Assembly: GCA_019119395.1 (NCBI GenBank)
Contig: DWXC01000015.1
Location: 1-61,727 of the forward strand
Length of the DNA: 61,727 bases
Origin: Candidatus Borkfalkia stercoripullorum
GTDB taxonomy: Bacteria > Bacillota > Clostridia > Christensenellales > Borkfalkiaceae
Direction of reading: 5' to 3'
This document shows, one piece after another, positions 1 through 61,727 of the stretch. Within the stretch, counting starts at the first letter, position 1. The number at the start of each line of letters is the position of its first letter. A program made the translations under genes and the position numbers. Below the pieces are notes generated by a model that was not told the DNA's origin, searched no databases, and saw only the letters and a list, made by a program, of their open reading frames with translations.

Positions 1-359
1 GCAAACGGCTCTGCGCCCGGTTTTCTCTCTGCGGCGATATGTTACGGCTCTCATATTATAAAATCGCCGCATTCACGTTTTCCGCTGAGGCCGCAGGTAT
101 GCGGCAAATTGAGTGCGCTTTTTGAAAAGCGTGGTTTTCAAACGCGCCTTAAATTATTAAAATGATAATGCGAAAAAGCAAAAACGACGCTTTTTGCTTT
201 TTCACTCAATTTGCCAATGCCTTGGCTTACGGAAAGGGTGAATTTGCGGCACTACATATTTTATGTGCCCTTAAAAGTGCCGCAAAGAGGGGAAGCCGTT
301 CGGGTTTCCCCTCGGATCACGGAAAACCGCAGGCGTCAGCACGCCGAGGTTTTCGTGAA
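1..359. repeat. Structured modular intergenic repeat, copy A (cut by window edge)
   Basis: This stretch has no convincing gene and is built of nested hairpins shared with the repeats at 40163, 41126 and 52362. A forward core module (71-155) has a CCGC/GCGG hairpin (91-94/101-104) and a TTGAAAA/TTTTCAA hairpin (122-128/135-141, loop GCGTGG). A second core lies in reverse orientation, with a perfect 13-bp stem (172-184/191-203) and a GCCAA/TTGGC hairpin (213-217/222-226). The right end (316-359) is the same ACGAAAACC/GGTTTTCGTG-type arm that ends the copy at 52665. An open frame across it is not a credible extension of the ligase gene downstream. Confidence 0.8.
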
Positions 360-407
360 CTCTGCCGAAACACCAAAGCGAAAAAATTTTGCGGAGGTGT
401 TTTTTTC

Positions 408-1544
408 ATGCAGAAAGGGTTGAAAAACGTCGCTTTCGTGTTCGGGGGCATGTCCTCGGAAAACGAGATCTCCGTCCTTACTGGCGTCATGGCGGCGAAC
501 GTCGCCGACCGCGAAAAGTTCGTCCCTTACCCCGTATACCTTTCCCAAAGCGGCAAGATGTACACGGGCAAAGCGCTGTTCGACGTCGCGAATTTCAGAA
601 AGGGCATCGAGCAGTCCGCGCAAGAGGCCCTCTTGCAGGGCGGCAGGCTGTACGCGGTCAAAGGGAAAAAACTGCGCGAGATCGCCCGCATCGACTGCGG
701 CGTCAACTGTTGCCACGGCATAAACGGCGAGGACGGGCTCGTCGCTTCCCTGTTCGCGCTCAACCGCATCCCGAACGCTTCGCCCGATCCGGCGGGGTCG
801 GCCGTGTTCATGGACAAATGCCTGACCAAAATGTTCGCAAAGGCGCTCGGCGTCAAAAGCGCGCCGTGGTTCCGCATCGGGGAAGCGGAATACGCGAAGC
901 GCTCCGCCATGGCGATACGCTGCATCGAAGAGCGCATCGGCTACCCCGTCATCGTAAAGCCCGCCAGGCAGGGCTCGAGCATCGGCGTGCTCGTCGCCGA
1001 AAACAGGGAAGAACTCGTCCGCGCCGTGCAGTCCGCCTTCGCGTACGATACCGTGGCGATCGCCGAAAAATATTTGCGGGGCAGCCGAGAGATCAACTGC
1101 GCCGCCTACAAAAAGGGGGGCGAGATCGTCCTTTCCGAATGCGAAGAACCGCTCACCGCGCATAAAATATTGACTTTCCGCGACAAATACCTCTCGGGCG
1201 GCAAAGAGGGCGCGCGCAATTTCCCCGCGGATATCCCCGCGCATTGCGCCGAACGGGTCAAAGGATACACAAAACTTCTCTACCGCAGACTCGGTTTGCG
1301 CGGGGTGGTTCGCGCGGATTTTCTGCTGTGCGGGGAGGAGGTGTATTTCAACGAAATGAACACCGTGCCGGGCTCTCTCGCGTGGTATCTGTTTTCGGAG
1401 AGCCTCGCGGGGTTTTCGCACATGCTCGGCGAACTCATCGAACAGGGCATTGCCGACGCGCGCGCGGGCGAAGGGAAAAAACTGCTCAAAAACTGCGGCG
1501 TGCTCGATGCCGTCCCCGCCAAGGGCGGAAAACGGGGGAGATGA
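408..1544 (+). CDS. ddl: D-alanine--D-alanine ligase
   Basis: This ATP-grasp enzyme (378 residues) joins two D-alanines in the cytoplasm to make the dipeptide that caps peptidoglycan precursors. The N-terminus shows FVFGGMSSENEISVLTG, the family's first signature. HGINGEDG, the ATP-binding KPARQGSSIGV and the metal-binding FNEMNTVPGS follow in the expected order. The start at 408 is preceded by GCGGAGG (391-397). An in-frame ATG at 162 would add about 80 residues read from repeat A and is rejected. The gene stands alone before a hairpin terminator. Its promoter must lie inside or beyond repeat A, so that element may influence its expression (inference). Confidence 0.93.
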   Translation: MQKGLKNVAFVFGGMSSENEISVLTGVMAANVADREKFVPYPVYLSQSGKMYTGKALFDVANFRKGIEQSAQEALLQGGRLYAVKGKKLREIARIDCGVNCCHGINGEDGLVASLFALNRIPNASPDPAGSAVFMDKCLTKMFAKALGVKSAPWFRIGEAEYAKRSAMAIRCIEERIGYPVIVKPARQGSSIGVLVAENREELVRAVQSAFAYDTVAIAEKYLRGSREINCAAYKKGGEIVLSECEEPLTAHKILTFRDKYLSGGKEGARNFPADIPAHCAERVKGYTKLLYRRLGLRGVVRADFLLCGEEVYFNEMNTVPGSLAWYLFSESLAGFSHMLGELIEQGIADARAGEGKKLLKNCGVLDAVPAKGGKRGR

Positions 1545-1561
1545 CCATTTACGAGCCGATG

Positions 1562-1586
1562 CGGCGGGAGTTATCCCGCCGTTTTT
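1562..1586 (+). terminator. Rho-independent terminator after ddl
   Basis: An 8-bp stem CGGCGGGA/TCCCGCCG (1562-1569/1574-1581) is followed directly by TTTTT. Confidence 0.75.
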
Positions 1587-1607
1587 GTTCGGCGGCGGGA
1601 TAAACGC

Positions 1608-1636
1608 TTGTGATTTTCTCCGTTTTTTGGTAAAAT
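1608..1636 (+). promoter_or_regulatory. Promoter of icd
   Basis: TTGTGA (1608-1613) and TAAAAT (1631-1636) are 17 nt apart, 33 nt before the icd start. Confidence 0.65.
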
Positions 1637-1669
1637 ATAAAAAGAAACATCTCTGCAAGGAGTACGGAT

Positions 1670-2878
1670 ATGGCAAAAATCAAAATGACAAACCCGATCG
1701 TCGAAATGGACGGCGACGAAATGACCCGCGTTTTGTGGCAATGGATCAAAGATATCCTCATCTGCCCCTATGTCGATCTGAAAACCGAGTATTACGACCT
1801 CGGCCTTGTCAACCGAGACAAGACGGACGACCGGGTCACCGTGGACGCGGCGAACGCGAACAAAAAATACAAGGTCGGCGTCAAGTGCGCGACCATCACC
1901 CCCAACGCGCAGCGCGTGGAGGAGTACAAACTCAAACAGATGTGGAAGAGCCCGAACGGCACCATCCGCCGCATCCTGGACGGAACGGTGTTCCGCGCGC
2001 CCATCCTCGCCAAGGGCATCACGCCCTACATTCCAGGCTGGAAAAAGCCGATCGTGCTCGCCCGTCACGCCTACGGCGACGTGTATTCGGGCGTGGAAAC
2101 GCGCACGGCGCAGGGCGACAGGGCGTACCTCGTCGTGGAAGGGGAAAACGGCGAAGTGAAGGAAAAACTGCTCGTGCAGGACTTCAAGAACGGCGGCGGC
2201 ATCGTGCAGTCGGTGCACAATACCGATAAATCCATCGAAAGTTTCGCGCGTTCCTGTTTCAATTACGCGCTCGACGTAAAAATGCCCCTCTGGTTCGCCA
2301 CGAAGGACACCATTTCCAAAAAGTACGACCACCATTTCAAGGACATTTTCAACGACATTTACGAAAAGGAATATAAAGAAAAGTTCGAAGCCGCGGGCAT
2401 CGAATACATGTATACCCTCATCGACGATGCCGTCGCGCGCATCGTCCGCTCGGAGGGCGGCGTTCTGTGGGCGTGCAAAAATTATGACGGCGACGTGATG
2501 AGCGACATGGTCGCGACCGCTTACGGCTCGCTCGGCATGATGACCTCCGTGCTTGTCTCGCCCGACGGCAATTACGAATTCGAGGCGGCGCACGGAACGG
2601 TGACCCGCCACTATTACAAGTATCTGAAAGGGGAATCCACATCCACCAACTCCGTGGCGACCATTTTCGCATGGACGGGCGCGCTCGCAAAGCGGGGCGA
2701 ACTGGACGGCATCCCCGAACTTACGGCTTTTGCGAAGAAGCTGGAAAAGGCGACCGTACAGACGATCGAAGAGGGCAAAATGACGGGCGACCTCGTGCCC
2801 CTGTTCAAGTCGGAAGGCGTCACTCCCGTCAAGCTCGATTCGGAAGGATTCCTCAAAGCCGTGGCGGAAAAATTGTAA
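1670..2878 (+). CDS. icd: Isocitrate dehydrogenase (NADP-dependent type)
   Basis: The 402-residue protein matches the homodimeric, eukaryotic-like NADP-isocitrate dehydrogenases along its whole length. It starts with [13 protein letters not shown] and contains the substrate-binding [16 protein letters not shown] stretch, the DDAVA segment and the C-terminal [10 protein letters not shown] signature. It oxidatively decarboxylates isocitrate to 2-oxoglutarate, giving NADPH. With citrate synthase at 16567-17964 it implies an oxidative half-TCA route for glutamate synthesis. The start has an AAGGAG site a few bases upstream. The gene is a single unit with its own promoter and terminator. Cofactor choice is inferred from the family, not from a tested residue. 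Confidence 0.95.
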
Positions 2879-2884
2879 TTTAAG

Positions 2885-2910
2885 AAAGCGCCGTAACGAC
2901 GGCGCTTTTT
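2885..2910 (+). terminator. Terminator after icd
   Basis: The stem AAAGCGCCG/CGGCGCTTT (2885-2893/2900-2908) runs into a T tract. Confidence 0.85.
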
Positions 2911-2952
2911 GCGTTATTCTGAATAGTTTTTTATAAAATGTCCGCGCGGCTA

Positions 2953-2981
2953 TTGCTTTTTTGCGCAGGGTTTGTTATACT
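2953..2981 (+). promoter_or_regulatory. Promoter of the interrupted lipoprotein gene
   Basis: TTGCTT (2953-2958) and TATACT (2976-2981) are spaced by 17 nt. A small CTCCG/CGGAG hairpin lies in the leader just before the start codon. Confidence 0.65.
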
Positions 2982-3067
2982 ATATGCAAGGAACGGGTCG
3001 CCCGTTTCTGAAAATTATATCGAATAAGGGATAGGAGGGCTCCGTATTTCGGAGTAAAAAACGAGAT

Positions 3068-4168
3068 ATGAAAAAATTCAGTCTGATTTTGGCGGGCGCG
3101 TTGGCGCTTGCCGTAACGGCGGGATTGGCGGCCTGCGGCGGACGTTCTTCCGGCGACCCCGCAATACACAGCATCACCTGTGCGGAAAACGAAAATTACC
3201 GCGTCATCGATTTGGCGGAACAAGGGCAGACGGGGAGCGACATTTTATTCGACGTCGAATCCGAAAGCGTCTTTTACGAGATCGGCGAAGTCAGTTTCAA
3301 CGGCACGCCCATTACCAAGGGTTCGCTGGGCTACAAATTTACCATGCCCGATGCGGACGTGACGATCGAAATCGATTTGACGCCCGTCACGGAATACGAC
3401 GACCCCGACGATTATCTGTCCTGGGGCAGCGGCGCGATCGATTGCATCTCTGTTGCCGAAGATAAAACAGTTTCTTGGGATGTCACGCAAGCAATTCCGC
3501 TTTCGTTCGATATGAACAAATTCGGTTTGAACAATGGCACTCTTGACAGAAAAGAGATTTTGTCCTCGAACTAGGAAGTGATCCCCGACGAAGCGCTGAG
3601 TTTTGATCCTTTGCTTGCTTCGGAAATTTCTTCAGGGGCGGCGAATGTCGTGCGCGGCGGAAGCCTGGTTGTCGACTTAAAGCAGATCAATCCCGGCACG
3701 GCAACGATTTATCTGTATCTGGATTACAACAATTCCAGCTCCGCTACTTTGATGAGAACCTTTACGGTTACCGAGTACGGCTCGATCAAAGTCGATACAT
3801 GGGACGTCTCTTTTGCCGTGGACAACCGCACCGGTTTTGACGATTTGGCAAATGTTCAGATCAGTTTTACTGACAGTAACTACATCTACGGCGGCACGGC
3901 GCCTCAATATCAGAGCTTTACGCTGAATGAGCTGGTAAACGGCGAAGGCACTTTCAAATACGCTGTCGGGCATTCTTACGAAGTGAGTGCAAGCCATGCT
4001 ATATGGAATGAAACAGAAGAGAAATATGAAAATTTTACCGCATTGGATATTTACGACTGGACGGGAAGCGGCTCATCATCTACCGGATTCAACCAAATTA
4101 GTGATGGGGAATTGACATTGGTCAGCCTGCCGACAAAACCCGTCGAAATCGGATTGTATGTTGATTGA
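3068..4168 (+). pseudogene. Putative secreted lipoprotein interrupted by an in-frame TAG
   Basis: One reading frame runs from ATG 3068 to the stop at 4166-4168, broken only by TAG at 3572-3574. The codons on either side (SSN, stop, EVIPDEA) continue the same frame, so this looks like one gene of about 366 residues. The N-terminus is a lipoprotein signal peptide: MKKFSLILAGALALAV followed by the lipobox LAAC near residue 22. The rest is beta-rich and acidic, with no domain I recognise. Base composition from about 3430 onward is AT-richer than the neighbours, suggesting recent gain or decay. If translation restarts at GTG 3578, a 196-residue product without a signal would result. TAG is an ordinary stop elsewhere in this window (pfkA, 36654). 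Confidence 0.7.
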
Positions 4169-4196
4169 CGGGATCGTTGTTTCGATCATATCGAAA

Positions 4197-4229
4197 AAGA
4201 GAAGCCGAAAAGGCTTCTCTTTTGTTTTT
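4197..4229. terminator. Bidirectional terminator between lipoprotein gene and argF
   Basis: The stem GAGAAGCC/GGCTTCTC (4199-4206/4212-4219) has A-rich sequence on the left and TTTTGTTTTT on the right, so it can stop transcription from either side. A second stem GCCCGCACG/CGTGCGGGC lies just downstream. Confidence 0.85.
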
Positions 4230-4277
4230 CTGCCCGCACGCAATTACTCCCGTGCGGGCGTTTGCGGCATATTCCGT

Positions 4278-5228
4278 TTATTTTTCGTTCATCATCAAAA
4301 GGGAAAGGGCGGCTTTGTTCAGGTGCAGCCTGTTTTCCGCCTGGTCGTACATGATCGACTGCGGCCCGTCGGCGACTTCCGCGGTGACCTCTTCTCCGCG
4401 CCGCACGGGCATGCAGTGCATGAAAAGGGCGTCCTCTTTGGCGAGGGACATCACTTCCTTGGTCACGCGGTATTTTTCGAGTTTTATTTTTTTCTTTTCG
4501 TCGTCCTCGTCGTTCATGGAAATGAATACGTCCGTATACACGACGTCCGCGTCCCTGACTGCTTCGGAAACGCTGTCGGTTATGAGGATGTCGCCGTACT
4601 GCATGCCGCGCTCGACGATCGATCGCGCGGGGCTGTACCCGTTCGGGCTGGCGATGGCGATATTCATGTCGCATTTCGTGCACCCGATGATGAGGGAGTT
4701 CGCCACGTTGTTCCCGTCGCCGATGTAGGCGAGTTTCAGGTTTTCCAGCCCGCCTTTCTTTTCCCACACGGTGTACAGGTCGGAAAGCACTTGCAGGGGG
4801 TGCGAAGTGTCGGAAATACCGTTGATGACGGGTATGTCGCACACGGCGGCGAACTCTTCGAGTTCTTCATCGTTAAATCCGCGAAGGACAAGGGCGGAAA
4901 GCCCGTAGCGCCCCAGCATGGCGGCGGTGTCCTTCACGCTTTCCCCGCGCGAAAGCTGCGTTTCGTTTTTGGGCAGGAAAATAAAATCGCCGCCGAGCTG
5001 GCGGATGCCGAGTTCGAAGGAAACGCGCGTGCGCGTGGAAACGTTCCCGAACAAAAGCCCGACCGTTTTCCCGCGGAGAATGCTGATGTTTTCCCCGACT
5101 TTGTATTTTTTCTTCATCGACCGCGCGGCGTAGAGGAGTTCGAAGATCTCTTCGCTCGTCAGATCCGCAAGGTGCAGAAGGTCTGTGTTTTTCAGCCTGA
5201 ATTTGGGCGTATATTTATTGATATCCAT
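4278..5228 (-). CDS. argF: Ornithine carbamoyltransferase
   Basis: The enzyme transfers the carbamoyl group of carbamoyl phosphate to ornithine, giving citrulline in arginine synthesis or working in reverse in arginine catabolism. The carbamoyl-phosphate signature STRTRVSFE, the ornithine-side motif HPLQVLSDLYT and the catalytic FMHCMPVRRGEE are all present. I place the start at 5228 (316 residues), where GGAG lies 7 nt upstream and the family N-terminus begins. An ATG at 5258 would add 10 residues but would leave a leader of only about a dozen bases from the predicted promoter. No other arg genes are nearby, so anabolic or catabolic use cannot be decided here. Confidence 0.93.
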   Translation of the reverse strand: MDINKYTPKFRLKNTDLLHLADLTSEEIFELLYAARSMKKKYKVGENISILRGKTVGLLFGNVSTRTRVSFELGIRQLGGDFIFLPKNETQLSRGESVKDTAAMLGRYGLSALVLRGFNDEELEEFAAVCDIPVINGISDTSHPLQVLSDLYTVWEKKGGLENLKLAYIGDGNNVANSLIIGCTKCDMNIAIASPNGYSPARSIVERGMQYGDILITDSVSEAVRDADVVYTDVFISMNDEDDEKKKIKLEKYRVTKEVMSLAKEDALFMHCMPVRRGEEVTAEVADGPQSIMYDQAENRLHLNKAALSLLMMNEK

Positions 5229-5276
5229 AAAAGTCTCCGCAAGGGGCAGGCCCTTCATTTTCCCTTTCTTTTTTAT

Positions 5277-5305
5277 ATTATAGCAGACGGCGCCGAAAAA
5301 AACAA
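5277..5305 (-). promoter_or_regulatory. Promoter of argF
   Basis: On the minus strand TTGTTT (5305-5300) and TATAAT (5282-5277) are 17 nt apart. Confidence 0.65.
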
Positions 5306-5420
5306 CTTTCCGCGCGTATTTTTATCGGGCGGGCCGCGTTTTTTGCGGCTTTCGGGCCGCCGCGGCGGGCGCTTGGGCAGATTTAACAATATCAATAAAA
5401 TTATTTGTAATAATTGCCTA

Positions 5421-5449
5421 TTGTCTTTTTTGCTTGAATGTTGTAAAAT
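5421..5449 (+). promoter_or_regulatory. Promoter of the ABC ATPase gene
   Basis: TTGTCT (5421-5426), a 17-nt spacer and TAAAAT (5444-5449) lie 42 nt before the start codon. Confidence 0.65.
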
Positions 5450-5491
5450 AAATACAGTAAAGTCAAAAACTTTTTAGGGAGGAAACTTTTT

Positions 5492-6931
5492 ATGGCAAGC
5501 CTTTTGCTGAAAGGTATCTACAAAGTGTATCCGTCGGGCGTCACCGCCGTTACGGATTTCAACCTGGACATTAAAGATAAAGAATTTATCGTTTTCGTCG
5601 GGCCTTCCGGCTGCGGTAAATCCACGACTCTTCGTATGATCGCGGGCCTTGAAGAGATCTCCAAGGGCGAACTCTATATCGACGGCAAACTGGTCAACGA
5701 CGTCGTCCCGAAAGACAGGGATATCGCGATGGTGTTCCAGAACTACGCGCTGTATCCGCACATGTCCGTTTACGACAACATGGCGTTCGGTCTGAAACTG
5801 CGCAAAGTACCGAAGCAGATCATCGACGAAAGGGTGAAAGAAGCCGCGGCGATCCTCGGCATCACCGATTACCTCACCCGTAAGCCGAAGGCTCTTTCCG
5901 GTGGTCAGCGCCAGCGTGTCGCGCTCGGCCGTGCGATCGTCCGCGAACCGAAAGTATTCCTTCTCGACGAACCTCTGTCCAACCTCGACGCGAAACTCCG
6001 CGCCCAGATGAGGACGGAAATTTCCAAACTGCACGCACGCCTTGCCACGACCTTCATTTACGTCACGCACGACCAGGTCGAGGCTATGACGATGGGTACG
6101 CGCATCGTCGTTATGAAAGACGGCTTCATGCAGCAGGTCGACACCCCGCAGAACCTGTACGACTATCCGATCAACCAGTTCGTCGCGGGCTTCATCGGCA
6201 CGCCGCAGATGAACTTCTTCCCCGCAGTCCTCACGCAGGAAAAGGGCAAGACGTACGTCGAATTTACGAACAACAACAAGATCCTTCTGCCGAAAACGGT
6301 CGAAGCGAGGATCAAAAATCCGGAAGACTATATCAATACGGGCAAACCCATCGTTCTGGGCGTCCGTCCCGAAGATATCCACGACGAGGAGAACTTCATC
6401 GCCGCTTCCCCCGACACGGTCGTCAAAGCGTTCATCGAAGTCCTCGAAAAACTCGGCGCCGAAACGCAGATCTACTGCAAACTCGACTATAAGGAAGGCG
6501 AAACGGTCGAAAACGCGACCGATTCCATCGCCGATTCTTCCTACATGGTCGCCAAGATCGACTCGCGCAGCCTCGTGAACCGCGGCGAAGTCGTCGAACT
6601 CGCGCTCGACGCGCGCCACATCCACCTCTTCGACGGGGCGACCGAAATGTCCATCCTCGCAAGGGATGAGGGCTATGAAGTGACGCCCGAAAACGAGTCG
6701 TCTTCCAACTTCGTCCCGCTGACCCCGCAGGAGATGCAGGCGATCATCGAGAAGAACAGGGTCGTCACCAAGGAAGAGAAGAAGGCTATGCGCCGCGAAG
6801 CGCACGCCGCCGCGAAGAAGGAGAGGGCAGAGGCAAAAGCCGCCGCGGAAGCCGCAGCAGCGTCCGAAGCGGAAGAGCAGCCCGAAGAACCTTCCGAAGC
6901 GCCTTCCGACGACGAGAGCAAAGAAGAGTAA
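5492..6931 (+). CDS. ugpC: Sugar-type ABC transporter ATPase (UgpC/MsmK/MsmX family)
   Basis: This 479-residue cytoplasmic ATPase drives carbohydrate import. It has Walker [10 protein letters not shown], the ABC signature [15 protein letters not shown], Walker [13 protein letters not shown] and the switch histidine in THDQVEAM. A regulatory OB/TOBE-type region follows from about residue 240. No permease or binding-protein genes are adjacent, which fits the shared ATPases of Firmicutes (MsmX type) that serve several sugar transporters (inference). Residues from about 415 form an unusual Ala/Lys/Glu-rich tail ending in a highly acidic stretch, longer than the usual 360-380 residue family length. 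AGGGAGG lies upstream of the ATG. Confidence 0.9.
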
Positions 6932-6945
6932 TTCCCTGAAAGTTC

Positions 6946-6975
6946 AAAGACCTTCCCCCGCGGGAAGGTCTTTTT
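6946..6975 (+). terminator. Terminator after the ABC ATPase gene
   Basis: The AAAGACCTTCCC / GGGAAGGTCTTT stem (6946-6973) is followed by T residues. Confidence 0.85.
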
Positions 6976-6979
6976 ACGA

Positions 6980-7008
6980 TTGCTTTTTTATGCGTTTTGC
7001 GTTATAAT
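6980..7008 (+). promoter_or_regulatory. Promoter of the ArsP_2-type permease gene
   Basis: TTGCTT (6980-6985), 17 nt, TATAAT (7003-7008). Confidence 0.7.
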
Positions 7009-7026
7009 AATCAAACGTAGTTTATG

Positions 7027-7084
7027 CCGGGCGGAATGTGTCAATATTCCGCCCGGAGCAAAAATCCCGCCGCAGGAGGCGGGA
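7027..7084 (+). promoter_or_regulatory. Two-hairpin 5' leader of the permease gene
   Basis: The leader holds an 11-bp stem (7027-7037/7046-7056) and then TCCCGCC/GGCGGGA (7065-7071/7078-7084), whose right arm overlaps a GGAGG-like sequence just upstream of the apparent ribosome site AAAAGGA. The second stem could mask ribosome binding. I recognise no known riboswitch. Confidence 0.45.
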
Positions 7085-7095
7085 AAAGGAAATAT

Positions 7096-7974
7096 ATGTT
7101 TGCCGAGATCATGGAGATCGTGCTGGACGCGCTTTTGGACAGTTTGAAAGTGTTTCCTTTCCTGTTTTTGATGTATGTGCTCATCGAATTTCTGGAAAAC
7201 CGCACGAACATTACAAAAAATAAAAATATTCTGCGCGGGAATCTCGCGCCCCTTTTGGGCGCGGCGACGGGCATCGTGCCGCAGTGCGGGTTTTCGGTCA
7301 TGGCGGCAAAGCTGTACGACAAAAAGCTCATCCGCACGGGCACGCTTCTCGCCGTCTTTCTCGCCACGAGCGACGAGGCGCTCATCATCCTGCTCTCTTC
7401 GGGGAGCAGCGCCATTGCGGTCATGCCCCTTATCGCGGTCAAATTCGCCGTCGCGGTCGGCATCGGGTATCTCTTTAACGCGCTCATGCGCGGGGAAAAA
7501 CTTTCGGAAATGGAAGAGGGCGAGGAGATCCACGGCACGCCCTGCGGTCACGACCACGAAGAGGACGGAAAGGTGCGCCGCTATCTGGTGCATCCGCTCC
7601 TGCATTCCCTGGAAATTTTTGCCTATATCCTCGTCGTAAACCTCGCGTTCGGCTTTGCGATGCACTATGCGGAAGGCGCGATCGCCTCGTTTTTGCAGGG
7701 CGGGTATTGGTATCAGCCGCTCATCGCGGGGCTCGTCGGGCTGATACCCAACTGCGCGTCCAGCGTTTTGGTCACGCAGAGTTACGTGCTCGGCGCGCTT
7801 TCCTTCGGCGGCATGGCCGCGGGGCTGTGCGCCAACGCGGGGCTCGGATTCGTCATTCTGTTCAAAAACGTGAAATCGTGGAAGCGCAACCTCGCGCTGC
7901 TCGGTATTTTGTATGTGATCAGCGTCGCGGTCGGGTACGCGGTGCTCGGCGCGATGCAGCTGTTCGGAATATGA
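7096..7974 (+). CDS. Putative metal or metalloid permease, ArsP_2-like
   Basis: This integral membrane protein (292 residues, about 9-10 helices) is built as two related halves. The first carries LGAATGIVPQCGFSVMAAKLY and the second VGLIPNCASSVLVTQSYVLG. This paired PQCG/PNCAS pattern is typical of proteins named arsenic efflux protein or putative manganese transporter (ArsP_2 family). Between the halves is a cytosolic loop with CGHDHEED, a likely metal-binding patch. The start at 7096 follows AAAAGGA. A longer frame from 7024 would read through the leader hairpins and is rejected. The substrate is unknown. Confidence 0.8.
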   Translation: MFAEIMEIVLDALLDSLKVFPFLFLMYVLIEFLENRTNITKNKNILRGNLAPLLGAATGIVPQCGFSVMAAKLYDKKLIRTGTLLAVFLATSDEALIILLSSGSSAIAVMPLIAVKFAVAVGIGYLFNALMRGEKLSEMEEGEEIHGTPCGHDHEEDGKVRRYLVHPLLHSLEIFAYILVVNLAFGFAMHYAEGAIASFLQGGYWYQPLIAGLVGLIPNCASSVLVTQSYVLGALSFGGMAAGLCANAGLGFVILFKNVKSWKRNLALLGILYVISVAVGYAVLGAMQLFGI

Positions 7975-7979
7975 AGAAT

Positions 7980-8005
7980 CCCCTTCCTCGCGGAAGGGGC
8001 TTTTT
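7980..8005 (+). terminator. Terminator after the permease gene
   Basis: CCCCTTCC/GGAAGGGG (7980-7987/7992-7999), then CTTTTT. Confidence 0.85.
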
Positions 8006-8275
8006 GTACGGGGCGCGGCGCGCGGTAAAATCCGTCGTACGAAAAATCGGAGTGCGGAAAAGTCGGGCGCACGAAAAATCAGGCGCGCGCGAGGGAAAAA
8101 ATTCAAAACCCCTTGAAAAACCCGCGGATATGTGGTATGATAATGCTATCATACGGCGGGACAGGCGTTTCTGCCTCGCGGGGACATATCGGCGGCGGCG
8201 CATGCGGCGCGCGGCAGCCTTTCAAATTCGTCCGCATGCATATGTGCGGTGAAAAATTCGAATCGGGAGATTATT
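8006..8275 (+). promoter_or_regulatory. Intergenic region with promoter and long leader of the sensory-hydrogenase operon
   Basis: Three imperfect copies of an ACGAAAAATCNGG-like unit occur at about 8038-8092. The promoter is TTGAAA (8113-8118), 17 nt, TATGAT (8136-8141). It leaves a leader of about 125 nt with GC-rich inverted sequences around CCGCATGCATATGTGCGG (8231-8248), ending in GGGAGA before the first gene. I see no gene in it. Confidence 0.55.
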
Positions 8276-8614
8276 ATGACAATCAGAGAAGTGGTCAAAT
8301 TGCTCGACGCGGAAATACTTTGCGGGGAAGATCGGCTTGACACCGAGATCCATACCGCCTGCGGCTCGGACATGATGAGCGACGTGCTCGCTTACGTAAA
8401 AGACCAGTCTGTGCTTCTGACGGGGCTTTTGAACCCGCAGGTCGTGCGCACGGCGGAGATGATGGATATGCTCTGCATCGTGTTCGTGCGCGGCAAAAAA
8501 CCCGAACAGCCCGTCATCGATCTGGCGAGGGAAAAGGGCATCGTGCTGCTCTCCACCGAAAAGCGCCTCTTCGTCGCGTGCGGCATTCTCTATACCAACG
8601 GGCTCGGTGGCTGA
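8276..8614 (+). CDS. DRTGG-domain protein, first gene of the sensory-hydrogenase operon
   Basis: This 112-residue protein resembles the stand-alone DRTGG/HPr-kinase-N-like domains found beside [FeFe]-hydrogenase genes in Clostridia. It begins MTIREVVKLLDAEI and contains the alternating beta/alpha pattern of the fold (VLLTGLLNPQVVRTAEMMD, IVFVRGKKP). No catalytic kinase domain is attached, so a ligand-sensing or protein-interaction role is the best guess. The start at 8276 is set by GGGAGA 6 nt upstream. The next gene begins 1 nt after its stop, indicating translational coupling. Confidence 0.75.
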   Translation: MTIREVVKLLDAEILCGEDRLDTEIHTACGSDMMSDVLAYVKDQSVLLTGLLNPQVVRTAEMMDMLCIVFVRGKKPEQPVIDLAREKGIVLLSTEKRLFVACGILYTNGLGG

Positions 8615-8615
8615 T

Positions 8616-9038
8616 ATGGACGAGTGCATACGGCTCGAATACGATGTGGACGGGAAAAATTTTTCCTCCGCCGGCAACGCGAGCGAAAGCGTCAAACGCA
8701 CGTTGAAGCAGATGGGCGTGGACGCGGCGTCCGTGCGGCGGGTCGCCATTGCCATGTACGAGGGGGAGATCAATATGGTCATCCACGCGCACGGCGGTAA
8801 GGCGATCGCGGAGATCTATCCCGACCGCATCGACATTTATCTCAAAGACAGCGGCCCGGGCATCGCGGATATCGAACTCGCCATGAAGGCGGGCTACTCC
8901 ACCGCGACGGAAAACATCCGCAGCCTCGGGTTCGGGGCGGGCATGGGTCTGCCCAACATGAAAAAATACAGCGACGAGATGAAGATCGACTCCGCCGTCG
9001 GCGTTGGGACGACGGTATTCCTGCGTATCCGTTTCTGA
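8616..9038 (+). CDS. HATPase-fold ATP-binding protein (anti-sigma-factor-like)
   Basis: The 140-residue protein is a lone GHKL ATPase domain. It has an N-box-like YEGEINMVIHA, the ATP-lid motif DSGPGI and GFGAGMGLPNM. This resembles RsbW/SpoIIAB-like serine kinases more than two-component kinases, because no dimerisation/phospho-acceptor helix is present. Its place between a DRTGG gene and a hydrogenase-like gene is a recurrent clostridial arrangement and suggests signal relay. I use ATG 8616 with GGTGG 5 nt upstream. A GTG at 8607, overlapping the previous gene, would add three residues. Confidence 0.8.
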   Translation: MDECIRLEYDVDGKNFSSAGNASESVKRTLKQMGVDAASVRRVAIAMYEGEINMVIHAHGGKAIAEIYPDRIDIYLKDSGPGIADIELAMKAGYSTATENIRSLGFGAGMGLPNMKKYSDEMKIDSAVGVGTTVFLRIRF

Positions 9039-9071
9039 CGGCGCGGGAGGATCTGATATATAGGTGGGAAA

Positions 9072-10310
9072 ATGGCGGTCACGCTGAAAACGGTCGTCCT
9101 CGACAGCGAAAAGTGTATCGGGTGCATCACCTGCATGCGGCGGTGCCCAACCGAAGCGATCCGCATCGAGAACGGAAAAGCGAAAATTTTATACGATAAG
9201 TGCATCAACTGCGGCGAATGCGTAAGGAGCTGCAAGGGCGGGGCAAAGCGCCCCGTTTACGACAGCTTCGATCTCGTCGCAAGTTACAAATACAAGATAG
9301 CGCTGCCCTCGCCCTCGCTTTTCGGGCAGTTCAACAACCTCGACGACCCGAATTACGTCATCGAGGGGCTTTTGGCGCTCGGGTTCGACGAGGTGTTCGA
9401 AGTCGGGCTTGCGGCGGAACTGGTGACCGACTGCACCAAAAAACTCATGGAAAACAAAGATCTCGTCCGCCCCGTCATCAGCACGGCGTGCCCCGCGGTG
9501 GCGGAACTGATCTTGCTGAAATTCCACGAGCTTGCCGATCATATGCTGCCCGTGTACGCGCCCGCCAAGATCGCCGCGAAGCTCGCCAAAAAACAGGCGC
9601 TCGAAAAGGGCGTGCCCGCGGACGATATCGGTATCTTTTTCATCTCGCCCTGCCCGGCAAAGGTGTATTCCCTGCATAAGGAAGAGGTTTCCGAAACCAA
9701 GTACATATCCGGCGTGCTTTCGCAGAGCGACATCTATTTCCGTCTCGTGGACAAGATGAACAAGATCAAAAACCCGCGCAAACTCGGCAAGTGCGGCTAT
9801 TCGGGCATCGGCTGGGGCTCTTCGGGCGGGGAGAGCAATTCCCTCGGCCTCGGGAATTACATCCACTGTTCGGGCACGCGAAACGTTTTGGGCCTTTTGA
9901 AAGAGATGAGCGACGGCAAACTGGACGGCGGCGCGGATTTCGTGGAGATGAACATGTGCCCGGGCGGTTGCGTGGGCGGCGTTCTGAACGTGGAAAACCC
10001 TTTCATCGCGCGCAACAAAATGCGTCAGCTCGCCGATAAAATGAAAATACCGCCCGCCACCATGGAAGAATACGGGCTGGACGAAAATTTCTTTATCTGG
10101 GATAAGATCCCCGAGCCTTCCACATCGTTTCAGCTGGACAAAAACCGCTTCGTTGCGATGCAGAAGCTGATGAAGGTGGAAGAATACCTCAAAAAACTGC
10201 CCGGCATCGACTGCGGCGCGTGCGGCGCGCCCACATGCCGCTGCCACGCGGAGGACGTGGTGATGAGCGGCGGCAAGCTGGACTGCGTGAAAATGGAGGA
10301 GAGAGAATGA
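9072..10310 (+). CDS. Sensory-type [FeFe]-hydrogenase-like iron-sulfur protein (HydS-like)
   Basis: The 412-residue protein starts with two [4Fe-4S] ferredoxin motifs (CIGCITCMRRCP, CINCGECVRSCK). An H-cluster domain follows, with STACPAV (about residue 136), SPCPAK (about 191) and MNMCPGGCVGG (about 295). It ends with an RnfB-like FeS motif, CGACGAPTCRC (about 380). In catalytic enzymes the first motif is TSCCP or TSCSP. Here an Ala occupies the place of the first, proton-relay Cys, while the cluster-ligand Cys is kept. An Ala at this site is described for group C/D sensory hydrogenases. I infer a H2 or redox sensor rather than a bulk hydrogenase. The next gene overlaps by ATGA. Confidence 0.85.
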   Translation: MAVTLKTVVLDSEKCIGCITCMRRCPTEAIRIENGKAKILYDKCINCGECVRSCKGGAKRPVYDSFDLVASYKYKIALPSPSLFGQFNNLDDPNYVIEGLLALGFDEVFEVGLAAELVTDCTKKLMENKDLVRPVISTACPAVAELILLKFHELADHMLPVYAPAKIAAKLAKKQALEKGVPADDIGIFFISPCPAKVYSLHKEEVSETKYISGVLSQSDIYFRLVDKMNKIKNPRKLGKCGYSGIGWGSSGGESNSLGLGNYIHCSGTRNVLGLLKEMSDGKLDGGADFVEMNMCPGGCVGGVLNVENPFIARNKMRQLADKMKIPPATMEEYGLDENFFIWDKIPEPSTSFQLDKNRFVAMQKLMKVEEYLKKLPGIDCGACGAPTCRCHAEDVVMSGGKLDCVKMEERE

Positions 10311-10636
10311 GAGTGCGCGAACTGGCGGAAAAGGCTGGCTATGCCGTATTTTCCGAAGGAGAAGACCGGGAGATAGAGAGCGGCTATTGCGGCGACTTTT
10401 TGAGCAACATCATCTCCCGCGCGCCCGACTCCTGCGCCTGGCTGACCGTGATGAACAACGTCAACGTCGCCGCCGTGGCTACGCTGATCGACTGCGCCTG
10501 CATTGTTTTATGCGAAGGCACAGAGCCGGACGAGGCTCTGCTCGCCCGCGCGAAAATGCAGTCTATCTGGGTCTTGGGCGCAAATGAGAACGTTTTCGAA
10601 GAGACCAAGCGCGTTTCCTCGCTCTGCGGCATCTGA
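10307..10636 (+). CDS. Second DRTGG-domain-like protein
   Basis: This 109-residue protein (MRVRELAEKAGYAVFSEG) has the size and alternating pattern of a DRTGG-type domain, like the first gene of the operon, with NVNVAAVATLIDCACIVLCEG in the middle. Its ATG overlaps the stop of the hydrogenase-like gene (ATGA at 10307-10310) and GGAGAGAG lies upstream, so the two are translationally coupled. The two DRTGG proteins flank the HATPase and hydrogenase-like genes and may bind the same ligand or each other (inference). Confidence 0.7.
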   Translation: MRVRELAEKAGYAVFSEGEDREIESGYCGDFLSNIISRAPDSCAWLTVMNNVNVAAVATLIDCACIVLCEGTEPDEALLARAKMQSIWVLGANENVFEETKRVSSLCGI

Positions 10637-10760
10637 CGCAAGCGTTTGCCGCAAATCGGTTTCATATCGATTTTCTGCGCCGCCGTCGGCGGCGTTTTGT
10701 TTGCGGCGTTCCGCCGTATACCGCAAAAAACCGCGCGTGCGCCGCGGAAGGGGTGAGAAC

Positions 10761-11456
10761 ATGAAATTGTATTACGATTTTCATATCCATTCGTGTTTGA
10801 GCCCCTGCGGCGACGACGACAGCACGCCCAACAACATCGTCAACATGGCGCTCATCAAGGGGCTGAACGTCATCGCGCTTTCCGATCACAACACGGGCAA
10901 AAACTGCCCCGCGGCGATGGCCGTCGGCAAAAAAAACGGGCTGGTCGTGCTCCCCGCGATGGAACTTACGACGAGCGAGGATATCCATATCCTCTGCCTT
11001 TTCGAAAAGTACGAAAACCTCGCAAAACTCGAAAATCATATCCAAAGCACGCGTTTGAAGATCAAGAATAAGCCCGAAGTGTTCGGGCATCAGCGCATTT
11101 TGGACGAAAACGACGAACAGATCGGGGAGGAGGAACATCTGCTCATCGTAAGTTCGGGCGTGTCCGTGGAAGAAGCCGCCGCGCTCGTTAAAGGGTTCGG
11201 AGGCATACCCGTCCCCGCGCACATCGACAAGCAGTCCAACGGCATGATCGGCGTTTTGGGCGCGTTCGATTACGGTCTTGGCTTTGAAATGGTGGAATGC
11301 ACCGTCGATTCGGGCGTAAAACTGCCGCAGATCACCGATTCCGACGCGCATTACCTTTGGGATATTTCCGAAGCGGAACACTTTATAGAGGCGGAAACCT
11401 GTTCGGCCCGCGGCGTGTTCGAAGCGCTCAAAAAAATGTGCAGGCAGGGGGAGTAA
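10761..11456 (+). CDS. PHP-domain phosphoesterase
   Basis: The 231-residue protein has the PHP metal-ligand series DFHIHSCLSPCGDD, SDHNTGKN, AMELTTSEDIHIL, PAHIDK and ITDSDAH, as in metal-dependent phosphoesterases related to histidinol phosphatase and RNase AM-like enzymes. In clostridial HydS operons a PHP gene is a regular last member, so a role in removing a phosphate signal produced by the operon's ATPase is plausible but inferred. The start is set by GGAAGGGG upstream of ATG 10761. The 124 nt gap from the previous gene contains a GC-rich hairpin. Confidence 0.85.
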   Translation: MKLYYDFHIHSCLSPCGDDDSTPNNIVNMALIKGLNVIALSDHNTGKNCPAAMAVGKKNGLVVLPAMELTTSEDIHILCLFEKYENLAKLENHIQSTRLKIKNKPEVFGHQRILDENDEQIGEEEHLLIVSSGVSVEEAAALVKGFGGIPVPAHIDKQSNGMIGVLGAFDYGLGFEMVECTVDSGVKLPQITDSDAHYLWDISEAEHFIEAETCSARGVFEALKKMCRQGE

Positions 11457-11491
11457 CTTCGGCTTTTCGCGGCATTTTTAAGGAGAATTTT

Positions 11492-11965
11492 ATGATAGAA
11501 AAGGTCAGAGAATATTTGAAACGGTTCGGAATGGACGGGAAGATCATAGAATTGCCCGCCTCTTCGGCAACGGTGGAGCTTGCCGCAAAGGCGCTTTCGG
11601 TAGAGCCGTGCCGCATCGCAAAGACGCTCTCTTTCCGCGCGGGGGATAAGGTCGTGCTCGTCGTCGCGGCGGGTGACGCGCGCGTGGACAACCGCAAATT
11701 CAAGGAATTTTTCGGCGCGAAGGCGAAGATGCTTTCCGCGGAAGAGGCGGGAACGCTCGTGGGGCACGCGGTGGGCGGCGTGTGTCCGTTTGCGGTCAAC
11801 GAAGGCGTCGGGGTTTACCTCGACGTGTCGCTCAAAAGATTCCGAACCGTGTTTCCCGCCTGCGGCAGTTCCAACAGCGCGATAGAACTCACGCCCGAAG
11901 AACTTGCGGAGTACGCCTCGGATTTTATGGGCTGGGCGGACGTGTGCAAACTCGCCTTTTCGTGA
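11492..11965 (+). CDS. YbaK/EbsC-type aminoacyl-tRNA deacylase
   Basis: The protein (157 residues) belongs to the YbaK/ProX family, which hydrolyses mischarged aminoacyl-tRNA in trans (for example Cys-tRNA-Pro). It shows the conserved helix-strand start (REYLKRFGMDGKIIELPASS), the central IAKTLSFRAGDKVVLVVAAGDARVD region including the conserved Lys, and the glycine-rich HAVGGVCPFAV loop. AAGGAG precedes ATG 11492. It may be co-transcribed with the PHP gene, 35 nt upstream. The amino-acid specificity cannot be read from the sequence. Confidence 0.87.
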   Translation: MIEKVREYLKRFGMDGKIIELPASSATVELAAKALSVEPCRIAKTLSFRAGDKVVLVVAAGDARVDNRKFKEFFGAKAKMLSAEEAGTLVGHAVGGVCPFAVNEGVGVYLDVSLKRFRTVFPACGSSNSAIELTPEELAEYASDFMGWADVCKLAFS

Positions 11966-12030
11966 AGGCGGTATATATTACATCTTTATTACAAAAAATA
12001 TAAAAATTTATTGCAACTTTCCGCTATAAT

Positions 12031-12168
12031 AAATGCGGAAGGGGCGGTTAGGGGAAAAAGAAGCCGCACCCTTTTCTCCGCCGCATGCGGCGGAACGGCC
12101 TGCCGCGAGGAGGAAAATTCCGCGCAGGAACAAGAGCATGATTCCCCCGCTTTCGCGGGGGATTTTTT
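12031..12168 (+). ncRNA. Candidate small structured RNA
   Basis: A TATAAT (12025-12030) is followed by about 138 nt with no gene and a run of good hairpins. These are a GGGGCGGTT/AGCCGCACCC-type stem, CCGCCG-CATG-CGGCGG, a stem capped by the Shine-Dalgarno-like GAGGAGGA loop, and a strong terminator (12143-12168). I cannot match it to 6S, SRP, tmRNA or RNase P RNA. No clear -35 box is seen, so it may instead be the 3' end of the upstream transcript. Confidence 0.3.
12143..12168 (+). terminator. Rho-independent terminator
   Basis: TCCCCCGC-TTTC-GCGGGGGA followed by six T. Confidence 0.9.
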
Positions 12169-12225
12169 ATATGAAAAAGGCACGGCAGCGGAACAATAAA
12201 AAATATGAAAATATCAGATAAACGC

Positions 12226-12254
12226 TTGCCTGTTTTAATAAAATATGGTATAAT
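12226..12254 (+). promoter_or_regulatory. Promoter in front of the recombinase remnant
   Basis: TTGCCT (12226-12231), 17 nt, TATAAT (12249-12254). Confidence 0.55.
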
Positions 12255-12328
12255 AGCGCTACTATATATCATCAGATTCCGTTTTCGGCGGTCTCGTTAA
12301 AGCGTGCTTTGGCGGGACTGTTTTTTTT

Positions 12329-12679
12329 AAGGATATCGGCGCGGACATTCTCGTTCTTGACATGCCTCTGCTCGATACCCGAGCCCGCGCCGATTCGCTC
12401 GTCGGCAAATTCGTGGCGGACATCGTGCTGCAGGTGCTTTCCTTCGTTGCGGAAAACGAACGGGCGAACATACGCGCGCGCCAGCGGGAAGGGATACGCC
12501 TCGCCAAAGAGAGGGGCGTAAAATTCGGCAGGCCGCCCGTACCGCTCACGGAAGAGTTCGTGCGCGCCGCGCGCGCCTACCAGAGCGGCGAACTTCCGCT
12601 GCGCGCCGCGCTTTTGCGGCCGGGCATCAGCCGTCCGGCATTTTTCCGCAGGCTTGCCCGACTGCGCGGCAGGGCATGA
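12329..12679 (+). pseudogene. Serine recombinase (resolvase) remnant, C-terminal part
   Basis: From codon 12329 the frame reads KDIGADILVLDMPLLDTR, then VLSFVAENERANIRARQREG and GVKFGRPPVPL, the end of the catalytic domain and the E-helix of Tn3/invertase-type serine recombinases, plus a short DNA-binding tail. The N-terminal half with the catalytic serine is absent. The frame upstream is unrelated and closes at a stop at 12254-12256. It is therefore a dead fragment, probably left by a past transposition or deletion in the gap between the two hydrogenase operons. An internal ATG at 12362 could still give a 105-residue product. Confidence 0.75.
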
Positions 12680-12727
12680 CGAATTTTGCCGAATCGCGGC
12701 GGAGCGGCGTTTCAAAAGCCCCGCCGC

Positions 12728-12756
12728 TTGACTTTTTCGTCGAAACGGAGTATGAT
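12728..12756 (+). promoter_or_regulatory. Promoter of hisC
   Basis: TTGACT (12728-12733), 17 nt, TATGAT (12751-12756). Confidence 0.75.
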
Positions 12757-12826
12757 TGTTTTATCATAAAAAATTTCCGCGCGGCGTCTTGCACGGGCGT
12801 CTGCGCGGCGCATGCGAAGGAGAAGG

Positions 12827-13891
12827 ATGAAGAGCTTTCTGAGCAAAACCGCGCGCGAGATCGCGCCGTATACGGCGGGGGAACAGCCGTCGGACAAAAA
12901 ATACGTAAAACTCAACACCAACGAAAACCCGTACCCGCCCTCGCCCAAGGCGCTCGAAGCGTATCAAAACTTCGATTTTTCTTCCCTTAAACTGTATCCT
13001 CCGCTGGAAATGAAGGCTTTGCGGTCGGCGATCGCCGCGGCGGAAGGGGTCTCGCCCGAAAACGTGTTCTGCGGCAACGGCAGCGACGAGATCCTGGCGC
13101 TGTGCTTTCCCGCCTTTTTCGATGAGGACGGCGCGGGCGCCGCTTTTGCCGACGTGACTTATTCGTTCTATCCCGTTTTCGCCGACTTTTTCAAAATACC
13201 CAAAAAAATCGTTCCGCTCGAAGAGGACTTTACCCTCGACCTTTGCAAACTTGCGCAAGTTTCCGCGCAGGGGGCGATCGTGGCGAACCCCAATGCGCCT
13301 ACGGGCATCGGCATACCTCTTTCCGAAACGGAGGCGTTCGTCAGGGCGAACGAAGGGCGCGTCGTCATTTTAGACGAAGCGTATATGCCGTTTTTCGGCC
13401 AAAGCGCCGCGCCGCTCACGAAAAAGTATAAAAACCTTGTCGTGGTAAAGACCTTTTCCAAAGGCTACGCCCTCGCGGGCATGCGCTGCGGCTATGCCGT
13501 GGCGGACAAGTCCCTCATATCGGGGCTGGAACGCTGCCGCGACTGTTTCAATTCCTACCCCGTGGACAGCGTCTGCCAGGCCGTCTGCGCGGCGGCGATC
13601 GCGGACGCGGCGTATTATCGGGAAAAGACGGCGCTCGTCGTGTCCGAGCGGGAGCGCCTTACCGAAGCGCTGGAAGCGCTCGGGTTCACTGTTTTGCCGA
13701 GCAAGGCAAACTTCGTGTTCGCTCGCCATCCCCGCTTTCCGGGGCGGAAAGTGTACGAAGAACTGCGCGCTCGCGGCGTGCTGGTCAGGCATTTCCAAAA
13801 GGAACGCATCAGCGAATTTTGCCGCATCACGGTCGGCTCAAAAGAGGAAAACGACGCGCTTTTGTCCGCGCTCGGCGCGTTTATAAAATAA
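12827..13891 (+). CDS. hisC: Histidinol-phosphate aminotransferase-like, PLP-dependent (class I/II fold)
   Basis: This 354-residue cytosolic enzyme transfers an amino group between histidinol phosphate and 2-oxoglutarate in histidine synthesis. Seen are NENPYPPSP near the N-terminus, NPNAPTG, VILDEAYMPF and the PLP-lysine motif TFSKGYALAGMRCGYAV (about residues 206-222). C-terminal ANFVFAR and FCRITVG contain the phosphate-binding arginine. The ATG at 12827 follows AAGGAG. One at 12812 would add five residues. No other his genes are adjacent, so it could also serve aromatic amino acid or threonine-phosphate substrates. Confidence 0.85.
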   Translation: MKSFLSKTAREIAPYTAGEQPSDKKYVKLNTNENPYPPSPKALEAYQNFDFSSLKLYPPLEMKALRSAIAAAEGVSPENVFCGNGSDEILALCFPAFFDEDGAGAAFADVTYSFYPVFADFFKIPKKIVPLEEDFTLDLCKLAQVSAQGAIVANPNAPTGIGIPLSETEAFVRANEGRVVILDEAYMPFFGQSAAPLTKKYKNLVVVKTFSKGYALAGMRCGYAVADKSLISGLERCRDCFNSYPVDSVCQAVCAAAIADAAYYREKTALVVSERERLTEALEALGFTVLPSKANFVFARHPRFPGRKVYEELRARGVLVRHFQKERISEFCRITVGSKEENDALLSALGAFIK

Positions 13892-13946
13892 ACGGCATTT
13901 CTATTTTGCACATAAGAAGAAAAACGGATCGAAGGAGGTTCTTTTT

Positions 13947-15095
13947 ATGTGCAGGGAACGGCTTTCCGCCGCCGCAAGGGCCTGCGGCTTAAAGACGGAT
14001 TTTTATTTTGAAAACATCTCCGCGGCGGCGCGTATCGCAAAGCGGTTCGTGCCCTGCGGAAAACTTCTTCTCATCGCCGATGAGGAGGAGGCCGGGATCG
14101 CGCTCGCTCTGCGCGGTGCGTTTGCGGGATTTCAGGTATATAGCGTCGTTTCCGGAAAAGAAAACGTCGGGCAGGGCCTGTTTTCTCTGCCCGACGATCT
14201 CCGCGCCGTCGTCGCCGTCGGCGGGCGGAGCATCGCGGCGGCGCGCTTTTTCTGCACGCTCCGCGGCGCGTATCTGGTCGCCGTGCCAAATCGCTTCGGC
14301 GCAAGCGAACTGCTGGCCCTTTCGGCGGGGGACGGCTATCCCGTAAACGAACCTGACGCCGTCCTTTTCGACGTCGCGTTCGTCGGGGGAAAGGGCCGTG
14401 CGGACGGCGTTGCCGTCGCCGCGCTCTCCGCGCTGTACGCGGAAGATATCGACGTCGACGGCGTTTTTTCGGGGGAGCGCAAGGACGGGTGCCATGAAAC
14501 GCTGCGGCAGTCCGCAAAACTCGCCGAAAGGGGAGCGGAAGAGCTTTTCTCCGCCCTCTGCATGCAGGAGACGGCGCTGCGGCGCTTTTCTGGTTATCCT
14601 TCCCGCGCGTTTTATCATCTCCTTTCGGGAAAGGGCGGGCATCCCGACGGGGAATGCGCGTTCGCCGCCCTGTTTTATTCGCTCGAAAGGTACGGGGCGC
14701 TGTTCGGCCGTGGAAAGCCGCGCGCCTATTTCGTGCCAGATTACGCCGCGCGTGCCGCTCTGGCGGCAAAATATATAGGGGAAGCGGCGTACGAAAACGT
14801 TCGGGTGCCTTCCGCAAAGGAGAGCTTCGCCCGTACGGAACTGTTCGAAGAATGCCGGGCGCACTTTTGCGTTTCCGCGCAGATCCTCGGCGGCTACGCG
14901 GACAAGATCAGGGAGCGCTATTACGCCGCGGGCGGAAAAAAACCGCGCTTCGAAGTGCAGACGCTCCAAGACGCGTTCGCCCTTTCCGCCGATCTGTCGC
15001 CTCTGACGTCGGTCGCGGCGCTGGAACGCGATCTGGGCATCCCGCCGCATATGCGCGGCGGCACATACGGGGAAAAAACGGGCTCGAAAGCCTGA
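13947..15095 (+). CDS. Degenerate iron-dependent dehydrogenase-like protein
   Basis: The 382-residue protein has the two-domain layout of the dehydroquinate synthase / glycerol-1-phosphate dehydrogenase / iron-alcohol dehydrogenase superfamily. The nucleotide-binding loop reads AVVAVGGRSIAAARF where GGGSxxD is usual, and VAVPNRFGASELLAL stands where VPTxxGTGSE is usual. The metal-ligand region contains GGHPDGECAF. Both signature loops have lost standard residues, so catalytic activity is doubtful. AAGGAGG precedes the ATG. It lies between hisC and a HAD phosphatase gene, possibly one transcript. I would not give it a substrate. Confidence 0.55.
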   Translation: MCRERLSAAARACGLKTDFYFENISAAARIAKRFVPCGKLLLIADEEEAGIALALRGAFAGFQVYSVVSGKENVGQGLFSLPDDLRAVVAVGGRSIAAARFFCTLRGAYLVAVPNRFGASELLALSAGDGYPVNEPDAVLFDVAFVGGKGRADGVAVAALSALYAEDIDVDGVFSGERKDGCHETLRQSAKLAERGAEELFSALCMQETALRRFSGYPSRAFYHLLSGKGGHPDGECAFAALFYSLERYGALFGRGKPRAYFVPDYAARAALAAKYIGEAAYENVRVPSAKESFARTELFEECRAHFCVSAQILGGYADKIRERYYAAGGKKPRFEVQTLQDAFALSADLSPLTSVAALERDLGIPPHMRGGTYGEKTGSKA

Positions 15096-15124
15096 AAAAT
15101 ACGCATGCATGCAGGAGAATACAT

Positions 15125-15946
15125 ATGAATTGCGACGCAAAAGAAAACGGGAAGAGGCTGAAAAACGTTGTCGGGCAGACAAAAGTGTTCCTTTTGGACA
15201 TGGACGGAACGATCTATATCGAAAACGAACTGATCGGCGACATGAGGAACACGCTGGAAGCCGTCCGCCGTTCGGGGCGGCGCATCGTGTACTTTACCAA
15301 CAATTCTTCCAAAACGGTACGGGAGTACGAAGAAAAACTTACCCGCCTCGGCATTTTCGGGCAGGGGGACGAGGTATATACTTCGGGCGTCGCCGCGGCG
15401 GAGTACCTGAACGAGTTTTATGCGGGCAAAAAGGTATACCTCGTCGGCACGGACGGGCTGAAAGGTGAGTTCGCCGAAGCGGGCATACCCCTCGCGGACG
15501 CGGACGGCGCGGAGATCGGCGTCCTTGCCTACGACACGACGCTGACCTTTGAAAAGATCGTAAAACTCAACCGCATGATCGCGGAGGGCAAGCCGTACAT
15601 TGCAACCCATCCGGACGCGGTCTGCCCCGCAAAGGGCGTTTTTCCGCCCGACGTCGGTTCGTTCATCGAACTTTTCAAATGCTCTTCGGGCAGATATCCC
15701 GACGTGATCTGCGGCAAACCATATACTGTCATGGGGGATTGCATCAAGCGCCGGCTTTGCCTTCCGCCCGAAAACATCTGCATGGTCGGCGACCGCCCGC
15801 ACACGGATATCCGCTTCGCGAACAACAACGGTTTCCGCAGCATCCTCGTTCTGAGCGGGGAGACGGACGCGGCGCATGCCGCTGCCGCGCCCGACAAGGC
15901 GGAGGCGGTCGCGGAAAGCCTCAACGAGATCGCGGCTTTGCTGTGA
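15125..15946 (+). CDS. HAD-IIA family phosphatase (NagD-like)
   Basis: The protein (273 residues) carries HAD motif I LLDMDGTIY, motif II YFTNNSSKT, a capping domain with a THPDAVCP substrate loop, the lysine in CGKPYTVM and motif III/IV MVGDRPHTDIRFANNNG. Such enzymes remove phosphate from small sugar or nucleotide phosphates (for example UMP or 4-nitrophenyl phosphate in tests). GGAG precedes ATG 15125, 29 nt after the previous stop, suggesting co-transcription. The true substrate cannot be read from sequence. Confidence 0.88.
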   Translation: MNCDAKENGKRLKNVVGQTKVFLLDMDGTIYIENELIGDMRNTLEAVRRSGRRIVYFTNNSSKTVREYEEKLTRLGIFGQGDEVYTSGVAAAEYLNEFYAGKKVYLVGTDGLKGEFAEAGIPLADADGAEIGVLAYDTTLTFEKIVKLNRMIAEGKPYIATHPDAVCPAKGVFPPDVGSFIELFKCSSGRYPDVICGKPYTVMGDCIKRRLCLPPENICMVGDRPHTDIRFANNNGFRSILVLSGETDAAHAAAAPDKAEAVAESLNEIAALL

Positions 15947-16191
15947 GGCAGCATATGCGTTTGACGGCATCCGTCCGAAAATGAACGGCGGGGAAGCTTA
16001 CGTATGTGACGCATGCGTGCGGACGCATATGTCCGCACGCGAGGATCGGGGCGGCGCGTCCCTTTTCGCGCGTCCCTTTTCGTCGTCCCTTTTCGCGAGG
16101 ATATTTTTTTGTAACCGTTGACAAATTCTCTCTTTTGCGGTACAATGAGAGCGTATCGGGGATTCCCGTCAAAAAAGGAGGAGATCGTTTC
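15947..16191. other. Intergenic region: palindrome, triplicate repeat and strong promoter
   Basis: GCGTGCGGAC / GTCCGCACGC is a perfect 10-bp inverted repeat (16015-16024/16031-16040) without a T tract. CGTCCCTTTTC occurs three times (16057, 16071, 16084). A near-consensus promoter follows: TTGACA (16118-16123), 17 nt, TACAAT (16141-16146), then AAAGGAGGAG before the next gene. Confidence 0.65.
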
Positions 16192-16500
16192 ATGTTCAAA
16201 GGTTTGGAAAAGGTATTCGACATTATCGGCGAGATCCTCGCCGTCCTGTTGATTCTGGTGTTTTTCGTGGATATGCTGAACGTGCAGTTCGGTTTCATCA
16301 CCGCCGAGGGCGCGCTGAAATTTTTCTTTTACGCAAAGCAATGGGGCGCACTTCTGCTTGTGGGCGTCGTTGGGCTGGAAGCCATGTCCAAGCGCAATTT
16401 TGTCCTGCAGATCATTTTCCTCGCGATCCTCGCGTTCATCATCATCTGCATGTTCTTCCCCTCGACGTACGACAAACTTATCGGCATGATACCTGCATAA
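16192..16500 (+). CDS. Small membrane protein of unknown function
   Basis: The 102-residue protein is nearly all hydrophobic, with three likely transmembrane helices (about residues 11-30, 45-65 and 70-92). It has a near-consensus promoter and a near-perfect ribosome site (AAAGGAGGAG), so strong expression is likely. I do not recognise the family. It is a single-gene unit converging on gltA and separated from it by a strong two-way hairpin terminator. Confidence 0.75.
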   Translation: MFKGLEKVFDIIGEILAVLLILVFFVDMLNVQFGFITAEGALKFFFYAKQWGALLLVGVVGLEAMSKRNFVLQIIFLAILAFIIICMFFPSTYDKLIGMIPA

Positions 16501-16513
16501 GGTTTCGCTGTAA

Positions 16514-16549
16514 AAAACGTCCGCGCGGCATTCGCCGCGCGGACGTTTT
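16514..16549. terminator. Bidirectional terminator between small membrane gene and gltA
   Basis: A perfect 15-bp stem (16514-16528/16535-16549) has A-rich left and T-rich right flanks. Confidence 0.9.
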
Positions 16550-16566
16550 GTTATGCGGCGGGCGGA

Positions 16567-17964
16567 TCAGTCCTCCGCGACGCGTTTTTCTATGGGTACG
16601 TATTCGCGCCTTTCCGCCACCGCCTGATAGCCGGGGCGGATGATCTTGCCTCCGTTGGTGATCTCTTCCATGCGGTGCGCCGACCAACCCGCGATGCGCG
16701 ATACCGCAAAGAAAGGCGTATACAGTTCTCTGGGCAGGTCGAGCATGTCGTAAACAAAGCCCGAATAAAAGTCCACGTTGGGGCTCACGCCCTTGTAGAT
16801 TTTGCGTTTTTCCGCAATGAGTTCGGCCGCCATGTCCGCAACGGATTTGCGCATTTCGTATTCCTTTTCCATGTGCTTTTCCGCGGCGAGTTTCTCGGCA
16901 AACGCTTTGAGGATATCCGCCCTCGGGTCGGAAAGGGAGTACACCGCGTGTCCCATGCCGTATATCAGGCCGGAACGGTCGAACGCTTCCTTGTTGAGCA
17001 TCTTCGCGAGGAAGTCTTTGAGTTTGCCTTTGTCGAAATCGGGCACGTTGTGCTTGATGCAGTCGAACATCTCGCACACTTTGATGTTCGCGCCGCCGTG
17101 TTTCGGCCCTTTGAGCGAGCCGAGCGACGCCGCGACCGACGAGTATGTGTCCGTACCCGAAGAAGTGACGACGTGCGTGGTGAACGTGGAGTTGTTGCCG
17201 CCGCCGTGTTCCGCGTGCAGGACGAGGCACAGATCCAACACTTCCGCTTCCAATTCGGTGAATTTGCTGTCCTCGCGCAGCATGTGCAGGATGTTTTCCG
17301 CGGTGGAGAACTCTTTTTTCGGTTTATGGATGAAGAGCGACGCGTCCGAGTGGTAGTAACTGTACGCTTTCTGGCTGTATACCGTCAGAAGAGGGAACTG
17401 CGCGATGAGCTGCAGGGACTGGCGCAGGACGTTCTTTTTGGAAATGTCGTCCGGCTTGGGATCGAACGAATACAGGCTCAATACGCTCCTGGCAAGCATG
17501 TTCATCATGTCCTGCGAAGGGGCTTTCATGATGATGTCGCGCACGAACGAAGGGGGGAGCGAGCGGAAATCCGCGAGGATCTCGCAAAATCTTTCCAATT
17601 GCGATTTTGTCGGCAGATGCCCGAACAGGAGCAGGTAAGTCGCCTCTTCGAAGTCGAACCTTCTGCCCGCCGCGCCTTTCACGAGATCGCGGATATTGTA
17701 GCCGCGGTAATAGAGCCGTCCGTCGACGGGGATCTTGTTGCCGTCCTCGTCTTTGCCGAAGGCGACGATCTCCGAGATCTCCGTAAGCCCGCAGACGACG
17801 CCGTTGCCGTTGATGTCGCGGAGCCCTCTTTTCACGTCGTACTTTTCATAGAGCCTGGGATTGATGATGTCGCTTTTGCTCGCCATTTTGGTCAGTTCCA
17901 TGATGTCCTGGGAATATTTGGAAAATCTGGCGAGGAGATGATCCCGAAGGTCGGAATAATGCAT
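16567..17964 (-). CDS. gltA: Citrate synthase
   Basis: This 465-residue enzyme condenses acetyl-CoA and oxaloacetate to citrate. It has the conserved LVLHAEHGGGNNSTFTTHVV, GPKHGGAN with a catalytic histidine, YGMGHAVYSLSDPRA, and the aspartate in NVDFYSGF. It is longer than the usual 370-430 residues because of an extra N-terminal segment of about 50 residues, as seen in some clostridial enzymes. AAAGGAGG precedes the ATG. It is a single gene with a near-perfect promoter. With icd it provides the oxidative route to 2-oxoglutarate; aconitase is not in the window. Confidence 0.95.
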   Translation of the reverse strand: MHYSDLRDHLLARFSKYSQDIMELTKMASKSDIINPRLYEKYDVKRGLRDINGNGVVCGLTEISEIVAFGKDEDGNKIPVDGRLYYRGYNIRDLVKGAAGRRFDFEEATYLLLFGHLPTKSQLERFCEILADFRSLPPSFVRDIIMKAPSQDMMNMLARSVLSLYSFDPKPDDISKKNVLRQSLQLIAQFPLLTVYSQKAYSYYHSDASLFIHKPKKEFSTAENILHMLREDSKFTELEAEVLDLCLVLHAEHGGGNNSTFTTHVVTSSGTDTYSSVAASLGSLKGPKHGGANIKVCEMFDCIKHNVPDFDKGKLKDFLAKMLNKEAFDRSGLIYGMGHAVYSLSDPRADILKAFAEKLAAEKHMEKEYEMRKSVADMAAELIAEKRKIYKGVSPNVDFYSGFVYDMLDLPRELYTPFFAVSRIAGWSAHRMEEITNGGKIIRPGYQAVAERREYVPIEKRVAED

Positions 17965-18032
17965 GCGTGTTTTCCTCCTTTTTATGGGCGTGCGCGGGGA
18001 AATCCGCGCCGGAATTGACTGGTTTTGCCCTT

Positions 18033-18061
18033 ATTATACTATAAAAGGGCGTTTTTGTCAA
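18033..18061 (-). promoter_or_regulatory. Consensus promoter of gltA
   Basis: On the minus strand TTGACA (18061-18056), 17 nt, TATAAT (18038-18033): both hexamers match consensus. Confidence 0.88.
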
Positions 18062-18131
18062 ATGCGGAAAGGGTTGGCCGGGCCGGATGCCGTTTTTCAT
18101 AAAAAAATTCATAAATTAACGTTCATATCTA

Positions 18132-18160
18132 TTGAAAAACGCCGAGGTTTATGATAAAAT
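18132..18160 (+). promoter_or_regulatory. Promoter of the bifurcating hydrogenase operon
   Basis: TTGAAA (18132-18137), 17 nt, TAAAAT (18155-18160), divergent from the gltA promoter. Confidence 0.7.
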
Positions 18161-18215
18161 AAAAGTATTGAATCGATCGCGTTCTTACGCGCATATTTTA
18201 CGGAGGTTATTATCG

Positions 18216-18719
18216 GTGGCTAAGAAGATCGACGTTCCTTTCAACGGGACGAAAGAACAGGAAGAGCGGCTGAAAAAAGCGCTTGCCGATTTGAAAGTCG
18301 AACACGGCGGGCAGGGGCTGATGATCGCCGCGCTCCAAAAGGCGCAGGATATCTACGGGTATCTGCCCGAACCCGTACAGCAGACGATTGCCGACGAGCT
18401 GGGCGTATCCCTCGCGGAAGTTTACGGCGTGGCTACGTTTTACGCGCAGTTTTCGCTGTATCCGAAGGGGCAGTACAAGATCGGCGTATGCCTCGGCACG
18501 GCTTGCTACGTCAAAGGGTCGGGCGACGTGTACAAAAAGGTGTGCGACACCCTCAAAATCGAGGGCGGGCAGTGTACGGACGATTTGAAATTCTCGCTCG
18601 ACGCGACGCGCTGCATCGGCTGCTGCGGCCTTGCGCCCGTCATGACCGTCAACGACGACGTGTACGGCAAGGTCACGCCCGAAGAGGTCGAGGGCATCCT
18701 CGCAAAGTACAGGGACTGA
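18216..18719 (+). CDS. hydC: NuoE/HydC-type [2Fe-2S] subunit
   Basis: The 167-residue protein is the NuoE-like subunit of an NADH- and ferredoxin-dependent [FeFe]-hydrogenase. It carries the four-cysteine [2Fe-2S] pattern CLGTACYVKG and CIGCCGLAP and the conserved GVATFYAQFSLYP segment. A GTG start at 18216 is chosen because GGAGG lies at 18202-18206. An in-frame ATG far upstream at 18132 overlaps the promoter and is rejected. It is first in a tightly spaced five-gene operon and should pass electrons with the NuoF-like subunit. Confidence 0.92.
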   Translation: MAKKIDVPFNGTKEQEERLKKALADLKVEHGGQGLMIAALQKAQDIYGYLPEPVQQTIADELGVSLAEVYGVATFYAQFSLYPKGQYKIGVCLGTACYVKGSGDVYKKVCDTLKIEGGQCTDDLKFSLDATRCIGCCGLAPVMTVNDDVYGKVTPEEVEGILAKYRD

Positions 18720-18722
18720 CCG

Positions 18723-19277
18723 ATGCGTGAGCTCGCGCTGAACGTTCTCGACATCGCGGAAAATTCCCTTGCCGCGGGGGCAAAACTGATCGGGATATCC
18801 CTCTCGTTCAACATCGCGAAAGACACGATGCGCATCGACATTTGCGACGACGGATGCGGCATGGACGAAGAGACGGTGAAAAAAGTGACCGACCCGTTCA
18901 CGACTTCCCGCACGACCCGTTCGGTCGGCATGGGGCTGCCGCTGTTCAAATATTCCGCTGAGAGCGCGGGGGGAAGTTTCAGGATCAGTTCCCGGAAAGG
19001 TAAGGGGACAACGGTATCCGCCGAATACCGCATCAGCCATATAGACCGCATGCCGCTCGGCGATTTCGGCGGCGTTGCATTACAGCTCGTAACGATGAAT
19101 CCGGGGGTGGATTTTTGCATTTCCGTCACGGACGGCGAGCGCGCCGGCGTGCTGGACACGCGCGACGTAAAAGAGATCCTGGGGGAGGATATACCTCTGG
19201 GCGCGCCCGAGGTCAGGGCGTTCCTGAAAGATTATATCCGCGAAAATTTAGTCAGCATATACGGAGGTAGGTTATGA
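18723..19277 (+). CDS. HATPase-domain protein within the hydrogenase operon
   Basis: The 184-residue protein is a GHKL ATPase with N-box ALNVLDIAENSLAAGA, DDGCGMDEE and VGMGLPLFKYSAE motifs, then an extra domain of about 70 residues. It has no histidine-phosphotransfer helix, so it is not a standard two-component kinase. It starts 3 nt after hydC and its stop overlaps the next start (ATGA). HATPase genes in this position recur in clostridial hydABC operons. A regulatory or assembly function is inferred; none is proved by the sequence. Confidence 0.82.
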   Translation: MRELALNVLDIAENSLAAGAKLIGISLSFNIAKDTMRIDICDDGCGMDEETVKKVTDPFTTSRTTRSVGMGLPLFKYSAESAGGSFRISSRKGKGTTVSAEYRISHIDRMPLGDFGGVALQLVTMNPGVDFCISVTDGERAGVLDTRDVKEILGEDIPLGAPEVRAFLKDYIRENLVSIYGGRL

Positions 19278-19639
19278 AAAGTTTGGAAGAACTCAAAGCC
19301 CTGCGCGACAAGATGAAGTCGCAGACGGATAACAGGGCTGTCGCGGGTTCTGACGAGACCGTCGTCAAGGTCGGCATGGCGACCTGCGGCATCGCCGCGG
19401 GCGCGCGCCCCGTTCTGACGGCGCTTTTGGATGAGGCGGAAAAGAGGCAGCTGCACAACGTGAGCATTTCGCAGACGGGCTGCATCGGGCTTTGCCGTCT
19501 GGAGCCGATCGTGGAAGTATTCAAGGACGGGCAGAAGTTTACATACGTTCTCATGACGCCCGACAAGGCGAAAAGGGTGGTCGCCGAGCACATCGTGAAC
19601 GGCAACCCCGTAAAAGAATACCTGATCGGCGAGAATTGA
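19274..19639 (+). CDS. Thioredoxin-like [2Fe-2S] ferredoxin
   Basis: The 121-residue protein has the thioredoxin-like ferredoxin pattern: GMATCGIAAGA with one cysteine, then QTGCIGLCRLEP with two, and conserved VYVL-like strands. It resembles the C-terminal or stand-alone [2Fe-2S] domains of NuoE/NuoF subunits and would carry electrons inside the HydABC complex. One of the four usual ligands (CxxxxC) is not obvious: only one Cys appears in the first loop, so cluster content should be viewed with caution. Start codon overlaps the previous stop. Confidence 0.82.
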   Translation: MKSLEELKALRDKMKSQTDNRAVAGSDETVVKVGMATCGIAAGARPVLTALLDEAEKRQLHNVSISQTGCIGLCRLEPIVEVFKDGQKFTYVLMTPDKAKRVVAEHIVNGNPVKEYLIGEN

Positions 19640-19656
19640 GGGCGGAGGAGAGTTAA

Positions 19657-21447
19657 ATGTTCAGATCACACATACTTGTCTGCGGCGGCACGGGCTGCAC
19701 GTCGGGCAATTCGATGAAAATTTACGACGCGCTCGTTGCGCGCATCCAAAAGGAAGGGCTTGAAAACGAAGTGCACGTCACCAAAACGGGATGCTTCGGC
19801 CTGTGCGCGCTCGGCCCGATCATGATCGTCTATCCCGAAGGCGCATTCTATTCGCAGGTCAAGGTGGAAGACGTAGACGAGATCATCGACGAACACATCA
19901 TCAAAGGGCGCATCGTCACCCGCCTTCTGTACAAGGAAACGGTGGGGGAAGACGGCAACATCAAGGCGCTCAACGACACCAACTTCTATAAAAAGCAGCA
20001 CCGTGTGGCGCTCCGCAACTGCGGCGTCATCAACCCCGAAAAGATCGAGGAGTACATCGCTTACGACGGTTACGAGGCACTCGGCAAAGTTCTGACCGAA
20101 ATGTCCCCGCAGGACGTTATCGACGTCATCTCCAAGTCCGGCCTTCGCGGCCGCGGCGGCGCGGGCTTCCCTACGGGCAGGAAATGGCAGTTCGCCAAAA
20201 ATTCCCCCGGCAAGAAAAAGTACGTCTGCTGCAACGCGGACGAGGGCGACCCCGGCGCGTTCATGGATCGTTCCATCCTCGAAGGCGACCCGCACGCCGT
20301 CATCGAAGCGATGGCGATCGCGGCATACGCCATCGGCGCGGATCAGGGTTATATTTACGTCCGCGCGGAATACCCCATCGCGGTACAGCGCCTGACCATC
20401 GCCATCAAACAGGCGCGCGAATACGGGCTTTTGGGCAAGAACATCTTCGGCGCGGGCTTTAACTTCGACCTCGACATCCGTCTCGGCGCGGGCGCTTTCG
20501 TCTGCGGCGAAGAGACCGCTTTGATGACCTCCATCGAAGGGCATCGCGGCGAACCCCGTCCCCGCCCGCCGTTCCCCGCGGTCAAGGGGCTTTTCGGCAA
20601 ACCTACCATTCTGAACAACGTGGAAACGTATGCGAACGTGCCGCAGATCATTCTGAAAGGCGCGGACTGGTTCGCTTCCATGGGTACGGAAAAGAGCCGC
20701 GGCACGAAGGTGTTCGCGCTCGGCGGCAAAATACATAACACGGGCCTTGTGGAAATTCCGATGGGCACGACCATGCGCGAGATCATCTACGATATCGGCG
20801 GCGGCTGCCCGAACGGCAAAAAATTCAAGGCGGCGCAGACGGGCGGTCCCTCGGGCGGCTGTATTCCGGCGCACCTCATCGATACGCCGATCGATTACGA
20901 CAACCTCATCGCCATCGGCTCGATGATGGGCTCGGGCGGCCTCATCGTCATGGACGAGGACAACTGCATGGTCGACATCGCGAAGTTCTTCCTCGAATTC
21001 ACCGTGGACGAGAGCTGCGGCAAGTGTACCGCCTGCCGTATCGGCACCAAGCGCCTGTACGAGTTGCTGTGCAAAGTCACCGACGGCACCGCGACGATGG
21101 AAGACCTCGACAAGATGGAAGAGCTGTGCTACTACATCAAAGAGAATTCCCTCTGCGGCCTCGGGCAGACGGCGCCCAACCCCGTGCTTTCCACCCTGCA
21201 TTACTTCCGCGACGAGTATGAAGCGCACGTCAAAGAAAAGCGCTGCCCCGCGGGCGTATGCAAAAAACTTCTGCGCTATCAGATCGTGGCCGACAAGTGC
21301 AAAGGGTGTACCCTCTGCGCGCGCAACTGCCCCGTGGGCGCAATTTCCGGCACGGTCAAAGAGCCGCACGTCATCGATCCGAACAAGTGCATCAAGTGCG
21401 GCGTGTGTATGGAAAAATGCCGCTTCGGCGCGGTCATCAAGGCATAA
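19657..21447 (+). CDS. hydB: NuoF/HydB-type NADH-binding flavoprotein subunit
   Basis: The 596-residue subunit has an N-terminal thioredoxin-like [2Fe-2S] domain (CGGTGCTSGN, KTGCFGLCALGP) and the NuoF core with RGRGGAGFPTGRKW and NADEGDPGAFMDR for FMN and NADH. The N3-type [4Fe-4S] site follows (ESCGKCTACRIGTKR, NSLCGLGQTAPNP). A C-terminal pair of [4Fe-4S] motifs completes it (CKGCTLCARNCP, CIKCGVCMEKC). It is the NADH and flavin entry point of the complex, where electron bifurcation or confurcation is thought to occur. GGAGGAG precedes the ATG. Confidence 0.95.
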   Translation: MFRSHILVCGGTGCTSGNSMKIYDALVARIQKEGLENEVHVTKTGCFGLCALGPIMIVYPEGAFYSQVKVEDVDEIIDEHIIKGRIVTRLLYKETVGEDGNIKALNDTNFYKKQHRVALRNCGVINPEKIEEYIAYDGYEALGKVLTEMSPQDVIDVISKSGLRGRGGAGFPTGRKWQFAKNSPGKKKYVCCNADEGDPGAFMDRSILEGDPHAVIEAMAIAAYAIGADQGYIYVRAEYPIAVQRLTIAIKQAREYGLLGKNIFGAGFNFDLDIRLGAGAFVCGEETALMTSIEGHRGEPRPRPPFPAVKGLFGKPTILNNVETYANVPQIILKGADWFASMGTEKSRGTKVFALGGKIHNTGLVEIPMGTTMREIIYDIGGGCPNGKKFKAAQTGGPSGGCIPAHLIDTPIDYDNLIAIGSMMGSGGLIVMDEDNCMVDIAKFFLEFTVDESCGKCTACRIGTKRLYELLCKVTDGTATMEDLDKMEELCYYIKENSLCGLGQTAPNPVLSTLHYFRDEYEAHVKEKRCPAGVCKKLLRYQIVADKCKGCTLCARNCPVGAISGTVKEPHVIDPNKCIKCGVCMEKCRFGAVIKA

Positions 21448-21465
21448 CGGGGAGGATAAGAGATC

Positions 21466-23199
21466 ATGGTACATCTGAAAATAAACAATATTCCCGTAGA
21501 GGTCAAAGAGGGGAGCACCATTCTGGAAGCCGCGAAGGCCGCGGGCATCAACATCCCCACCCTCTGCTATCTGAAAGAGATCAACGAGATCGGCGCCTGC
21601 CGCGTCTGCGTGTGCGAAGTAAAGGGCGCAAGGAGCCTTGTAGCCGCCTGCGTTTACCCCGTAAACGAGGGCATGGAAGTTTTCACCAATACCGAAAAGG
21701 TGAGAAAGTCGAGGAAAACCACCCTCGAACTGCTCCTTTCCGACCATAAAAAGGAATGCCTTTCCTGCGTGCGCTCCACGAACTGCGAACTGCAAAAGCT
21801 CTCCAACGAATACGGCTGCGACGAAAACCGTTTCAAGGGCGCGCGTTCCGAGTACGAAGAGGACAACTCCACGAGCTATCTCGTGCGCGACAACGAAAAG
21901 TGCATCCTCTGCCGCAGGTGCGTCGCGGTGTGCAAAAAAGTGCAGGAAGTCGCCGTCATCGCGCCTTCCCGCCGCGGTTTCAATACGCACATCGCCTGCG
22001 CGTTCGAATCTGACCTGAACGACGCGCCCTGCGTGGCGTGCGGCCAGTGCGTGGCGGTCTGCCCGACGGGGGCCCTGCGCGAACGCGAAGAGATCGACAA
22101 CGTGCGCGAAGCCATCAACGATCCCGAAAAAGTGGTCGTCGTGGCGGCGGCGCCTGCCGTGCGCGCGGCGATCGGCGAAGAGTTCGGCTATCCGATCGGC
22201 ACAAACACCGAGGGCAAAATGTTCACCGCCATGCGCATGCTCGGCTTCGACAAGGTGTTCGACGTAAACTTCGGCGCAGACCTCACCATTCTGGAAGAGG
22301 CGAACGAGCTTTTGCACCGCGTAAAAGAGGGCGGCACGCTCCCCATGTTCACGAGCTGCTCCCCCGGCTGGATCCGTTTCGTCGAATATTACTATCCCGA
22401 ACTCATCCCCAACCTCTCTTCCTGCAAGTCGCCCATGCAGATGTTCGGCGCGACCGTAAAGACCTATTGGGCGCAGAAAGAGGGGATCGACCCGAAAAAC
22501 ATTTACGTCGTCGGCGTCATGCCCTGCACGGCGAAAAAGTTTGAAAAGACGCGCGACGACGAGAACGCGAGCGGATATCCCGACATCGACGCGGTGCTCA
22601 CCACGCGCGAGCTTGCCAAGATGATCAAAAACTCGGGCATATTGTACAACGAACTGCCCGACGGCACGTTCGACAACCCGCTCGGCGAATTTACGGGCGC
22701 GGGCGTCATCTTCGGCGCGACGGGCGGCGTCATGGAAGCGGCCCTGCGCACCGCGGCGGAAAAGCTCACGGGCAAACCGCTCGACAACGTGGAATTCAAG
22801 CAGGTGCGCGGCATAAAGGGCATCAAGGAAGCGGAATACGACCTGAACGGCACGAAGGTGAAAGTCGCCGTCGCTTCGGGGCTCACCAATGCCAAAGAGC
22901 TGTGCGAAAAGATCAAAAAGGGCGAATGCGACTATACCTTTGTGGAAGTCATGTGCTGCCCCGGCGGCTGCGTGAACGGCGGCGGCCAGCCTATCCAGAG
23001 CGCGTACACGCGCAGACAGGTAGACCTTCGTTCCAAGCGCGCCAAAGCGCTCTACGACGAAGACAAAAAGGCGAAGATCCGCAAGAGCCACGAGAACGAA
23101 GCGGTCATGGCGCTTTACAAAGAGTTCTTCGGAGAACCCGGTTCGCACAAGGCGCACGAGATCCTGCACACGAGTTACGTGAACAGGAAAAAGAGATAA
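21466..23199 (+). CDS. hydA: [FeFe]-hydrogenase catalytic subunit, NADH/ferredoxin-linked (group A)
   Basis: The 577-residue protein makes or uses H2. The N-terminus holds a [2Fe-2S] domain (IGACRVCVCEV), a His-Cys3 [4Fe-4S] motif (HKKECLSCVRSTNCE) and two [4Fe-4S] motifs (CILCRRCVAVCKK, CVACGQCVAVCP). The H-cluster domain has FTSCSPGW (about residue 295), VMPCTAKKFE (about 350) and EVMCCPGGCVNGGG (about 494). With hydC and hydB directly upstream, it forms a trimeric NADH- plus ferredoxin-coupled enzyme. The first motif is the CSP variant; I believe it is common in this subgroup. The last about 50 residues form a charged small-subunit-like tail. Confidence 0.95.
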   Translation: MVHLKINNIPVEVKEGSTILEAAKAAGINIPTLCYLKEINEIGACRVCVCEVKGARSLVAACVYPVNEGMEVFTNTEKVRKSRKTTLELLLSDHKKECLSCVRSTNCELQKLSNEYGCDENRFKGARSEYEEDNSTSYLVRDNEKCILCRRCVAVCKKVQEVAVIAPSRRGFNTHIACAFESDLNDAPCVACGQCVAVCPTGALREREEIDNVREAINDPEKVVVVAAAPAVRAAIGEEFGYPIGTNTEGKMFTAMRMLGFDKVFDVNFGADLTILEEANELLHRVKEGGTLPMFTSCSPGWIRFVEYYYPELIPNLSSCKSPMQMFGATVKTYWAQKEGIDPKNIYVVGVMPCTAKKFEKTRDDENASGYPDIDAVLTTRELAKMIKNSGILYNELPDGTFDNPLGEFTGAGVIFGATGGVMEAALRTAAEKLTGKPLDNVEFKQVRGIKGIKEAEYDLNGTKVKVAVASGLTNAKELCEKIKKGECDYTFVEVMCCPGGCVNGGGQPIQSAYTRRQVDLRSKRAKALYDEDKKAKIRKSHENEAVMALYKEFFGEPGSHKAHEILHTSYVNRKKR

Positions 23200-23215
23200 T
23201 TCAAGGTAACGCAAG

Positions 23216-23244
23216 GGCGGCGGCGCATTTTACGCGCCGCCGCC
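23216..23244 (+). terminator. GC-rich hairpin after the hydrogenase operon
   Basis: An 11-bp stem GGCGGCGGCGC/GCGCCGCCGCC encloses ATTTTAC. There is no clear T tract, so termination would be inefficient. Confidence 0.5.
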
Positions 23245-23298
23245 GAATTATATTGTTCCGACAACATATGTCTATGAAAGAAAGCGAGGGGAAGAGAG

Positions 23299-23778
23299 AT
23301 GTTTACATGCAAACATTGCCATTCGGAACCGGAAAAAGATTACAAAGTTTGCCCCGTGTGCGGATATGACCGGGCGGAAGAAGAAAAATTGCGGCGCGAA
23401 TATGAGGAAAAGGAACGAGAATTGCAGACCGAATACGACGAACTGAAAAAAGAATTACAGCAAAAATACGAGGTCATGAAAACGGATATACCGCCCGAAA
23501 ACGCGTCCGCGCATACAGGCGAAAGGGAAAAAGTTTTCGGCTTGGCGGGGTTTGTCGTCGGGTTGGTTTCGGCGGCTTTGGGCTGTAATATTTTGTTGGG
23601 CGTCATTGCCGTCATTTTTTCCGCGCCGGCGTACAATAAACTGCCGCCGCATAAAAGAGGGTTTGCGGTCGCGGGGTACGCTTTGAGCATTTCTTCCATA
23701 ATCGTTTTTGTGCTTTCTTTGATTTTGGCCGAAGCCGGTTACGGCAATCTGTTTGGTTATCTGAGCTTGATCGTTTGA
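23299..23778 (+). CDS. Zinc-ribbon, coiled-coil membrane protein (DUF4190-like)
   Basis: The 159-residue protein starts with a zinc ribbon (CKHCHSEPEKDYKVCPVCG) and continues with a Glu/Lys-rich coiled coil (about residues 27-62). It ends with two or three transmembrane helices of DUF4190 type (FGLAGFVVGLVSAALGCNIL, GVIAVIFSAPAYNK). Similar zinc-ribbon membrane proteins occur at 35335 and 57323 in this window. GAGGGG and AGAG precede the ATG. The function is unknown; membrane anchoring of a metal-binding head is all the sequence shows. Confidence 0.75.
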   Translation: MFTCKHCHSEPEKDYKVCPVCGYDRAEEEKLRREYEEKERELQTEYDELKKELQQKYEVMKTDIPPENASAHTGEREKVFGLAGFVVGLVSAALGCNILLGVIAVIFSAPAYNKLPPHKRGFAVAGYALSISSIIVFVLSLILAEAGYGNLFGYLSLIV

Positions 23779-23788
23779 AAATGAAACC

Positions 23789-23815
23789 GCGGGCGGCGCA
23801 TTTTGCGCCGCCCGC
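23789..23815 (+). terminator. Hairpin after the zinc-ribbon gene
   Basis: The 12-bp stem GCGGGCGGCGCA/TGCGCCGCCCGC with TTT loop is the same sequence as the terminator core at 24992. The following T content is weak. Confidence 0.55.
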
Positions 23816-23924
23816 TGAGGTTTATCGTTTTATAATATATTTATTGCGCGCATAATCGTGCCCGATCAATTCGTCCACCGTAAAGCCTAACTGTAAAACG
23901 GTATTGCATTTTTGATACCGTTTT

Positions 23925-24155
23925 TTAAGAAATAATCCCTAATATTTCGTCAGAAGGAACGCCCAAGAAATCACACAAACGCGCAAAAGTATCCAATGCA
24001 GGGAATACGTCTCTTTTCATGTATGCCGATACAGTCTTTTCTGATACGCCGATCGCTTGCGCTATTTCCTTTTGCTTATAGCTGCTCTGTTTTATTGCTT
24101 CTCGCAAACGTTTTTGTATTTCGCTTAATTGAAATTTGTCTGTCGCCTTTTCCAT
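23925..24155 (-). CDS. XRE-family helix-turn-helix repressor
   Basis: The 76-residue protein is a single Cro/CI-type HTH domain: SYKQKEIAQAIGVSEKTVSAYM is split by the turn, followed by FPALDTFARLCDFLGVPSDEI. No ligand or oligomerisation domain is attached. It reads away from a long perfect palindrome at 24167-24209, which it very probably binds, and a related half-site sits in the promoter of the divergent transcript. A plausible -10 lies so close to the ATG that the mRNA may be almost leaderless. Composition is AT-rich compared with the genome, pointing to acquired DNA. Confidence 0.88.
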   Translation of the reverse strand: MEKATDKFQLSEIQKRLREAIKQSSYKQKEIAQAIGVSEKTVSAYMKRDVFPALDTFARLCDFLGVPSDEILGIIS

Positions 24156-24166
24156 AAACTTATTAT

Positions 24167-24238
24167 CTTACAATATTAGATTATTTATTTTGAAATCTAA
24201 TATTGTAAGATTTTTTCTTGACAATCGCATATTGTGAG
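24167..24238. promoter_or_regulatory. Operator cluster for the XRE repressor
   Basis: CTTACAATATTAGATT (24167-24182) and its exact inverse (24194-24209) are separated by 11 nt. A third, related site, CAATCGCATATTGTGAG (24222-24238), fills the spacer of the divergent promoter. Its reverse complement shares ACAATAT and GATT with the other half-sites. Binding here would repress both directions. Confidence 0.75.
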
Positions 24239-24246
24239 AGTATAAT
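24218..24246 (+). promoter_or_regulatory. Consensus promoter of the sigma-like gene unit
   Basis: TTGACA (24218-24223), 17 nt, TATAAT (24241-24246), overlapping the third operator site. Confidence 0.88.
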
Positions 24247-24259
24247 AGAGTACGTTATC

Positions 24260-24334
24260 ATGAGGGAAGAGATCATCGCGGACTGTACATTCGAGGGGAA
24301 CGAAGTCATCATTTATTTTTCAAATGGTTTTTGA
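24260..24334 (+). CDS. Possible 24-residue leader peptide
   Basis: A short frame (MREEIIADCTFEGNEV, ending IYFSNGF) starts about 7 nt after the predicted transcription start of the consensus promoter. It has no Shine-Dalgarno sequence. It may be a truncated gene or chance. Confidence 0.25.
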   Translation: MREEIIADCTFEGNEVIIYFSNGF

Positions 24335-24368
24335 GCAGAATATCGGTCAGATAAAAGGGCTTTCGTAA

Positions 24369-24422
24369 ATGAAAAGAGTAAAAGGAAATACGATCAGAAA
24401 ATCAAAAGATAAAAAACAATAA
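24369..24422 (+). CDS. Possible 17-residue basic peptide
   Basis: MKRVKGNTIRKSKDKKQ follows an AAAAGGG sequence by 8 nt and lies directly before the sigma-like gene on the same transcript. Real translation is possible but unproved. Confidence 0.25.
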   Translation: MKRVKGNTIRKSKDKKQ

Positions 24423-24433
24423 ATAAAAAGGCT

Positions 24434-24976
24434 ATGTCTTTTTCAGAAAATAAACATATGAACGATGATGAATTTGTCTTACGGCTCTTTAAAATAATTG
24501 AAAAAAAGGTCGATATGCTCCCCGATACATATGTCAAAAAATCGTATGCGGAAGATATCATGCAACATTGTTTTGTCAGGTTGTGGCAAAACCACAAAAC
24601 GGGCGTTTTGGATAAAAATTTTTGGGCTTTTGCGGAAGTTTGCGTACATTACGGCGTACGGTCGCAGTACCTACATTATTGTAATCGGGCTAAAAATGAA
24701 ATTTTATGCGGGGAAGTGCCCCAAAATTTTTCGGCACGTGCAATTTGGGCGGAAAATGCTTTTATACCCCAAAATTTCATTTACGAGCAATGGCTCGATT
24801 TATGTTCTTATACGGCGAAGAGAGGCGGTGAAGCATCGTATATCTTGTCTGCGGTATACGGTGGAGAACAGGTATCAACGGCGGCGCGCGAATTGGAGAT
24901 TCCGTATGCCACGGCTTACGGAATTTTTCGCCGTTTTGCCGGCAGTTTTTATCGCAGCGAATGTGCGGGGAGATAA
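24434..24976 (+). CDS. Sigma-70-like (ECF-type) putative transcription factor
   Basis: The 180-residue protein has a region-2-like segment (YAEDIMQHCFVRLWQN) and, near the C-terminus, a region-4-like helix-turn-helix (STAARELEIPYATAYGIFRRF). Both resemble small phage- or element-encoded sigma-like regulators. Its promoter is consensus and carries an operator-like site of the neighbouring XRE repressor, so it should be derepressed when that repressor leaves. AT-rich codon use marks the whole 23925-24976 block as foreign. The start at 24434 has a weak AAAAGG; an ATG at 24458 is an alternative. I see no target genes beyond it. Confidence 0.6.
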   Translation: MSFSENKHMNDDEFVLRLFKIIEKKVDMLPDTYVKKSYAEDIMQHCFVRLWQNHKTGVLDKNFWAFAEVCVHYGVRSQYLHYCNRAKNEILCGEVPQNFSARAIWAENAFIPQNFIYEQWLDLCSYTAKRGGEASYILSAVYGGEQVSTAARELEIPYATAYGIFRRFAGSFYRSECAGR

Positions 24977-24989
24977 AAGTCCGGTAATC

Positions 24990-25025
24990 CCGCGGGCGGC
25001 GCATTTTGCGCCGCCCGCGGTTTTT
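24990..25025 (+). terminator. Strong terminator after the sigma-like gene
   Basis: A 14-bp stem CCGCGGGCGGCGCA/TGCGCCGCCCGCGG with TTT loop, then TTTTT. Confidence 0.92.
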
Positions 25026-25056
25026 AAATTAAAATTCGGTTCTGCTTCATCATATG

Positions 25057-25087
25057 AAAAAGCCGGGCGGTTATTATGACCGCCCGG
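25057..25087 (-). terminator. Terminator of the MATE gene
   Basis: On the minus strand CCGGGCGGT/ACCGCCCGG (25063-25071/25079-25087) is followed by CTTTTTC. Confidence 0.85.
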
Positions 25088-25142
25088 TGCATTGCGTTAT
25101 ATCGTTTTCGATTCATATGTTCGGAAATGAAATCGTATCGGA

Positions 25143-26465
25143 TTATACGGTTTCTTTGCTTTCCCGCGGGCGGGGTTTTTTCGTTCTGAACAGGAACAAA
25201 AACAGGGCGCTCACGACCGCGATGACGATTTGCGACAGCGGCACGGACAGCCACGTTCCCCAAACACCCAAAAGCTGCGGCATGAACAGTAAAAATACCA
25301 AAAGCGCGGCAGGTTCGCCGAATATGAGGATATAGGCGCGCCCGGTCTTGTTCGTCGCGTAAAAATATGCCGACGTCATGCGCGATACGCTCGCAAAGAG
25401 ATAGCCGATCGAAAACAGGGGCAGGATGTTCGCGACCTGCGCGGAAACTTCTTCCGAGGCGCCGAACAGCCCCGCGATGTGATTGCGCACCAAAAACAAC
25501 GCGACACAGCATACGAGCGCGGTGACCGCCGCGAGCACAAAGCCGTAATTGCGCACACGTTTGGCGCCCGCCTCGTCGTTTTCGCCGAAGGAGCGGCTCA
25601 TGAGCGGCTGGCATCCGTCGCTGACGCCCTGCAAAAGCAGCAGCGCCACGCAAGAAACGTAACTGACCGCCGCATAGCATGCGACCGCAAATTCGCCTCC
25701 GCTCAATGCGGCGCTCTTGTTTACGAGGATCAGGGTGATGTTGGGGGAAAAGGTCAGCCCGAGCGGGGAAAGCCCCACCAAAAGCACCTTCCCCAGAATG
25801 CTTCCCGCACCCTGTCCGAGGCGGAAATCCGGCTTTTGTTTTTTCAGGAAGAGATACCCCGCGCACACGGCGAGCGTGACCGCCTGCCCGATGACCGTCG
25901 CCGCCGCCGCGCCCGTCATGCCCCAGCCCGTGACCCAGACGAAGACATAGTCTAGCACGATGTTTGTGACGAATCCCGCGATCATCGCAGCCATCGCCGC
26001 GACGGAGCCGCCCATGTTGCGCAGAAAAGGCACGAGCCCCGTGCCGAAGATCTGAAACACCGCGCCGTATACGATGAGTTTGAGGTATTCCTCGGCGAGG
26101 ACGTACGTTTCTCCTTCCGCCCCGAACAGCCGCAGCAGGGGCGCGGACGCAAAGGCGAAAACGAGCGTCAAAAGCACGCTCGCGGCGGCGAGCAGAATGC
26201 AGGACGCAGCGAAAAATTTGCCGCGCTTTTCGGGCTGATCGCCGCTTGCCGCAATGGAAAACTGTATCGCGCCGCCCATGCCGATGCCCGTGCCCGCCGC
26301 CTGAATAAAGGCCGTTACGGGGTAGGCGACGTTCACGGCGGCGAGCGCATTGTCGCCGAGCTGATTGCCGACGAAAAAACCGTCCGCGATCGAGTAGACG
26401 CCCGAAAGGGCAAACGCAAGCATGGAGGGGAGAACGAATTTCAAAAATCCGCGGATTTTTACCAT
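25143..26465 (-). CDS. MATE-family efflux transporter
   Basis: The 440-residue membrane protein has about 12 helices in two similar halves, typical of multidrug and toxin extrusion exporters driven by Na+ or H+. Seen are the family start FLKFVLPSMLAFALSGVYSI, VAYPVTAFIQAAGTGIGMG, the mid-protein GLSPLGLTFSPN and GVSDGCQPLMSRSFGEND. It is a single gene with its own terminator. Substrate cannot be predicted. The predicted start is ATG at 26465; the upstream ribosome site (GGTCAAT) is weak. Confidence 0.9.
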   Translation of the reverse strand: MVKIRGFLKFVLPSMLAFALSGVYSIADGFFVGNQLGDNALAAVNVAYPVTAFIQAAGTGIGMGGAIQFSIAASGDQPEKRGKFFAASCILLAAASVLLTLVFAFASAPLLRLFGAEGETYVLAEEYLKLIVYGAVFQIFGTGLVPFLRNMGGSVAAMAAMIAGFVTNIVLDYVFVWVTGWGMTGAAAATVIGQAVTLAVCAGYLFLKKQKPDFRLGQGAGSILGKVLLVGLSPLGLTFSPNITLILVNKSAALSGGEFAVACYAAVSYVSCVALLLLQGVSDGCQPLMSRSFGENDEAGAKRVRNYGFVLAAVTALVCCVALFLVRNHIAGLFGASEEVSAQVANILPLFSIGYLFASVSRMTSAYFYATNKTGRAYILIFGEPAALLVFLLFMPQLLGVWGTWLSVPLSQIVIAVVSALFLFLFRTKKPRPRESKETV

Positions 26466-26517
26466 ATTGACCTCAAAACAGCCCGGGCGGGCGGTTCATA
26501 AAACATGGGCGGGAAAT

Positions 26518-26552
26518 GAAAAAGCGCCGCCCGCGTTGACGGGCGGCGCTTT
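26518..26552 (-). terminator. Terminator of the large membrane-protein gene
   Basis: A 13-bp stem (26521-26533/26540-26552), with TTTCATTT following on the minus strand. Confidence 0.75.
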
Positions 26553-26565
26553 GCTGCCGTATGAT

Positions 26566-28275
26566 TTAACGGAGAGAGTTGCTGTAATTGTAGATCTTTT
26601 CCAGCAAACCTTCCGAAATGATACTGCGGTATCTGCCCATGAATACGAATATTTTAGCGAAGAATTCGCGGTTGTCGCCGCCGACGGCATAGACGGGCAA
26701 ACGTTTATTGTCCCCGTACACGCGGGAGATGAACAGTTTGTCGAACTCGTCGCGTTCGGCGGGGGTCAGGCTGTTGATGAATGCGTCGGGCAGATAGGGG
26801 ATGGGGCCGCCGTAATACCCGGGCGCGTTCTGCGCGTATTGCTGTGCATAACCCGCGCCGTAGCCGTAATAGGGCATCGCGCCGTAAGGCTGCTGCGGCT
26901 GCTGCTGTGCGCCGAATTGCTGCTGCGCCTGCTGTGCCGCCTGTTGCGCCGCCTGCGCCGCCTGCTGTCTGCGCGCTTCTTCCGCCGCCTGGTAATCGCT
27001 GTATTCGCGGTTGAACGTGCCGTCGTGGCGCGCCTGTTCGTAGTCGTATTCTTTTTCTTCGGAGATCTCCTGTCCGGCGGAAGGGTTGCCCTCGTCGCGC
27101 ACGGCCTCGGAATATGCCTGTTGTTCTTCCGATTGGTTCTGCGCCACGATGTCCTCGATGGAGATCTGCGCGGCGTCGTCAAAAGCGGCGTTCGCGCGCG
27201 CGGCCTCTTCGGAAGCGGGTTCTTCCTCTTCGGCGGGCGCATCCTTTTTGCCGAGGCCCTGCATCGCCATCTGGTTGTCCTCGTCCACGTCGTAAGCGGG
27301 TTCTTCCTCTTTTTCTTTTTCGGGTTCGGGTTTTTCCTCTTCCGTTTCCTCTTCTTCGGCAGGTTCTTCCTGTGCGGAAACGGCTTTTGCCGCCGCTTTG
27401 GAACAAAGCACGACGGCCACGATGTTATAAATGAGCTGCACCGCGGAAACGATCAGGAATGCGAGCGTTCCCGTCTTGTCGAGCGCCGTGCCGAAAGACC
27501 CGTCGACGATGAGAAGCACGAAGCAGAGCGCGGAGAGAACGAACATGACGACGGAACGCGCGATGTCCGCCCCGCCCATGCGCCTGATGGCAAGGGAGAG
27601 CAGCGCGAACGCGAAGTTGACCGCCGCCGCGAACGCGAGCGCGATGAACGAATAGGAAATGACCGTTCCGAGTGCGCCCGTACCGTATCTGAAATTGATA
27701 TCGAACAAGTCGATGAGCGTCGAATCGCCCACGAACAGCCCTTCGTAGAAGAAGAACGCGGCGTATGCCAGAGCGACGATCGCGGAGATCGTTTTGGCGG
27801 CGCCCCTGCCCTTATAATAAGAGATGCTCAACGCGAAGAGCATGATCAGCCCGAACGCGAGCATGATGACCGTCGAATTGAGCGCGACTTTCGTTTTGTC
27901 GTCGCGGAAGATAAAATCGATCGGAGAGCCGAATTTCGCGACGAGCGCGTATACAAAGAACACGGTCACGACGATACCGATGACCGTCTTTACGCAGTTG
28001 AGCGCGAAAGAACCCTTCTTGTCGGTGAAAAAGGACGCGACCGTCAATATCAGAAGGAGCGCGTAGAACCCCGTAAAGGAATAGTAAGCGATGTCCAAAA
28101 ACTGTATTCCGGTCGGTTGCTTGAACACGTCGAGAATCTGCCGGAAGAGCCCGCTTTCAAAAATCGCCGTGTCGGGCACGAACAGCAATGCGACGAAGCC
28201 CGCAAAAATGATGATCGAAAGGACGATCTGGGCGGCCTTGCTTTCCTGTTTGCTGCCGGTATTTTGTTGCGCCAT
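26566..28275 (-). CDS. Large membrane protein with acidic and Gln-rich tail
   Basis: The 569-residue protein has three parts: about eight transmembrane helices (residues 15-290), an acidic low-complexity linker (EEEETEEEKPEPEKEKEEE), and a Gln/Ala/Tyr-rich stretch around QQPYGAMPYYGYGAGYAQQ. It ends in a compact domain of about 70 residues (ERDEFDKLFISRVYGDNKRL, YAVGGDNREFFAKIFVFMG). The compact end looks conserved and folded while the middle looks disordered. I recognise no family and no catalytic motif. Start ATG at 28275 with AGGGG upstream and a consensus-like promoter. The role may be envelope-related scaffolding (speculative). Confidence 0.75.
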   Translation of the reverse strand: MAQQNTGSKQESKAAQIVLSIIIFAGFVALLFVPDTAIFESGLFRQILDVFKQPTGIQFLDIAYYSFTGFYALLLILTVASFFTDKKGSFALNCVKTVIGIVVTVFFVYALVAKFGSPIDFIFRDDKTKVALNSTVIMLAFGLIMLFALSISYYKGRGAAKTISAIVALAYAAFFFYEGLFVGDSTLIDLFDINFRYGTGALGTVISYSFIALAFAAAVNFAFALLSLAIRRMGGADIARSVVMFVLSALCFVLLIVDGSFGTALDKTGTLAFLIVSAVQLIYNIVAVVLCSKAAAKAVSAQEEPAEEEETEEEKPEPEKEKEEEPAYDVDEDNQMAMQGLGKKDAPAEEEEPASEEAARANAAFDDAAQISIEDIVAQNQSEEQQAYSEAVRDEGNPSAGQEISEEKEYDYEQARHDGTFNREYSDYQAAEEARRQQAAQAAQQAAQQAQQQFGAQQQPQQPYGAMPYYGYGAGYAQQYAQNAPGYYGGPIPYLPDAFINSLTPAERDEFDKLFISRVYGDNKRLPVYAVGGDNREFFAKIFVFMGRYRSIISEGLLEKIYNYSNSLR

Positions 28276-28368
28276 AATGTTACCCCTGTTTTATTTTATT
28301 GCGAAGCGCCTGAAACGGCGCTGTCCTTTGCGGGGGCTGCCTCCCGAGAGGACAATTTCACATTTATA

Positions 28369-28397
28369 ATTTTACTATATAAGGCAAAAAGTGTCAA
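28369..28397 (-). promoter_or_regulatory. Promoter of the large membrane-protein gene
   Basis: Minus strand TTGACA (28397-28392), 17 nt, TAAAAT (28374-28369). Confidence 0.8.
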
Positions 28398-28536
28398 GTA
28401 TAAAATGAAACAATGTTTTTTGCCTTGCGATATTTCTTTTTCCCGAACGGCCTTTCGCCCGTGCGGGAAATCACGGATACAGCATGTGTAAAAGGCGTAA
28501 AATTTTGCGCAATTTCGTCGGTTATCCGAAAAATCA

Positions 28537-28565
28537 TTGATATTTTTCGGGATTTGGTCTATAAT
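28537..28565 (+). promoter_or_regulatory. Promoter of the regulator-malic enzyme unit
   Basis: TTGATA (28537-28542), 17 nt, TATAAT (28560-28565). Confidence 0.8.
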
Positions 28566-28605
28566 GGAGCAAATACGGGGCGAATCCGCCGTCGGAGGGA
28601 AAGAA

Positions 28606-29634
28606 ATGTATTCCGAACTCAAAACGAGCATACAATCCGTCTATCAGAAAACGGGGATAGACGTGTTTCTTTTTTCGCCGGAGGGAAAGTTTCTCTTTTC
28701 CGCCGCGGGGGAAAAGCCGCCGTTCGCGTTCCGCCGTTTCGGCGGCGTTTTGCAGGCGGACGGCGCGACCTTTTTCAAGGTTTTGCACCGCGGCGCGGAA
28801 TATGTCTGCGCCATTCAGGGGACGGGACCCGTGGAAAAGAATTATGCGGTTTTCCTTTCGGACGCGATCGAAAACACGGCGGGCAAGTCGCTCAATCTGC
28901 CCCGCGGGGAGTTTATCCGCCGCATCCTGCTCGGAGAGTGTTCCGCCGACGACGTGCAGACGTACGCGATCAAATATTCCGTGCCCGAAAGCCCCTGCTT
29001 CGCGCTTGCCGTATCCTCCGACCTCAAAGCGGGGGAACTCATGTCCTTTCTGACCCAATACGCGGGGGAGGAGGCGGACACCGCCGTGGCCGTGACGGGC
29101 AAGGACTGCGCTTTCATCAAATTCATGGACGAGGATACCGAATACCAGTCTTCCGCGGATTTTGCGAATTTCCTCGCGCGCTCCCTTTTGGAAGAGGTGG
29201 GCGTCAAAGTGCGAATCGGCGTGGGCGGCACGGTCAGGCACTTCGAGGAGATCGCTTCGTCGTACCGCCAGGCGAATACGGCGCTGCGCATGAGCGGCAT
29301 CTTCAATTCCGGGGGAGAAGTGCACACCTACCGCGAGTTCGTGCTCGTAAAAATGCTCGAAGATCTCCCCGAAGCCAAGCTCGGCGAATACCTTTCCATA
29401 CTGCTCGACGGCGAGGCGAAAGAGCTGTTAAAGGACGAGGACATGGTCAATACCGCCGAAGAATTCCTCGAAAACAACCTGAACGTAAGCGAAACGGCGC
29501 GCAACCTGTATATGCACCGCAACACGCTCATGTACCGCCTCGACAAGATCGAGCGGGTCATGGGGCTGAATCTTCGCAACTTTTCGGACGCGGTGACGTT
29601 CCGCGTCATCACGATCTTGTATAAATTGACCTGA
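28606..29634 (+). CDS. PucR/CdaR-type transcriptional regulator
   Basis: The 342-residue protein ends in a PucR-type helix-turn-helix (NVSETARNLYMHRNTLMYRL, DKIERVMGLNLRNF). A GGDEF-like middle domain (about residues 170-270) and a variable N-terminal sensor come before it. This is the CdaR architecture, known for sensing sugar acids. ATG 28606 has GGAGGG upstream. A frame from 28537 would start inside the promoter. The malic-enzyme gene follows after 14 nt, so the regulator may control carbon flow at malate/pyruvate, possibly autoregulated (inference). Confidence 0.87.
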   Translation: MYSELKTSIQSVYQKTGIDVFLFSPEGKFLFSAAGEKPPFAFRRFGGVLQADGATFFKVLHRGAEYVCAIQGTGPVEKNYAVFLSDAIENTAGKSLNLPRGEFIRRILLGECSADDVQTYAIKYSVPESPCFALAVSSDLKAGELMSFLTQYAGEEADTAVAVTGKDCAFIKFMDEDTEYQSSADFANFLARSLLEEVGVKVRIGVGGTVRHFEEIASSYRQANTALRMSGIFNSGGEVHTYREFVLVKMLEDLPEAKLGEYLSILLDGEAKELLKDEDMVNTAEEFLENNLNVSETARNLYMHRNTLMYRLDKIERVMGLNLRNFSDAVTFRVITILYKLT

Positions 29635-29648
29635 ACGGGAGAACGGTT

Positions 29649-30818
29649 ATGGATATTTACGAAAGTTCATTGAAGATGCACGCGGATCTCCGCGGGAAAC
29701 TCGCGGTAAAGCCGCTCGTGGAAGTAAAGGACAAAGAAGCGCTTTCCAACGCATACACGCCCGGCGTCGCCGCGCCCTGCAAAGAGATCGCAAAAGACCC
29801 GTCCAAAGCGTATACGTACACGCGGAAATGGAATACGGTCGCGGTCGTTTCCGACGGCAGCGCCGTTTTGGGGCTCGGGAACATCGGCGGCCTGGCGGGG
29901 CTTCCCGTCATGGAGGGAAAGAGCCTTCTGTTCAAGGAATTCGCCGGCATCGATTCCGTGCCGATCGTGCTTTCGGGGCAGGACGAGGACGATATCGTCA
30001 AAGCGGTCGAGATGATCGCTCCCACGTTCGGCGGGATCAACCTGGAAGACATCTGCGCGCCCAAGTGCTTTGCCGTGGAGAAAAAGCTCAAAGAAAAACT
30101 GGATATCCCCGTTTTTCACGACGACCAGCACGGCACGGCGATCGTCGTCACGGCGGCGCTCCTCAACGCCCTGAAAGTGTGCGGAAAGAACATGGAAAGC
30201 GCAAACATCGTCATCTGCGGCGCGGGCAGTGCGGGCATAGCCATATGCAAACTGCTTTTGGAAAGCGGCGCGAACAACATAATCATGGCGGACAGAAAGG
30301 GGCTTGTGTGCGAGGGCGAGGAATGGCTCACGTCCGCGCAGGCGGAGATCGCAAAGGTCACCAACCGCGGCAAAGTGCGCGGAAGCCTTGCCGACGCGGT
30401 GAAAGGGGCAGACGTGTTCATCGGCGTTTCCGCGCCCAAACAACTCACCAAAGAGATGGTGGGGAGCATGGCGGAAAAACCCGTCGTGTTCGCCATGGCA
30501 AACCCCGAGCCGGAAATTTATCCGGGCGAGGCGAAGGCGGGCGGGGCGTACGTCGTCGGCACGGGCAGGAGCGATTTCCCCAATCAGATCAACAACCTTT
30601 TGGCGTTCCCCGGCGTGTTCAGGGGGGCTTTGGACGTGCGCGCCAAGGACATCAGCGAGGGCATGAAGGTCGCCGCGGCGAAGGCGCTGGCGGCGCTCGC
30701 GGAGGAAAAACTTTCCCCCGAATACATCATTCCGTCGCCGTTCGACGGGCGGGTCGCGCCCGCAGTCGCGAAGGCGGTTGCCGAACAGGCGAAAAAAGAG
30801 GGGCTGGCGCGCGTCTGA
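29649..30818 (+). CDS. NAD(P)-dependent malic enzyme
   Basis: The 389-residue enzyme oxidatively decarboxylates malate to pyruvate and CO2. Motifs in order: NAYTPGVAAPCKEI, WNTVAVVSDGSAVLGLGNIG, the metal-binding GGINLEDICAP and IPVFHDDQHGTAIV, the dinucleotide-binding VICGAGSAGIA, and the C-terminal VVGTGRSDFPNQINNLLAFPG. Length fits the short bacterial MaeA/YtsJ-like forms without a phosphotransacetylase domain. It follows a PucR-type regulator in the same transcript. The choice between NAD and NADP is not decided here. Confidence 0.95.
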   Translation: MDIYESSLKMHADLRGKLAVKPLVEVKDKEALSNAYTPGVAAPCKEIAKDPSKAYTYTRKWNTVAVVSDGSAVLGLGNIGGLAGLPVMEGKSLLFKEFAGIDSVPIVLSGQDEDDIVKAVEMIAPTFGGINLEDICAPKCFAVEKKLKEKLDIPVFHDDQHGTAIVVTAALLNALKVCGKNMESANIVICGAGSAGIAICKLLLESGANNIIMADRKGLVCEGEEWLTSAQAEIAKVTNRGKVRGSLADAVKGADVFIGVSAPKQLTKEMVGSMAEKPVVFAMANPEPEIYPGEAKAGGAYVVGTGRSDFPNQINNLLAFPGVFRGALDVRAKDISEGMKVAAAKALAALAEEKLSPEYIIPSPFDGRVAPAVAKAVAEQAKKEGLARV

Positions 30819-30908
30819 ACGCGGATGCCTGCGTAAAATGCGCCGCGCCGTGTTCGTTTTGCCTGCTTCGGCGGTATACCGCGGTGCGGAAAGGGGAAAA
30901 CTGACGTT

Positions 30909-31301
30909 ATGATGACTTATCGCGAAATGTACGAGCTTGCCGAAAAAAATCTCGCGCCCAAAGCGCACGGAGACGGTTTTTCGAGCGGCTCGGTCAGCGC
31001 CGTTCTGGAAGGCGCGAACGGTAAATATTACTGCGGGGTGAACATAGACCTGTATTGCGGGCTGGGCTTCTGCGCCGAACGCAGCGCGGCCGCCGCGATG
31101 ATCACCGACGGCGAAACGGTCGTCCGCCGCGCGGTGTGCGTGGGCGAGGACAAAAAACTGTGGACGCCCTGCGGGGCGTGCAGGGAGTTTCTTTCCCTGC
31201 TTTCCCCCGAAAACAGGGAGACACGCTTTCTCGTTTCGCTCGAAGGGGAAAAAGAGGTGCGCCTCGGCGACCTGATGCCTTTGCCGTGGAACGAACGGTA
31301 A
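30909..31301 (+). CDS. cdd: Cytidine deaminase-like enzyme
   Basis: The 130-residue zinc enzyme has the deaminase signature FCAERSAAAAM, with the catalytic glutamate and first zinc cysteine, and TPCGACREFLS with the other two zinc cysteines. It would deaminate cytidine or deoxycytidine to uridine compounds in pyrimidine salvage. A blasticidin-S-deaminase-like member of the same family cannot be excluded. The start is one of two consecutive ATGs (30909/30912) downstream of GGGGAAAA. It may be co-transcribed with malic enzyme, 90 nt upstream, and is followed by a clear terminator. Confidence 0.85.
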   Translation: MMTYREMYELAEKNLAPKAHGDGFSSGSVSAVLEGANGKYYCGVNIDLYCGLGFCAERSAAAAMITDGETVVRRAVCVGEDKKLWTPCGACREFLSLLSPENRETRFLVSLEGEKEVRLGDLMPLPWNER

Positions 31302-31331
31302 AAGAGCGGAAAAAGGATAACGAATCGCAAG

Positions 31332-31359
31332 GCCCGCGCTTCCGCGCGGGCAGATTTTT
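31332..31359 (+). terminator. Terminator after cdd
   Basis: GCCCGCGC/GCGCGGGC (31332-31339/31344-31351), then ATTTTTA. Confidence 0.8.
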
Positions 31360-31385
31360 ACGGAAAATATCGGAAGGAGCAAAAC

Positions 31386-32738
31386 ATGAACGAACCCAAC
31401 GGGCAGATCACGCCCGAAAAGAAAAAAAAGAGCCCCTTAAAGATCGCGCTGACAGCGACCGCGTGCGTGCTCGCCGCCGCGCTCCTATTCGGCGCGGGAT
31501 TCTTCGTTTCCCGCATGACGCTGGACGGCGGCTTAAGGTCGCTGCTCTGGTTCAAGGAGCGCATTCAGAGCGAGTATTACGAAGAGGTCTCGGACGAAGA
31601 TTTCTGGCAGGCGGCGATCGACGGCGTGGAGGGCATCCTCGACGATTATTCCTGCTTCTACACCGCCGAGGAGTACGACGAAGTCGTCAATGCGGACCGC
31701 GGCGTCAAAGACGGCGTCGGGCTGGCATTTTTCGCGAACACGAACAAGATCTATAAAGTCGCGGTCGCATCCCCCGCCTTTTATGCGCAGAGCGCCTCGG
31801 GGGAAAAGGCGGAGGCGGGCATGTACCTCACGGGGGTTGGGGAAAGCGCGGAGAGCGTTTCAGACACGTTCACCGCTTCCGCGGTCGAGGCGGCGCTCTC
31901 TTCCGCCGAAGAGGGAGACACGCTGACCCTGCGGCTTTCCGCGACCGCCGCGGACGATACGCAAAACTGCATTTTCCTTTCCGTACCGTTTGAAACGTAT
32001 ACCGAAAGTTTCGTCCTTTACGCCACGAACGCGGCGACGTACGCGATGATCTTTGCGGGGGATAAAGGAACGTGGCAGGAAGTCGGCGGAGGCATGGACG
32101 GGCTGAACGACGGAGAAGGCTATATCCGTCTCGTGCAGTTCACGGGCAACGCCGCCGAAGAGTTCGCCGCCGCCGCGGAGCAGTACAAAGCGGACGGGTG
32201 CGATACTCTTCTTCTCGATTTGCGCAACAACGGCGGGGGCAGCCTCACCGTGTTGCAGGGGATCGCCGCGTATCTGCTCAAAGACGCGGATGCGGATTCC
32301 GTCGTCATGTATGCGGGCGACGGGGAAGACCGCGAGGCGTACCGCCTGAAAGGCGACGGCTATGACGGCGTTTTCGGCGGCAGCGAAATTTACGTCGCGG
32401 CGAACGGCAACACCGCTTCCGCGTCCGAAGCGCTCATCGGAGCGATGCTGTATTACAATACCGTCGATTATGAGGATATTTACCTCGTCAAAGCGGGCGG
32501 CGGCGATTCTCCCGCGCGCACTTACGGCAAGGGCATCATGCAGACGACCTGGCGCAACCTGCTCACGGGGGAAGCGGTCAAACTGACGACGGCGCGCATC
32601 TATTGGCCGGACGGGGAGACCTGCATCCAAGGGAGGGGCGTCACCTCGGACGACGGCGCGCACCGCATAGACGCGGCGAGCAACGCCGATTACGGCGATC
32701 CCGCTCTTTTGCAAATTCTGGAAGACATGCGTAAATGA
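31386..32738 (+). CDS. S41-family carboxy-terminal processing peptidase
   Basis: The 450-residue protein has one N-terminal membrane anchor (about residues 20-42) and a PDZ-like middle region. An S41 protease domain follows: LLDLRNNGGGS, the nucleophile serine in ANGNTASASEALI (about residue 343) and the catalytic lysine in YGKGIMQTTW. Such proteases cut extracytoplasmic proteins at their C-termini. The PDZ part is weakly conserved. GGAAGGAG precedes the ATG. It is a single gene followed by three GC-rich hairpins. Substrate unknown. Confidence 0.9.
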   Translation: MNEPNGQITPEKKKKSPLKIALTATACVLAAALLFGAGFFVSRMTLDGGLRSLLWFKERIQSEYYEEVSDEDFWQAAIDGVEGILDDYSCFYTAEEYDEVVNADRGVKDGVGLAFFANTNKIYKVAVASPAFYAQSASGEKAEAGMYLTGVGESAESVSDTFTASAVEAALSSAEEGDTLTLRLSATAADDTQNCIFLSVPFETYTESFVLYATNAATYAMIFAGDKGTWQEVGGGMDGLNDGEGYIRLVQFTGNAAEEFAAAAEQYKADGCDTLLLDLRNNGGGSLTVLQGIAAYLLKDADADSVVMYAGDGEDREAYRLKGDGYDGVFGGSEIYVAANGNTASASEALIGAMLYYNTVDYEDIYLVKAGGGDSPARTYGKGIMQTTWRNLLTGEAVKLTTARIYWPDGETCIQGRGVTSDDGAHRIDAASNADYGDPALLQILEDMRK

Positions 32739-32870
32739 GATCTCCGCGCCGCAGGGCGGCGCGGAGATCGTCGAAAAAAAGCGCGGCGCGGGATTTCCCG
32801 CGCCGCGCCGCCTGAAAATGCCGGAAAAGAGGCGCTCCCCGCGTTCAACGCGGGGAGCGCCGGTTTTTTA
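32738..32870. terminator. Triple hairpin terminator zone between convergent genes
   Basis: Three stem-loops are in tandem: GATCTCCGCGCCGC with its inverse (about 32738-32770), a GCGCGGCGCGGGA stem (about 32780-32810) and GGCGCTCCCCGCG with its inverse (about 32831-32861) followed by GGTTTTTT on the plus strand. Confidence 0.75.
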
Positions 32871-32871
32871 A

Positions 32872-33864
32872 TTATTCCGTTTCGAAACGCAGGGTGATGT
32901 CGCCCGTATCCGTCGAGGCGGTCAGCTGCCTTGCGCCGCTCCCGCCCGAAGGAACGTTGGAAGAACCTACGTCCGCGGTGATGAAAAAGGTATAGTCCGC
33001 GCGGCTTCCCGCGAGCGCTCCGTTTACGCGTATGTCGCCCACGTCTGTTTTCAATGTGAGCAGTTCGGCGTCGAGCACGCAGCCCTCTTCGATTCGGATG
33101 TCGCCCGTTTCCGTACCGATGTCGCATGCCGCCGCGCGCACAGCGCCGTACAGGCGTATGTCGCCCACGTCGCTTTTTGCGGAGAACGTCTCCGCGATCT
33201 TTGCGCCGTCTGTGCGGATATTGCCGGTATCCGTCTGCGCGGTCAGGCTCCCGGCGGAAATATTTTTCAGGCGGATGTTGCCCGTATCGCAAGCGAATTG
33301 CGCTCTTTCCGCGACGGTAAGGCCGCCGTTCGGCTCGGCATATATGTTGCCGCTGTCCGTTTTAAGTTCCGCGGAGGGCGCGGAAACGGCCTTTCCGCTT
33401 GTCAGAACGATGTCTCCGCTGTCCGTTTCGATGTTCAGCGCGCATTCCGTGCCTGCGGGGAGTGTCACCGTAACGGCGGGGGAAGAGATGTTCCAGTTGA
33501 AAATATTGTATTTCCCGTCGACGCTTTCGGAGAGCGCGAGCGCGCCGTTTTCGTACGTGAGAGATATTTCCGCGATCTCTTCTCCCTTGTTGTCCGTGCG
33601 CACGGGGTAAGAAACATGCGCCGCGGAAACGGTGTCCGAATAGACGATCTCCACCCGCGCGTTTTCGTAACGGACGGTGAGTTCCGTCACGGCCTCGCCC
33701 TCTTGCAGGGAGTATTCTTTCTGCGTGTAATGTACGGTGCTCAATTTTTTGAAATCCCAGTCCGCCGCGGTCATGCCGCATACGAACAGGACGATCGCGG
33801 CGATCAAAAACACGACGCCCGCGGCGATCAGGCCCTTTTTCCAGCCTTTCATTTTCTTTTCCAT
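32872..33864 (-). CDS. DUF4097-family beta-repeat membrane protein
   Basis: The 330-residue protein has a short cytoplasmic start, one transmembrane helix (about residues 9-31) and an outer beta-solenoid made of repeated units such as TDSGDI, CDTGNI, SDVGDI, TETGDI and TDVGDI, typical of DUF4097 (YvlB/LiaG-like) proteins. In Firmicutes these often sit in operons with PadR and DUF1700 genes and respond to envelope stress. It is last in that three-gene operon here, starting 1 nt beyond the DUF1700 stop. Confidence 0.87.
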   Translation of the reverse strand: MEKKMKGWKKGLIAAGVVFLIAAIVLFVCGMTAADWDFKKLSTVHYTQKEYSLQEGEAVTELTVRYENARVEIVYSDTVSAAHVSYPVRTDNKGEEIAEISLTYENGALALSESVDGKYNIFNWNISSPAVTVTLPAGTECALNIETDSGDIVLTSGKAVSAPSAELKTDSGNIYAEPNGGLTVAERAQFACDTGNIRLKNISAGSLTAQTDTGNIRTDGAKIAETFSAKSDVGDIRLYGAVRAAACDIGTETGDIRIEEGCVLDAELLTLKTDVGDIRVNGALAGSRADYTFFITADVGSSNVPSGGSGARQLTASTDTGDITLRFETE

Positions 33865-33865
33865 G

Positions 33866-34432
33866 TCAGTTCGCCTCCTTTTTCTTTTTGCCGCGGATAT
33901 ACCGCCCCGTCACGGCAAACAGTTTTCCGCAAAGGATAAACAGTTTTTTTGTGAAAAACAGGAAGGGCGGTATGAGCAGGCAGCCGATGCCGACCGCCGC
34001 CAGCCCGATGCCGAGGTGCGCCACGTATGCGCCGCTTCCGCCGAACATGCACATCTGCACGACAAAGTAGACGAAATCCGCCACCCCCGCCGCAATGACG
34101 GCAAAGCCGCTGACGAATACCGCCAAAGCCACCGCCGCGAGGGAAATAAGCACGATGAGCAGGGGGATGCCCACGAACAAAAACAGTACCGCCGCGAGAA
34201 AAAAACGCGCCACGGGGTTGCCGTTGTCCTTTTTGCCGCCCTCTTCCTCGATAAATTTCGCCGCGGCTTCTTCGGGTGCGCCGAATTCCGCCAAAATTTC
34301 TTCCTCCGAAAGCCCCGCGTCTTTTTTGTCGTTATACAGTTCGTCGTAATAGTCGCAGATCCTTCTCTGCTCGTCTTTGCCGAGCGGCGCGAGTTTCTTT
34401 TTGAGTTTTCTGTCCCATTGGGTCTTTGTCAT
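33866..34432 (-). CDS. DUF1700 membrane protein
   Basis: The 188-residue protein has an N-terminal cytosolic helical part (DEQRRICDYYDELYNDKK, LSEEEILAEFGAPEEAA) and then about four transmembrane helices. This matches the DUF1700 (HAAS-type) family, whose members are usually encoded beside PadR regulators and DUF4097 proteins. Its start overlaps the padR stop by 4 nt (34429-34432), giving tight coupling. The cytosolic domain is thought to talk to PadR-controlled membrane systems; the exact role is unknown. Confidence 0.87.
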   Translation of the reverse strand: MTKTQWDRKLKKKLAPLGKDEQRRICDYYDELYNDKKDAGLSEEEILAEFGAPEEAAAKFIEEEGGKKDNGNPVARFFLAAVLFLFVGIPLLIVLISLAAVALAVFVSGFAVIAAGVADFVYFVVQMCMFGGSGAYVAHLGIGLAAVGIGCLLIPPFLFFTKKLFILCGKLFAVTGRYIRGKKKKEAN

Positions 34433-34743
34433 AGTTTGCCTCCGTTTGAAATGAATTGATAGATGCGCTCGAATTCCCGTGCATTTTCGATGAATTCGTC
34501 GATCTTTTGCAGGCCTTTGTCCGTGATTTTATAGTATTTGCGCAGCCTGCCGTTGTATTCGCGGCTCTGCGTCGTCACCGCGTCCGCCGCTTCCAGCCTT
34601 TTCAGGATGGGGTACAGCGTCGATTCGGAGATCTCGATGTAGGGAGCGACGTCGGATATGATCTTGTACCCGTACGATTCCCCTCCGCGCAGAACGGACA
34701 GCACGCATACTTCCAACAGGCCCTTTTTCAGTTGTGCGTCCAT
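34429..34743 (-). CDS. PadR-family repressor
   Basis: The 104-residue protein is a PadR winged helix: KKGLLEVCVLSVLRGGESYG, then IEISESTLYPILKRLEAA for DNA recognition and RKYYKITDKGLQ for the wing, followed by a C-terminal dimerisation helix. It leads the padR-DUF1700-DUF4097 operon. A 7-bp inverted repeat (ATACTAT, 7 nt, ATAGTAT) covers the operon's -10 region, so autorepression is very likely. GAGGAGG precedes the ATG. Confidence 0.92.
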   Translation of the reverse strand: MDAQLKKGLLEVCVLSVLRGGESYGYKIISDVAPYIEISESTLYPILKRLEAADAVTTQSREYNGRLRKYYKITDKGLQKIDEFIENAREFERIYQFISNGGKL

Positions 34744-34773
34744 GTCGCCTCCTCAAATGCCATTTTATGCATA

Positions 34774-34804
34774 ATACTATACATTGCATAGTATCGATTG
34801 TCAA
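34774..34804 (-). promoter_or_regulatory. Promoter and likely PadR operator
   Basis: Minus strand TTGACA (34804-34799), 17 nt, TATAGT (34781-34776). The inverted repeat ATACTAT/ATAGTAT (34774-34780/34788-34794) overlaps the -10 box. Confidence 0.82.
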
Positions 34805-34861
34805 GCATTTTTACAAAGTTTTTCAAATTTTTTTCAGAAAACCCGAAAAGAACGGCAGGGC

Positions 34862-34892
34862 AAAAAAAAGGCCCTCCGCAAATGCGGAGGGC
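34862..34892 (-). terminator. Terminator of the XRE gene
   Basis: A 10-bp stem GCCCTCCGCA/TGCGGAGGGC followed by eight T on the minus strand. Confidence 0.9.
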
Positions 34893-34930
34893 GGCAGAGG
34901 CGGAAAATATTACGGTCGGGCGGCGGGGCA

Positions 34931-35221
34931 TCAGCCGCCGTTTTTGCGCGCGGTCAGATCCTGCACGATGAGTTTGATGTGCGCGATCTCCCGTTCGCTC
35001 AGCCCGCTCACGTCGATCGGCGTTTTTTCGTCCAGATCCAGCAAAAAATCGGCCGAAACGTTGAAAAATTTAGCCAGCTTTACGAGCATCTCTATGGACG
35101 GCTGCACGTTGTCGTTTTCCCAGTTGGAAACGCATTGCTTGCTCACGCCGAGCTTTTTTGCCAGTTCCACCTGGCTCATATTATAGGAAAGGCGCAGTTT
35201 TTTGATTTTTTCGTTCAACAT
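34931..35221 (-). CDS. XRE-family regulator with C-terminal helix
   Basis: The 96-residue protein has a Cro/CI HTH (NMSQVELAKKLGVSKQCVSN, then WENDNVQPSIEMLVKLAKFF) and a short C-terminal tail (LSEREIAHIKLIVQDL) that may dimerise. It is divergent from a zinc-ribbon DUF4190 gene. The shared 113-nt gap contains two ATA(C/G)TAT heptamers overlapping two possible plus-strand promoters, which are candidate operators for this protein or for the nearby PadR. It is a single gene with its own terminator. Confidence 0.87.
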   Translation of the reverse strand: MLNEKIKKLRLSYNMSQVELAKKLGVSKQCVSNWENDNVQPSIEMLVKLAKFFNVSADFLLDLDEKTPIDVSGLSEREIAHIKLIVQDLTARKNGG

Positions 35222-35232
35222 GGCAATACCGC

Positions 35233-35296
35233 TTGACTATTTTTACAATACTATTATATAAAAATAATTGACATTTTAAAAATACAATAGTATACT
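35233..35296 (+). promoter_or_regulatory. Tandem promoters with heptamer operators before the DUF4190 gene
   Basis: The main promoter is TTGACA (35268-35273), 17 nt, TATACT (35291-35296). A second possible one is TTGACT (35233-35238), 16 nt, TATATA (35255-35260). ATACTAT (35248-35254) and ATAGTAT (35287-35293) sit at the -10 boxes, each preceded by ACA. Confidence 0.65.
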
Positions 35297-35334
35297 GATT
35301 ATGGACTTCGGTCAAAACACAGGAGGATGAGAAA

Positions 35335-35763
35335 ATGAAAAACTGTATCCGATGCGGCGCGGAAATCCCCGAGGGAAGCAACGTATGCCCGCATTGCGGG
35401 GTTGCAACGGCAAAAACGGCGCCGGGCCCGTCGGAAGGGGAAAAACTTTCCGGGCAGGCGCCCGTGCAACAGCCGCCTGCCGCGCCCGTTCAGACGGCTC
35501 CCGCGCAGATACCCGCGCCCGAAAGCGCGGCAAAGAAAAAGCCGATCAACGCGTTCGGGCTTGTCGGCATGATCGTAGGCATCGTTTCGTGCTGTTTCGG
35601 CGGCGTCGTCGGCATCGTGCTGGGGGTGATCGCCGTCGTATTTTCGGGCGTGGGGCTGTACAAAAAGCCGACGACGCGTCTGTACGGCTTTGCCGTCGCG
35701 GGCCTCGTCACGGGCCTGGTCGCGATCGTTTATTGCATCATCTATATGGCCGTATTGTTTTAA
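35335..35763 (+). CDS. Zinc-ribbon DUF4190-like membrane protein
   Basis: The 142-residue protein has an N-terminal zinc ribbon (CIRCGAEIPEGSNVCPHCG), a Pro/Ala/Gln-rich linker (about residues 28-68) and two or three helices of DUF4190 type (FGLVGMIVGIVSCCFGGVVG, VIAVVFSGVGLYKKP, FAVAGLVTGLVAIVYCII). Its architecture parallels the genes at 23299 and 57323. AGGAGGATG precedes the start. It is divergent from an XRE regulator and may be its target. Function unknown. Confidence 0.8.
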   Translation: MKNCIRCGAEIPEGSNVCPHCGVATAKTAPGPSEGEKLSGQAPVQQPPAAPVQTAPAQIPAPESAAKKKPINAFGLVGMIVGIVSCCFGGVVGIVLGVIAVVFSGVGLYKKPTTRLYGFAVAGLVTGLVAIVYCIIYMAVLF

Positions 35764-35868
35764 ATTTTCGGGAACGGACGCCTATGCAGCGGGCGCCGTT
35801 TCCGCGCACTCCCGAGCGCGCCCGCATATGATATGCGGGCGCGCCTTTGAATGTCGTCGGCAAAACGT

Positions 35869-35900
35869 CGGCGGGAACATCCGTGTTCCCGCCGTTTTTT
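35869..35900 (+). terminator. Terminator of the DUF4190 gene
   Basis: CGGCGGGAACA/TGTTCCCGCCG (35869-35879/35884-35894) followed by six T. Its end touches the stop of the gene on the other strand. A separate GCGCCCGCAT-type hairpin is at about 35818-35844. Confidence 0.85.
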
Positions 35901-36279
35901 ACGAAAAGTATTTGCCGAGCATCCTTTGTATGTTTTCGTCCGCGATGCCGCGGACGGGTGCGAGCGCGTCCTCGCGGTCTTCCCGTGCTGCGGCGGGCGG
36001 GGCTTCGGCAAAAGTCTCCGCGGCGGTCTGCGTTTCCCCGTTTGAAGAGCTTAAGGAAGAGAGGGAGGATACGAGCGCGTTCAGTTCTTTCGCCGCGCCG
36101 ATCAGTTCCGCGGGCGTCATGCCCAAAATGCGCACGTCCTTGAACAGATCGCTCTTCCAGATGTCTTCGGCTTTTCCCGAGGACAGGGCGGAAAAAGTGC
36201 GGATGAGCTGTTGCGGCGGCGGGGCGTTGTTCCCCGCGCCCGCCGCGATGATGAGGGCCAGAACCAGCAGAATTTCCAT
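35899..36279 (-). CDS. Conserved-looking small hypothetical protein
   Basis: The 126-residue protein starts with a hydrophobic helix (MEILLVLALIIAAGAGNN) and continues with a helical, Ser/Ala-rich region (PAELIGAAKELNALVSSLSS) and an acidic end (GIADENIQRMLGKYFS). AAAGGAGC precedes the ATG. It is divergent from another small gene at 36358 with 78 nt between them. No family is recognised. Such short, Asn/Pro-started helical proteins are common near spore-related genes in Clostridia, but nothing here proves this. Confidence 0.6.
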   Translation of the reverse strand: MEILLVLALIIAAGAGNNAPPPQQLIRTFSALSSGKAEDIWKSDLFKDVRILGMTPAELIGAAKELNALVSSLSSLSSSNGETQTAAETFAEAPPAAAREDREDALAPVRGIADENIQRMLGKYFS

Positions 36280-36300
36280 GATGAGATCGCTCCTTTTGTT

Positions 36301-36330
36301 TTGTCAAAAGCCCGCCCCTGCGCATATAAA
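36301..36330 (+). promoter_or_regulatory. Promoter of the 98-residue gene
   Basis: TTGTCA (36301-36306), 18 nt, TATAAA (36325-36330). Confidence 0.5.
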
Positions 36331-36357
36331 TGGAATAAAACGCAAAGGAGGCGGCCA

Positions 36358-36654
36358 ATGAAAGATTTCAATTCGTATACGCCGGAAGAAAGTGCGAAAC
36401 GAAGCGGCGAAGCGGGCGCGCAGTCGGGCGGAGAGGACATCGCGTCCCTCGCGTCGCGGCTCACGGCGGCGTTCGCAGGGAAAGGGGAGGGGGATATCCT
36501 CCGCGCCATTTACGAGGAAGCGGAAAAAAGCCGCAGGGCGGGCACTTTGTCCGACGCAGACCTCGATAATTTTTACAACGCGCTTGCGCCCATGCTCGAC
36601 GGGGTAAAGCGCAAAAAACTTGCGTTCGTCATCGGCAGACTGAAAAAGATGTAG
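36358..36654 (+). CDS. Small soluble hypothetical protein
   Basis: The 98-residue protein (MKDFNSYTPEESAKRSGEAG, ending AFVIGRLKKM) is predicted helical and charged, with no membrane segment. The start at 36358 follows AAAGGAGGCGG. Its stop is only 2 nt from the stop of the convergent aminotransferase gene, with no terminator between, so the transcripts should overlap. It may form a pair with the divergent gene at 35899, since both share a short control region. Family not recognised. Confidence 0.6.
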   Translation: MKDFNSYTPEESAKRSGEAGAQSGGEDIASLASRLTAAFAGKGEGDILRAIYEEAEKSRRAGTLSDADLDNFYNALAPMLDGVKRKKLAFVIGRLKKM

Positions 36655-36656
36655 CT

Positions 36657-37814
36657 TTACGGCGCGCCGCGGTTTTCCCGCGCGATCGCTTCGGCGGCGT
36701 ACAGGAACGCCTGTACCTCGCGCACGGTATTGAATTCGGAAAGGCCGGCGCGCACGAGCCCTCCGTCCGCGCTTCCCAGCGCTTCGTGCATGAGGGGCGC
36801 GCAGTGTAACCCGCCGCGCACGGCGATGCCGTAGCGGTCGGAAAGTTCCTGCGCAAAAAATTCAGATTGCAGGTACATACAGCGGAAAGCCGCGATCCCG
36901 AACGGGTTCGGCGAGGAAAAAACTTCGAACCCTTCGATCTTTTTCAGCCCGTCCGTGAGCGTTTCCGTCATTTCCAGAACGCGCCCCGCGTTTTCGGCCA
37001 TGTACGTTTTCAGGTACAGCGCGCCTTCGAACAGCGACATCGCGGCGGGATAGTTGAGCGTGCCCGCTTCCAGCCTGTCGGGGTAAAAGGAGGGCATGTC
37101 GGGGTCGGCGCTCTCGCTGCCCGAACCGCCGTATAGAAACGGCGCGGGGTCGTAACGTTCGGAAAAGAGAAGCGCGCCCGAACCCGCGATGCCGTGCATG
37201 CCCTTGTGCCCCGCAACGCACAGCGCGTCTATGCCATGCGCGCGCATGTCGATCGGTATGTGCCCGCACGCCTGCGCTCCGTCGCATACGGTAAGCACGC
37301 GTTCGGGCAGGGCGGCGCGTACGGCGGCGGGGTCGATCGCCGCGCCCGTCACGTTGGAAGCGAGGGTGAACACCGCGGCGCGGGTATCGCTCTGTACGGC
37401 GGCGGCAAACGCTTCGGCGCTCACCGTGCCTTTTCCGTTCAGCCTCAGTATCGTCAGGCGCGCCCTGCCCGCCCGTTCGAGCGCTTTGAGAGGGCGCAGG
37501 ACGGAGTTGTGTTCCATGACGGTGGTAATGATGTGGGGCGCCTTGCCCGCGGGCGCGGCGTTCGCCAGTCCGAAAATCGCAATGTTGAGAGCCTCCGTGC
37601 AATTTTTGGTGAACACGGTGCGCTCATAGCCGTACCCGCCGAAAAAATCGCTCAGAAAGCTGCGGCAGTTCAGAAGATTTTCCGCGAGGGTGACGGAAAG
37701 CGTGTGTCCGCTCCGCCCCGGGTTCGCGTTGGCGCTTCTGATCGCTTCGCATGCGGCGGAAAGCACGGAATGCGGTTTTCTGCCGCCCGTGGCGGCATTG
37801 TCGAAATAGATCAT
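36657..37814 (-). CDS. Class V aminotransferase / cysteine desulfurase-like (EF2568 type)
   Basis: The 385-residue PLP enzyme begins YFDNAATGGRKP and contains TKNCTEALNIAI, TVMEHNSVLRPL, the PLP aspartate in VCDGAQACGH, the PLP-binding lysine in VAGHKGMHGI and a cysteine-bearing loop RGGLHCAPLMHEA. This pattern matches the EF2568-like branch (TIGR01977) of cysteine desulfurases, a family linked by genome context to selenium-dependent molybdenum hydroxylases. Divergent from it is a DUF3343 gene, proposed to encode a Se/S carrier. I infer sulfur or selenium transfer from cysteine or selenocysteine; no molybdenum hydroxylase is in the window. Confidence 0.87.
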   Translation of the reverse strand: MIYFDNAATGGRKPHSVLSAACEAIRSANANPGRSGHTLSVTLAENLLNCRSFLSDFFGGYGYERTVFTKNCTEALNIAIFGLANAAPAGKAPHIITTVMEHNSVLRPLKALERAGRARLTILRLNGKGTVSAEAFAAAVQSDTRAAVFTLASNVTGAAIDPAAVRAALPERVLTVCDGAQACGHIPIDMRAHGIDALCVAGHKGMHGIAGSGALLFSERYDPAPFLYGGSGSESADPDMPSFYPDRLEAGTLNYPAAMSLFEGALYLKTYMAENAGRVLEMTETLTDGLKKIEGFEVFSSPNPFGIAAFRCMYLQSEFFAQELSDRYGIAVRGGLHCAPLMHEALGSADGGLVRAGLSEFNTVREVQAFLYAAEAIARENRGAP

Positions 37815-37914
37815 GATCCCTCCGTAAACGGTTTATATCGGTATATTGTATGCGGCGCGCGTGCGATTTATCGCGCGGGCGGGATTTTTATTTTTGCAAA
37901 GGAGAAAAGTTGTT

Positions 37915-38172
37915 ATGCAGACATATCTCGCGGTGTTCCGTTCCCGCGCGCAGACGCTCGACTTCGTGGCGCGGCTGCGCGCGGCGGGCATTCCCGCTTC
38001 GGCGGTTTCCACCCCGAAGGAAGCGCGCGTCGGGTGCGGGCTTTCGGCAAAAATAGGCGCGTTCGACCTGATCGGGGCAAAGCGCGCGCTCGCATGCGGG
38101 CATTACGGCGCGTTCGCGGGTTTTTTCCGCGTGGAAACGAGAAACGGGCGCACCTTCGTCTATCCCGCATAA
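37915..38172 (+). CDS. DUF3343 protein (putative Se/S carrier)
   Basis: The 85-residue protein (MQTYLAVFRSRAQTLDFV, CGLSAKIGAFDLI) fits DUF3343, small proteins related in context to YedF/TusA-type carriers. A conserved Cys in VGCGLSA is the possible carrier site. The start is ATG 37915 with AAAGGAG 7 nt before. A frame from 37846 would add 23 unrelated residues. It is divergent from the class V aminotransferase, which could load sulfur or selenium onto it (inference from family context). Confidence 0.78.
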   Translation: MQTYLAVFRSRAQTLDFVARLRAAGIPASAVSTPKEARVGCGLSAKIGAFDLIGAKRALACGHYGAFAGFFRVETRNGRTFVYPA

Positions 38173-38202
38173 AAAGCCGCGCGGCATACGCGGCGAAAAT
38201 CG

Positions 38203-38231
38203 TTGTGTTTATGCGGAAAGTATGCTAAAAT
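38203..38231 (+). promoter_or_regulatory. Promoter of nth-obgE, implying a leaderless mRNA
   Basis: TTGTGT (38203-38208), 17 nt, TAAAAT (38226-38231). The nth ATG begins 6 nt after the -10 box, about where transcription should start. Confidence 0.7.
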
Positions 38232-38237
38232 AGGCGC

Positions 38238-38873
38238 ATGGACAAGCAGGCAAGGGAGCAGTCCCTGAAAATTTTATCCGAAGTGTACGCGGGCGCGCGC
38301 CCCGCCCTGCATTACAACACCGCTTACGAATTGCTCGTCGCGGTCATTTTGTCCGCCCAATGCACGGACGAACGGGTGAACAAGGTCACGGCGGAACTTT
38401 TTAAAGAACATTCCACTCCCGAAAAAATGCTCGGACTTTCGCAGGAAGAGCTCGAAAAGTACATATTCTCCTGCGGGCTGTACAAGAGCAAGGCGGCGCA
38501 CATCCTTTCCGCCTCGCGCGACATAATGGAAAAGTTCGGCGGCAAAGTGCCGGAAAGTTTTTCCGACCTCAAATCGCTTGCGGGCGTAGGGCAGAAGACG
38601 GCGAACGTCGTCTCTTCCGTGTGGTTCGATAAAGACGCGATCGCCGTGGATACCCACGTGTTCCGCGTGAGCAATCGTTTGGGGCTCGCAAAGGCGAATA
38701 CGCCGCTCAAAACGGAAGAACAGCTCAAAGAGGCGATCCCCAGGGAGCGTTGGTCGGAGGCGCACCATTGGCTGATCTGGCACGGCAGAAAGGTCTGCCA
38801 TTCGCAAAAGCCCGACTGCGGAAACTGCCCGCTTTCAGAATACTGCGATTATTGCAAAGAGAAAAAGGTGTAA
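38238..38873 (+). CDS. nth: Endonuclease III
   Basis: The 211-residue DNA repair enzyme removes oxidised pyrimidines and nicks the abasic site. Helix-hairpin-helix LKSLAGVGQKTANVV holds the catalytic lysine, and VDTHVFRVSNRLGL the catalytic aspartate. The C-terminal C-x6-C-x2-C-x5-C site (CHSQKPDCGNCPLSEYC) binds [4Fe-4S]. The N-terminus aligns from Met1 with known enzymes, yet no Shine-Dalgarno sequence exists and the -10 box ends 6 nt before the ATG. The mRNA is therefore probably leaderless. obgE follows after 3 nt. Confidence 0.95.
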   Translation: MDKQAREQSLKILSEVYAGARPALHYNTAYELLVAVILSAQCTDERVNKVTAELFKEHSTPEKMLGLSQEELEKYIFSCGLYKSKAAHILSASRDIMEKFGGKVPESFSDLKSLAGVGQKTANVVSSVWFDKDAIAVDTHVFRVSNRLGLAKANTPLKTEEQLKEAIPRERWSEAHHWLIWHGRKVCHSQKPDCGNCPLSEYCDYCKEKKV

Positions 38874-38876
38874 ATT

Positions 38877-40151
38877 ATGGCATCGCTATTTACCGATAAA
38901 GTGAAAATCACCGTAAAGTCGGGGGACGGCGGCGATGGCATGAACTCGTTCAAGAGTTTCAAAGGCTATGCGCTCGGCGGCCCCGACGGCGGCGACGGCG
39001 GCAAGGGCGGCGACGTATACGTCGTCGGCGATAAGGACAAGAACGATCTCGTCGATTTCCGCTTCGGCGCGAAGTTTACGGCGGGCAACGGCGAACGCGG
39101 CGGCACGAACAACCGTTTCGGCAAAGGGGGGGATGACGTAGTCATCGCCCTGCCCCTCGGCACGCTCGTGCGCGACGCGGAAACGGGCAAAATTCTCTGC
39201 GACGTGTATACGGACGGGGAGAAAAAACTCATCGCCCGCGGCGGGAACGGCGGCAAGGGCAACGTGCGCTTTACCACGGCGCGCCGCCATGCGCCGCATT
39301 TCGCGCAGAAAGGGGAAAAAACGCAGGTACACACCCTCATCCTCGAGCTCAAAGTCATTGCCGACGTGGGGCTGATCGGCTTCCCCAACGTGGGAAAGAG
39401 CACCCTTTTGTCCAAGATCAGCGCGGCGAGGCCGAAGATTGCCAACTATCATTTTACCACCCTTTCTCCCAATCTGGGCGTAGTGAAGTATTACGACAAA
39501 TCTTTCGTCGCCGCCGATATACCGGGATTGATCGAAGGCGCGGCGGACGGCGCGGGGCTGGGGCACGACTTTTTGCGGCATATCGAGCGGACGCGCATGC
39601 TCGTGCACGTGGTCGACGTTTCGGGTATGGAAGGGCGCGACCCGTACGAGGATTTCAAAAAAATCAACAAAGAACTCAAAGAATACAGCGAAAAACTCGC
39701 TTCGCTGCCGCAGATCGTGGCGCTCAATAAGTGCGACGTGTACGGCGCGGAGGAGAACGTCAAAGAATTCAAAAAAAAGTGCCGCAAATATAAAAAATAC
39801 CCGATCACCGCCGTTACGGGCGAGGGTACGCGGGAACTCATCGAGGGCATATTCGAGGTGTTGGACACCCTTCCGCCCGCCGAGCCCATCCCCGCGGACG
39901 AATTCGAATACGAGCGCCCCGACATAAACGAGTTCGAAGTGTACAAAGACGAAGAGGAAAACGTATGGTACGTCACAGGGGGGCTGGTGGACATGCTCGA
40001 GCGCAATGTGGTGCTGTCCGACCCCGATTCGATGGCATATTTTCAGAAGGTCTTGAAGGACAAGGGCGTCATCAAAGAACTGAAAAGGCGGGGCGTTGCC
40101 GAAAACGACACGGTCGTCGTCGGCGGCGTGGAGTTTGAGTTCAGAGAGTAA
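38877..40151 (+). CDS. obgE: Obg-family GTPase
   Basis: The 424-residue GTPase helps late large-ribosomal-subunit assembly and links it to stress and growth control. The glycine-rich Obg fold occupies about residues 1-158 (FKSFKGYALGGPDGGDGGKG). The G domain has GFPNVGKSTLL, the G3 sequence DIPGLIEGAADGAGLGHDFL and the G4 sequence NKCD. The C-terminal OCT domain follows from about residue 345 (PDINEFEVYKDEEENVWYV). It is co-transcribed with nth. Just 11 nt after its stop begins repeat copy B, which may act as the 3' end structure of this mRNA. Confidence 0.96.
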   Translation: MASLFTDKVKITVKSGDGGDGMNSFKSFKGYALGGPDGGDGGKGGDVYVVGDKDKNDLVDFRFGAKFTAGNGERGGTNNRFGKGGDDVVIALPLGTLVRDAETGKILCDVYTDGEKKLIARGGNGGKGNVRFTTARRHAPHFAQKGEKTQVHTLILELKVIADVGLIGFPNVGKSTLLSKISAARPKIANYHFTTLSPNLGVVKYYDKSFVAADIPGLIEGAADGAGLGHDFLRHIERTRMLVHVVDVSGMEGRDPYEDFKKINKELKEYSEKLASLPQIVALNKCDVYGAEENVKEFKKKCRKYKKYPITAVTGEGTRELIEGIFEVLDTLPPAEPIPADEFEYERPDINEFEVYKDEEENVWYVTGGLVDMLERNVVLSDPDSMAYFQKVLKDKGVIKELKRRGVAENDTVVVGGVEFEFRE

Positions 40152-40162
40152 TGGAAAGGGGG

Positions 40163-40523
40163 TTCACACTTTTCTCGTGCAAAGGCACTGCGAATGGCGC
40201 CGCCGATTTTGCGAAGCGACCGCTCGCGGGCATTTATGCAAAATCGGCTAAGCCGATGCGACAACTTTGTTGTCGCTAAAGTCGTGATTTTTAGGGAAAC
40301 CCCAACGTTCGCCGTTTTAACAAACGGCTCAGCGTTCGGATTTTTCCTCTTCGGCGCTTTATAAGGGCTTGCACTAATATAGATGCGCCGAATTCACCTT
40401 TCCTGCTCGAGGCCGCGCGCCGCGGCAAATTGAGTGCGCTTTTTGAAAAGCGTGGTTTTCAAACGCGCCTTTGATTGTTTGAATTCACAAAAATGATTTG
40501 TCAGCACAAATCATTTTTGTGAA
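40163..40523 (+). repeat. Structured modular intergenic repeat, copy B
   Basis: This copy starts TTCACACTTTTCTCGTGC and ends TTTTTGTGAA. It contains the GTGC-AAAG-GCAC hairpin interrupted by an extra nested insert (about 40190-40275), an AACGTTCGCCGTTTT module, a CCGC/GCGG hairpin (about 40413-40425) and a TTGAAAA/TTTTCAA stem (40443-40449/40456-40462, loop GCGTGG). A perfect AAAATGATTTG/CAAATCATTTT stem near the right end closes it. It is inverted relative to copy C. Confidence 0.85.
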
Positions 40524-40599
40524 CCCTTTTTTGAGATATTATTAGAAGAATCGAAGTCGTGCTGTAAATCGGAGTCAGGCGGCTTTGAGAGGAGGGAAA

Positions 40600-40824
40600 A
40601 TGAAAAGATCCGAGCATTCGCAAAAAGAGGATAACCGGCAGGACGAGCGCAATGGTTTTTATAAGAAAGAGAAGATATTCGGTTTTATTCTCTGCATCCT
40701 GTTTTTGCTGATCGGCGGTATTCTGTTCTACAGAGAATATATTTCGGAAAGTGCCTTATCGGGGCAGGCTGACCGTGCAGAGTATACTGTGTTCTGCGAG
40801 ACTGACGAGGAGGAAACACAATGA
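40600..40824 (+). CDS. Small single-pass membrane protein
   Basis: The 74-residue protein has a highly charged start (MKRSEHSQKEDNRQDERNG), one transmembrane helix (about residues 25-45, IFGFILCILFLLIGGILFY) and a short outer part ending DEEETQ. GAGGAGGG precedes ATG 40600. Its stop overlaps the next start (ATGA). With its partner gene it is boxed by inverted repeats B and C. Family not recognised. Confidence 0.65.
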   Translation: MKRSEHSQKEDNRQDERNGFYKKEKIFGFILCILFLLIGGILFYREYISESALSGQADRAEYTVFCETDEEETQ

Positions 40825-41123
40825 AAGTGTCAGATGTTCTTCTGTTTTTGCTGATGCTGATCGTTGCTGCGGCGGGTACGGTAATTATCATATCCGAAGG
40901 GGAGATAGCGTATGGAATCGGCTACGGGATCGTGATGTTTATTTCTATTCTGTGTGCTGCGTTCAGCCGCACGTTCACCGTTTTCTTTGAGTCTTTTAAT
41001 CCTTATAAATTTAAGGATGAATCGAAAAATACGCTTAAAAGCCGTCTTAGTGGCACTAAAATCGCGGCGTGGTTCGTTTTTACGATCGGCGGGATCTTTG
41101 CCATTGTCGTAATCTTGATATGA
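40821..41123 (+). CDS. Small membrane protein, partner of the previous gene
   Basis: The 100-residue protein has three likely transmembrane helices (about residues 5-22, 28-48 and 78-98), and a basic cytosolic loop with KFKDESKNTLKSRLSG. GAGGAGG lies before its ATG inside the previous gene. Composition is AT-richer than the flanking core genes. Nothing in it identifies a family. The two-gene arrangement inside inverted repeats suggests a cassette that moved as one piece. Confidence 0.65.
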   Translation: MKVSDVLLFLLMLIVAAAGTVIIISEGEIAYGIGYGIVMFISILCAAFSRTFTVFFESFNPYKFKDESKNTLKSRLSGTKIAAWFVFTIGGIFAIVVILI

Positions 41124-41125
41124 TG

Positions 41126-41774
41126 CTCGCCAAAACCGCGCGATTGTGTATTGTGCGTGCCCTGAAATATCGAGCGGCAAGGGGAAAACCGCATGGGTTT
41201 CCCCTCAAAATCACGAAAAAAAAGTTTTATCTGCTTAAAACTTTTTTTGTGAATCCCAATAATTTAAGGCGCGTTCCGAAATCGCTATTTTGGATAAGCG
41301 CACTCAATTTGCCGCATGCTTGCGGTCTCAACAGGTGAATGCGGCGCGCATGTTATGGCGTGCCCTCAAAAGCGCGCCGCAGAGGGCAGAGCCCTCAAAT
41401 CATTTTTCGTGAACCAAAATAATTTACTTGCGTTTCCGAAAATCGCACTTTTCGGAAAAAGCCCCCGATTTGCCGCGACGCGCGGCCTCGGGCAGGAAAG
41501 GTGAATTCGGCGCATGCGTAATAGTGTAAGCCCTATTTATAGGGCTCCCAAAAATCGCAACGTGCGCAGCGGTGTGAGATTTTTGGGAATAAGGAGCGGC
41601 AAATATATAAGAGCATAGCATTTGCAAGTATTGTAAATGCTTGCATAATATATTTTGCCGCAACGTGCCGAAGAGGAAAAATCCGAACGCAGAGCCGTTT
41701 GTAAAACGGCGAACGTTGGGGTTTTCCTAAAACTCACGACTTTCCGCAGTGCCTTTGCACGAGGAAAGTGTGAA
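41126..41774 (-). repeat. Structured modular intergenic repeat, copy C (two core modules)
   Basis: Read on the minus strand it starts TTCACACTTTCCTCGTGC, like copies B and D. It holds two core modules: one with CCGAAAA/TTTTCGG (41436-41442/41449-41455) and one with CCGAAAT/ATTTTGG (41276-41282/41287-41293). It also has a GGGGAAAACC/GGGTTTCCCC hairpin (about 41199-41204/41211-41216 core) and an AT-rich hairpin AGCATTTGCAA/TTGTAAATGCT (about 41617-41641). A weak plus-strand promoter, TTGCAA (41622-41627) and TAATAT (41646-41651), may drive yhbY. Confidence 0.85.
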
Positions 41775-41792
41775 TTAAAAAAAGGAGTTTTT

Positions 41793-42083
41793 ATGACAAG
41801 CAAACAAAGGAGCAATTTAAAGAGCATCGCGGCGAACCTTTCGCCCATAGCGCAGCTCGGAAAGGGCGGCGTGAGCGAAAATATGGTAAAATCCCTTTCG
41901 GACGCGCTCGAGGCGCACGAACTCATCAAAATCAACGTGCTTACCAATGCGGAAGAGGATGCAAAGGCGCTCGGCGCACAGCTTGCGGAATCGCTCAAAG
42001 CGGAGTGCGTCGCCGTCATCGGGCGGAAGATCATTTTATACCGCCGTTCTTCCCGCAAAGATTTCAAACACATCGAGTTTTAA
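41793..42083 (+). CDS. yhbY: CRS1/YhbY-type RNA-binding protein
   Basis: The 96-residue protein is a single CRM domain: KQRSNLKSIAANLSPIAQLG, then the GKGG-type loop in LGKGGVSENM and KINVLTNAEED. It binds pre-ribosomal RNA and takes part in large-subunit assembly, a fitting neighbour to obgE. ATG 41793 has AAAGGAG in front, and the end of repeat copy C lies 18 nt upstream of the start codon, so the repeat forms the mRNA leader. The context is very similar to that of the PAP2 gene at 52342. Confidence 0.9.
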   Translation: MTSKQRSNLKSIAANLSPIAQLGKGGVSENMVKSLSDALEAHELIKINVLTNAEEDAKALGAQLAESLKAECVAVIGRKIILYRRSSRKDFKHIEF

Positions 42084-42087
42084 GCGT

Positions 42088-42780
42088 ATGTATTTGCTGG
42101 AAACGCATTGCCATACAAAATATACGAGCGCGTGTTCGCGGCTGGACGCGGAAACGCTCGTTTCTTTGTATTTGCAAAACGGATATTCGGGCGTCGTCGT
42201 GACCGATCATTTTTTGAACGGCAATACGACGGTCGACCGCACGTTGCCGTGGGAAAGACAGATCGACGATTTTTTCATCGGGTACGAAAAGGTGAAAGAA
42301 GAGGGCGAAAAGCGCGGGCTTTGCGTGCTTGCCGCTTTCGAATACTCTTATTTCGGCACGGACTTCCTCGTTTACGGCATGGACGGGGCGTTTCTGAAAA
42401 AGCATCCCGAGATCATGCGGATGAGCGTTCGCGCTTTTTTGTCGTTCGCCCGCGCAAACGGCGCGCTGTGCGTGCAGGCGCACCCGTACAGAGAGGCGGA
42501 TTATATCGACCATATCCGCCTGTTCCCTTCCGACTGCGGCGGCGTGGAAACGGTCAACGCAGCGAGAGACGGGCGCTGCAACCGCCTTGCGGATATTTTG
42601 GCGGAAGCGTATTCCCTGCCGAAAACGGGCGGTTCCGATCTGCACGCCGCGGGGCAGAAACTGCTTTCGGGCGTCGAAACGGATATCCCGATCGAAAGCA
42701 TTGCCGATTTTATTGCCGCCGTGCGGGAAGGGCGCGCAAAGCCGTTTCTCAAAGAGAACGTGTTTTCTCCGCCGAAGTAA
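42088..42780 (+). CDS. PHP-domain phosphoesterase
   Basis: The 230-residue protein has PHP metal-ligand motifs ETHCHTKYTSACS, VVVTDHFLNG, AAFEYSYFGTDFLVYG, CVQAHPYREADY and TGGSDLHAAG. It could be a histidinol-phosphatase-like or nucleotide phosphoesterase. It begins 4 nt after yhbY without a strong Shine-Dalgarno sequence, so translation may be coupled. It is distinct from the PHP protein in the sensory-hydrogenase operon. Substrate unknown. Confidence 0.85.
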   Translation: MYLLETHCHTKYTSACSRLDAETLVSLYLQNGYSGVVVTDHFLNGNTTVDRTLPWERQIDDFFIGYEKVKEEGEKRGLCVLAAFEYSYFGTDFLVYGMDGAFLKKHPEIMRMSVRAFLSFARANGALCVQAHPYREADYIDHIRLFPSDCGGVETVNAARDGRCNRLADILAEAYSLPKTGGSDLHAAGQKLLSGVETDIPIESIADFIAAVREGRAKPFLKENVFSPPK

Positions 42781-42912
42781 CGGGGATCCGCATTATCCCG
42801 AAACGGAACGACGCGAAAGTACACGTCATATCATGACAGAATATAGATGAAGAGCAAAGGCGCTCTTTAACAGCAGAACGGGGATGCGCGTTCGCGCGTT
42901 CCGGTCGGACGG

Positions 42913-42969
42913 GGTTTTTTCATGATACGGGGCGGGCGTCCGCCCGAACGGAAAACCCCGGTTTTTGTT
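42913..42969 (+). terminator. Compound hairpin terminator before the ABC operon
   Basis: CGGGGTTTTTTC pairs with GGAAAACCCCG around an inner GGGCGG/CCGCCC stem, and GTTTTTG follows. No promoter for the ABC operon is obvious between here and 43002. Confidence 0.6.
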
Positions 42970-43001
42970 CATATTGAAAAAATCACCAAGGAGAAACACG
43001 A

Positions 43002-43715
43002 ATGCTTTCTATCGAAGGGCTGTCAAAAAAATACCGCGGGACTGAAACATATTCCGCGGAAAACATCACCCTGGAAGTGAAGGATGGGGAGGTTTGCGGG
43101 CTTGTCGGCAGCAACGGCGCGGGCAAGTCTACGATCATCAAGTGCATTACGGGCATACTGCCCTTTTCGGAAGGACATGTGCGCATCGGCGGGTTCGACC
43201 TTGCCGAATCGCCCGAGAAGGCGAAACGGCTGGTCGGATACGTGCCCGACGACCATACGGTTTACGACAAACTTACCGGCAGGGAATACGCCGACTATAT
43301 CGGCAGCCTTTACGGCGCGAAAAAGGAGCGCAAAAAGGAGATCGTCGAACGGTATGCCGAAATTTTCAGCCTCACGCACGCGTTGGATAAACAGATCGGC
43401 GGCTATTCGCACGGCATGAAGCAGAAGATCTGCATCATCGGTTCGCTCGTGCACGACCCGTCTTTGTGGATACTCGACGAACCCATGGTCGGGCTCGACC
43501 CGCAGACCATGAAGGCGCTCTGCGGCATCATACGCGGCTATGCGGAAGGGGAGCGCAGCGTTCTGTTTTCTTCGCATAACCTCGACGTCGTGGACAAAGT
43601 GTGCGACAAGATCGCCTTTATCCGCAAAGGCAGGCTGGTTTCCGTCATCGAAAAGAAGGACATGGCGGAAGGCTTCGACATCGAGGCGCATTTCCGTTCC
43701 GTCTGCGAGGTGTGA
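43002..43715 (+). CDS. ABC exporter ATPase
   Basis: The 237-residue ATPase has Walker A GSNGAGKST, the signature YSHGMKQK (a variant of LSGGQ), Walker B LWILDEPMVGLD and the switch histidine in FSSHNLDVV. It resembles ABC-2 type export ATPases of the YtrB/EcsA kind. It is followed after 1 nt by the permease gene and then by the giant Ig-like protein, forming one operon. AAGGAG precedes the ATG. Export of the neighbouring surface protein or of an envelope compound is possible, but no data decide it. Confidence 0.9.
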   Translation: MLSIEGLSKKYRGTETYSAENITLEVKDGEVCGLVGSNGAGKSTIIKCITGILPFSEGHVRIGGFDLAESPEKAKRLVGYVPDDHTVYDKLTGREYADYIGSLYGAKKERKKEIVERYAEIFSLTHALDKQIGGYSHGMKQKICIIGSLVHDPSLWILDEPMVGLDPQTMKALCGIIRGYAEGERSVLFSSHNLDVVDKVCDKIAFIRKGRLVSVIEKKDMAEGFDIEAHFRSVCEV

Positions 43716-43716
43716 C

Positions 43717-45315
43717 ATGCTTGCATTTATACGTATGCAGATGAAACTGCGCTGGGGCAGGGAATCGGGCGGAGACAAAAAGAGCCTGATTTTGAGCGGG
43801 ATCGTTGCGGCCGTCACGGTCGCCGTCAGCCTTGCGCTCATCTATGTGCTCACGTCGGTGCTGGGAGCGAACGTTTCGTCGGGCGATAAATCCGTGCTCG
43901 TGCTTTTCATCACCGTCATAGAGATCGCGCTCATCGTTTCGGGCATCGGCATGCAGATCCGCTGGCTGTATAAGCCGTCCGACTTAAAGATCACGGCGCA
44001 GTTCCCGCTTTCGCCTTTTAAAATGTTCGCGGCGAACCTCGTGCTCGTGTATATCAACCTGCAGATCTATGCCGCCGTGCTCATGATCCCCGTGCTGACG
44101 GTCGCCTCCGCGGCTCTCGGGATTTTCGGCTGGAAGTTCGCGCTCGGCCTGATCGTCGCCGCGGTGCTCGCGCCGATGGTTCCGTTCGCTCTTTCCGCCG
44201 TGTTGTCCCTTCCCGTCATGTACATGCTTTCGGTGCTGGAAAACCGCAACATCATAAAACTTGCGATATTCGTCGTCGTTCTGGCGGGGTTTTTCGTCCT
44301 GTACAATTTCGTACTCACCTTTCTCGCCGATTACTTTATTTATAAAAACGTGACCGATTCGGGCGGCGTGTGGGAGAAAGTCCTCTCCGCGCTCGCATCG
44401 CCTTTCAATCTTTCCGAACAAATCGGCAGGGTCATCCTTTTCGAAGGGTTGTCCGCCGCGGCGGCGGCCGGCATCGTCGTCGGCGCGTCCGTCCTGCTTT
44501 CGGCGGCGGGCGTCGCTTTGGCAAAGCCCGTCTACGAACGGGTGCGCCGCCGTCTGCTTGAAAGCGGCGAGCGCACGTTTACCCGCCGCAGTTCGGTAAC
44601 GGACAGGGGCGTGTTCGCGGCGATGTTCGGGCACGAATTCAAAGAGATCGTGCGAACGCGCGTCTTCGCCTATTTCTACCTCGGCGTCGCCGTGGCGACG
44701 CCCGTCATGGTGTTTTTCTGCGACCGCCTCGTCTCCGACGTGGGCGCGGCGCAACTGGGAGAAGGGGTGAACTTCGGCGCGTCCATGCTGGTCATCGCGG
44801 CTTTCATGGCGCTCATCAACGCCTTTTCCGCCGCCTCTTTGAGCCGCGAAGGCGAAAAGTTTTTCATCACCAAACTCATCCCCGTGCCTTACCGTACGCA
44901 GCTTCTCATCAAAGGGTTGGTCAACCTGATCGTATCGGCGGGCGCGCTCGTCATCAGCGTCGTCGTCATCGTCTCGCTCGGCTTCGTCACGGCGGCGGAG
45001 GCGGCGGTCATAGCCGCGGCGGGGCTGTTGCTCTCCTGCGGGTTCGTGCTCAACGGGCTGAACCTCAACCTCGCTAACCCCAGCATCCGCGTGCGTTCGG
45101 ACGGGGGATTCAACGAGGCGAACGTCACGCTCATGATGGTCATCGGCCTCTTTTTGAGCGCCGCCGTCGGCATCGCCGCGATCGTGCTCCCGTTCTTTAT
45201 CGCCGAATGGCTCGCGTATCTGGCCGCGGCTGCCGTCGCATTGCTGTATGCGGGCGCAAATTTCGTCGTGTTCTGGTTCACCGCGCAGAAGAAATACGCC
45301 GCGGTGGAATGCTGA
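43717..45315 (+). CDS. ABC exporter permease
   Basis: The 532-residue membrane protein has about 12-14 helices. Its central cytosolic segment (VYERVRRRLLESGERTFTRR) and EFKEIVRTRVFAYFYLGVAV resemble large ABC-2 type permeases of Firmicutes. The start at 43717, directly after the ATPase stop, is chosen over a longer frame inside the ATPase gene; GCGAGGTG is the ribosome site. It works with the ATPase at 43002. Substrate unknown. Confidence 0.87.
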   Translation: MLAFIRMQMKLRWGRESGGDKKSLILSGIVAAVTVAVSLALIYVLTSVLGANVSSGDKSVLVLFITVIEIALIVSGIGMQIRWLYKPSDLKITAQFPLSPFKMFAANLVLVYINLQIYAAVLMIPVLTVASAALGIFGWKFALGLIVAAVLAPMVPFALSAVLSLPVMYMLSVLENRNIIKLAIFVVVLAGFFVLYNFVLTFLADYFIYKNVTDSGGVWEKVLSALASPFNLSEQIGRVILFEGLSAAAAAGIVVGASVLLSAAGVALAKPVYERVRRRLLESGERTFTRRSSVTDRGVFAAMFGHEFKEIVRTRVFAYFYLGVAVATPVMVFFCDRLVSDVGAAQLGEGVNFGASMLVIAAFMALINAFSAASLSREGEKFFITKLIPVPYRTQLLIKGLVNLIVSAGALVISVVVIVSLGFVTAAEAAVIAAAGLLLSCGFVLNGLNLNLANPSIRVRSDGGFNEANVTLMMVIGLFLSAAVGIAAIVLPFFIAEWLAYLAAAAVALLYAGANFVVFWFTAQKKYAAVEC

Positions 45316-45333
45316 CGCAGGGAGGAGGTTTTC

Positions 45334-48300
45334 ATGAAAAAGATCATGCTTTCATCCATCGTTCTTTTGCCGCTTGTGGTATTGCTCATCCTTACGCTCG
45401 GCGGAATGGTGGTCAGTAAAACCAATTATATTTATGTGGAACGGGTGGAATTCACCCAAACGGACACGCTCGTGCTCATCAAGGACGGGGAGGAACGGCC
45501 CACGGCCAAGCTTTCCGTCAACGTTCTGCCCCTGCGCGCGAGCAACGCCGCCGTGCGCTTTGCGAGCGACGACGAGAGCATCGTCACGGTCGACGAAAAG
45601 GGCGTCGTGACGGGCGTGGATTACGGCGAAACGTTCGTGCGCGTCTATTCGCAGGAAAACGGCGCGTTGAGCGCCGCCCGCCGCGTGCGCGTGACCGACG
45701 ACGCGGTGCACCGCATCGAGATCGAAAACGCGCCTTCCGTGCTGTATACGGGCCAAAGCGCGGCGCTTTCCGCAAAAGTTTACCCGCAGGACGCGCCCGA
45801 TACGAGCGTCGTTTGGTCGAGTTCGGACGAGTCCGTCCTGTACGTTTCCGCAGACGGAGCGCTCACGCCCCGCAAAAAGGGCGAGGCAGAGATCACCGTC
45901 CGTTCGGTCAGCGACCCGTCCGTCACCGCTTCGGCGGAGATCGAAGTCAAAGTCCCCGTGTCGGGCATCTGGCTCGATCCGGCGGAGCAGGGCGAAACGG
46001 TCGTCGCGGGGAGTACCGCACGGTTCCCCGCCGTGCATTTCGAACCCGCCGACGCGGAAGAGACGGTCGTGTATTCGAGTTCGGACGACGCGGTCGCATC
46101 TGTAGACCAGACGGGCGCCGTCACGTTCAAAAAGGCGGGCACGGTGGAGATCACGGCGACCGTCACCGACGGCGCCGGCAACACGAGGACGGTCAAAAAG
46201 ACGTTCACGTCCACGCAAGGCGCGTATACGTCCATAGGGTTCGATAAGGCCCGCCTGGAAGCCGATTACGACGAACTGGGCGAGGACAAGGCGCTGGATA
46301 TTTCCGTCGTCGGCTCGCCCGAGGGCGCAAATGCGGATTTTGAGATCTCTTTCGATCAGGAGGGCGTCGTCGCCTACGACGAAGAGACGGGCAAATTCAC
46401 GGCGGTCGGCACGAGCAAAACGCCCGTTAAGATCACCGTAACTTCAAAAACCGCGGACGGAAAGGAGATCTCCGGAACCATGACGGTTGTCATTACCCGC
46501 AAGGCTTCGGAAGTGAAATTCACGCAGGACTCCCTCGAAGCGAATCAAAACCCCGTCGATCTGTCCGCCTATGTCGAAGCGACGGAAATGCACACCGATA
46601 CCCTGGTGTATTCCGTCAGCGACCCGTCCATAGCCGAAGTTGACGGCTCGCAGATATTATTCAAAAGGGAAGGCACGGTCGTCGTGACCGTCCGCTCGGA
46701 AGAGGGCGGCGCGGAGGACGGCATGGCCCTTTCCTACTTCATGAACGTGACCCCCGAGGACAAGAGGATCACCGTGGACGAGGATTTTACGGGCGAAGAG
46801 ACGGTCGTGCTCAATTATTACGACGCGGACAGGTACGATAAAGCCGTTCTGACCATCCTTCCGCCCGAAGGATACACGCTCGAGTCGGTCACGAGCGGCG
46901 ACGATCGCGTCGCGACCGTCAGCGAGGACGGAACGCGCGTCATACCCGTTTCGGGCGGGTATACGGACGTCACCGTGCGCGCGCAGAGCGACGCGCGCGC
47001 CGTCTGGGAAAAGACGTTCCGCATATTCGTGCATAAACAGGCGGTCTCCGTCTCGTTCTCCCCCGAGGACGCGCTCGATAAAGAGGGGAGCGGTTTCGTC
47101 ACGGCAAAAACGGAGATCTCCTTTACCGATCCCGTCATCACTCCTGCGGACGCGGCGCACGAAAAAACGTTCGTCTGGTCTGTGAACGATGCGCAGACCG
47201 CACAGATCGAAGGCGGCGTCCTCACTTTCAAAAAGGCAGGTACGGCGCAGGTGACCGTTGCCGTGCTGTACGAAGGCGAACGCGAAACGTTCCGCACCGT
47301 GACCGTGCGCAGCACGTTCGGCGCGGCGGAGTCGTTCGACCTCATGCAGGACGGCAAAAAGGCGGAAGCGGGCGCAAAATTCACCTTTGCGGACGTGGGC
47401 GCGTCCTTTGCGTTCACGGCGGAAAATCCTTTCCCGTCCGACGCGCCCCTTCAGCCCGAATTCAGTTTTTCCGGGAGCAGCTTTTCCGTCTCATCCGAAG
47501 GCAGCGGCTTTACGGTGACGTCCATGCCCGTCGCGGCGGCGGAAGTTCCGTTTACGGTCAGCTTCGGCAATGCCGACGTCACGATAACGCTCGTGTGGAG
47601 AGCGCTCGCGCAGGGCATCTCCGTTTCGGCGGGCGGCACGGCGCTCAAAGGCGGCACGGACTATAAAACGCTGGAAAGCGGCATGCAGTTCACCGTTTCC
47701 CTGCCGAACAGGGAAGACGGGCTTGCGCCTTCCGACAGGGGCATCGAATGGTCTGCGGGCGGCGGGGTATGGAACGAAGTGCAGGACAACGCGTTCACGT
47801 TCACCCTCGCGGGCGGCGCAAACACCGTGGAAATACGCTCCAAGGACGGCAGCGCTTCCGCACAGGAGAGCATAACGATCGAAAAACTCGCGGCGCTGTC
47901 CGATTTCGGCGTGCGCGCGGAATACCCGCAAAGTTCGGGTGGCAACGCTTTGGCGGGCGAACTCGCAAGCGCAAAGGACGGCGGCACATTGAGCCTTACG
48001 CTTCCCAAAACCGCGGCGAAGTTGTTCCTGTACATCGTGCCGGCGGAGGAAAATCTTCTCGGCGGCGTGCCCGAAGAGTGCATTTCGTTCGAAGGGTACG
48101 GCGGCTGGACGGTCAGTTATGACGAAGAAGGGAACTTCTACGATATCTCCTTTACGGGCGAGACGGGCGCTTTCGCCAGAACGCCGGTGCTCAAACACGG
48201 CGGGTTCGAAGCGCAACTGAACGTTTTCCGCTCGGGGCTGGATTCGATCGTGTTTACGGGCTTCGATATGCAAAACCGCGGCGACGTGTACGCGGGCTAT

Positions 48301-49905
48301 CAGCAGGTGCGCGTGTTCGGCAAGAGTTCTTATTACGGCGGGCAGAAAGTCAATTACTTCAAGATGCCGCTCGCTCTCACGGGCAGCGCGCCCGAAAGCG
48401 GAAGCCTTGCCGACCTCGTCACCTGGAAACTCACGCCCTATAAAGGCGACGGCCCCGACGAAAGCGCGCCCTCGACGGTGCAGCAGGGCAAAACGGTGCT
48501 TTACGGCGGAAAAACGTACCTCGTGCAGGCCGACGGAACGCTCAAAGACGAGAGCGGCGCTGCCGCCCCGTCCAACGTGATGTGGGTGGACGCATGGAGC
48601 GAAGAGGGGTATGCGCGCATTTACTTCGGCGGGTTCAACGGGCTTTCCGAAGAGGATATCCGCAGCGATAATTTCGGCGACTTCGACGGAACGCTCGACG
48701 AAAAAGGCGCCGTCGGCGACGGCACATTTCTCCGCGTGGAAGCGAGCGACGGCTCTGCAAACGGCGCCGCCGACGATTATAATTTTAACGTCGTCAACGA
48801 CGGGGTGAACGTGTTCGACGCGGCGGGATATACGGCGAACAGCATGGTCGTTTTGCAGGAAAATCTGTATTCTTCGGACGATTCCGCTTCGGCGACGACG
48901 TCCGCGCAGGTATTGGCGACAACGACGGCAGGTGACCTTACTAAAACGCTCGTTTACGGAAACGGCTATCAGGTCGACATGGGCGATTTCAACAAGGCGA
49001 ACGCCGACCCGAGCGACGCAAATGCTCATAAGACGATCGCGATAAACAGGGTCTACAACACGGTTTTGAAGGGCGCGCCCGCAAAGACGGACGAAGGCGT
49101 CGACGGAGATACGCGCAACGCGTACTGTATCGAGGTCAAAGGTACGCACTATTACTATTGCGATTTGCAGGCGCTACACAGAATTTTGGTAGAAGACGGG
49201 GTTACGACGTATATTCAGAATTGTGTGTTCCGCTATATGGCGGATTGCTCCGTTTCTTTGCTGTGGACGAATGCAGGTCATTCTAAAGGGGGCGGTACGG
49301 CGTATATCAAAAACGTTGTCGGAATAGATAGCGGAGACAGCACCTTCGAGTGGACGTACGGAACATACCATTTTTCTGGATTTGTCGATGTGTTCAATTA
49401 CAAAAATGCCGAAGAAATTATTGAAATTTTAAATTTGGGCATTTTTGGAATTGGGTTTACGGGGACGATCAGAAACATGTTCAAGTCGGGCGGAGACTTT
49501 GAAGATTACGGCTCGTTTGCGGGCTTTGACGGCAAAAAGTCTGAACCGTATGCCAATATCGCGGGATTCAGCAAAACAGAGCCGAGCGAATCGGACGGTG
49601 TATGGCTCGGTAGTGGGAATAACGGTCAGGGTACTTGGAACGACCCTACGCAAGGGATCGTAAGCGACGGCGAAACAATGTTACATGTACTCTATAAATT
49701 AGTGTTGGTTTATAAAGTCTCGTTCCTCACAACGAAGGCCGCCGATAACGACTATAACACGTTCAAGTGCCACTATGCGGAAGAAGGGGAATCGCTGGTT
49801 TTCAACGCGCTTCATCTTGCGTGGCACGCGGCGCGGGTCTACCGCAACGCGGAATCCGTCGGCTGGCGTATGGAAGATCACGTCGCGGGAGAAAACACTC
49901 TGTAA
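45334..49905 (+). CDS. Giant secreted Ig-like (BIG_2) surface protein
   Basis: The 1523-residue protein begins with a signal or anchor helix (KKIMLSSIVLLPLVVLLILT). About eight bacterial Ig-like repeats follow, up to about residue 700, each with a version of VVWSSSDESVLYVSADG or AVTFKKAGTVEITA. A second, unfamiliar region follows (about 700-1100). The C-terminal 400 residues carry short Gly/Asn turns and strands (QNCVFRYMADCS, GGTAYIKNVVGIDS) that suggest a right-handed beta-helix like pectate-lyase folds. No LPXTG or S-layer anchor is visible. The gene lies 18 nt after an ABC permease with GGAGGAGG upstream. GC drops sharply from about 49140 to 49740. Confidence 0.85.
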   Translation: MKKIMLSSIVLLPLVVLLILTLGGMVVSKTNYIYVERVEFTQTDTLVLIKDGEERPTAKLSVNVLPLRASNAAVRFASDDESIVTVDEKGVVTGVDYGETFVRVYSQENGALSAARRVRVTDDAVHRIEIENAPSVLYTGQSAALSAKVYPQDAPDTSVVWSSSDESVLYVSADGALTPRKKGEAEITVRSVSDPSVTASAEIEVKVPVSGIWLDPAEQGETVVAGSTARFPAVHFEPADAEETVVYSSSDDAVASVDQTGAVTFKKAGTVEITATVTDGAGNTRTVKKTFTSTQGAYTSIGFDKARLEADYDELGEDKALDISVVGSPEGANADFEISFDQEGVVAYDEETGKFTAVGTSKTPVKITVTSKTADGKEISGTMTVVITRKASEVKFTQDSLEANQNPVDLSAYVEATEMHTDTLVYSVSDPSIAEVDGSQILFKREGTVVVTVRSEEGGAEDGMALSYFMNVTPEDKRITVDEDFTGEETVVLNYYDADRYDKAVLTILPPEGYTLESVTSGDDRVATVSEDGTRVIPVSGGYTDVTVRAQSDARAVWEKTFRIFVHKQAVSVSFSPEDALDKEGSGFVTAKTEISFTDPVITPADAAHEKTFVWSVNDAQTAQIEGGVLTFKKAGTAQVTVAVLYEGERETFRTVTVRSTFGAAESFDLMQDGKKAEAGAKFTFADVGASFAFTAENPFPSDAPLQPEFSFSGSSFSVSSEGSGFTVTSMPVAAAEVPFTVSFGNADVTITLVWRALAQGISVSAGGTALKGGTDYKTLESGMQFTVSLPNREDGLAPSDRGIEWSAGGGVWNEVQDNAFTFTLAGGANTVEIRSKDGSASAQESITIEKLAALSDFGVRAEYPQSSGGNALAGELASAKDGGTLSLTLPKTAAKLFLYIVPAEENLLGGVPEECISFEGYGGWTVSYDEEGNFYDISFTGETGAFARTPVLKHGGFEAQLNVFRSGLDSIVFTGFDMQNRGDVYAGYQQVRVFGKSSYYGGQKVNYFKMPLALTGSAPESGSLADLVTWKLTPYKGDGPDESAPSTVQQGKTVLYGGKTYLVQADGTLKDESGAAAPSNVMWVDAWSEEGYARIYFGGFNGLSEEDIRSDNFGDFDGTLDEKGAVGDGTFLRVEASDGSANGAADDYNFNVVNDGVNVFDAAGYTANSMVVLQENLYSSDDSASATTSAQVLATTTAGDLTKTLVYGNGYQVDMGDFNKANADPSDANAHKTIAINRVYNTVLKGAPAKTDEGVDGDTRNAYCIEVKGTHYYYCDLQALHRILVEDGVTTYIQNCVFRYMADCSVSLLWTNAGHSKGGGTAYIKNVVGIDSGDSTFEWTYGTYHFSGFVDVFNYKNAEEIIEILNLGIFGIGFTGTIRNMFKSGGDFEDYGSFAGFDGKKSEPYANIAGFSKTEPSESDGVWLGSGNNGQGTWNDPTQGIVSDGETMLHVLYKLVLVYKVSFLTTKAADNDYNTFKCHYAEEGESLVFNALHLAWHAARVYRNAESVGWRMEDHVAGENTL

Positions 49906-49925
49906 ACCGAAATTCCCGAACAAAC

Positions 49926-49959
49926 AAAAAAGAACGCCGTTTGTGCGGCGTTCTTTTTT
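49926..49959. terminator. Bidirectional terminator between the Ig-like gene and glyS
   Basis: A perfect 14-bp stem AAAAAAGAACGCCG / CGGCGTTCTTTTTT serves both converging genes. Confidence 0.93.
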
Positions 49960-49973
49960 CACGCGGTTTTATC

Positions 49974-51353
49974 TTATAATTCCATTGCCTTTTCGATATA
50001 AGCCGCTACCTCGTCGATGTCGAGGCGGATCTGCGACATGGTGTCGCGGTCGCGGACGGTCACGGTGTTGTTTTCCAGCGTATCGAAGTCGATGGTCACG
50101 CAGAAGGGCGTGCCGATTTCGTCCTGGCGGCGGTAACGCTTGCCGATAGAGCCCGCTTCGTCGTAGGTGACCATGAATTTTTTGCAAAGTTTCCTGTATA
50201 CTTCCTTCGCCTTTTCGCCGAGGTTTTTCTGCAAGGGCAAAACGGCCGCTTTATAGGCCGCCAGCGCGGGGTGGAAGTGCATCACCGTGCGCACGTCGCC
50301 GCCTTCCAGCTCTTCCTCTTCGTACGCCTCGCACAGAACGGCGAGCATCAGCCTGTCCGCGCCGATGGAGTATTCCACAACGTAAGGGATATAGTGCTCG
50401 CCCGTGGCGGGGTCGAGGTAGTTCATGTTCTTGCCCGAATATTCCTGATGGCGGGAAAGGTCGTAGTCGGTGCGGTCGTGTATGCCGTTGAGCTCCGACC
50501 AGCCCATGGGGAAGAGATACTGTATGTCGCAGGCGGATTTCGCATAGTGCGCGAGTTTGTCGTGGTCTTTGAAGCGCAAATGCTCGTCCTTGAATCCGAG
50601 GCTCAGAAGGAAGTTTTTCGCCTTTTCCTTATATTCTTCGTAGTATTTAAGGTCGGTGCCCTCTTTGCAGAACCACTGGTGCTCCATTTGTTCGAACTCG
50701 ATGGTGCGGAAAATGAAGTTGCCGGGCGTGATTTCGTTGCGGAACGCTTTGCCCACCTGCGCGATGCCGAAGGGCACTTTGGCGCGCGTCGTGCGCTGTA
50801 CGTTCAAAAAGTTTACGAACTCGCCCTGCGCCGTTTCGGGGCGGAGGTAAATTTTGTTCTGGCTCTCGTCCGTCACTCCGCGCGAAGTTTCGAACATGAG
50901 GTTGAAGGTGCGTATCGGCGTCCAGTTGTGCTTGCCGCAATTGGGGCAGGCGACTTTATGTTCGGCGATGTACGCTTCCATTTCCTCGTTGGTCATGGTG
51001 TCGGGGTTGACTTTGCCCTTGGAATGCGCCTCGATGAGGTTATCCGCGCGGAAACGCGCCTTGCATTCCTTGCAGTCCATTTTGGGGTCGGTGAACGAGG
51101 CGGTGTGTCCGCTCGCTTCCCACACGCGCGAATTCATCAGGATCGCCGCGTCCACGCCGTAAGAGTTTTCGCTCTCCTGCACGAAGCGCTTCCACCATGC
51201 GCGCTTGATGTTGTTCTTGATCTCCACGCCGACGGGGCCGTAGTCCCACGTGTTGCCCATGCCGCCGTAAATTTCGCTCCCGGGGAAGATGATGCCCCTC
51301 GCCTTGCAGAGGTTCACGATCTTGTCCATTGTAACCGCTCTTTTGTCAGCCAT
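49974..51353 (-). CDS. glyS: Glycyl-tRNA synthetase (single-chain, class II)
   Basis: The 459-residue enzyme charges tRNA-Gly. It is the homodimeric type, not the two-subunit GlyQ/GlyS enzyme. It shows the N-terminal RGIIFPGSEIYGG, the motif-2 region FRNEITPGNFIFRTIEFEQM, motif 3 SIGADRLMLAVL and the C-terminal anticodon-binding domain (KLCKKFMVTYDEAGSIGKRY). A zinc-binding pair of CxxC motifs (CKEC, CPNC) lies in the insertion. GAGGTG precedes the ATG. The leader is only about 36 nt, so no T-box is possible. Confidence 0.96.
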   Translation of the reverse strand: MADKRAVTMDKIVNLCKARGIIFPGSEIYGGMGNTWDYGPVGVEIKNNIKRAWWKRFVQESENSYGVDAAILMNSRVWEASGHTASFTDPKMDCKECKARFRADNLIEAHSKGKVNPDTMTNEEMEAYIAEHKVACPNCGKHNWTPIRTFNLMFETSRGVTDESQNKIYLRPETAQGEFVNFLNVQRTTRAKVPFGIAQVGKAFRNEITPGNFIFRTIEFEQMEHQWFCKEGTDLKYYEEYKEKAKNFLLSLGFKDEHLRFKDHDKLAHYAKSACDIQYLFPMGWSELNGIHDRTDYDLSRHQEYSGKNMNYLDPATGEHYIPYVVEYSIGADRLMLAVLCEAYEEEELEGGDVRTVMHFHPALAAYKAAVLPLQKNLGEKAKEVYRKLCKKFMVTYDEAGSIGKRYRRQDEIGTPFCVTIDFDTLENNTVTVRDRDTMSQIRLDIDEVAAYIEKAMEL

Positions 51354-51395
51354 AAAAAAACACCTCGAAAATATCTGTTGAAATCGAACAATACC

Positions 51396-51423
51396 ATTTT
51401 ACATTTTTAGCCGAAAAAGTCAA
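51396..51423 (-). promoter_or_regulatory. Promoter of glyS
   Basis: Minus strand TTGACT (51423-51418), 16 nt, TAAAAT (51401-51396). Confidence 0.72.
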
Positions 51424-51453
51424 CGTTTTTCGCCCCTCGCGCGCAGATTCGGC

Positions 51454-51482
51454 AAAAAAACGCCCGCAAGGCGCGGGCGTTT
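51454..51482 (-). terminator. Terminator of the PAP2 gene
   Basis: ACGCCCGC/GCGGGCGT (51460-51467/51473-51480) followed on the minus strand by a run of T. Confidence 0.8.
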
Positions 51483-51490
51483 CGCGGTTT

Positions 51491-52342
51491 TTATATCTTA
51501 AACGCTTTGATGAGCAGGGGCGTTCCCAGAATGGCGGCGGATATGGTGACGAAGTATTGCAAAAATTTGAACCACAGCGTCGTTTCGGGCAAAAGCCCCA
51601 ACAGCAGGTAAGGGATCGCCGCGATCAGCGCCATGAGCGCCAGCCGCACGATGCGCTTGACCCATTTGTCCGTGTCTTCGAATTTGATGAACTTGTTCTC
51701 TACGATCAGCCCGATCGCCGTCGCGAGAGCGATCGCGGACATTTCGAACATGGATTTTGTCTGCATTGCGGGGATAAAGAGGGGGATGAGAGTGAGCGCG
51801 GCAAAGCCGAGATAGATGTACAGCCGCGCCTTGTAGAACCCCTTATAGACGAGCGCCCACAAAAATGCCATGCCGATACCGACGACGAGCCCTGCCAGCA
51901 CGTCCGAGGGGTAATGCACCCCGAGGTACAGGCGCGACAGGACGATCAGGAACACGAGCACGGCGGACGGCGCGATGATGTAGGCTTTGCGGAAGCGTAT
52001 CGAGAGCGCGGCGAAAAAGCCGCTCGAAGCGGTCGCGTGGCCGCTCGGGAAGGACATGTCCGCGTCGAGGTCTGCCGTGAGAAAGTTGTCTGCTTTTGTG
52101 ACGTTCCCCGCCGCATACGGGCGCAGCCGCCTTACGCCGCTCTTTACGGCGGTCGTTATGCAGCTCGCGGAAAGTACGGTCACGATCGCCCGTTCGCCGA
52201 ATTCTTTATTGAAACAGATGTAGATGACGGCGATGACGCCCGCGACGACCAGTTCTTCCCCGAACAGGGTGAATATGCTGAAAAATACGTCCAAAAATCC
52301 GCACCGAATGCTTTCCAGCGCTTTGAGGATGAGAACGTCCAT
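51491..52342 (-). CDS. PAP2-family membrane phosphatase
   Basis: The 283-residue protein has about seven to eight helices and all three acid-phosphatase motifs: KSGVRRLRP, FPSGHATAS and SRLYLGVHYPSD. Such enzymes remove phosphate from lipid phosphates, for example undecaprenyl diphosphate or phosphatidylglycerol phosphate. The start at 52342 has AGGAG 6 nt before. A longer frame would begin within repeat D. The end of repeat D sits 19 nt upstream of the ATG, giving this mRNA the same leader end as yhbY. The extra C-terminal helices (residues 180-283) are longer than in minimal PAP2 proteins. Confidence 0.9.
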   Translation of the reverse strand: MDVLILKALESIRCGFLDVFFSIFTLFGEELVVAGVIAVIYICFNKEFGERAIVTVLSASCITTAVKSGVRRLRPYAAGNVTKADNFLTADLDADMSFPSGHATASSGFFAALSIRFRKAYIIAPSAVLVFLIVLSRLYLGVHYPSDVLAGLVVGIGMAFLWALVYKGFYKARLYIYLGFAALTLIPLFIPAMQTKSMFEMSAIALATAIGLIVENKFIKFEDTDKWVKRIVRLALMALIAAIPYLLLGLLPETTLWFKFLQYFVTISAAILGTPLLIKAFKI

Positions 52343-52361
52343 AAAAACTCCTAAAACCAAA

Positions 52362-52665
52362 TTCACACTTTCCTCGTGCAAAGGCACTGCGGAAAGTCGT
52401 GATTTTGAGAGACAACCGCCGTTCGCCGACGCGCGGGTCGGCTCTGCGGCGTTTTTCTCTCTGCGAAAATATTTAAGGGCTTACATATTAAAGCAATTTT
52501 CGCATTCACTCTTTTTCGACAAGCCGCTCATCGCGGCAAATCGGGGGCTTATTCCGAAAAGTGCGATTTTCGGAAACGCAAGTGAATTATTTGGGTTCAC
52601 GAAAAATGATTTGTGCTGTTTGGCTCACGAAAACCGCAGGCGCCTCACGTCGAGGTTTTCGTGAA
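52362..52665 (+). repeat. Structured modular intergenic repeat, copy D (most complete)
   Basis: The element runs from TTCACACTTTCC to GGTTTTCGTGAA. Module 1 is the ACTTTCC/GGAAAGT stem around GTGC-AAAG-GCAC. Module 2 is GAGAGA/TCTCTC around a CCGCC/GGCGG hairpin, then TGCGAAAAT/ATTTTCGCA. Module 3 (52505-52586) is bounded by TTCAC/GTGAA, holding a GCCGC/GCGGC hairpin and CCGAAAA/TTTTCGG (52554-52560/52567-52573). Module 4 is the CACGAAAACC/GGTTTTCGTG stem. Confidence 0.88.
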
Positions 52666-52717
52666 CAGAGGATTAAAAAAATTATAACACAAAATGCGTC
52701 CGCGGTACAGCGTTTTT

Positions 52718-52746
52718 TTGCTATCGCCGCTATTTTGTGCTATAAT
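52718..52746 (+). promoter_or_regulatory. Promoter giving a leaderless mRNA for the 101-residue gene
   Basis: TTGCTA (52718-52723), 17 nt, TATAAT (52741-52746). The ATG is 6 nt after the -10 box. Confidence 0.75.
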
Positions 52747-52752
52747 ATACGC

Positions 52753-53058
52753 ATGTTATCCGTTGTGTCGTCAAAAAAAGAGGGGTTCCGCTTTTATTTC
52801 GTGTTAAAAGACGGGGACAAATGCTTCGGCGGCGGATTGCGGGAGGATAAATTCCTCGTCTGCGACCCTGCCTGCACGGAAAAGGAACTGATGCTTCGCA
52901 CCCTCATCAATAAATGCATGAACGATTTCGTGCCCGAAGTGTACGCCCGCGGCGATTGGGGGACAGACCTTGCGCGCTTCGGCTTCGAAAGAGAGGGGGA
53001 TGTTTACCGTTCTTCCCGGGAAAAACTGCGCCTGCCGCACGATTGCGGCGGCAAATAG
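52753..53058 (+). CDS. Small soluble protein of unknown function, probably leaderless
   Basis: The 101-residue protein (MLSVVSSKKEGFRFYFVLKD, ending LRLPHDCGGK) is mixed alpha/beta and soluble. No signal or membrane segment is seen. It has three cysteines (two in FLVCDPACTE). There is no Shine-Dalgarno sequence; the -10 TATAAT lies 6 nt before the ATG, so translation likely begins at the transcript's first base, as for nth. The next gene, fhs, has its own promoter. Family not recognised. Confidence 0.65.
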   Translation: MLSVVSSKKEGFRFYFVLKDGDKCFGGGLREDKFLVCDPACTEKELMLRTLINKCMNDFVPEVYARGDWGTDLARFGFEREGDVYRSSREKLRLPHDCGGK

Positions 53059-53078
53059 AGGGTAAGCGCGCCCGCCGC

Positions 53079-53107
53079 TTGCAAAACGCGGCGGTTTATG
53101 TTAAAAT
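53079..53107 (+). promoter_or_regulatory. Promoter of fhs
   Basis: TTGCAA (53079-53084), 17 nt, TAAAAT (53102-53107). Confidence 0.65.
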
Positions 53108-53144
53108 AAAATCGATTACGGAAGAGATCGGGGAGGTTGTTGCC

Positions 53145-54797
53145 ATGTTGAGCGACATCGAAATCGCACATAAGTGCAAAATGAAAGATATCGGCGAGAT
53201 CGCCGCGGAACTCGGGCTGAAAGAAAAGGATATCGAACGCTACGGCAGGTATAAAGCGAAGATAACAACCCTGCCTCACGGCAAAAAACGCGGCAAACTC
53301 GTCCTCGTTACCGCCATCAACCCGACGGCTTCGGGCGAGGGCAAGACCACCGTGTCCATCGGCCTTGCCGACGGCATGCGCAAAAACGGCAAAAAGGTGT
53401 GTCTCGCGCTGCGCGAGCCTTCCCTCGGCCCCGTGTTCGGCATCAAGGGCGGCGCCGCGGGCGGAGGCTACGCGCAGGTCGTGCCCATGGAGGACATCAA
53501 CCTGCACTTTACGGGAGACCTGCACGCCATCACGGCGGCGAACAACCTGCTTGCCGCCATGCTCGACAATCATATATTCCGCGGCAACGCGTTGGACATC
53601 GATCCCGAAAAGATCTATTTCCGCCGCTGCCTCGACATGAACGACCGTGCGCTTCGCAACGTCACGGTGGGGAGAAAGGGCGAGGGCGTCGAACGCGAGG
53701 AGCATTTCGAGATCACCGCCGCGAGCGAAGTCATGGCGATCCTGTGCCTTGCGACATCCCTCAAAGACCTCAAAAGGCGGCTGGGCAACATCATCGTGGG
53801 CGAAAACAGGAAAGGCGAATACGTGTTTGCGCGCGATCTAAAGGCGGAAGGCTCGATGTGCGCCCTTTTGAAAGACGCGATCAAGCCCAACCTCGTGCAG
53901 ACGCTCGAGGGTACGCCCGCCATCGTGCACGGCGGGCCGTTCGCGAACATCGCGCACGGCTGCAACAGCGTCATGGCGACGTACGCCGCCCTTTCGCTTG
54001 CCGATTACGTCGTGACGGAAGCGGGGTTCGGCGCAGACCTCGGCGCGGAAAAATTCCTCGACACGAAATGCCGCGTCGCGGGCATTCAGCCGGACTGCGT
54101 GGTCGTCGTGGCGACGGTCAAAGCGCTCAAACTGCACGGCGGGGCGGATAAGGCGAACCTTTCCGGGGAAGACCTCGGCGCGCTCGAAAAGGGCTTGCCC
54201 AATCTTTTCAAACATATCGAAAACATCAAAAACGTATACGGCAAACCCGTCGTGGTCGCCATGAACCGCTTTGCGAGCGACACGCCCGCGGAGATCGAAC
54301 TCGTCATGAAGAGCGTGGAGGCGGCGGGCGCGAAAGCCGTCTTTACCGACGTGTTCCTGCAGGGCGGCGAAGGGGGCAGGGAACTTGCCGACGCGGTCGT
54401 TTCCGCCGCGGAAGAAAAGAGCGGGCTCACCTATGCCTACGACCTTAAAGACCCGATCGGAAAGAAGATCAACGACATCGTGAAGCGCGTGTACGGCGGC
54501 AAAGGCGCGGAATTTTCCGACATCGCAGAGCAAAAGATCGCCGAAGCGGAAGCGCGCGGATACGGCCGCCTTCCCGTCATCATCGCCAAAACGCAGTATT
54601 CCCTGTCCGACGACGCGAAACTTCTTGCGCGGCCGGAAGGGTTCACCGTGCGCGTGCGCGACATCATTGTCAAGGGCGGCGCGGAGTTCATCGTGGCGGT
54701 CGCGGGCAACATCATGCTGATGCCCGGGCTCGGCGCGCACCCCGCCGCCGAACACATCGACGTGGACGAAAACGGAGAGATCTCGGGGCTGAGCTGA
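53145..54797 (+). CDS. fhs: Formate--tetrahydrofolate ligase
   Basis: The 550-residue enzyme activates formate with ATP and tetrahydrofolate to 10-formyl-THF, a C1 supply for purines and the entry step of the acetogenic methyl branch. It has the P-loop TAINPTASGEGKTTVSIGL, the conserved LREPSLGPVFGIKGGAAGGG, EDINLHFTGDLHAI, VTEAGFGADLGAEKF and VTVKALKLHGG-like segment. Length matches the family. The start is ATG 53145 with GGGGAGG. It stands alone, with no folD or ftcD neighbour, so an acetogenic role is not supported. Confidence 0.96.
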   Translation: MLSDIEIAHKCKMKDIGEIAAELGLKEKDIERYGRYKAKITTLPHGKKRGKLVLVTAINPTASGEGKTTVSIGLADGMRKNGKKVCLALREPSLGPVFGIKGGAAGGGYAQVVPMEDINLHFTGDLHAITAANNLLAAMLDNHIFRGNALDIDPEKIYFRRCLDMNDRALRNVTVGRKGEGVEREEHFEITAASEVMAILCLATSLKDLKRRLGNIIVGENRKGEYVFARDLKAEGSMCALLKDAIKPNLVQTLEGTPAIVHGGPFANIAHGCNSVMATYAALSLADYVVTEAGFGADLGAEKFLDTKCRVAGIQPDCVVVVATVKALKLHGGADKANLSGEDLGALEKGLPNLFKHIENIKNVYGKPVVVAMNRFASDTPAEIELVMKSVEAAGAKAVFTDVFLQGGEGGRELADAVVSAAEEKSGLTYAYDLKDPIGKKINDIVKRVYGGKGAEFSDIAEQKIAEAEARGYGRLPVIIAKTQYSLSDDAKLLARPEGFTVRVRDIIVKGGAEFIVAVAGNIMLMPGLGAHPAAEHIDVDENGEISGLS

Positions 54798-54820
54798 CCG
54801 CGGAAGGCCGCTGCGTATAT

Positions 54821-54856
54821 CAAAAAACGGGGCGGCGGCACCGCCGCCCGCCCCGT
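54821..54856 (-). terminator. Terminator of the DUF2871 gene
   Basis: An ACGGGGC...GCCCCGT stem-loop (about 54827-54856) followed on the minus strand by TTTTTTG. Confidence 0.7.
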
Positions 54857-54876
54857 CCGTCGGAAGAAGTCCGGAA

Positions 54877-55335
54877 TCATTCGGCCTTTTCTTCGCCGTT
54901 CGTTTTTCGTTCTCCGTTTTTTTCTGCGCGCAGGGCAAACAGCAGCATACAGAAAAACAGAACGATGCCCGCCGCGATGAGGATATGCCCGAGGCCGGAA
55001 ATGCCGGAGATCGCGCCGTCCGAACCCGCGCCGAGCGCCGCCCCGGTCACTTCGGTCACGCCGCGGACGAGCATCAGGATGCTTGCGATCCCCACGCCCG
55101 CGTTGTAAATGATCATAAAGGGAAGATACAGGCGGCTTTTCTGAAGCCCGAGTTTTGCATCGAACAGGGCAAACAGCAGAAATACCGTCATGCCCAGCAT
55201 AAAAAGATGCGTATGCACCTTGCCTAGCGCGGTCACGCCGGTAAATTCGTACGCCTTGGTGAATTCGCGGTAAAACACGCCGCAAGCCATGGCGAGAACG
55301 GCGTATACGAGCGCAAATCTGATATGCCTTTTCAT
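54877..55335 (-). CDS. DUF2871 membrane protein
   Basis: The 152-residue protein has four transmembrane helices and the family pattern GVFYREFTKAYEFTGVTALG followed by VHTHLFMLGMTVFLLFALFD. The two histidines in HTH are a possible cofactor or metal site. The acidic/lysine tail is short. GGAGG precedes ATG 55335. A long palindrome covers its -10 box, so it is controlled by a repressor not in view. DUF2871 proteins have no settled function. Confidence 0.85.
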   Translation of the reverse strand: MKRHIRFALVYAVLAMACGVFYREFTKAYEFTGVTALGKVHTHLFMLGMTVFLLFALFDAKLGLQKSRLYLPFMIIYNAGVGIASILMLVRGVTEVTGAALGAGSDGAISGISGLGHILIAAGIVLFFCMLLFALRAEKNGERKTNGEEKAE

Positions 55336-55385
55336 TTGTGAACCTCCGATGTTCCTGCGGATATCGTCTTTTCCGCAGGATTCAT

Positions 55386-55428
55386 GTACTGTATGGGACA
55401 GTATAGTACACGGGCGGGCGGTTGTCAA
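55386..55428 (-). promoter_or_regulatory. Promoter and operator of the DUF2871 gene
   Basis: Minus strand TTGACA (55428-55423), 17 nt, TATACT (55405-55400). GTACTGTA and TATAGTAC (55386-55393/55402-55409) form an inverted repeat over the -10 box. Confidence 0.78.
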
Positions 55429-55488
55429 TAAAATTCACCATGCCGTTTTTGTTTCCGTACGGTCAACGACGGCGATAAGGAGCTCGAT

Positions 55489-57141
55489 ATGCAAGAAAAA
55501 ACAATACTCCCCGAAGCGGGAAATTTTATCGAACAGATCATCAACGAGGACATTGCCGCCGGCAAACTGCGCCCCGAACAGGTGCAGACGCGTTTCCCGC
55601 CCGAACCCAACGGGTATCTTCATATAGGGCACGCGAAGAGCATGTTCGTCAACTTCGGCACGGCGCTCAAATACGGCGGGAAGTGTAACCTCTTTTTCGA
55701 CGACACCAACCCGTCAAAGGAAAAGACGGAGTTCGTCGACGCCATAAAGCGCGACATCCACTGGCTCGGTTATGATTGGGCGCGCGAGTGCTACGCGTCC
55801 GACTTTTTCGATACCATCTACGAATACGCCGTGCGCCTCATCAAGGAGGGCAAGGCGTTCGTGTGCGACCTCTCCGCGGAAGAGATCAAAAACACCCGCG
55901 GCACGCTGACCGAACCGGGCATCGAAAGCCCGTACAGGAACCGCACCCCCGAGGAGAACCTGAAACTTTTCGAGGAGATGAAGGCGGGCAAATATAAAGA
56001 CGGCGAAAAATGCCTGCGCGCGAAGATAGACATGGCGTCGCCCAACGTGAACATGCGCGACCCCGTCATCTACCGCATCCTGCACGCGACGCATCACCGC
56101 ACGGGCGATAAATGGTGTATCTATCCGATGTACGACTATGCGCACCCCATCTGCGACTATTTGCAGGGCGTGACGCATTCCCTCTGCACGTTGGAGTTCG
56201 AAGACCACCGCCCGCTGTACGACTGGGTGGGCATAACGCTCGGCTTTGACCCCAAACCCCGCCAGATCGAGTTCGCGCGGCTGAACCTCACGAACACGGT
56301 GATGAGCAAGCGCTACCTCAAAAAACTGGTGGAGGACGGCTCGGTGCACGGCTGGGACGACCCGCGCATGCCCACGCTCGCAGGTTTGCAGAACCGCGGC
56401 GTGCCCGCGGCGGCGGTGCGCGATTTCTGCTCGCGCATCGGCATCGCCAAGGCGCAGTCGGAGTGCGAATATTCCTATTTCGAGGCGTGCGTGCGCGAGT
56501 ACTGTAACGCCCACGCCGAGCGCGCCATGGCGGTGCTTTCTCCCTTAAAGCTCACCATCGCCAACTACGAGGGCGGGGAGGAGCTGGACTTCGACATCAA
56601 CCAGGCGGACGAGAACGCCGGCACGCGCAAGGTGAAGTTCGGCAAGCACCTCTATATCGAGAGCACCGATTTTTCCCTCGACCCGCCGCCCAAGTATTTC
56701 CGCCTGAAAAAAGACGGGTACGTGCGCCTGAAAAACGCCTATATCGTGCGCTGCGACGACGTTGTGACCGATAAAGACGGCAATGTTTGCGAGGTTTTAT
56801 GCACCTACGTGCCTGAAAGCCACAGCGGCAGCGATACGAGCGGCATCAAGGTCAAGGGCGTCATCCATTGGGTGAACGCGGATACCTGCGCCGACTGCGA
56901 GATCCGCCAATACGAGAGCCTTTTGCGCGACGCCGACTATGCCGGGCAGGACTTCACCGAGCGGATGAACGAGGACAGCGAGCATATCATCGCGGGCAAG
57001 GCGGAGCCGTATCTCTTGCAGGCGGCGGAGGGTACGCCCTTCCAGCTCATGCGCACGGGCTATTATAAAAAATGTACGGAAGGGAATAAACTCGTTCTCT
57101 CCGAAATCGTGTCGCTGAAAGATAATTTCAATAAGAAATGA
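55489..57141 (+). CDS. glnS: Glutaminyl-tRNA synthetase
   Basis: The 550-residue class I enzyme charges tRNA-Gln directly. The HIGH-type motif is PPEPNGYLHIGHAKS (about residues 36-50). The KMSKS counterpart is VMSKRYLKKLVEDG (about residue 271). HGWDDPRMPTLAGLQNRGVP and the C-terminal beta-barrel anticodon domain (YVRLKNAYIVRCDDVV) mark it as GlnRS rather than GluRS. Many Clostridia rely on GatCAB amidation instead, so a full GlnRS is worth noting. AAGGAG precedes the ATG. Confidence 0.95.
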   Translation: MQEKTILPEAGNFIEQIINEDIAAGKLRPEQVQTRFPPEPNGYLHIGHAKSMFVNFGTALKYGGKCNLFFDDTNPSKEKTEFVDAIKRDIHWLGYDWARECYASDFFDTIYEYAVRLIKEGKAFVCDLSAEEIKNTRGTLTEPGIESPYRNRTPEENLKLFEEMKAGKYKDGEKCLRAKIDMASPNVNMRDPVIYRILHATHHRTGDKWCIYPMYDYAHPICDYLQGVTHSLCTLEFEDHRPLYDWVGITLGFDPKPRQIEFARLNLTNTVMSKRYLKKLVEDGSVHGWDDPRMPTLAGLQNRGVPAAAVRDFCSRIGIAKAQSECEYSYFEACVREYCNAHAERAMAVLSPLKLTIANYEGGEELDFDINQADENAGTRKVKFGKHLYIESTDFSLDPPPKYFRLKKDGYVRLKNAYIVRCDDVVTDKDGNVCEVLCTYVPESHSGSDTSGIKVKGVIHWVNADTCADCEIRQYESLLRDADYAGQDFTERMNEDSEHIIAGKAEPYLLQAAEGTPFQLMRTGYYKKCTEGNKLVLSEIVSLKDNFNKK

Positions 57142-57236
57142 TCGGCGCGGACAGGGAGAAATTTCCTCTTCGGCCAAAAAATGTTTGTCCCGACTATTCT
57201 ACCAAGAAATAAAATATTTATTTTTGCTTTTCGCGA

Positions 57237-57265
57237 TTGACAATTTATCTGTCAAAGGTTATAAT
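57237..57265 (+). promoter_or_regulatory. Consensus promoter of the zinc-ribbon/CvpA operon
   Basis: TTGACA (57237-57242), 17 nt, TATAAT (57260-57265). TTGACA and TGTCAA (57237-57242/57250-57255) also form an inverted repeat across the spacer. Confidence 0.88.
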
Positions 57266-57322
57266 ATATATAGGTAATATCTCGGCGGAAGCCGAAATCA
57301 AAAAAATAAGGGTGATAGAGCA

Positions 57323-58528
57323 ATGAAGATTTGTAAGAATTGCGGCCGCCAAACGGACGACAGCAAAGTCAGATGCCCGCATTGCGGTTACCTGTTCGAA
57401 GAGAACATGGACAGCGTGATCCGCAAGATGAAAGAGAACCTCAACACCTATAAGGGTTCGGTGGCGAGTACGCCCGCACCTGCGGCAGCGGCACAGCCTG
57501 TCGCGCAGGCGCCCGTGCAGAGCGCACGGCCCGTTGCGGTGCAACCCGCGGCGCAGGCGCCCGTGCAGGCTCAGCCTCCCGTACAGCCCGTAGCGCAGCA
57601 GGAACCCGTGCAAAGTTATGCACAAACGGCTCCCGCACCTGCCGATAACTCGATGGGGCGGTACGAACTTCTCAGCGAAGTGGCGCAGCTTAAAGGGGAA
57701 CTCCGCGCGCTGCATACCGAACTTGACCGTTCAAAGGCGGCTATCGCGCAGCCTGCGGCGCAGCCGGTGCAGTATGTACAGCCGGCGCAATATGTGCAGC
57801 CCCCTGTCCAATACATACAGCCGCCCGTACAGTATATGCAGCCGCAACAGCCGCAGACGGTCATTTATGCCAATTCTCCCTATCCCGCACAGCCTGCACC
57901 GCAGGTCTATGTGCAAACGCCCCAGCAGAATCCGCAGTATGTGCAGGTCGCAGCGGGCGAGCAGGCGGCCGCCGAAGGGAAGAAAAAGAAATCCGTCCGC
58001 AGCACCAATCGTATCGTCATTTCCGTCATCAGCATTCTGTTGCTGGCATTGAGCGTGGGGATGTGCTTCCTCCCGTGGATCTCGATGGAGGACGGCGCTT
58101 TCTCCTTTACCGGTTGGGAAGGCATATCCTATCTCTTCAATAAAGATTCGGAAGGGGCGATCCTCTTTGCCGGCTATCTCCAAATGATCGAAGATTTCAA
58201 CTTCGCCGGCGGCGAGATGATCGCGAACGTCTGCCGCACCGCTTGCCGCTATATCGTGGAATACGGCATCATCGTTTATGCGGCGTTCCTCGTTTTGAGC
58301 ATCCCGCTCCTGTTGAGCATCACGGGTAAGATCAGCGGCAAAGGCTGGCACCGTTTTGCGTCTTGGATGTCGTTTATCGTAGCGCTCATCCTCTTCGGCG
58401 TTTTCTGCTGGATCACCGGATTTTCTTCAATCACCATTTGGTTCTTGCTCGGAGCGGCCGCGAACTTGGTGCGCTGCCTGTTCCTTGCGTTCTACAAAGG
58501 CAAAAAGCTGAAAGGCGGTTTGGAATAA
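57323..58528 (+). CDS. Zinc-ribbon membrane protein with long Pro/Gln-rich linker
   Basis: The 401-residue protein has an N-terminal zinc ribbon (CKNCGRQTDDSKVRCPHCG), a Pro/Ala/Gln/Val-rich linker (about residues 50-110 and 135-220) and a short coiled coil between (LSEVAQLKGELRALHTELDR). Four transmembrane helices follow from about residue 230. The linker shows repeats such as QPVQYVQPAQYVQPPVQYIQ. It is the largest of three zinc-ribbon membrane proteins here (also 23299 and 35335). GGTGATAGAG precedes the ATG. The CvpA-like gene follows in the same operon. Function unknown. Confidence 0.75.
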   Translation: MKICKNCGRQTDDSKVRCPHCGYLFEENMDSVIRKMKENLNTYKGSVASTPAPAAAAQPVAQAPVQSARPVAVQPAAQAPVQAQPPVQPVAQQEPVQSYAQTAPAPADNSMGRYELLSEVAQLKGELRALHTELDRSKAAIAQPAAQPVQYVQPAQYVQPPVQYIQPPVQYMQPQQPQTVIYANSPYPAQPAPQVYVQTPQQNPQYVQVAAGEQAAAEGKKKKSVRSTNRIVISVISILLLALSVGMCFLPWISMEDGAFSFTGWEGISYLFNKDSEGAILFAGYLQMIEDFNFAGGEMIANVCRTACRYIVEYGIIVYAAFLVLSIPLLLSITGKISGKGWHRFASWMSFIVALILFGVFCWITGFSSITIWFLLGAAANLVRCLFLAFYKGKKLKGGLE

Positions 58529-58591
58529 AGAATTGCGATCGCCGCGCGTTCCGTCAAACGGAGCGCGCGGTATGTCGGTTAAGAGGTAACT

Positions 58592-59185
58592 ATGAATATT
58601 GTAATCGACGTTATATTCGTGCTGTTTTTGGCGCTGATGTTCTTTTTCGGGTTCCGCAAAGGCTTTTTGACGAAGGCTTGGTGGCTGCTCGATATCGGAT
58701 TGATCGTCATTTTCGGCATCTTTCTCACGCCGTCTATTAAAGCGGCTTTGGACGGAAGTCTGACTCCCGCGCTGGAAAATGCGTTCACGTCGATGGTGGA
58801 ATCTTCGGGCATGAATCTCGATCCCGCCGAATTTGCGGGCATCGTCACGTCCGTCATCATTTGGATCGGGATCGGCATAATCGTCATCATCGTAATGGCG
58901 ATCATCAAAGCCGTTTTGCGCCGCGTGAATAAAATCAAATTTTTCGGGTTCATCGATAAGTTGCTCGGCGGCGTCTACGCCGTAGCCATTTCGCTTGCCG
59001 TGCTGGTCGTGCTCGGCGCGCTCGCGGGTACTTTCGTAAACTTTGATGTGATGAAAAATGCGGCGGATTTCTGTTCGCAGACTTATATCTTCAAGTATGT
59101 ATTCGGCGCGAATCCTTTCCAGCAATATGCCGATCAGTATGTGCCGCTCGGCACATGGATCGCAGGGCTTATCCCGCAGAGCTGA
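58592..59185 (+). CDS. CvpA-family membrane protein
   Basis: The 197-residue protein has four helices in the CvpA arrangement, starting VIDVIFVLFLALMFFFGFRK, with GFLTKAWWLLDIGLIVIFGI as helix 2 and FIDKLLGGVYAVAISLAVLV near the C-terminus. CvpA proteins are linked to envelope integrity. It lies 63 nt after the zinc-ribbon gene and ahead of a strong terminator. GAGGTAAC precedes the ATG. Confidence 0.82.
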   Translation: MNIVIDVIFVLFLALMFFFGFRKGFLTKAWWLLDIGLIVIFGIFLTPSIKAALDGSLTPALENAFTSMVESSGMNLDPAEFAGIVTSVIIWIGIGIIVIIVMAIIKAVLRRVNKIKFFGFIDKLLGGVYAVAISLAVLVVLGALAGTFVNFDVMKNAADFCSQTYIFKYVFGANPFQQYADQYVPLGTWIAGLIPQS

Positions 59186-59245
59186 GTATGCTTTGGGTAC
59201 GCCTTTGCGCGAAAAAGTAATAATATCGGAGAGAAAAATATCGAT

Positions 59246-59277
59246 AAAAAGCCCGTCGCGACAGCGGCGGGCTTTTT
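59246..59277 (+). terminator. Terminator after the CvpA-like gene
   Basis: AAAAAGCCCG...CGGGCTTTTT stem around TCGCGACAGCGG, ending in T residues. Confidence 0.85.
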
Positions 59278-59540
59278 GCCTGGCGGGAAAAATTCGCCGC
59301 ATCCTCCGTTACAGGGTTGGTACGGATACGAGAGCAGCCTCCGTTGCGGAACAGGTACGGGCAGGGGGAACACTGCGCCCGGACGGCAGCAAAAAAGGGA
59401 AAAATAAGTATGCGCAATTTCGCGCTGCGGATATGATGTTGAGTCGCTTTTTCGGACCTCTTTACAAAAAATTCCATCGCGGGCGCGGTATAAGCGGCGG
59501 AAACGCGGGGAATAATAACGGGTGTAAGGAGGAATACCCC
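59278..59540 (+). other. Leader region of rubrerythrin with a tandem repeat
   Basis: Two imperfect copies of CCTCCGTTNCNG-N-GGTACGG (about 59300-59327 and 59337-59364), each able to fold CCGT/ACGG, lie about 200 nt before the start. No clear promoter and no gene are seen, and I match it to no known riboswitch. The start is preceded by AAGGAGGAAT. Confidence 0.4.
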
Positions 59541-60131
59541 ATGCAGTTTACTAAGACGAAAACATTTACCAACCTTGCCCGCTCGTTTGCGGGGGAAAGC
59601 CAAGCGGGTATGCGCTATCAACTGATCGCGAAACTTGCCACGGCGGAAGAATATCCCGTTTTGGCGGATACGATACGTTCCATAGCGAAGAACGAAACGT
59701 ATCATGCAAAAACATTTTTCGACACCCTCGTACTGAAAGCGGGAAGCCGGGAAAATATCGATCTGAACGCTGGGTATCCATTCCATTTCGGCACACTTGT
59801 CGAAAATCTCGGATTCGCCGCTCAAGACGAACGCGCGGAATTCGAAGAGGTGTATCCCGCATTTGCAAAGGAGGCCAAAGAGGAGGGGTTAGACGACGTG
59901 GCGGCCCTGTTCGAGCGCGTCGCAAGCGTGGAAAAAGAGCATGTGATCGTGTTCCGCTATCTGCACGACGCCCTCCGCGACGGCACGCTGTACAAGAGGG
60001 ATAAACCGACGCTTTGGATCTGCAGCGAATGCGGCTACCGCGCCGCGACCAAAGAGGCGTGGAAAGTTTGCCCGCTGTGCAAAGCGAAACAGGGATATGT
60101 CGAAATACCCTTACCATTCGATAACGAATAA
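59541..60131 (+). CDS. rbr: Rubrerythrin
   Basis: The 196-residue protein has a ferritin-like diiron domain (FTNLARSFAGESQAGMRYQL, IAKNETYHAKTF, ASVEKEHVIVFRYL) with the conserved glutamates and histidine. The C-terminal rubredoxin-like iron site follows (CSECGYR ... CPLCKA). Rubrerythrins reduce peroxide to water with electrons from rubredoxin or NADH and protect anaerobes from oxygen. The start is ATG 59541 with a perfect AAGGAGG. Two tiny genes follow on the same transcript. Confidence 0.93.
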   Translation: MQFTKTKTFTNLARSFAGESQAGMRYQLIAKLATAEEYPVLADTIRSIAKNETYHAKTFFDTLVLKAGSRENIDLNAGYPFHFGTLVENLGFAAQDERAEFEEVYPAFAKEAKEEGLDDVAALFERVASVEKEHVIVFRYLHDALRDGTLYKRDKPTLWICSECGYRAATKEAWKVCPLCKAKQGYVEIPLPFDNE

Positions 60132-60143
60132 GGAGAAAAGAAG

Positions 60144-60320
60144 ATGAGAAACATGAAAGAATCGAACGAACAGAGCAAGACGCAGGCAAAAACGCAGGCG
60201 AAGGCGCAAAGCAGCGGTTCGGCGAGGGCGAAAGCGCAGTCCGGCAGCGCGAAAAGCAGCGCGTCCGGCGGCAGAACGAGCGCAAAGAGCACGTCTTCTA
60301 AAACAAAGTCGTGCAAGTAA
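60144..60320 (+). CDS. 58-residue basic Ala/Ser/Lys-rich protein
   Basis: A short gene starts 12 nt after rubrerythrin with a full AAGGAG 7 nt before the ATG. The product (MRNMKESNEQSKTQAKTQAK, ending STSSKTKSCK) is strongly basic and low in complexity (Lys, Ser, Ala, Gln and Gly make most of it). It is likely disordered and could bind nucleic acid like a small histone-like peptide (speculative). The strong ribosome site and operon position support real translation. Confidence 0.6.
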   Translation: MRNMKESNEQSKTQAKTQAKAQSSGSARAKAQSGSAKSSASGGRTSAKSTSSKTKSCK

Positions 60321-60442
60321 AACAAAAGTCGCGGAAGAAAAAGCGCGGACTGTGTATGCATTCGGCCTACGACGTGAACGGCAGCTATACGGGCACGCCC
60401 GAAAACGGGGAGAACCCCGTACAGGATGCGGACGATCTGTAA
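60311..60442 (+). CDS. Small protein ending PVQDADDL
   Basis: A frame overlapping the end of the previous gene can start at GTG 60311 (43 residues) or ATG 60356 (28 residues). The C-terminal part (AYDVNGSYTGTPENGENPVQ, then DADDL) is unlike random sequence and reminds me of short clostridial proteins with a YDVTGSYTGT...PVQDADDL pattern, though I cannot check this. No Shine-Dalgarno sequence precedes either start, so translation would be coupled to the gene before. Confidence 0.45.
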   Translation: MQVKQKSRKKKRGLCMHSAYDVNGSYTGTPENGENPVQDADDL

Positions 60443-60465
60443 CGCGCATATATCGCGGAATCGGG

Positions 60466-60499
60466 GAGACCTGCCGAACAGGGGCGGGCCTCTCTTTTT
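60466..60499 (+). terminator. Terminator after the rubrerythrin operon
   Basis: GAGACCTGCC pairs with GGCGGGCCTCTC (with a bulge), followed by TTTTT. Confidence 0.6.
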
Positions 60500-60523
60500 C
60501 CGTTTCGCCGTATGGAAAAATCG

Positions 60524-60552
60524 TTGACGATTTGCCCGTTCGGTGGTAAAAT
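60524..60552 (+). promoter_or_regulatory. Promoter of pfkA
   Basis: TTGACG (60524-60529), 17 nt, TAAAAT (60547-60552). Confidence 0.78.
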
Positions 60553-60594
60553 AATAGAGGACGAATTGTTCAAAGATCGGATCGGGAGAATACT

Positions 60595-61665
60595 ATGAAA
60601 ATCGGGATTTTAACGAGCGGAGGCGACTGCGCGGGGCTGAATGCGGTCATGCGCGCCATCGGCCTGTATGCCTATCGCAATATAAAAAACGCGGAGATCG
60701 TCGGCATTCCCGATGGATACGGCGGGCTCATCCGCGGCGAAAGCGCGCCCATGACGCGCGAGGATTTTGAAGGCATACTCAATATGGGCGGGACCATACT
60801 CGGCACGTCGCGTACGCCGTTCAAAATGATGACGGTTTCCGAACAGGACGGCGCCACCCGCCTGGAAAAGATGCGCGCCAATTATAAAAAGATGGGGCTC
60901 GACTGTCTATTTACGCTGGGCGGGGCGGGCACGCACAAAACGGCCGCGCTCCTGTGCGCCGAGGGGTGCAACGTTATCGGGCTTCCCAAAACCATCGATA
61001 ACGATATCTACGGCACCGACGTAACGTTCGGTTTTCACACCGCCGTCGACGTCGCCTCGGAAGCGATCGAGCGGGTGCGTACCACGGCGGCGAGCCACGG
61101 GCGGACCATACTCGTCGAGGTGATGGGCAACAAGGCGGGCTGGCTTACCCTGTACTCCGGCATCGCCGCGGGCGCGGATATCATCCTTTTGCCCGAAATA
61201 CCTTTCAACATCGATAAAATCTGCGAGGCGGTGCTGGCGAATTATGCGGCGGGCAAGCCCTGCAACATCATCGCCGTAGCCGAGGGCGCCGTGCTCGATT
61301 CGGAAGCCCCGTACAAAAAGAAAGAGCGGGCATTCGTGCGCGTTTCCCGTGGGGAAACCACGGTCACGGCGCACCTTGCCGAGGTGATCGGCGAGCGCAC
61401 GGGCGCGGAAACGCGCGGCACGGTGCTCGGATATATTCAGCGGGGCGGCAATCCTTCCGCGTACGATAAGGCGCTCTCCACGCGGCTGGGAAGCTATGCG
61501 GGGCGGCTCGCCAAGGAAGGACGGTTCGGCGTTACGGTCGCCGTGGCGGGCAGCACGATCACTTTCAACGCCTTGCAGGACGTGGCGGGGAAATACAAGC
61601 TCGTCGACCCCGCTTCCGAAATCGTCCGTGCGGCGGAGGATATCGGCGTGTGCATGGGGAGATAG
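60595..61665 (+). CDS. pfkA: 6-phosphofructokinase (group III / mixed-substrate type)
   Basis: The 356-residue enzyme phosphorylates fructose 6-phosphate in glycolysis. The N-terminus has GILTSGGDCAGLNAVMRAI. The phosphoryl-donor loop reads LGGAGTHKTA instead of GGDGS, and the second donor site is GLPKTIDNDIYGTDVTFGF, with lysine where strict ATP enzymes have glycine. MGNKAGWLTLYSGIA and GYIQRGGNPSAYD match the sugar-binding parts. The lysine is typical of PPi-using or mixed enzymes, so the donor (ATP or PPi) cannot be assigned. GGGAG precedes the ATG and the stop codon is TAG. Confidence 0.92.
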   Translation: MKIGILTSGGDCAGLNAVMRAIGLYAYRNIKNAEIVGIPDGYGGLIRGESAPMTREDFEGILNMGGTILGTSRTPFKMMTVSEQDGATRLEKMRANYKKMGLDCLFTLGGAGTHKTAALLCAEGCNVIGLPKTIDNDIYGTDVTFGFHTAVDVASEAIERVRTTAASHGRTILVEVMGNKAGWLTLYSGIAAGADIILLPEIPFNIDKICEAVLANYAAGKPCNIIAVAEGAVLDSEAPYKKKERAFVRVSRGETTVTAHLAEVIGERTGAETRGTVLGYIQRGGNPSAYDKALSTRLGSYAGRLAKEGRFGVTVAVAGSTITFNALQDVAGKYKLVDPASEIVRAAEDIGVCMGR

Positions 61666-61669
61666 GGAG

Positions 61670-61727
61670 TTCACGAAAAAAGGTTCTCGCATTTCTCGCC
61701 GAGCTGTCGGCTGCGAAATGCCGAGAG
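61670..61727 (+). repeat. Structured modular intergenic repeat, copy E (start only)
   Basis: Four nt after pfkA, TTCACGAAAAAAGG opens a hairpin-rich sequence: CTCGCATTTC is opposed by GAAATGCCGAG around CCGAGC/GTCGG. It begins like module 4 of copy D and runs off the window. Confidence 0.55.

Follow-up and report, generated by a model that had tools for sequence, protein, structure and literature searches.

Borkfalkia genomes carry many shuffled, hairpin-rich repeats in their intergenic spaces, and these form a real family, larger than the first-pass annotation reported, with strong covariation in its stems. The window analysed here, 61,727 bases long, is a whole contig (C34, 1-61727) of a genome of 1.87 Mb in 39 contigs, 92% complete (G000); the five loci sharing modules that had been listed in it are all present where they had been placed (copies A to E, Table 1), with A and E cut off at the first and the last contig base, respectively. 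Comparison across copies and genomes has established a unit of five hairpins, its build-up in tandem or tail to tail, and stems that are exchangeable on conserved loops with near-pure Watson-Crick covariation; it has also established filled and empty states of orthologous sites, turnover of modules and one inversion in place. We postulate that non-autonomous mosaic palindromic DNA elements entered the intergenic spaces of Borkfalkia and were reshuffled there, a reading that we hold with about as much confidence as doubt.

Many copies compared side by side have their five hairpins in the fixed order TTCAC-H1-H2-H3-TTCAC-core (in detail TTCAC, H1, GTGA, H2, H3, TTCAC and core), the core consisting of one inner and one terminal hairpin joined by AAAT, with runs of A and T around the apex of the latter; this bears out the modular layout with TTCAC/GTGAA borders that was described from the window. 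The loop of H1 is of GCTGA type or its apex of AAAG type, H3 has a conserved loop of the form AGGGC(A/T)(C/T)nC, and the foot in the copies compared is TTCAC/GTGAA or a paired variant, e.g. TTCTC/GAGA. Extra hairpins may be found inside H1 (copy B) or between H2 and H3 (copy C), and chimeric H1 arms were observed. Units stand alone, in tandem (copy C, L025) or tail to tail (copy A, L013, L030), both orientations being present within one element; the tail-to-tail arrangement implies that a full element begins and ends with H1, and such TTCAC-H1 ends, inversely oriented at both sides of full elements, are terminal inverted repeats of the MITE type. Among 60 H1 copies classed by loop orientation (of 209 with the H1 pattern, 149 being unclassed), 59 faced one way and 1 the other, a ratio among related copies and hence no count of independent events. 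The one-way loops of H1, together with the conserved loop motifs, suggest that something reads the folded form.

Within the window, the core stems TTGAAAA/TTTTCAA of A and B and CCGAAAA/TTTTCGG of C and D are present as first described, as is the change from CCGC/GCGG to CCAA/TTGG in a neighbouring hairpin. The second core of C (CCGAAAT/ATTTTGG) does not qualify as a compensatory case, its third pair being a G.T mismatch (A.C on the other strand). The reverse core of A does have its 13-bp stem, but this is an alternative version that the same core hairpin takes recurrently, not, as had been claimed, a wholly different stem. By Pfam assignment of the gene neighbours, copy A lies before the D-Ala-D-Ala ligase gene, B and C between obg and yhbY, D between a PAP2 gene and formate-THF ligase, and E after phosphofructokinase.

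Table 1. Copies of the hairpin family in the window and their component hairpins
Feature	Positions	Strand	Description
Copy A	1..359	+	forward H3 and core, then reverse core, reverse H3, H2 and H1 (tail-to-tail); cut by contig start
H3 of A	30..71	+	stem TGCGGCGAT/ATCGCCGCA around conserved loop; TTCAC next, at 72
Terminal hairpin, reverse core of A	172..203	-	13-bp stem, 172-184 with 191-203
Reverse H3 of A	243..286	-	
Reverse H2 of A	287..313	-	
Reverse H1 of A	316..359	-	GTGAA at end
Copy B	40163..40523	+	H1 with inserted hairpins, H2, H3, core, closing hairpin
Extra hairpin in H1 apex of B	40202..40248	+	
H3 of B	40350..40392	+	TTCGGCGC/GCGCCGAA
Closing hairpin of B	40484..40523	+	perfect 18-bp stem, TTCAC..GTGAA
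Copy C	41126..41774	-	tandem units on minus strand, last one truncated at low end
Module Cx of C	41551..41670	-	extra hairpins inserted between H2 and H3
Copy D	52362..52665	+	complete forward unit, then truncated H1, then reverse H1
H3 of D	52462..52504	+	TGCGAAAAT/ATTTTCGCA
Core terminal hairpin of D	52552..52575	+	TTCCGAAAA/TTTTCGGAA
Reverse H1 of D	52625..52664	-	11-bp foot
Copy E	61670..61727	+	element start with H1-type hairpins; cut by contig end

Covariation in H3 is strong. Candidate units were chosen by loop motif, TTCAC and core, pairing being no criterion, and 82 of the 91 had at least 7 of 9 H3 arm bases in Watson-Crick pairs; 34 distinct stems surround the one conserved loop, and their pairs comprise 297 Watson-Crick, 2 G-T, 1 A-C and 6 other. 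In an earlier set of 84 units, 75 were paired at 7 or more of the 9 bases and 60 at all 9, and in a control with the 3' arms dealt to other units the shares were 21% and 4.6%, respectively; an earlier H3 count from a loose selection that included genic chance hits had given 249 Watson-Crick, 3 G-T, 7 A-C and 29 other pairs. The counts are 43 Watson-Crick, 0 G-T, 1 A-C and 1 other pair over 9 stems of the inner core hairpin, and 226 Watson-Crick, 2 G-T, 6 A-C and 8 other over 35 distinct inner stems of H1; the core terminal hairpin is less clean (24 stems; 119 Watson-Crick, 3 G-T, 1 A-C, 21 other).

On alignment A1, which holds 44 of 47 non-redundant units (dropped were two chance hits in genes and a unit whose H3 carries an insert), RNAalifold found only 8 pairs and none in H3, a miss due to stems of differing length lying out of register. 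For H3 we have therefore used a fixed-register alignment (A2) of 26 of 83 windows, its rows being those among the 57 windows with a motif spacing of 28 that carry C at column 1 but not at column 2 (the end of H2); this choice was blind to pairing, and the search model R1, the source of some loci, holds no H3 pairs. In A2, 93.7% of the 286 cells pair, 10 of the 11 pairs are changed on both sides (65 cells doubly changed) and 0 cells hold a standard pair changed on one side. The covariation score was 0.656 vs. 0.171 +/- 0.025 in 500 shuffles, none of which was as high, with slid partners reaching at most 0.165, both controls leaving relatedness in; RNAalifold recovered the H3 helix from A2 unaided, with 10/10 pairs covarying. 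Within a stem class the H3 arms differ pairwise by 0 to 5%, and the loops by 8 to 49% (partly misalignment); the near-invariant arms indicate that stems behave as discrete alleles, some of which differ by a single swapped pair. The paired changes are thus real and strong on a larger alignment, as first claimed, but selection on a fold, the conclusion drawn from them, is only one reading, as template switching between hairpin arms can give the same pattern: PMC8794818 describes how DNA template switching between arms can produce compensatory changes and keep stems perfect.

The family extends through most of the genus and little beyond it. With copy D as a DNA query, matches were found in 9 of 21 genomes, with 51 places in G000; a model of H3 and core built from A1 (R1) matched 37 of 40 genus genomes, with 73 places in G000, at least 88 in each of five others and no match in G002, G005 and G033. 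With stricter filters, which weak relatives may escape, 6 of 151 genomes sampled from the order were matched, all of the same family (3 weakly, E about 1e-4), as were 3 of 391 sampled from the class, again all within the same taxonomic family; lone units in other genera of the family keep the same order of hairpins (L188, L183, L189). Rfam gave 0 matches at gathering score in the window and in 7 loci, in agreement with the first-pass annotation, and an Rfam family was dropped as an explanation. A 436-base element had no match among plasmids or phages of two annotated collections, and two exact core patterns, representing two core variants only, had none in viral contigs; carriage by phage or plasmid was likewise dropped. 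Our literature search, which covered largely open-access work, found no published description of this hairpin family. At least 14 of the 78 contig ends of G000 lie within 600 bases of a family match, with copy E at a further end, which indicates that the repeats break the assembly.

Presence of the element at orthologous loci was judged by eye. At locus D the element is found in G000, G008 and G012 with differing modules; among 15 relatives compared there (of 36 others with a flank match), G012 has it and the other 14 have none. Between obg and yhbY, where the obg genes of Candidatus Borkfalkia avistercoris, faecipullorum, faecigallinarum and excrementavium are 84-96% identical to the G000 copy, 35 of the 50 loci found were compared: an element is present in 8, in some of them cut short by a contig end, and a fragment in 3; 23 are empty, and the remaining locus breaks off too soon to tell. 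In G011 this gap consists of no more than a short ribosome-binding stretch, and in G000 it holds two elements separated by two small ORFs. These ORFs (window 40600-41123) overlap, look membrane-like and belong to no Pfam family, the second having no match in 39 other genus genomes nor in plasmids; they may be cargo of the two flanking elements. Before ddl, 4 of 14 relatives have the element, 2 a divergent one and 8 none. Among 15 fabG-fabF loci (G000 included), 10 hold full, partial or divergent elements, G034 decayed remnants and 4 none, and among 17 rpsL-rpsG loci, 8 hold an element (only a remnant in G008), 2 a single hairpin and 7 none. At both of these gaps the right ends look common by descent and the inner modules differ, pointing to old insertions remodelled in place. 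At one locus the element lies in opposite orientation in G012 vs. G008 with identical outer junctions, i.e. it was inverted in place. By eye, no target-site duplication was seen at filled and empty sites, the flanks of which have diverged. Many element sites are old and common by descent, which we have counted against present mobility.

Other sequences were met in the same gaps. In the rpsL-rpsG gap, L211 (G003) and L216 (G006) have only one hairpin, whose TTCAC/GTGAA lies close to the apex; it is what is left of an element or else an element in its simplest form. Another repeat, with ACATTCTACATT-type runs, is present in L125 (obg-yhbY of G031), in tandem, and in L204 (fabG-fabF of G001), and by eye is unrelated to the hairpin elements. 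In L201 (G027), a gene of about 570 bases lies between fabG and fabF, where relatives have a hairpin element.

The first-pass annotation had named RNA or DNA as the folded form, and the evidence now leans toward DNA. A structured RNA, i.e. elements that form part of operon transcripts and are selected at the RNA level, e.g. for mRNA stability or for regulation, would accord with the covarying stems, the conserved loops and the position of the elements: 17 of 26 classed clusters lie between codirectional genes, 7 between convergent and 2 between divergent ones, by a crude ORF rule that left 13 of the 41 clusters without an ORF on both sides and 2 at ends and that wrongly put copy C, which yhbY follows, as convergent. 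Median distances from the outer element end were 19 bases to a start codon (21 cases) and 9 to a stop codon (31 cases), so that elements fill operon gaps nearly flush. Selection at the RNA level should, however, tolerate G-U on the transcribed strand, and G-U was found in 0 of 268 paired H3 cells of A2, compared with 33 of 525 cells (6%; 16 sequences) in a putative RNA leader from the rpsL-rpsG gap of the same genomes; its absence in H3 favours a cause at the DNA level. For units folded as RNA the G-U share was 5% in unit orientation, 6% for the complement and 13% for random windows, only 23 of 95 units folded more stably in unit orientation, and all hairpins of 104 windows in unit orientation had 13 G-T vs. 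30 A-C. Against this lean, A1 has 15 G-U among 352 cells, all in two pairs of the core terminal hairpin and partly an effect of register, as shifting row L004 by one column yields Watson-Crick pairs; the covarying pairs expected of a structured RNA are thus accompanied by some G-U tolerance in that hairpin and none in H3. Given also that both orientations occur within one element and that Rfam has no match, we disfavour an RNA as quite improbable, and on balance the data favour folded DNA rather than RNA as the cause of the hairpin covariation. The leader itself, a conserved fold CCTACTTGTCGG..GTAGGCAGTATGCCGCAAGGCAGAAGGTTCGCTAC..CCCTTAC before rpsG in 16 sequences (L210, L209, L205 and 13 other loci) for which Rfam gave nothing in either L022 or L210, is possibly a ribosomal-protein leader RNA not yet described.

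Several known systems share part of this design. Double-hairpin elements of fungal mitochondrial DNA are mobile hairpins with compensatory stem changes, as here, but have two hairpins and are mitochondrial; integron attC sites are folded single-strand DNA sites with free stems and few fixed positions, standing in arrays, a likeness by analogy only, as the Borkfalkia arrays compared are free of gene cassettes. BOX elements of Streptococcus pneumoniae, described in PMC3049150, are likewise composites of modules in variable number, intergenic, folded, in many copies and slow to insert; compared by that description only, they differ in that boxA, boxB and boxC have fixed roles, whereas Borkfalkia elements have reverse units and exchangeable stems. 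Closest are the BIMEs, which PMC2817692 describes as intergenic mosaics of palindromes in alternating orientation whose complementarity is kept while sequence changes. The alternating orientation, mosaic inter-palindrome parts and intergenic position of REP/BIMEs with RAYT are all found in Borkfalkia. The Borkfalkia elements work like BIMEs but fail on two defining points, the GTAG foot and the Y1 transposase; the foot here is TTCAC/GTGAA, and the five-hairpin unit and the conserved loops are further differences.

Our search for a mobiliser covered the Y1_Tnp (PF01797) and RVT_1 families and found none. Y1_Tnp had no match in G000; matches were present in G008 and G011, with a fragment below cut-off in G012, and over 13 genus genomes the Y1 and element counts ran opposite (Spearman -0.81, p 0.0007, uncorrected for kinship), so that the Y1 transposase was rejected as the mobiliser. 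Reverse transcriptases, found in only 4 of 40 genomes (G005, G023, G040 and G047, with 0, 16, 6 and 28 element matches), were rejected on that ground. Multi-copy genes are, however, frequently absent from assemblies of this kind. One could still argue for REP/BIMEs proper, spread by a REP-associated tyrosine transposase that was lost or is missing from incomplete assemblies, given the BIME traits and the Y1 matches in a few relatives; the lack of a Y1_Tnp match in G000, the opposite counts, the foot and the five hairpins per unit make this very doubtful to us. That neither family yielded a mobiliser is also consistent with there being no dedicated enzyme, in which case palindromes would lengthen, flip and exchange arms through template switching, slippage and homologous recombination, and spread mainly by recombination between loci and species. 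Template switching as a source of compensatory changes, the chimeric H1 arms and the left and right element ends recombined between species at fabG-fabF all fit such a scheme, but some source of insertion is needed to explain gains at sites where relatives lack the element, and one order of the unit is kept across genera. In addition, template switching should invert loops as well, yet the loops keep their sequence and H1 loops face one way, as if read by something. We thus consider an enzyme-free origin unlikely.

In the reading that we prefer, that of non-autonomous mosaic DNA elements, the DNA of the elements would act in folded single-stranded form or as cruciforms, with a protein reading the conserved loops (GCTGA of H1, AGGGCnnnC of H3) and the TTCAC foot. 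New copies would be made by a trans-acting transposase or recombinase, our candidate for this step, and dispersed copies would swap modules by recombination; the arms may be kept complementary by one being copied from the other during replication (template switching), aided by selection for a form that the protein can read. A tentative and rather unlikely elaboration is that the elements amount to an undescribed type of mobile DNA, the five hairpins making up a single-strand DNA 'key' in which stems are exchangeable alleles and loops and foot are read by a non-Y1 transposase or recombinase, with in-place inversion and module exchange belonging to its regular cycle. Perhaps the strand beyond the second TTCAC can pair alternatively with the 5' arm of H2 (35 of 2000 shuffles were as good, over 14 stem classes), in which case the unit would have a two-state fold.

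With many stem alleles in one genus and almost no intermediates, these elements offer a natural test of how hairpin arms stay complementary, and filled, empty and inverted states can be compared at the same sites. They also carry a warning that strong covariation alone is no proof of RNA, as the G-U counts here point to DNA. Across a large uncultured gut genus, the elements occupy the gaps of housekeeping operons, at obg-yhbY, rpsL-rpsG and fabG-fabF and before ddl.
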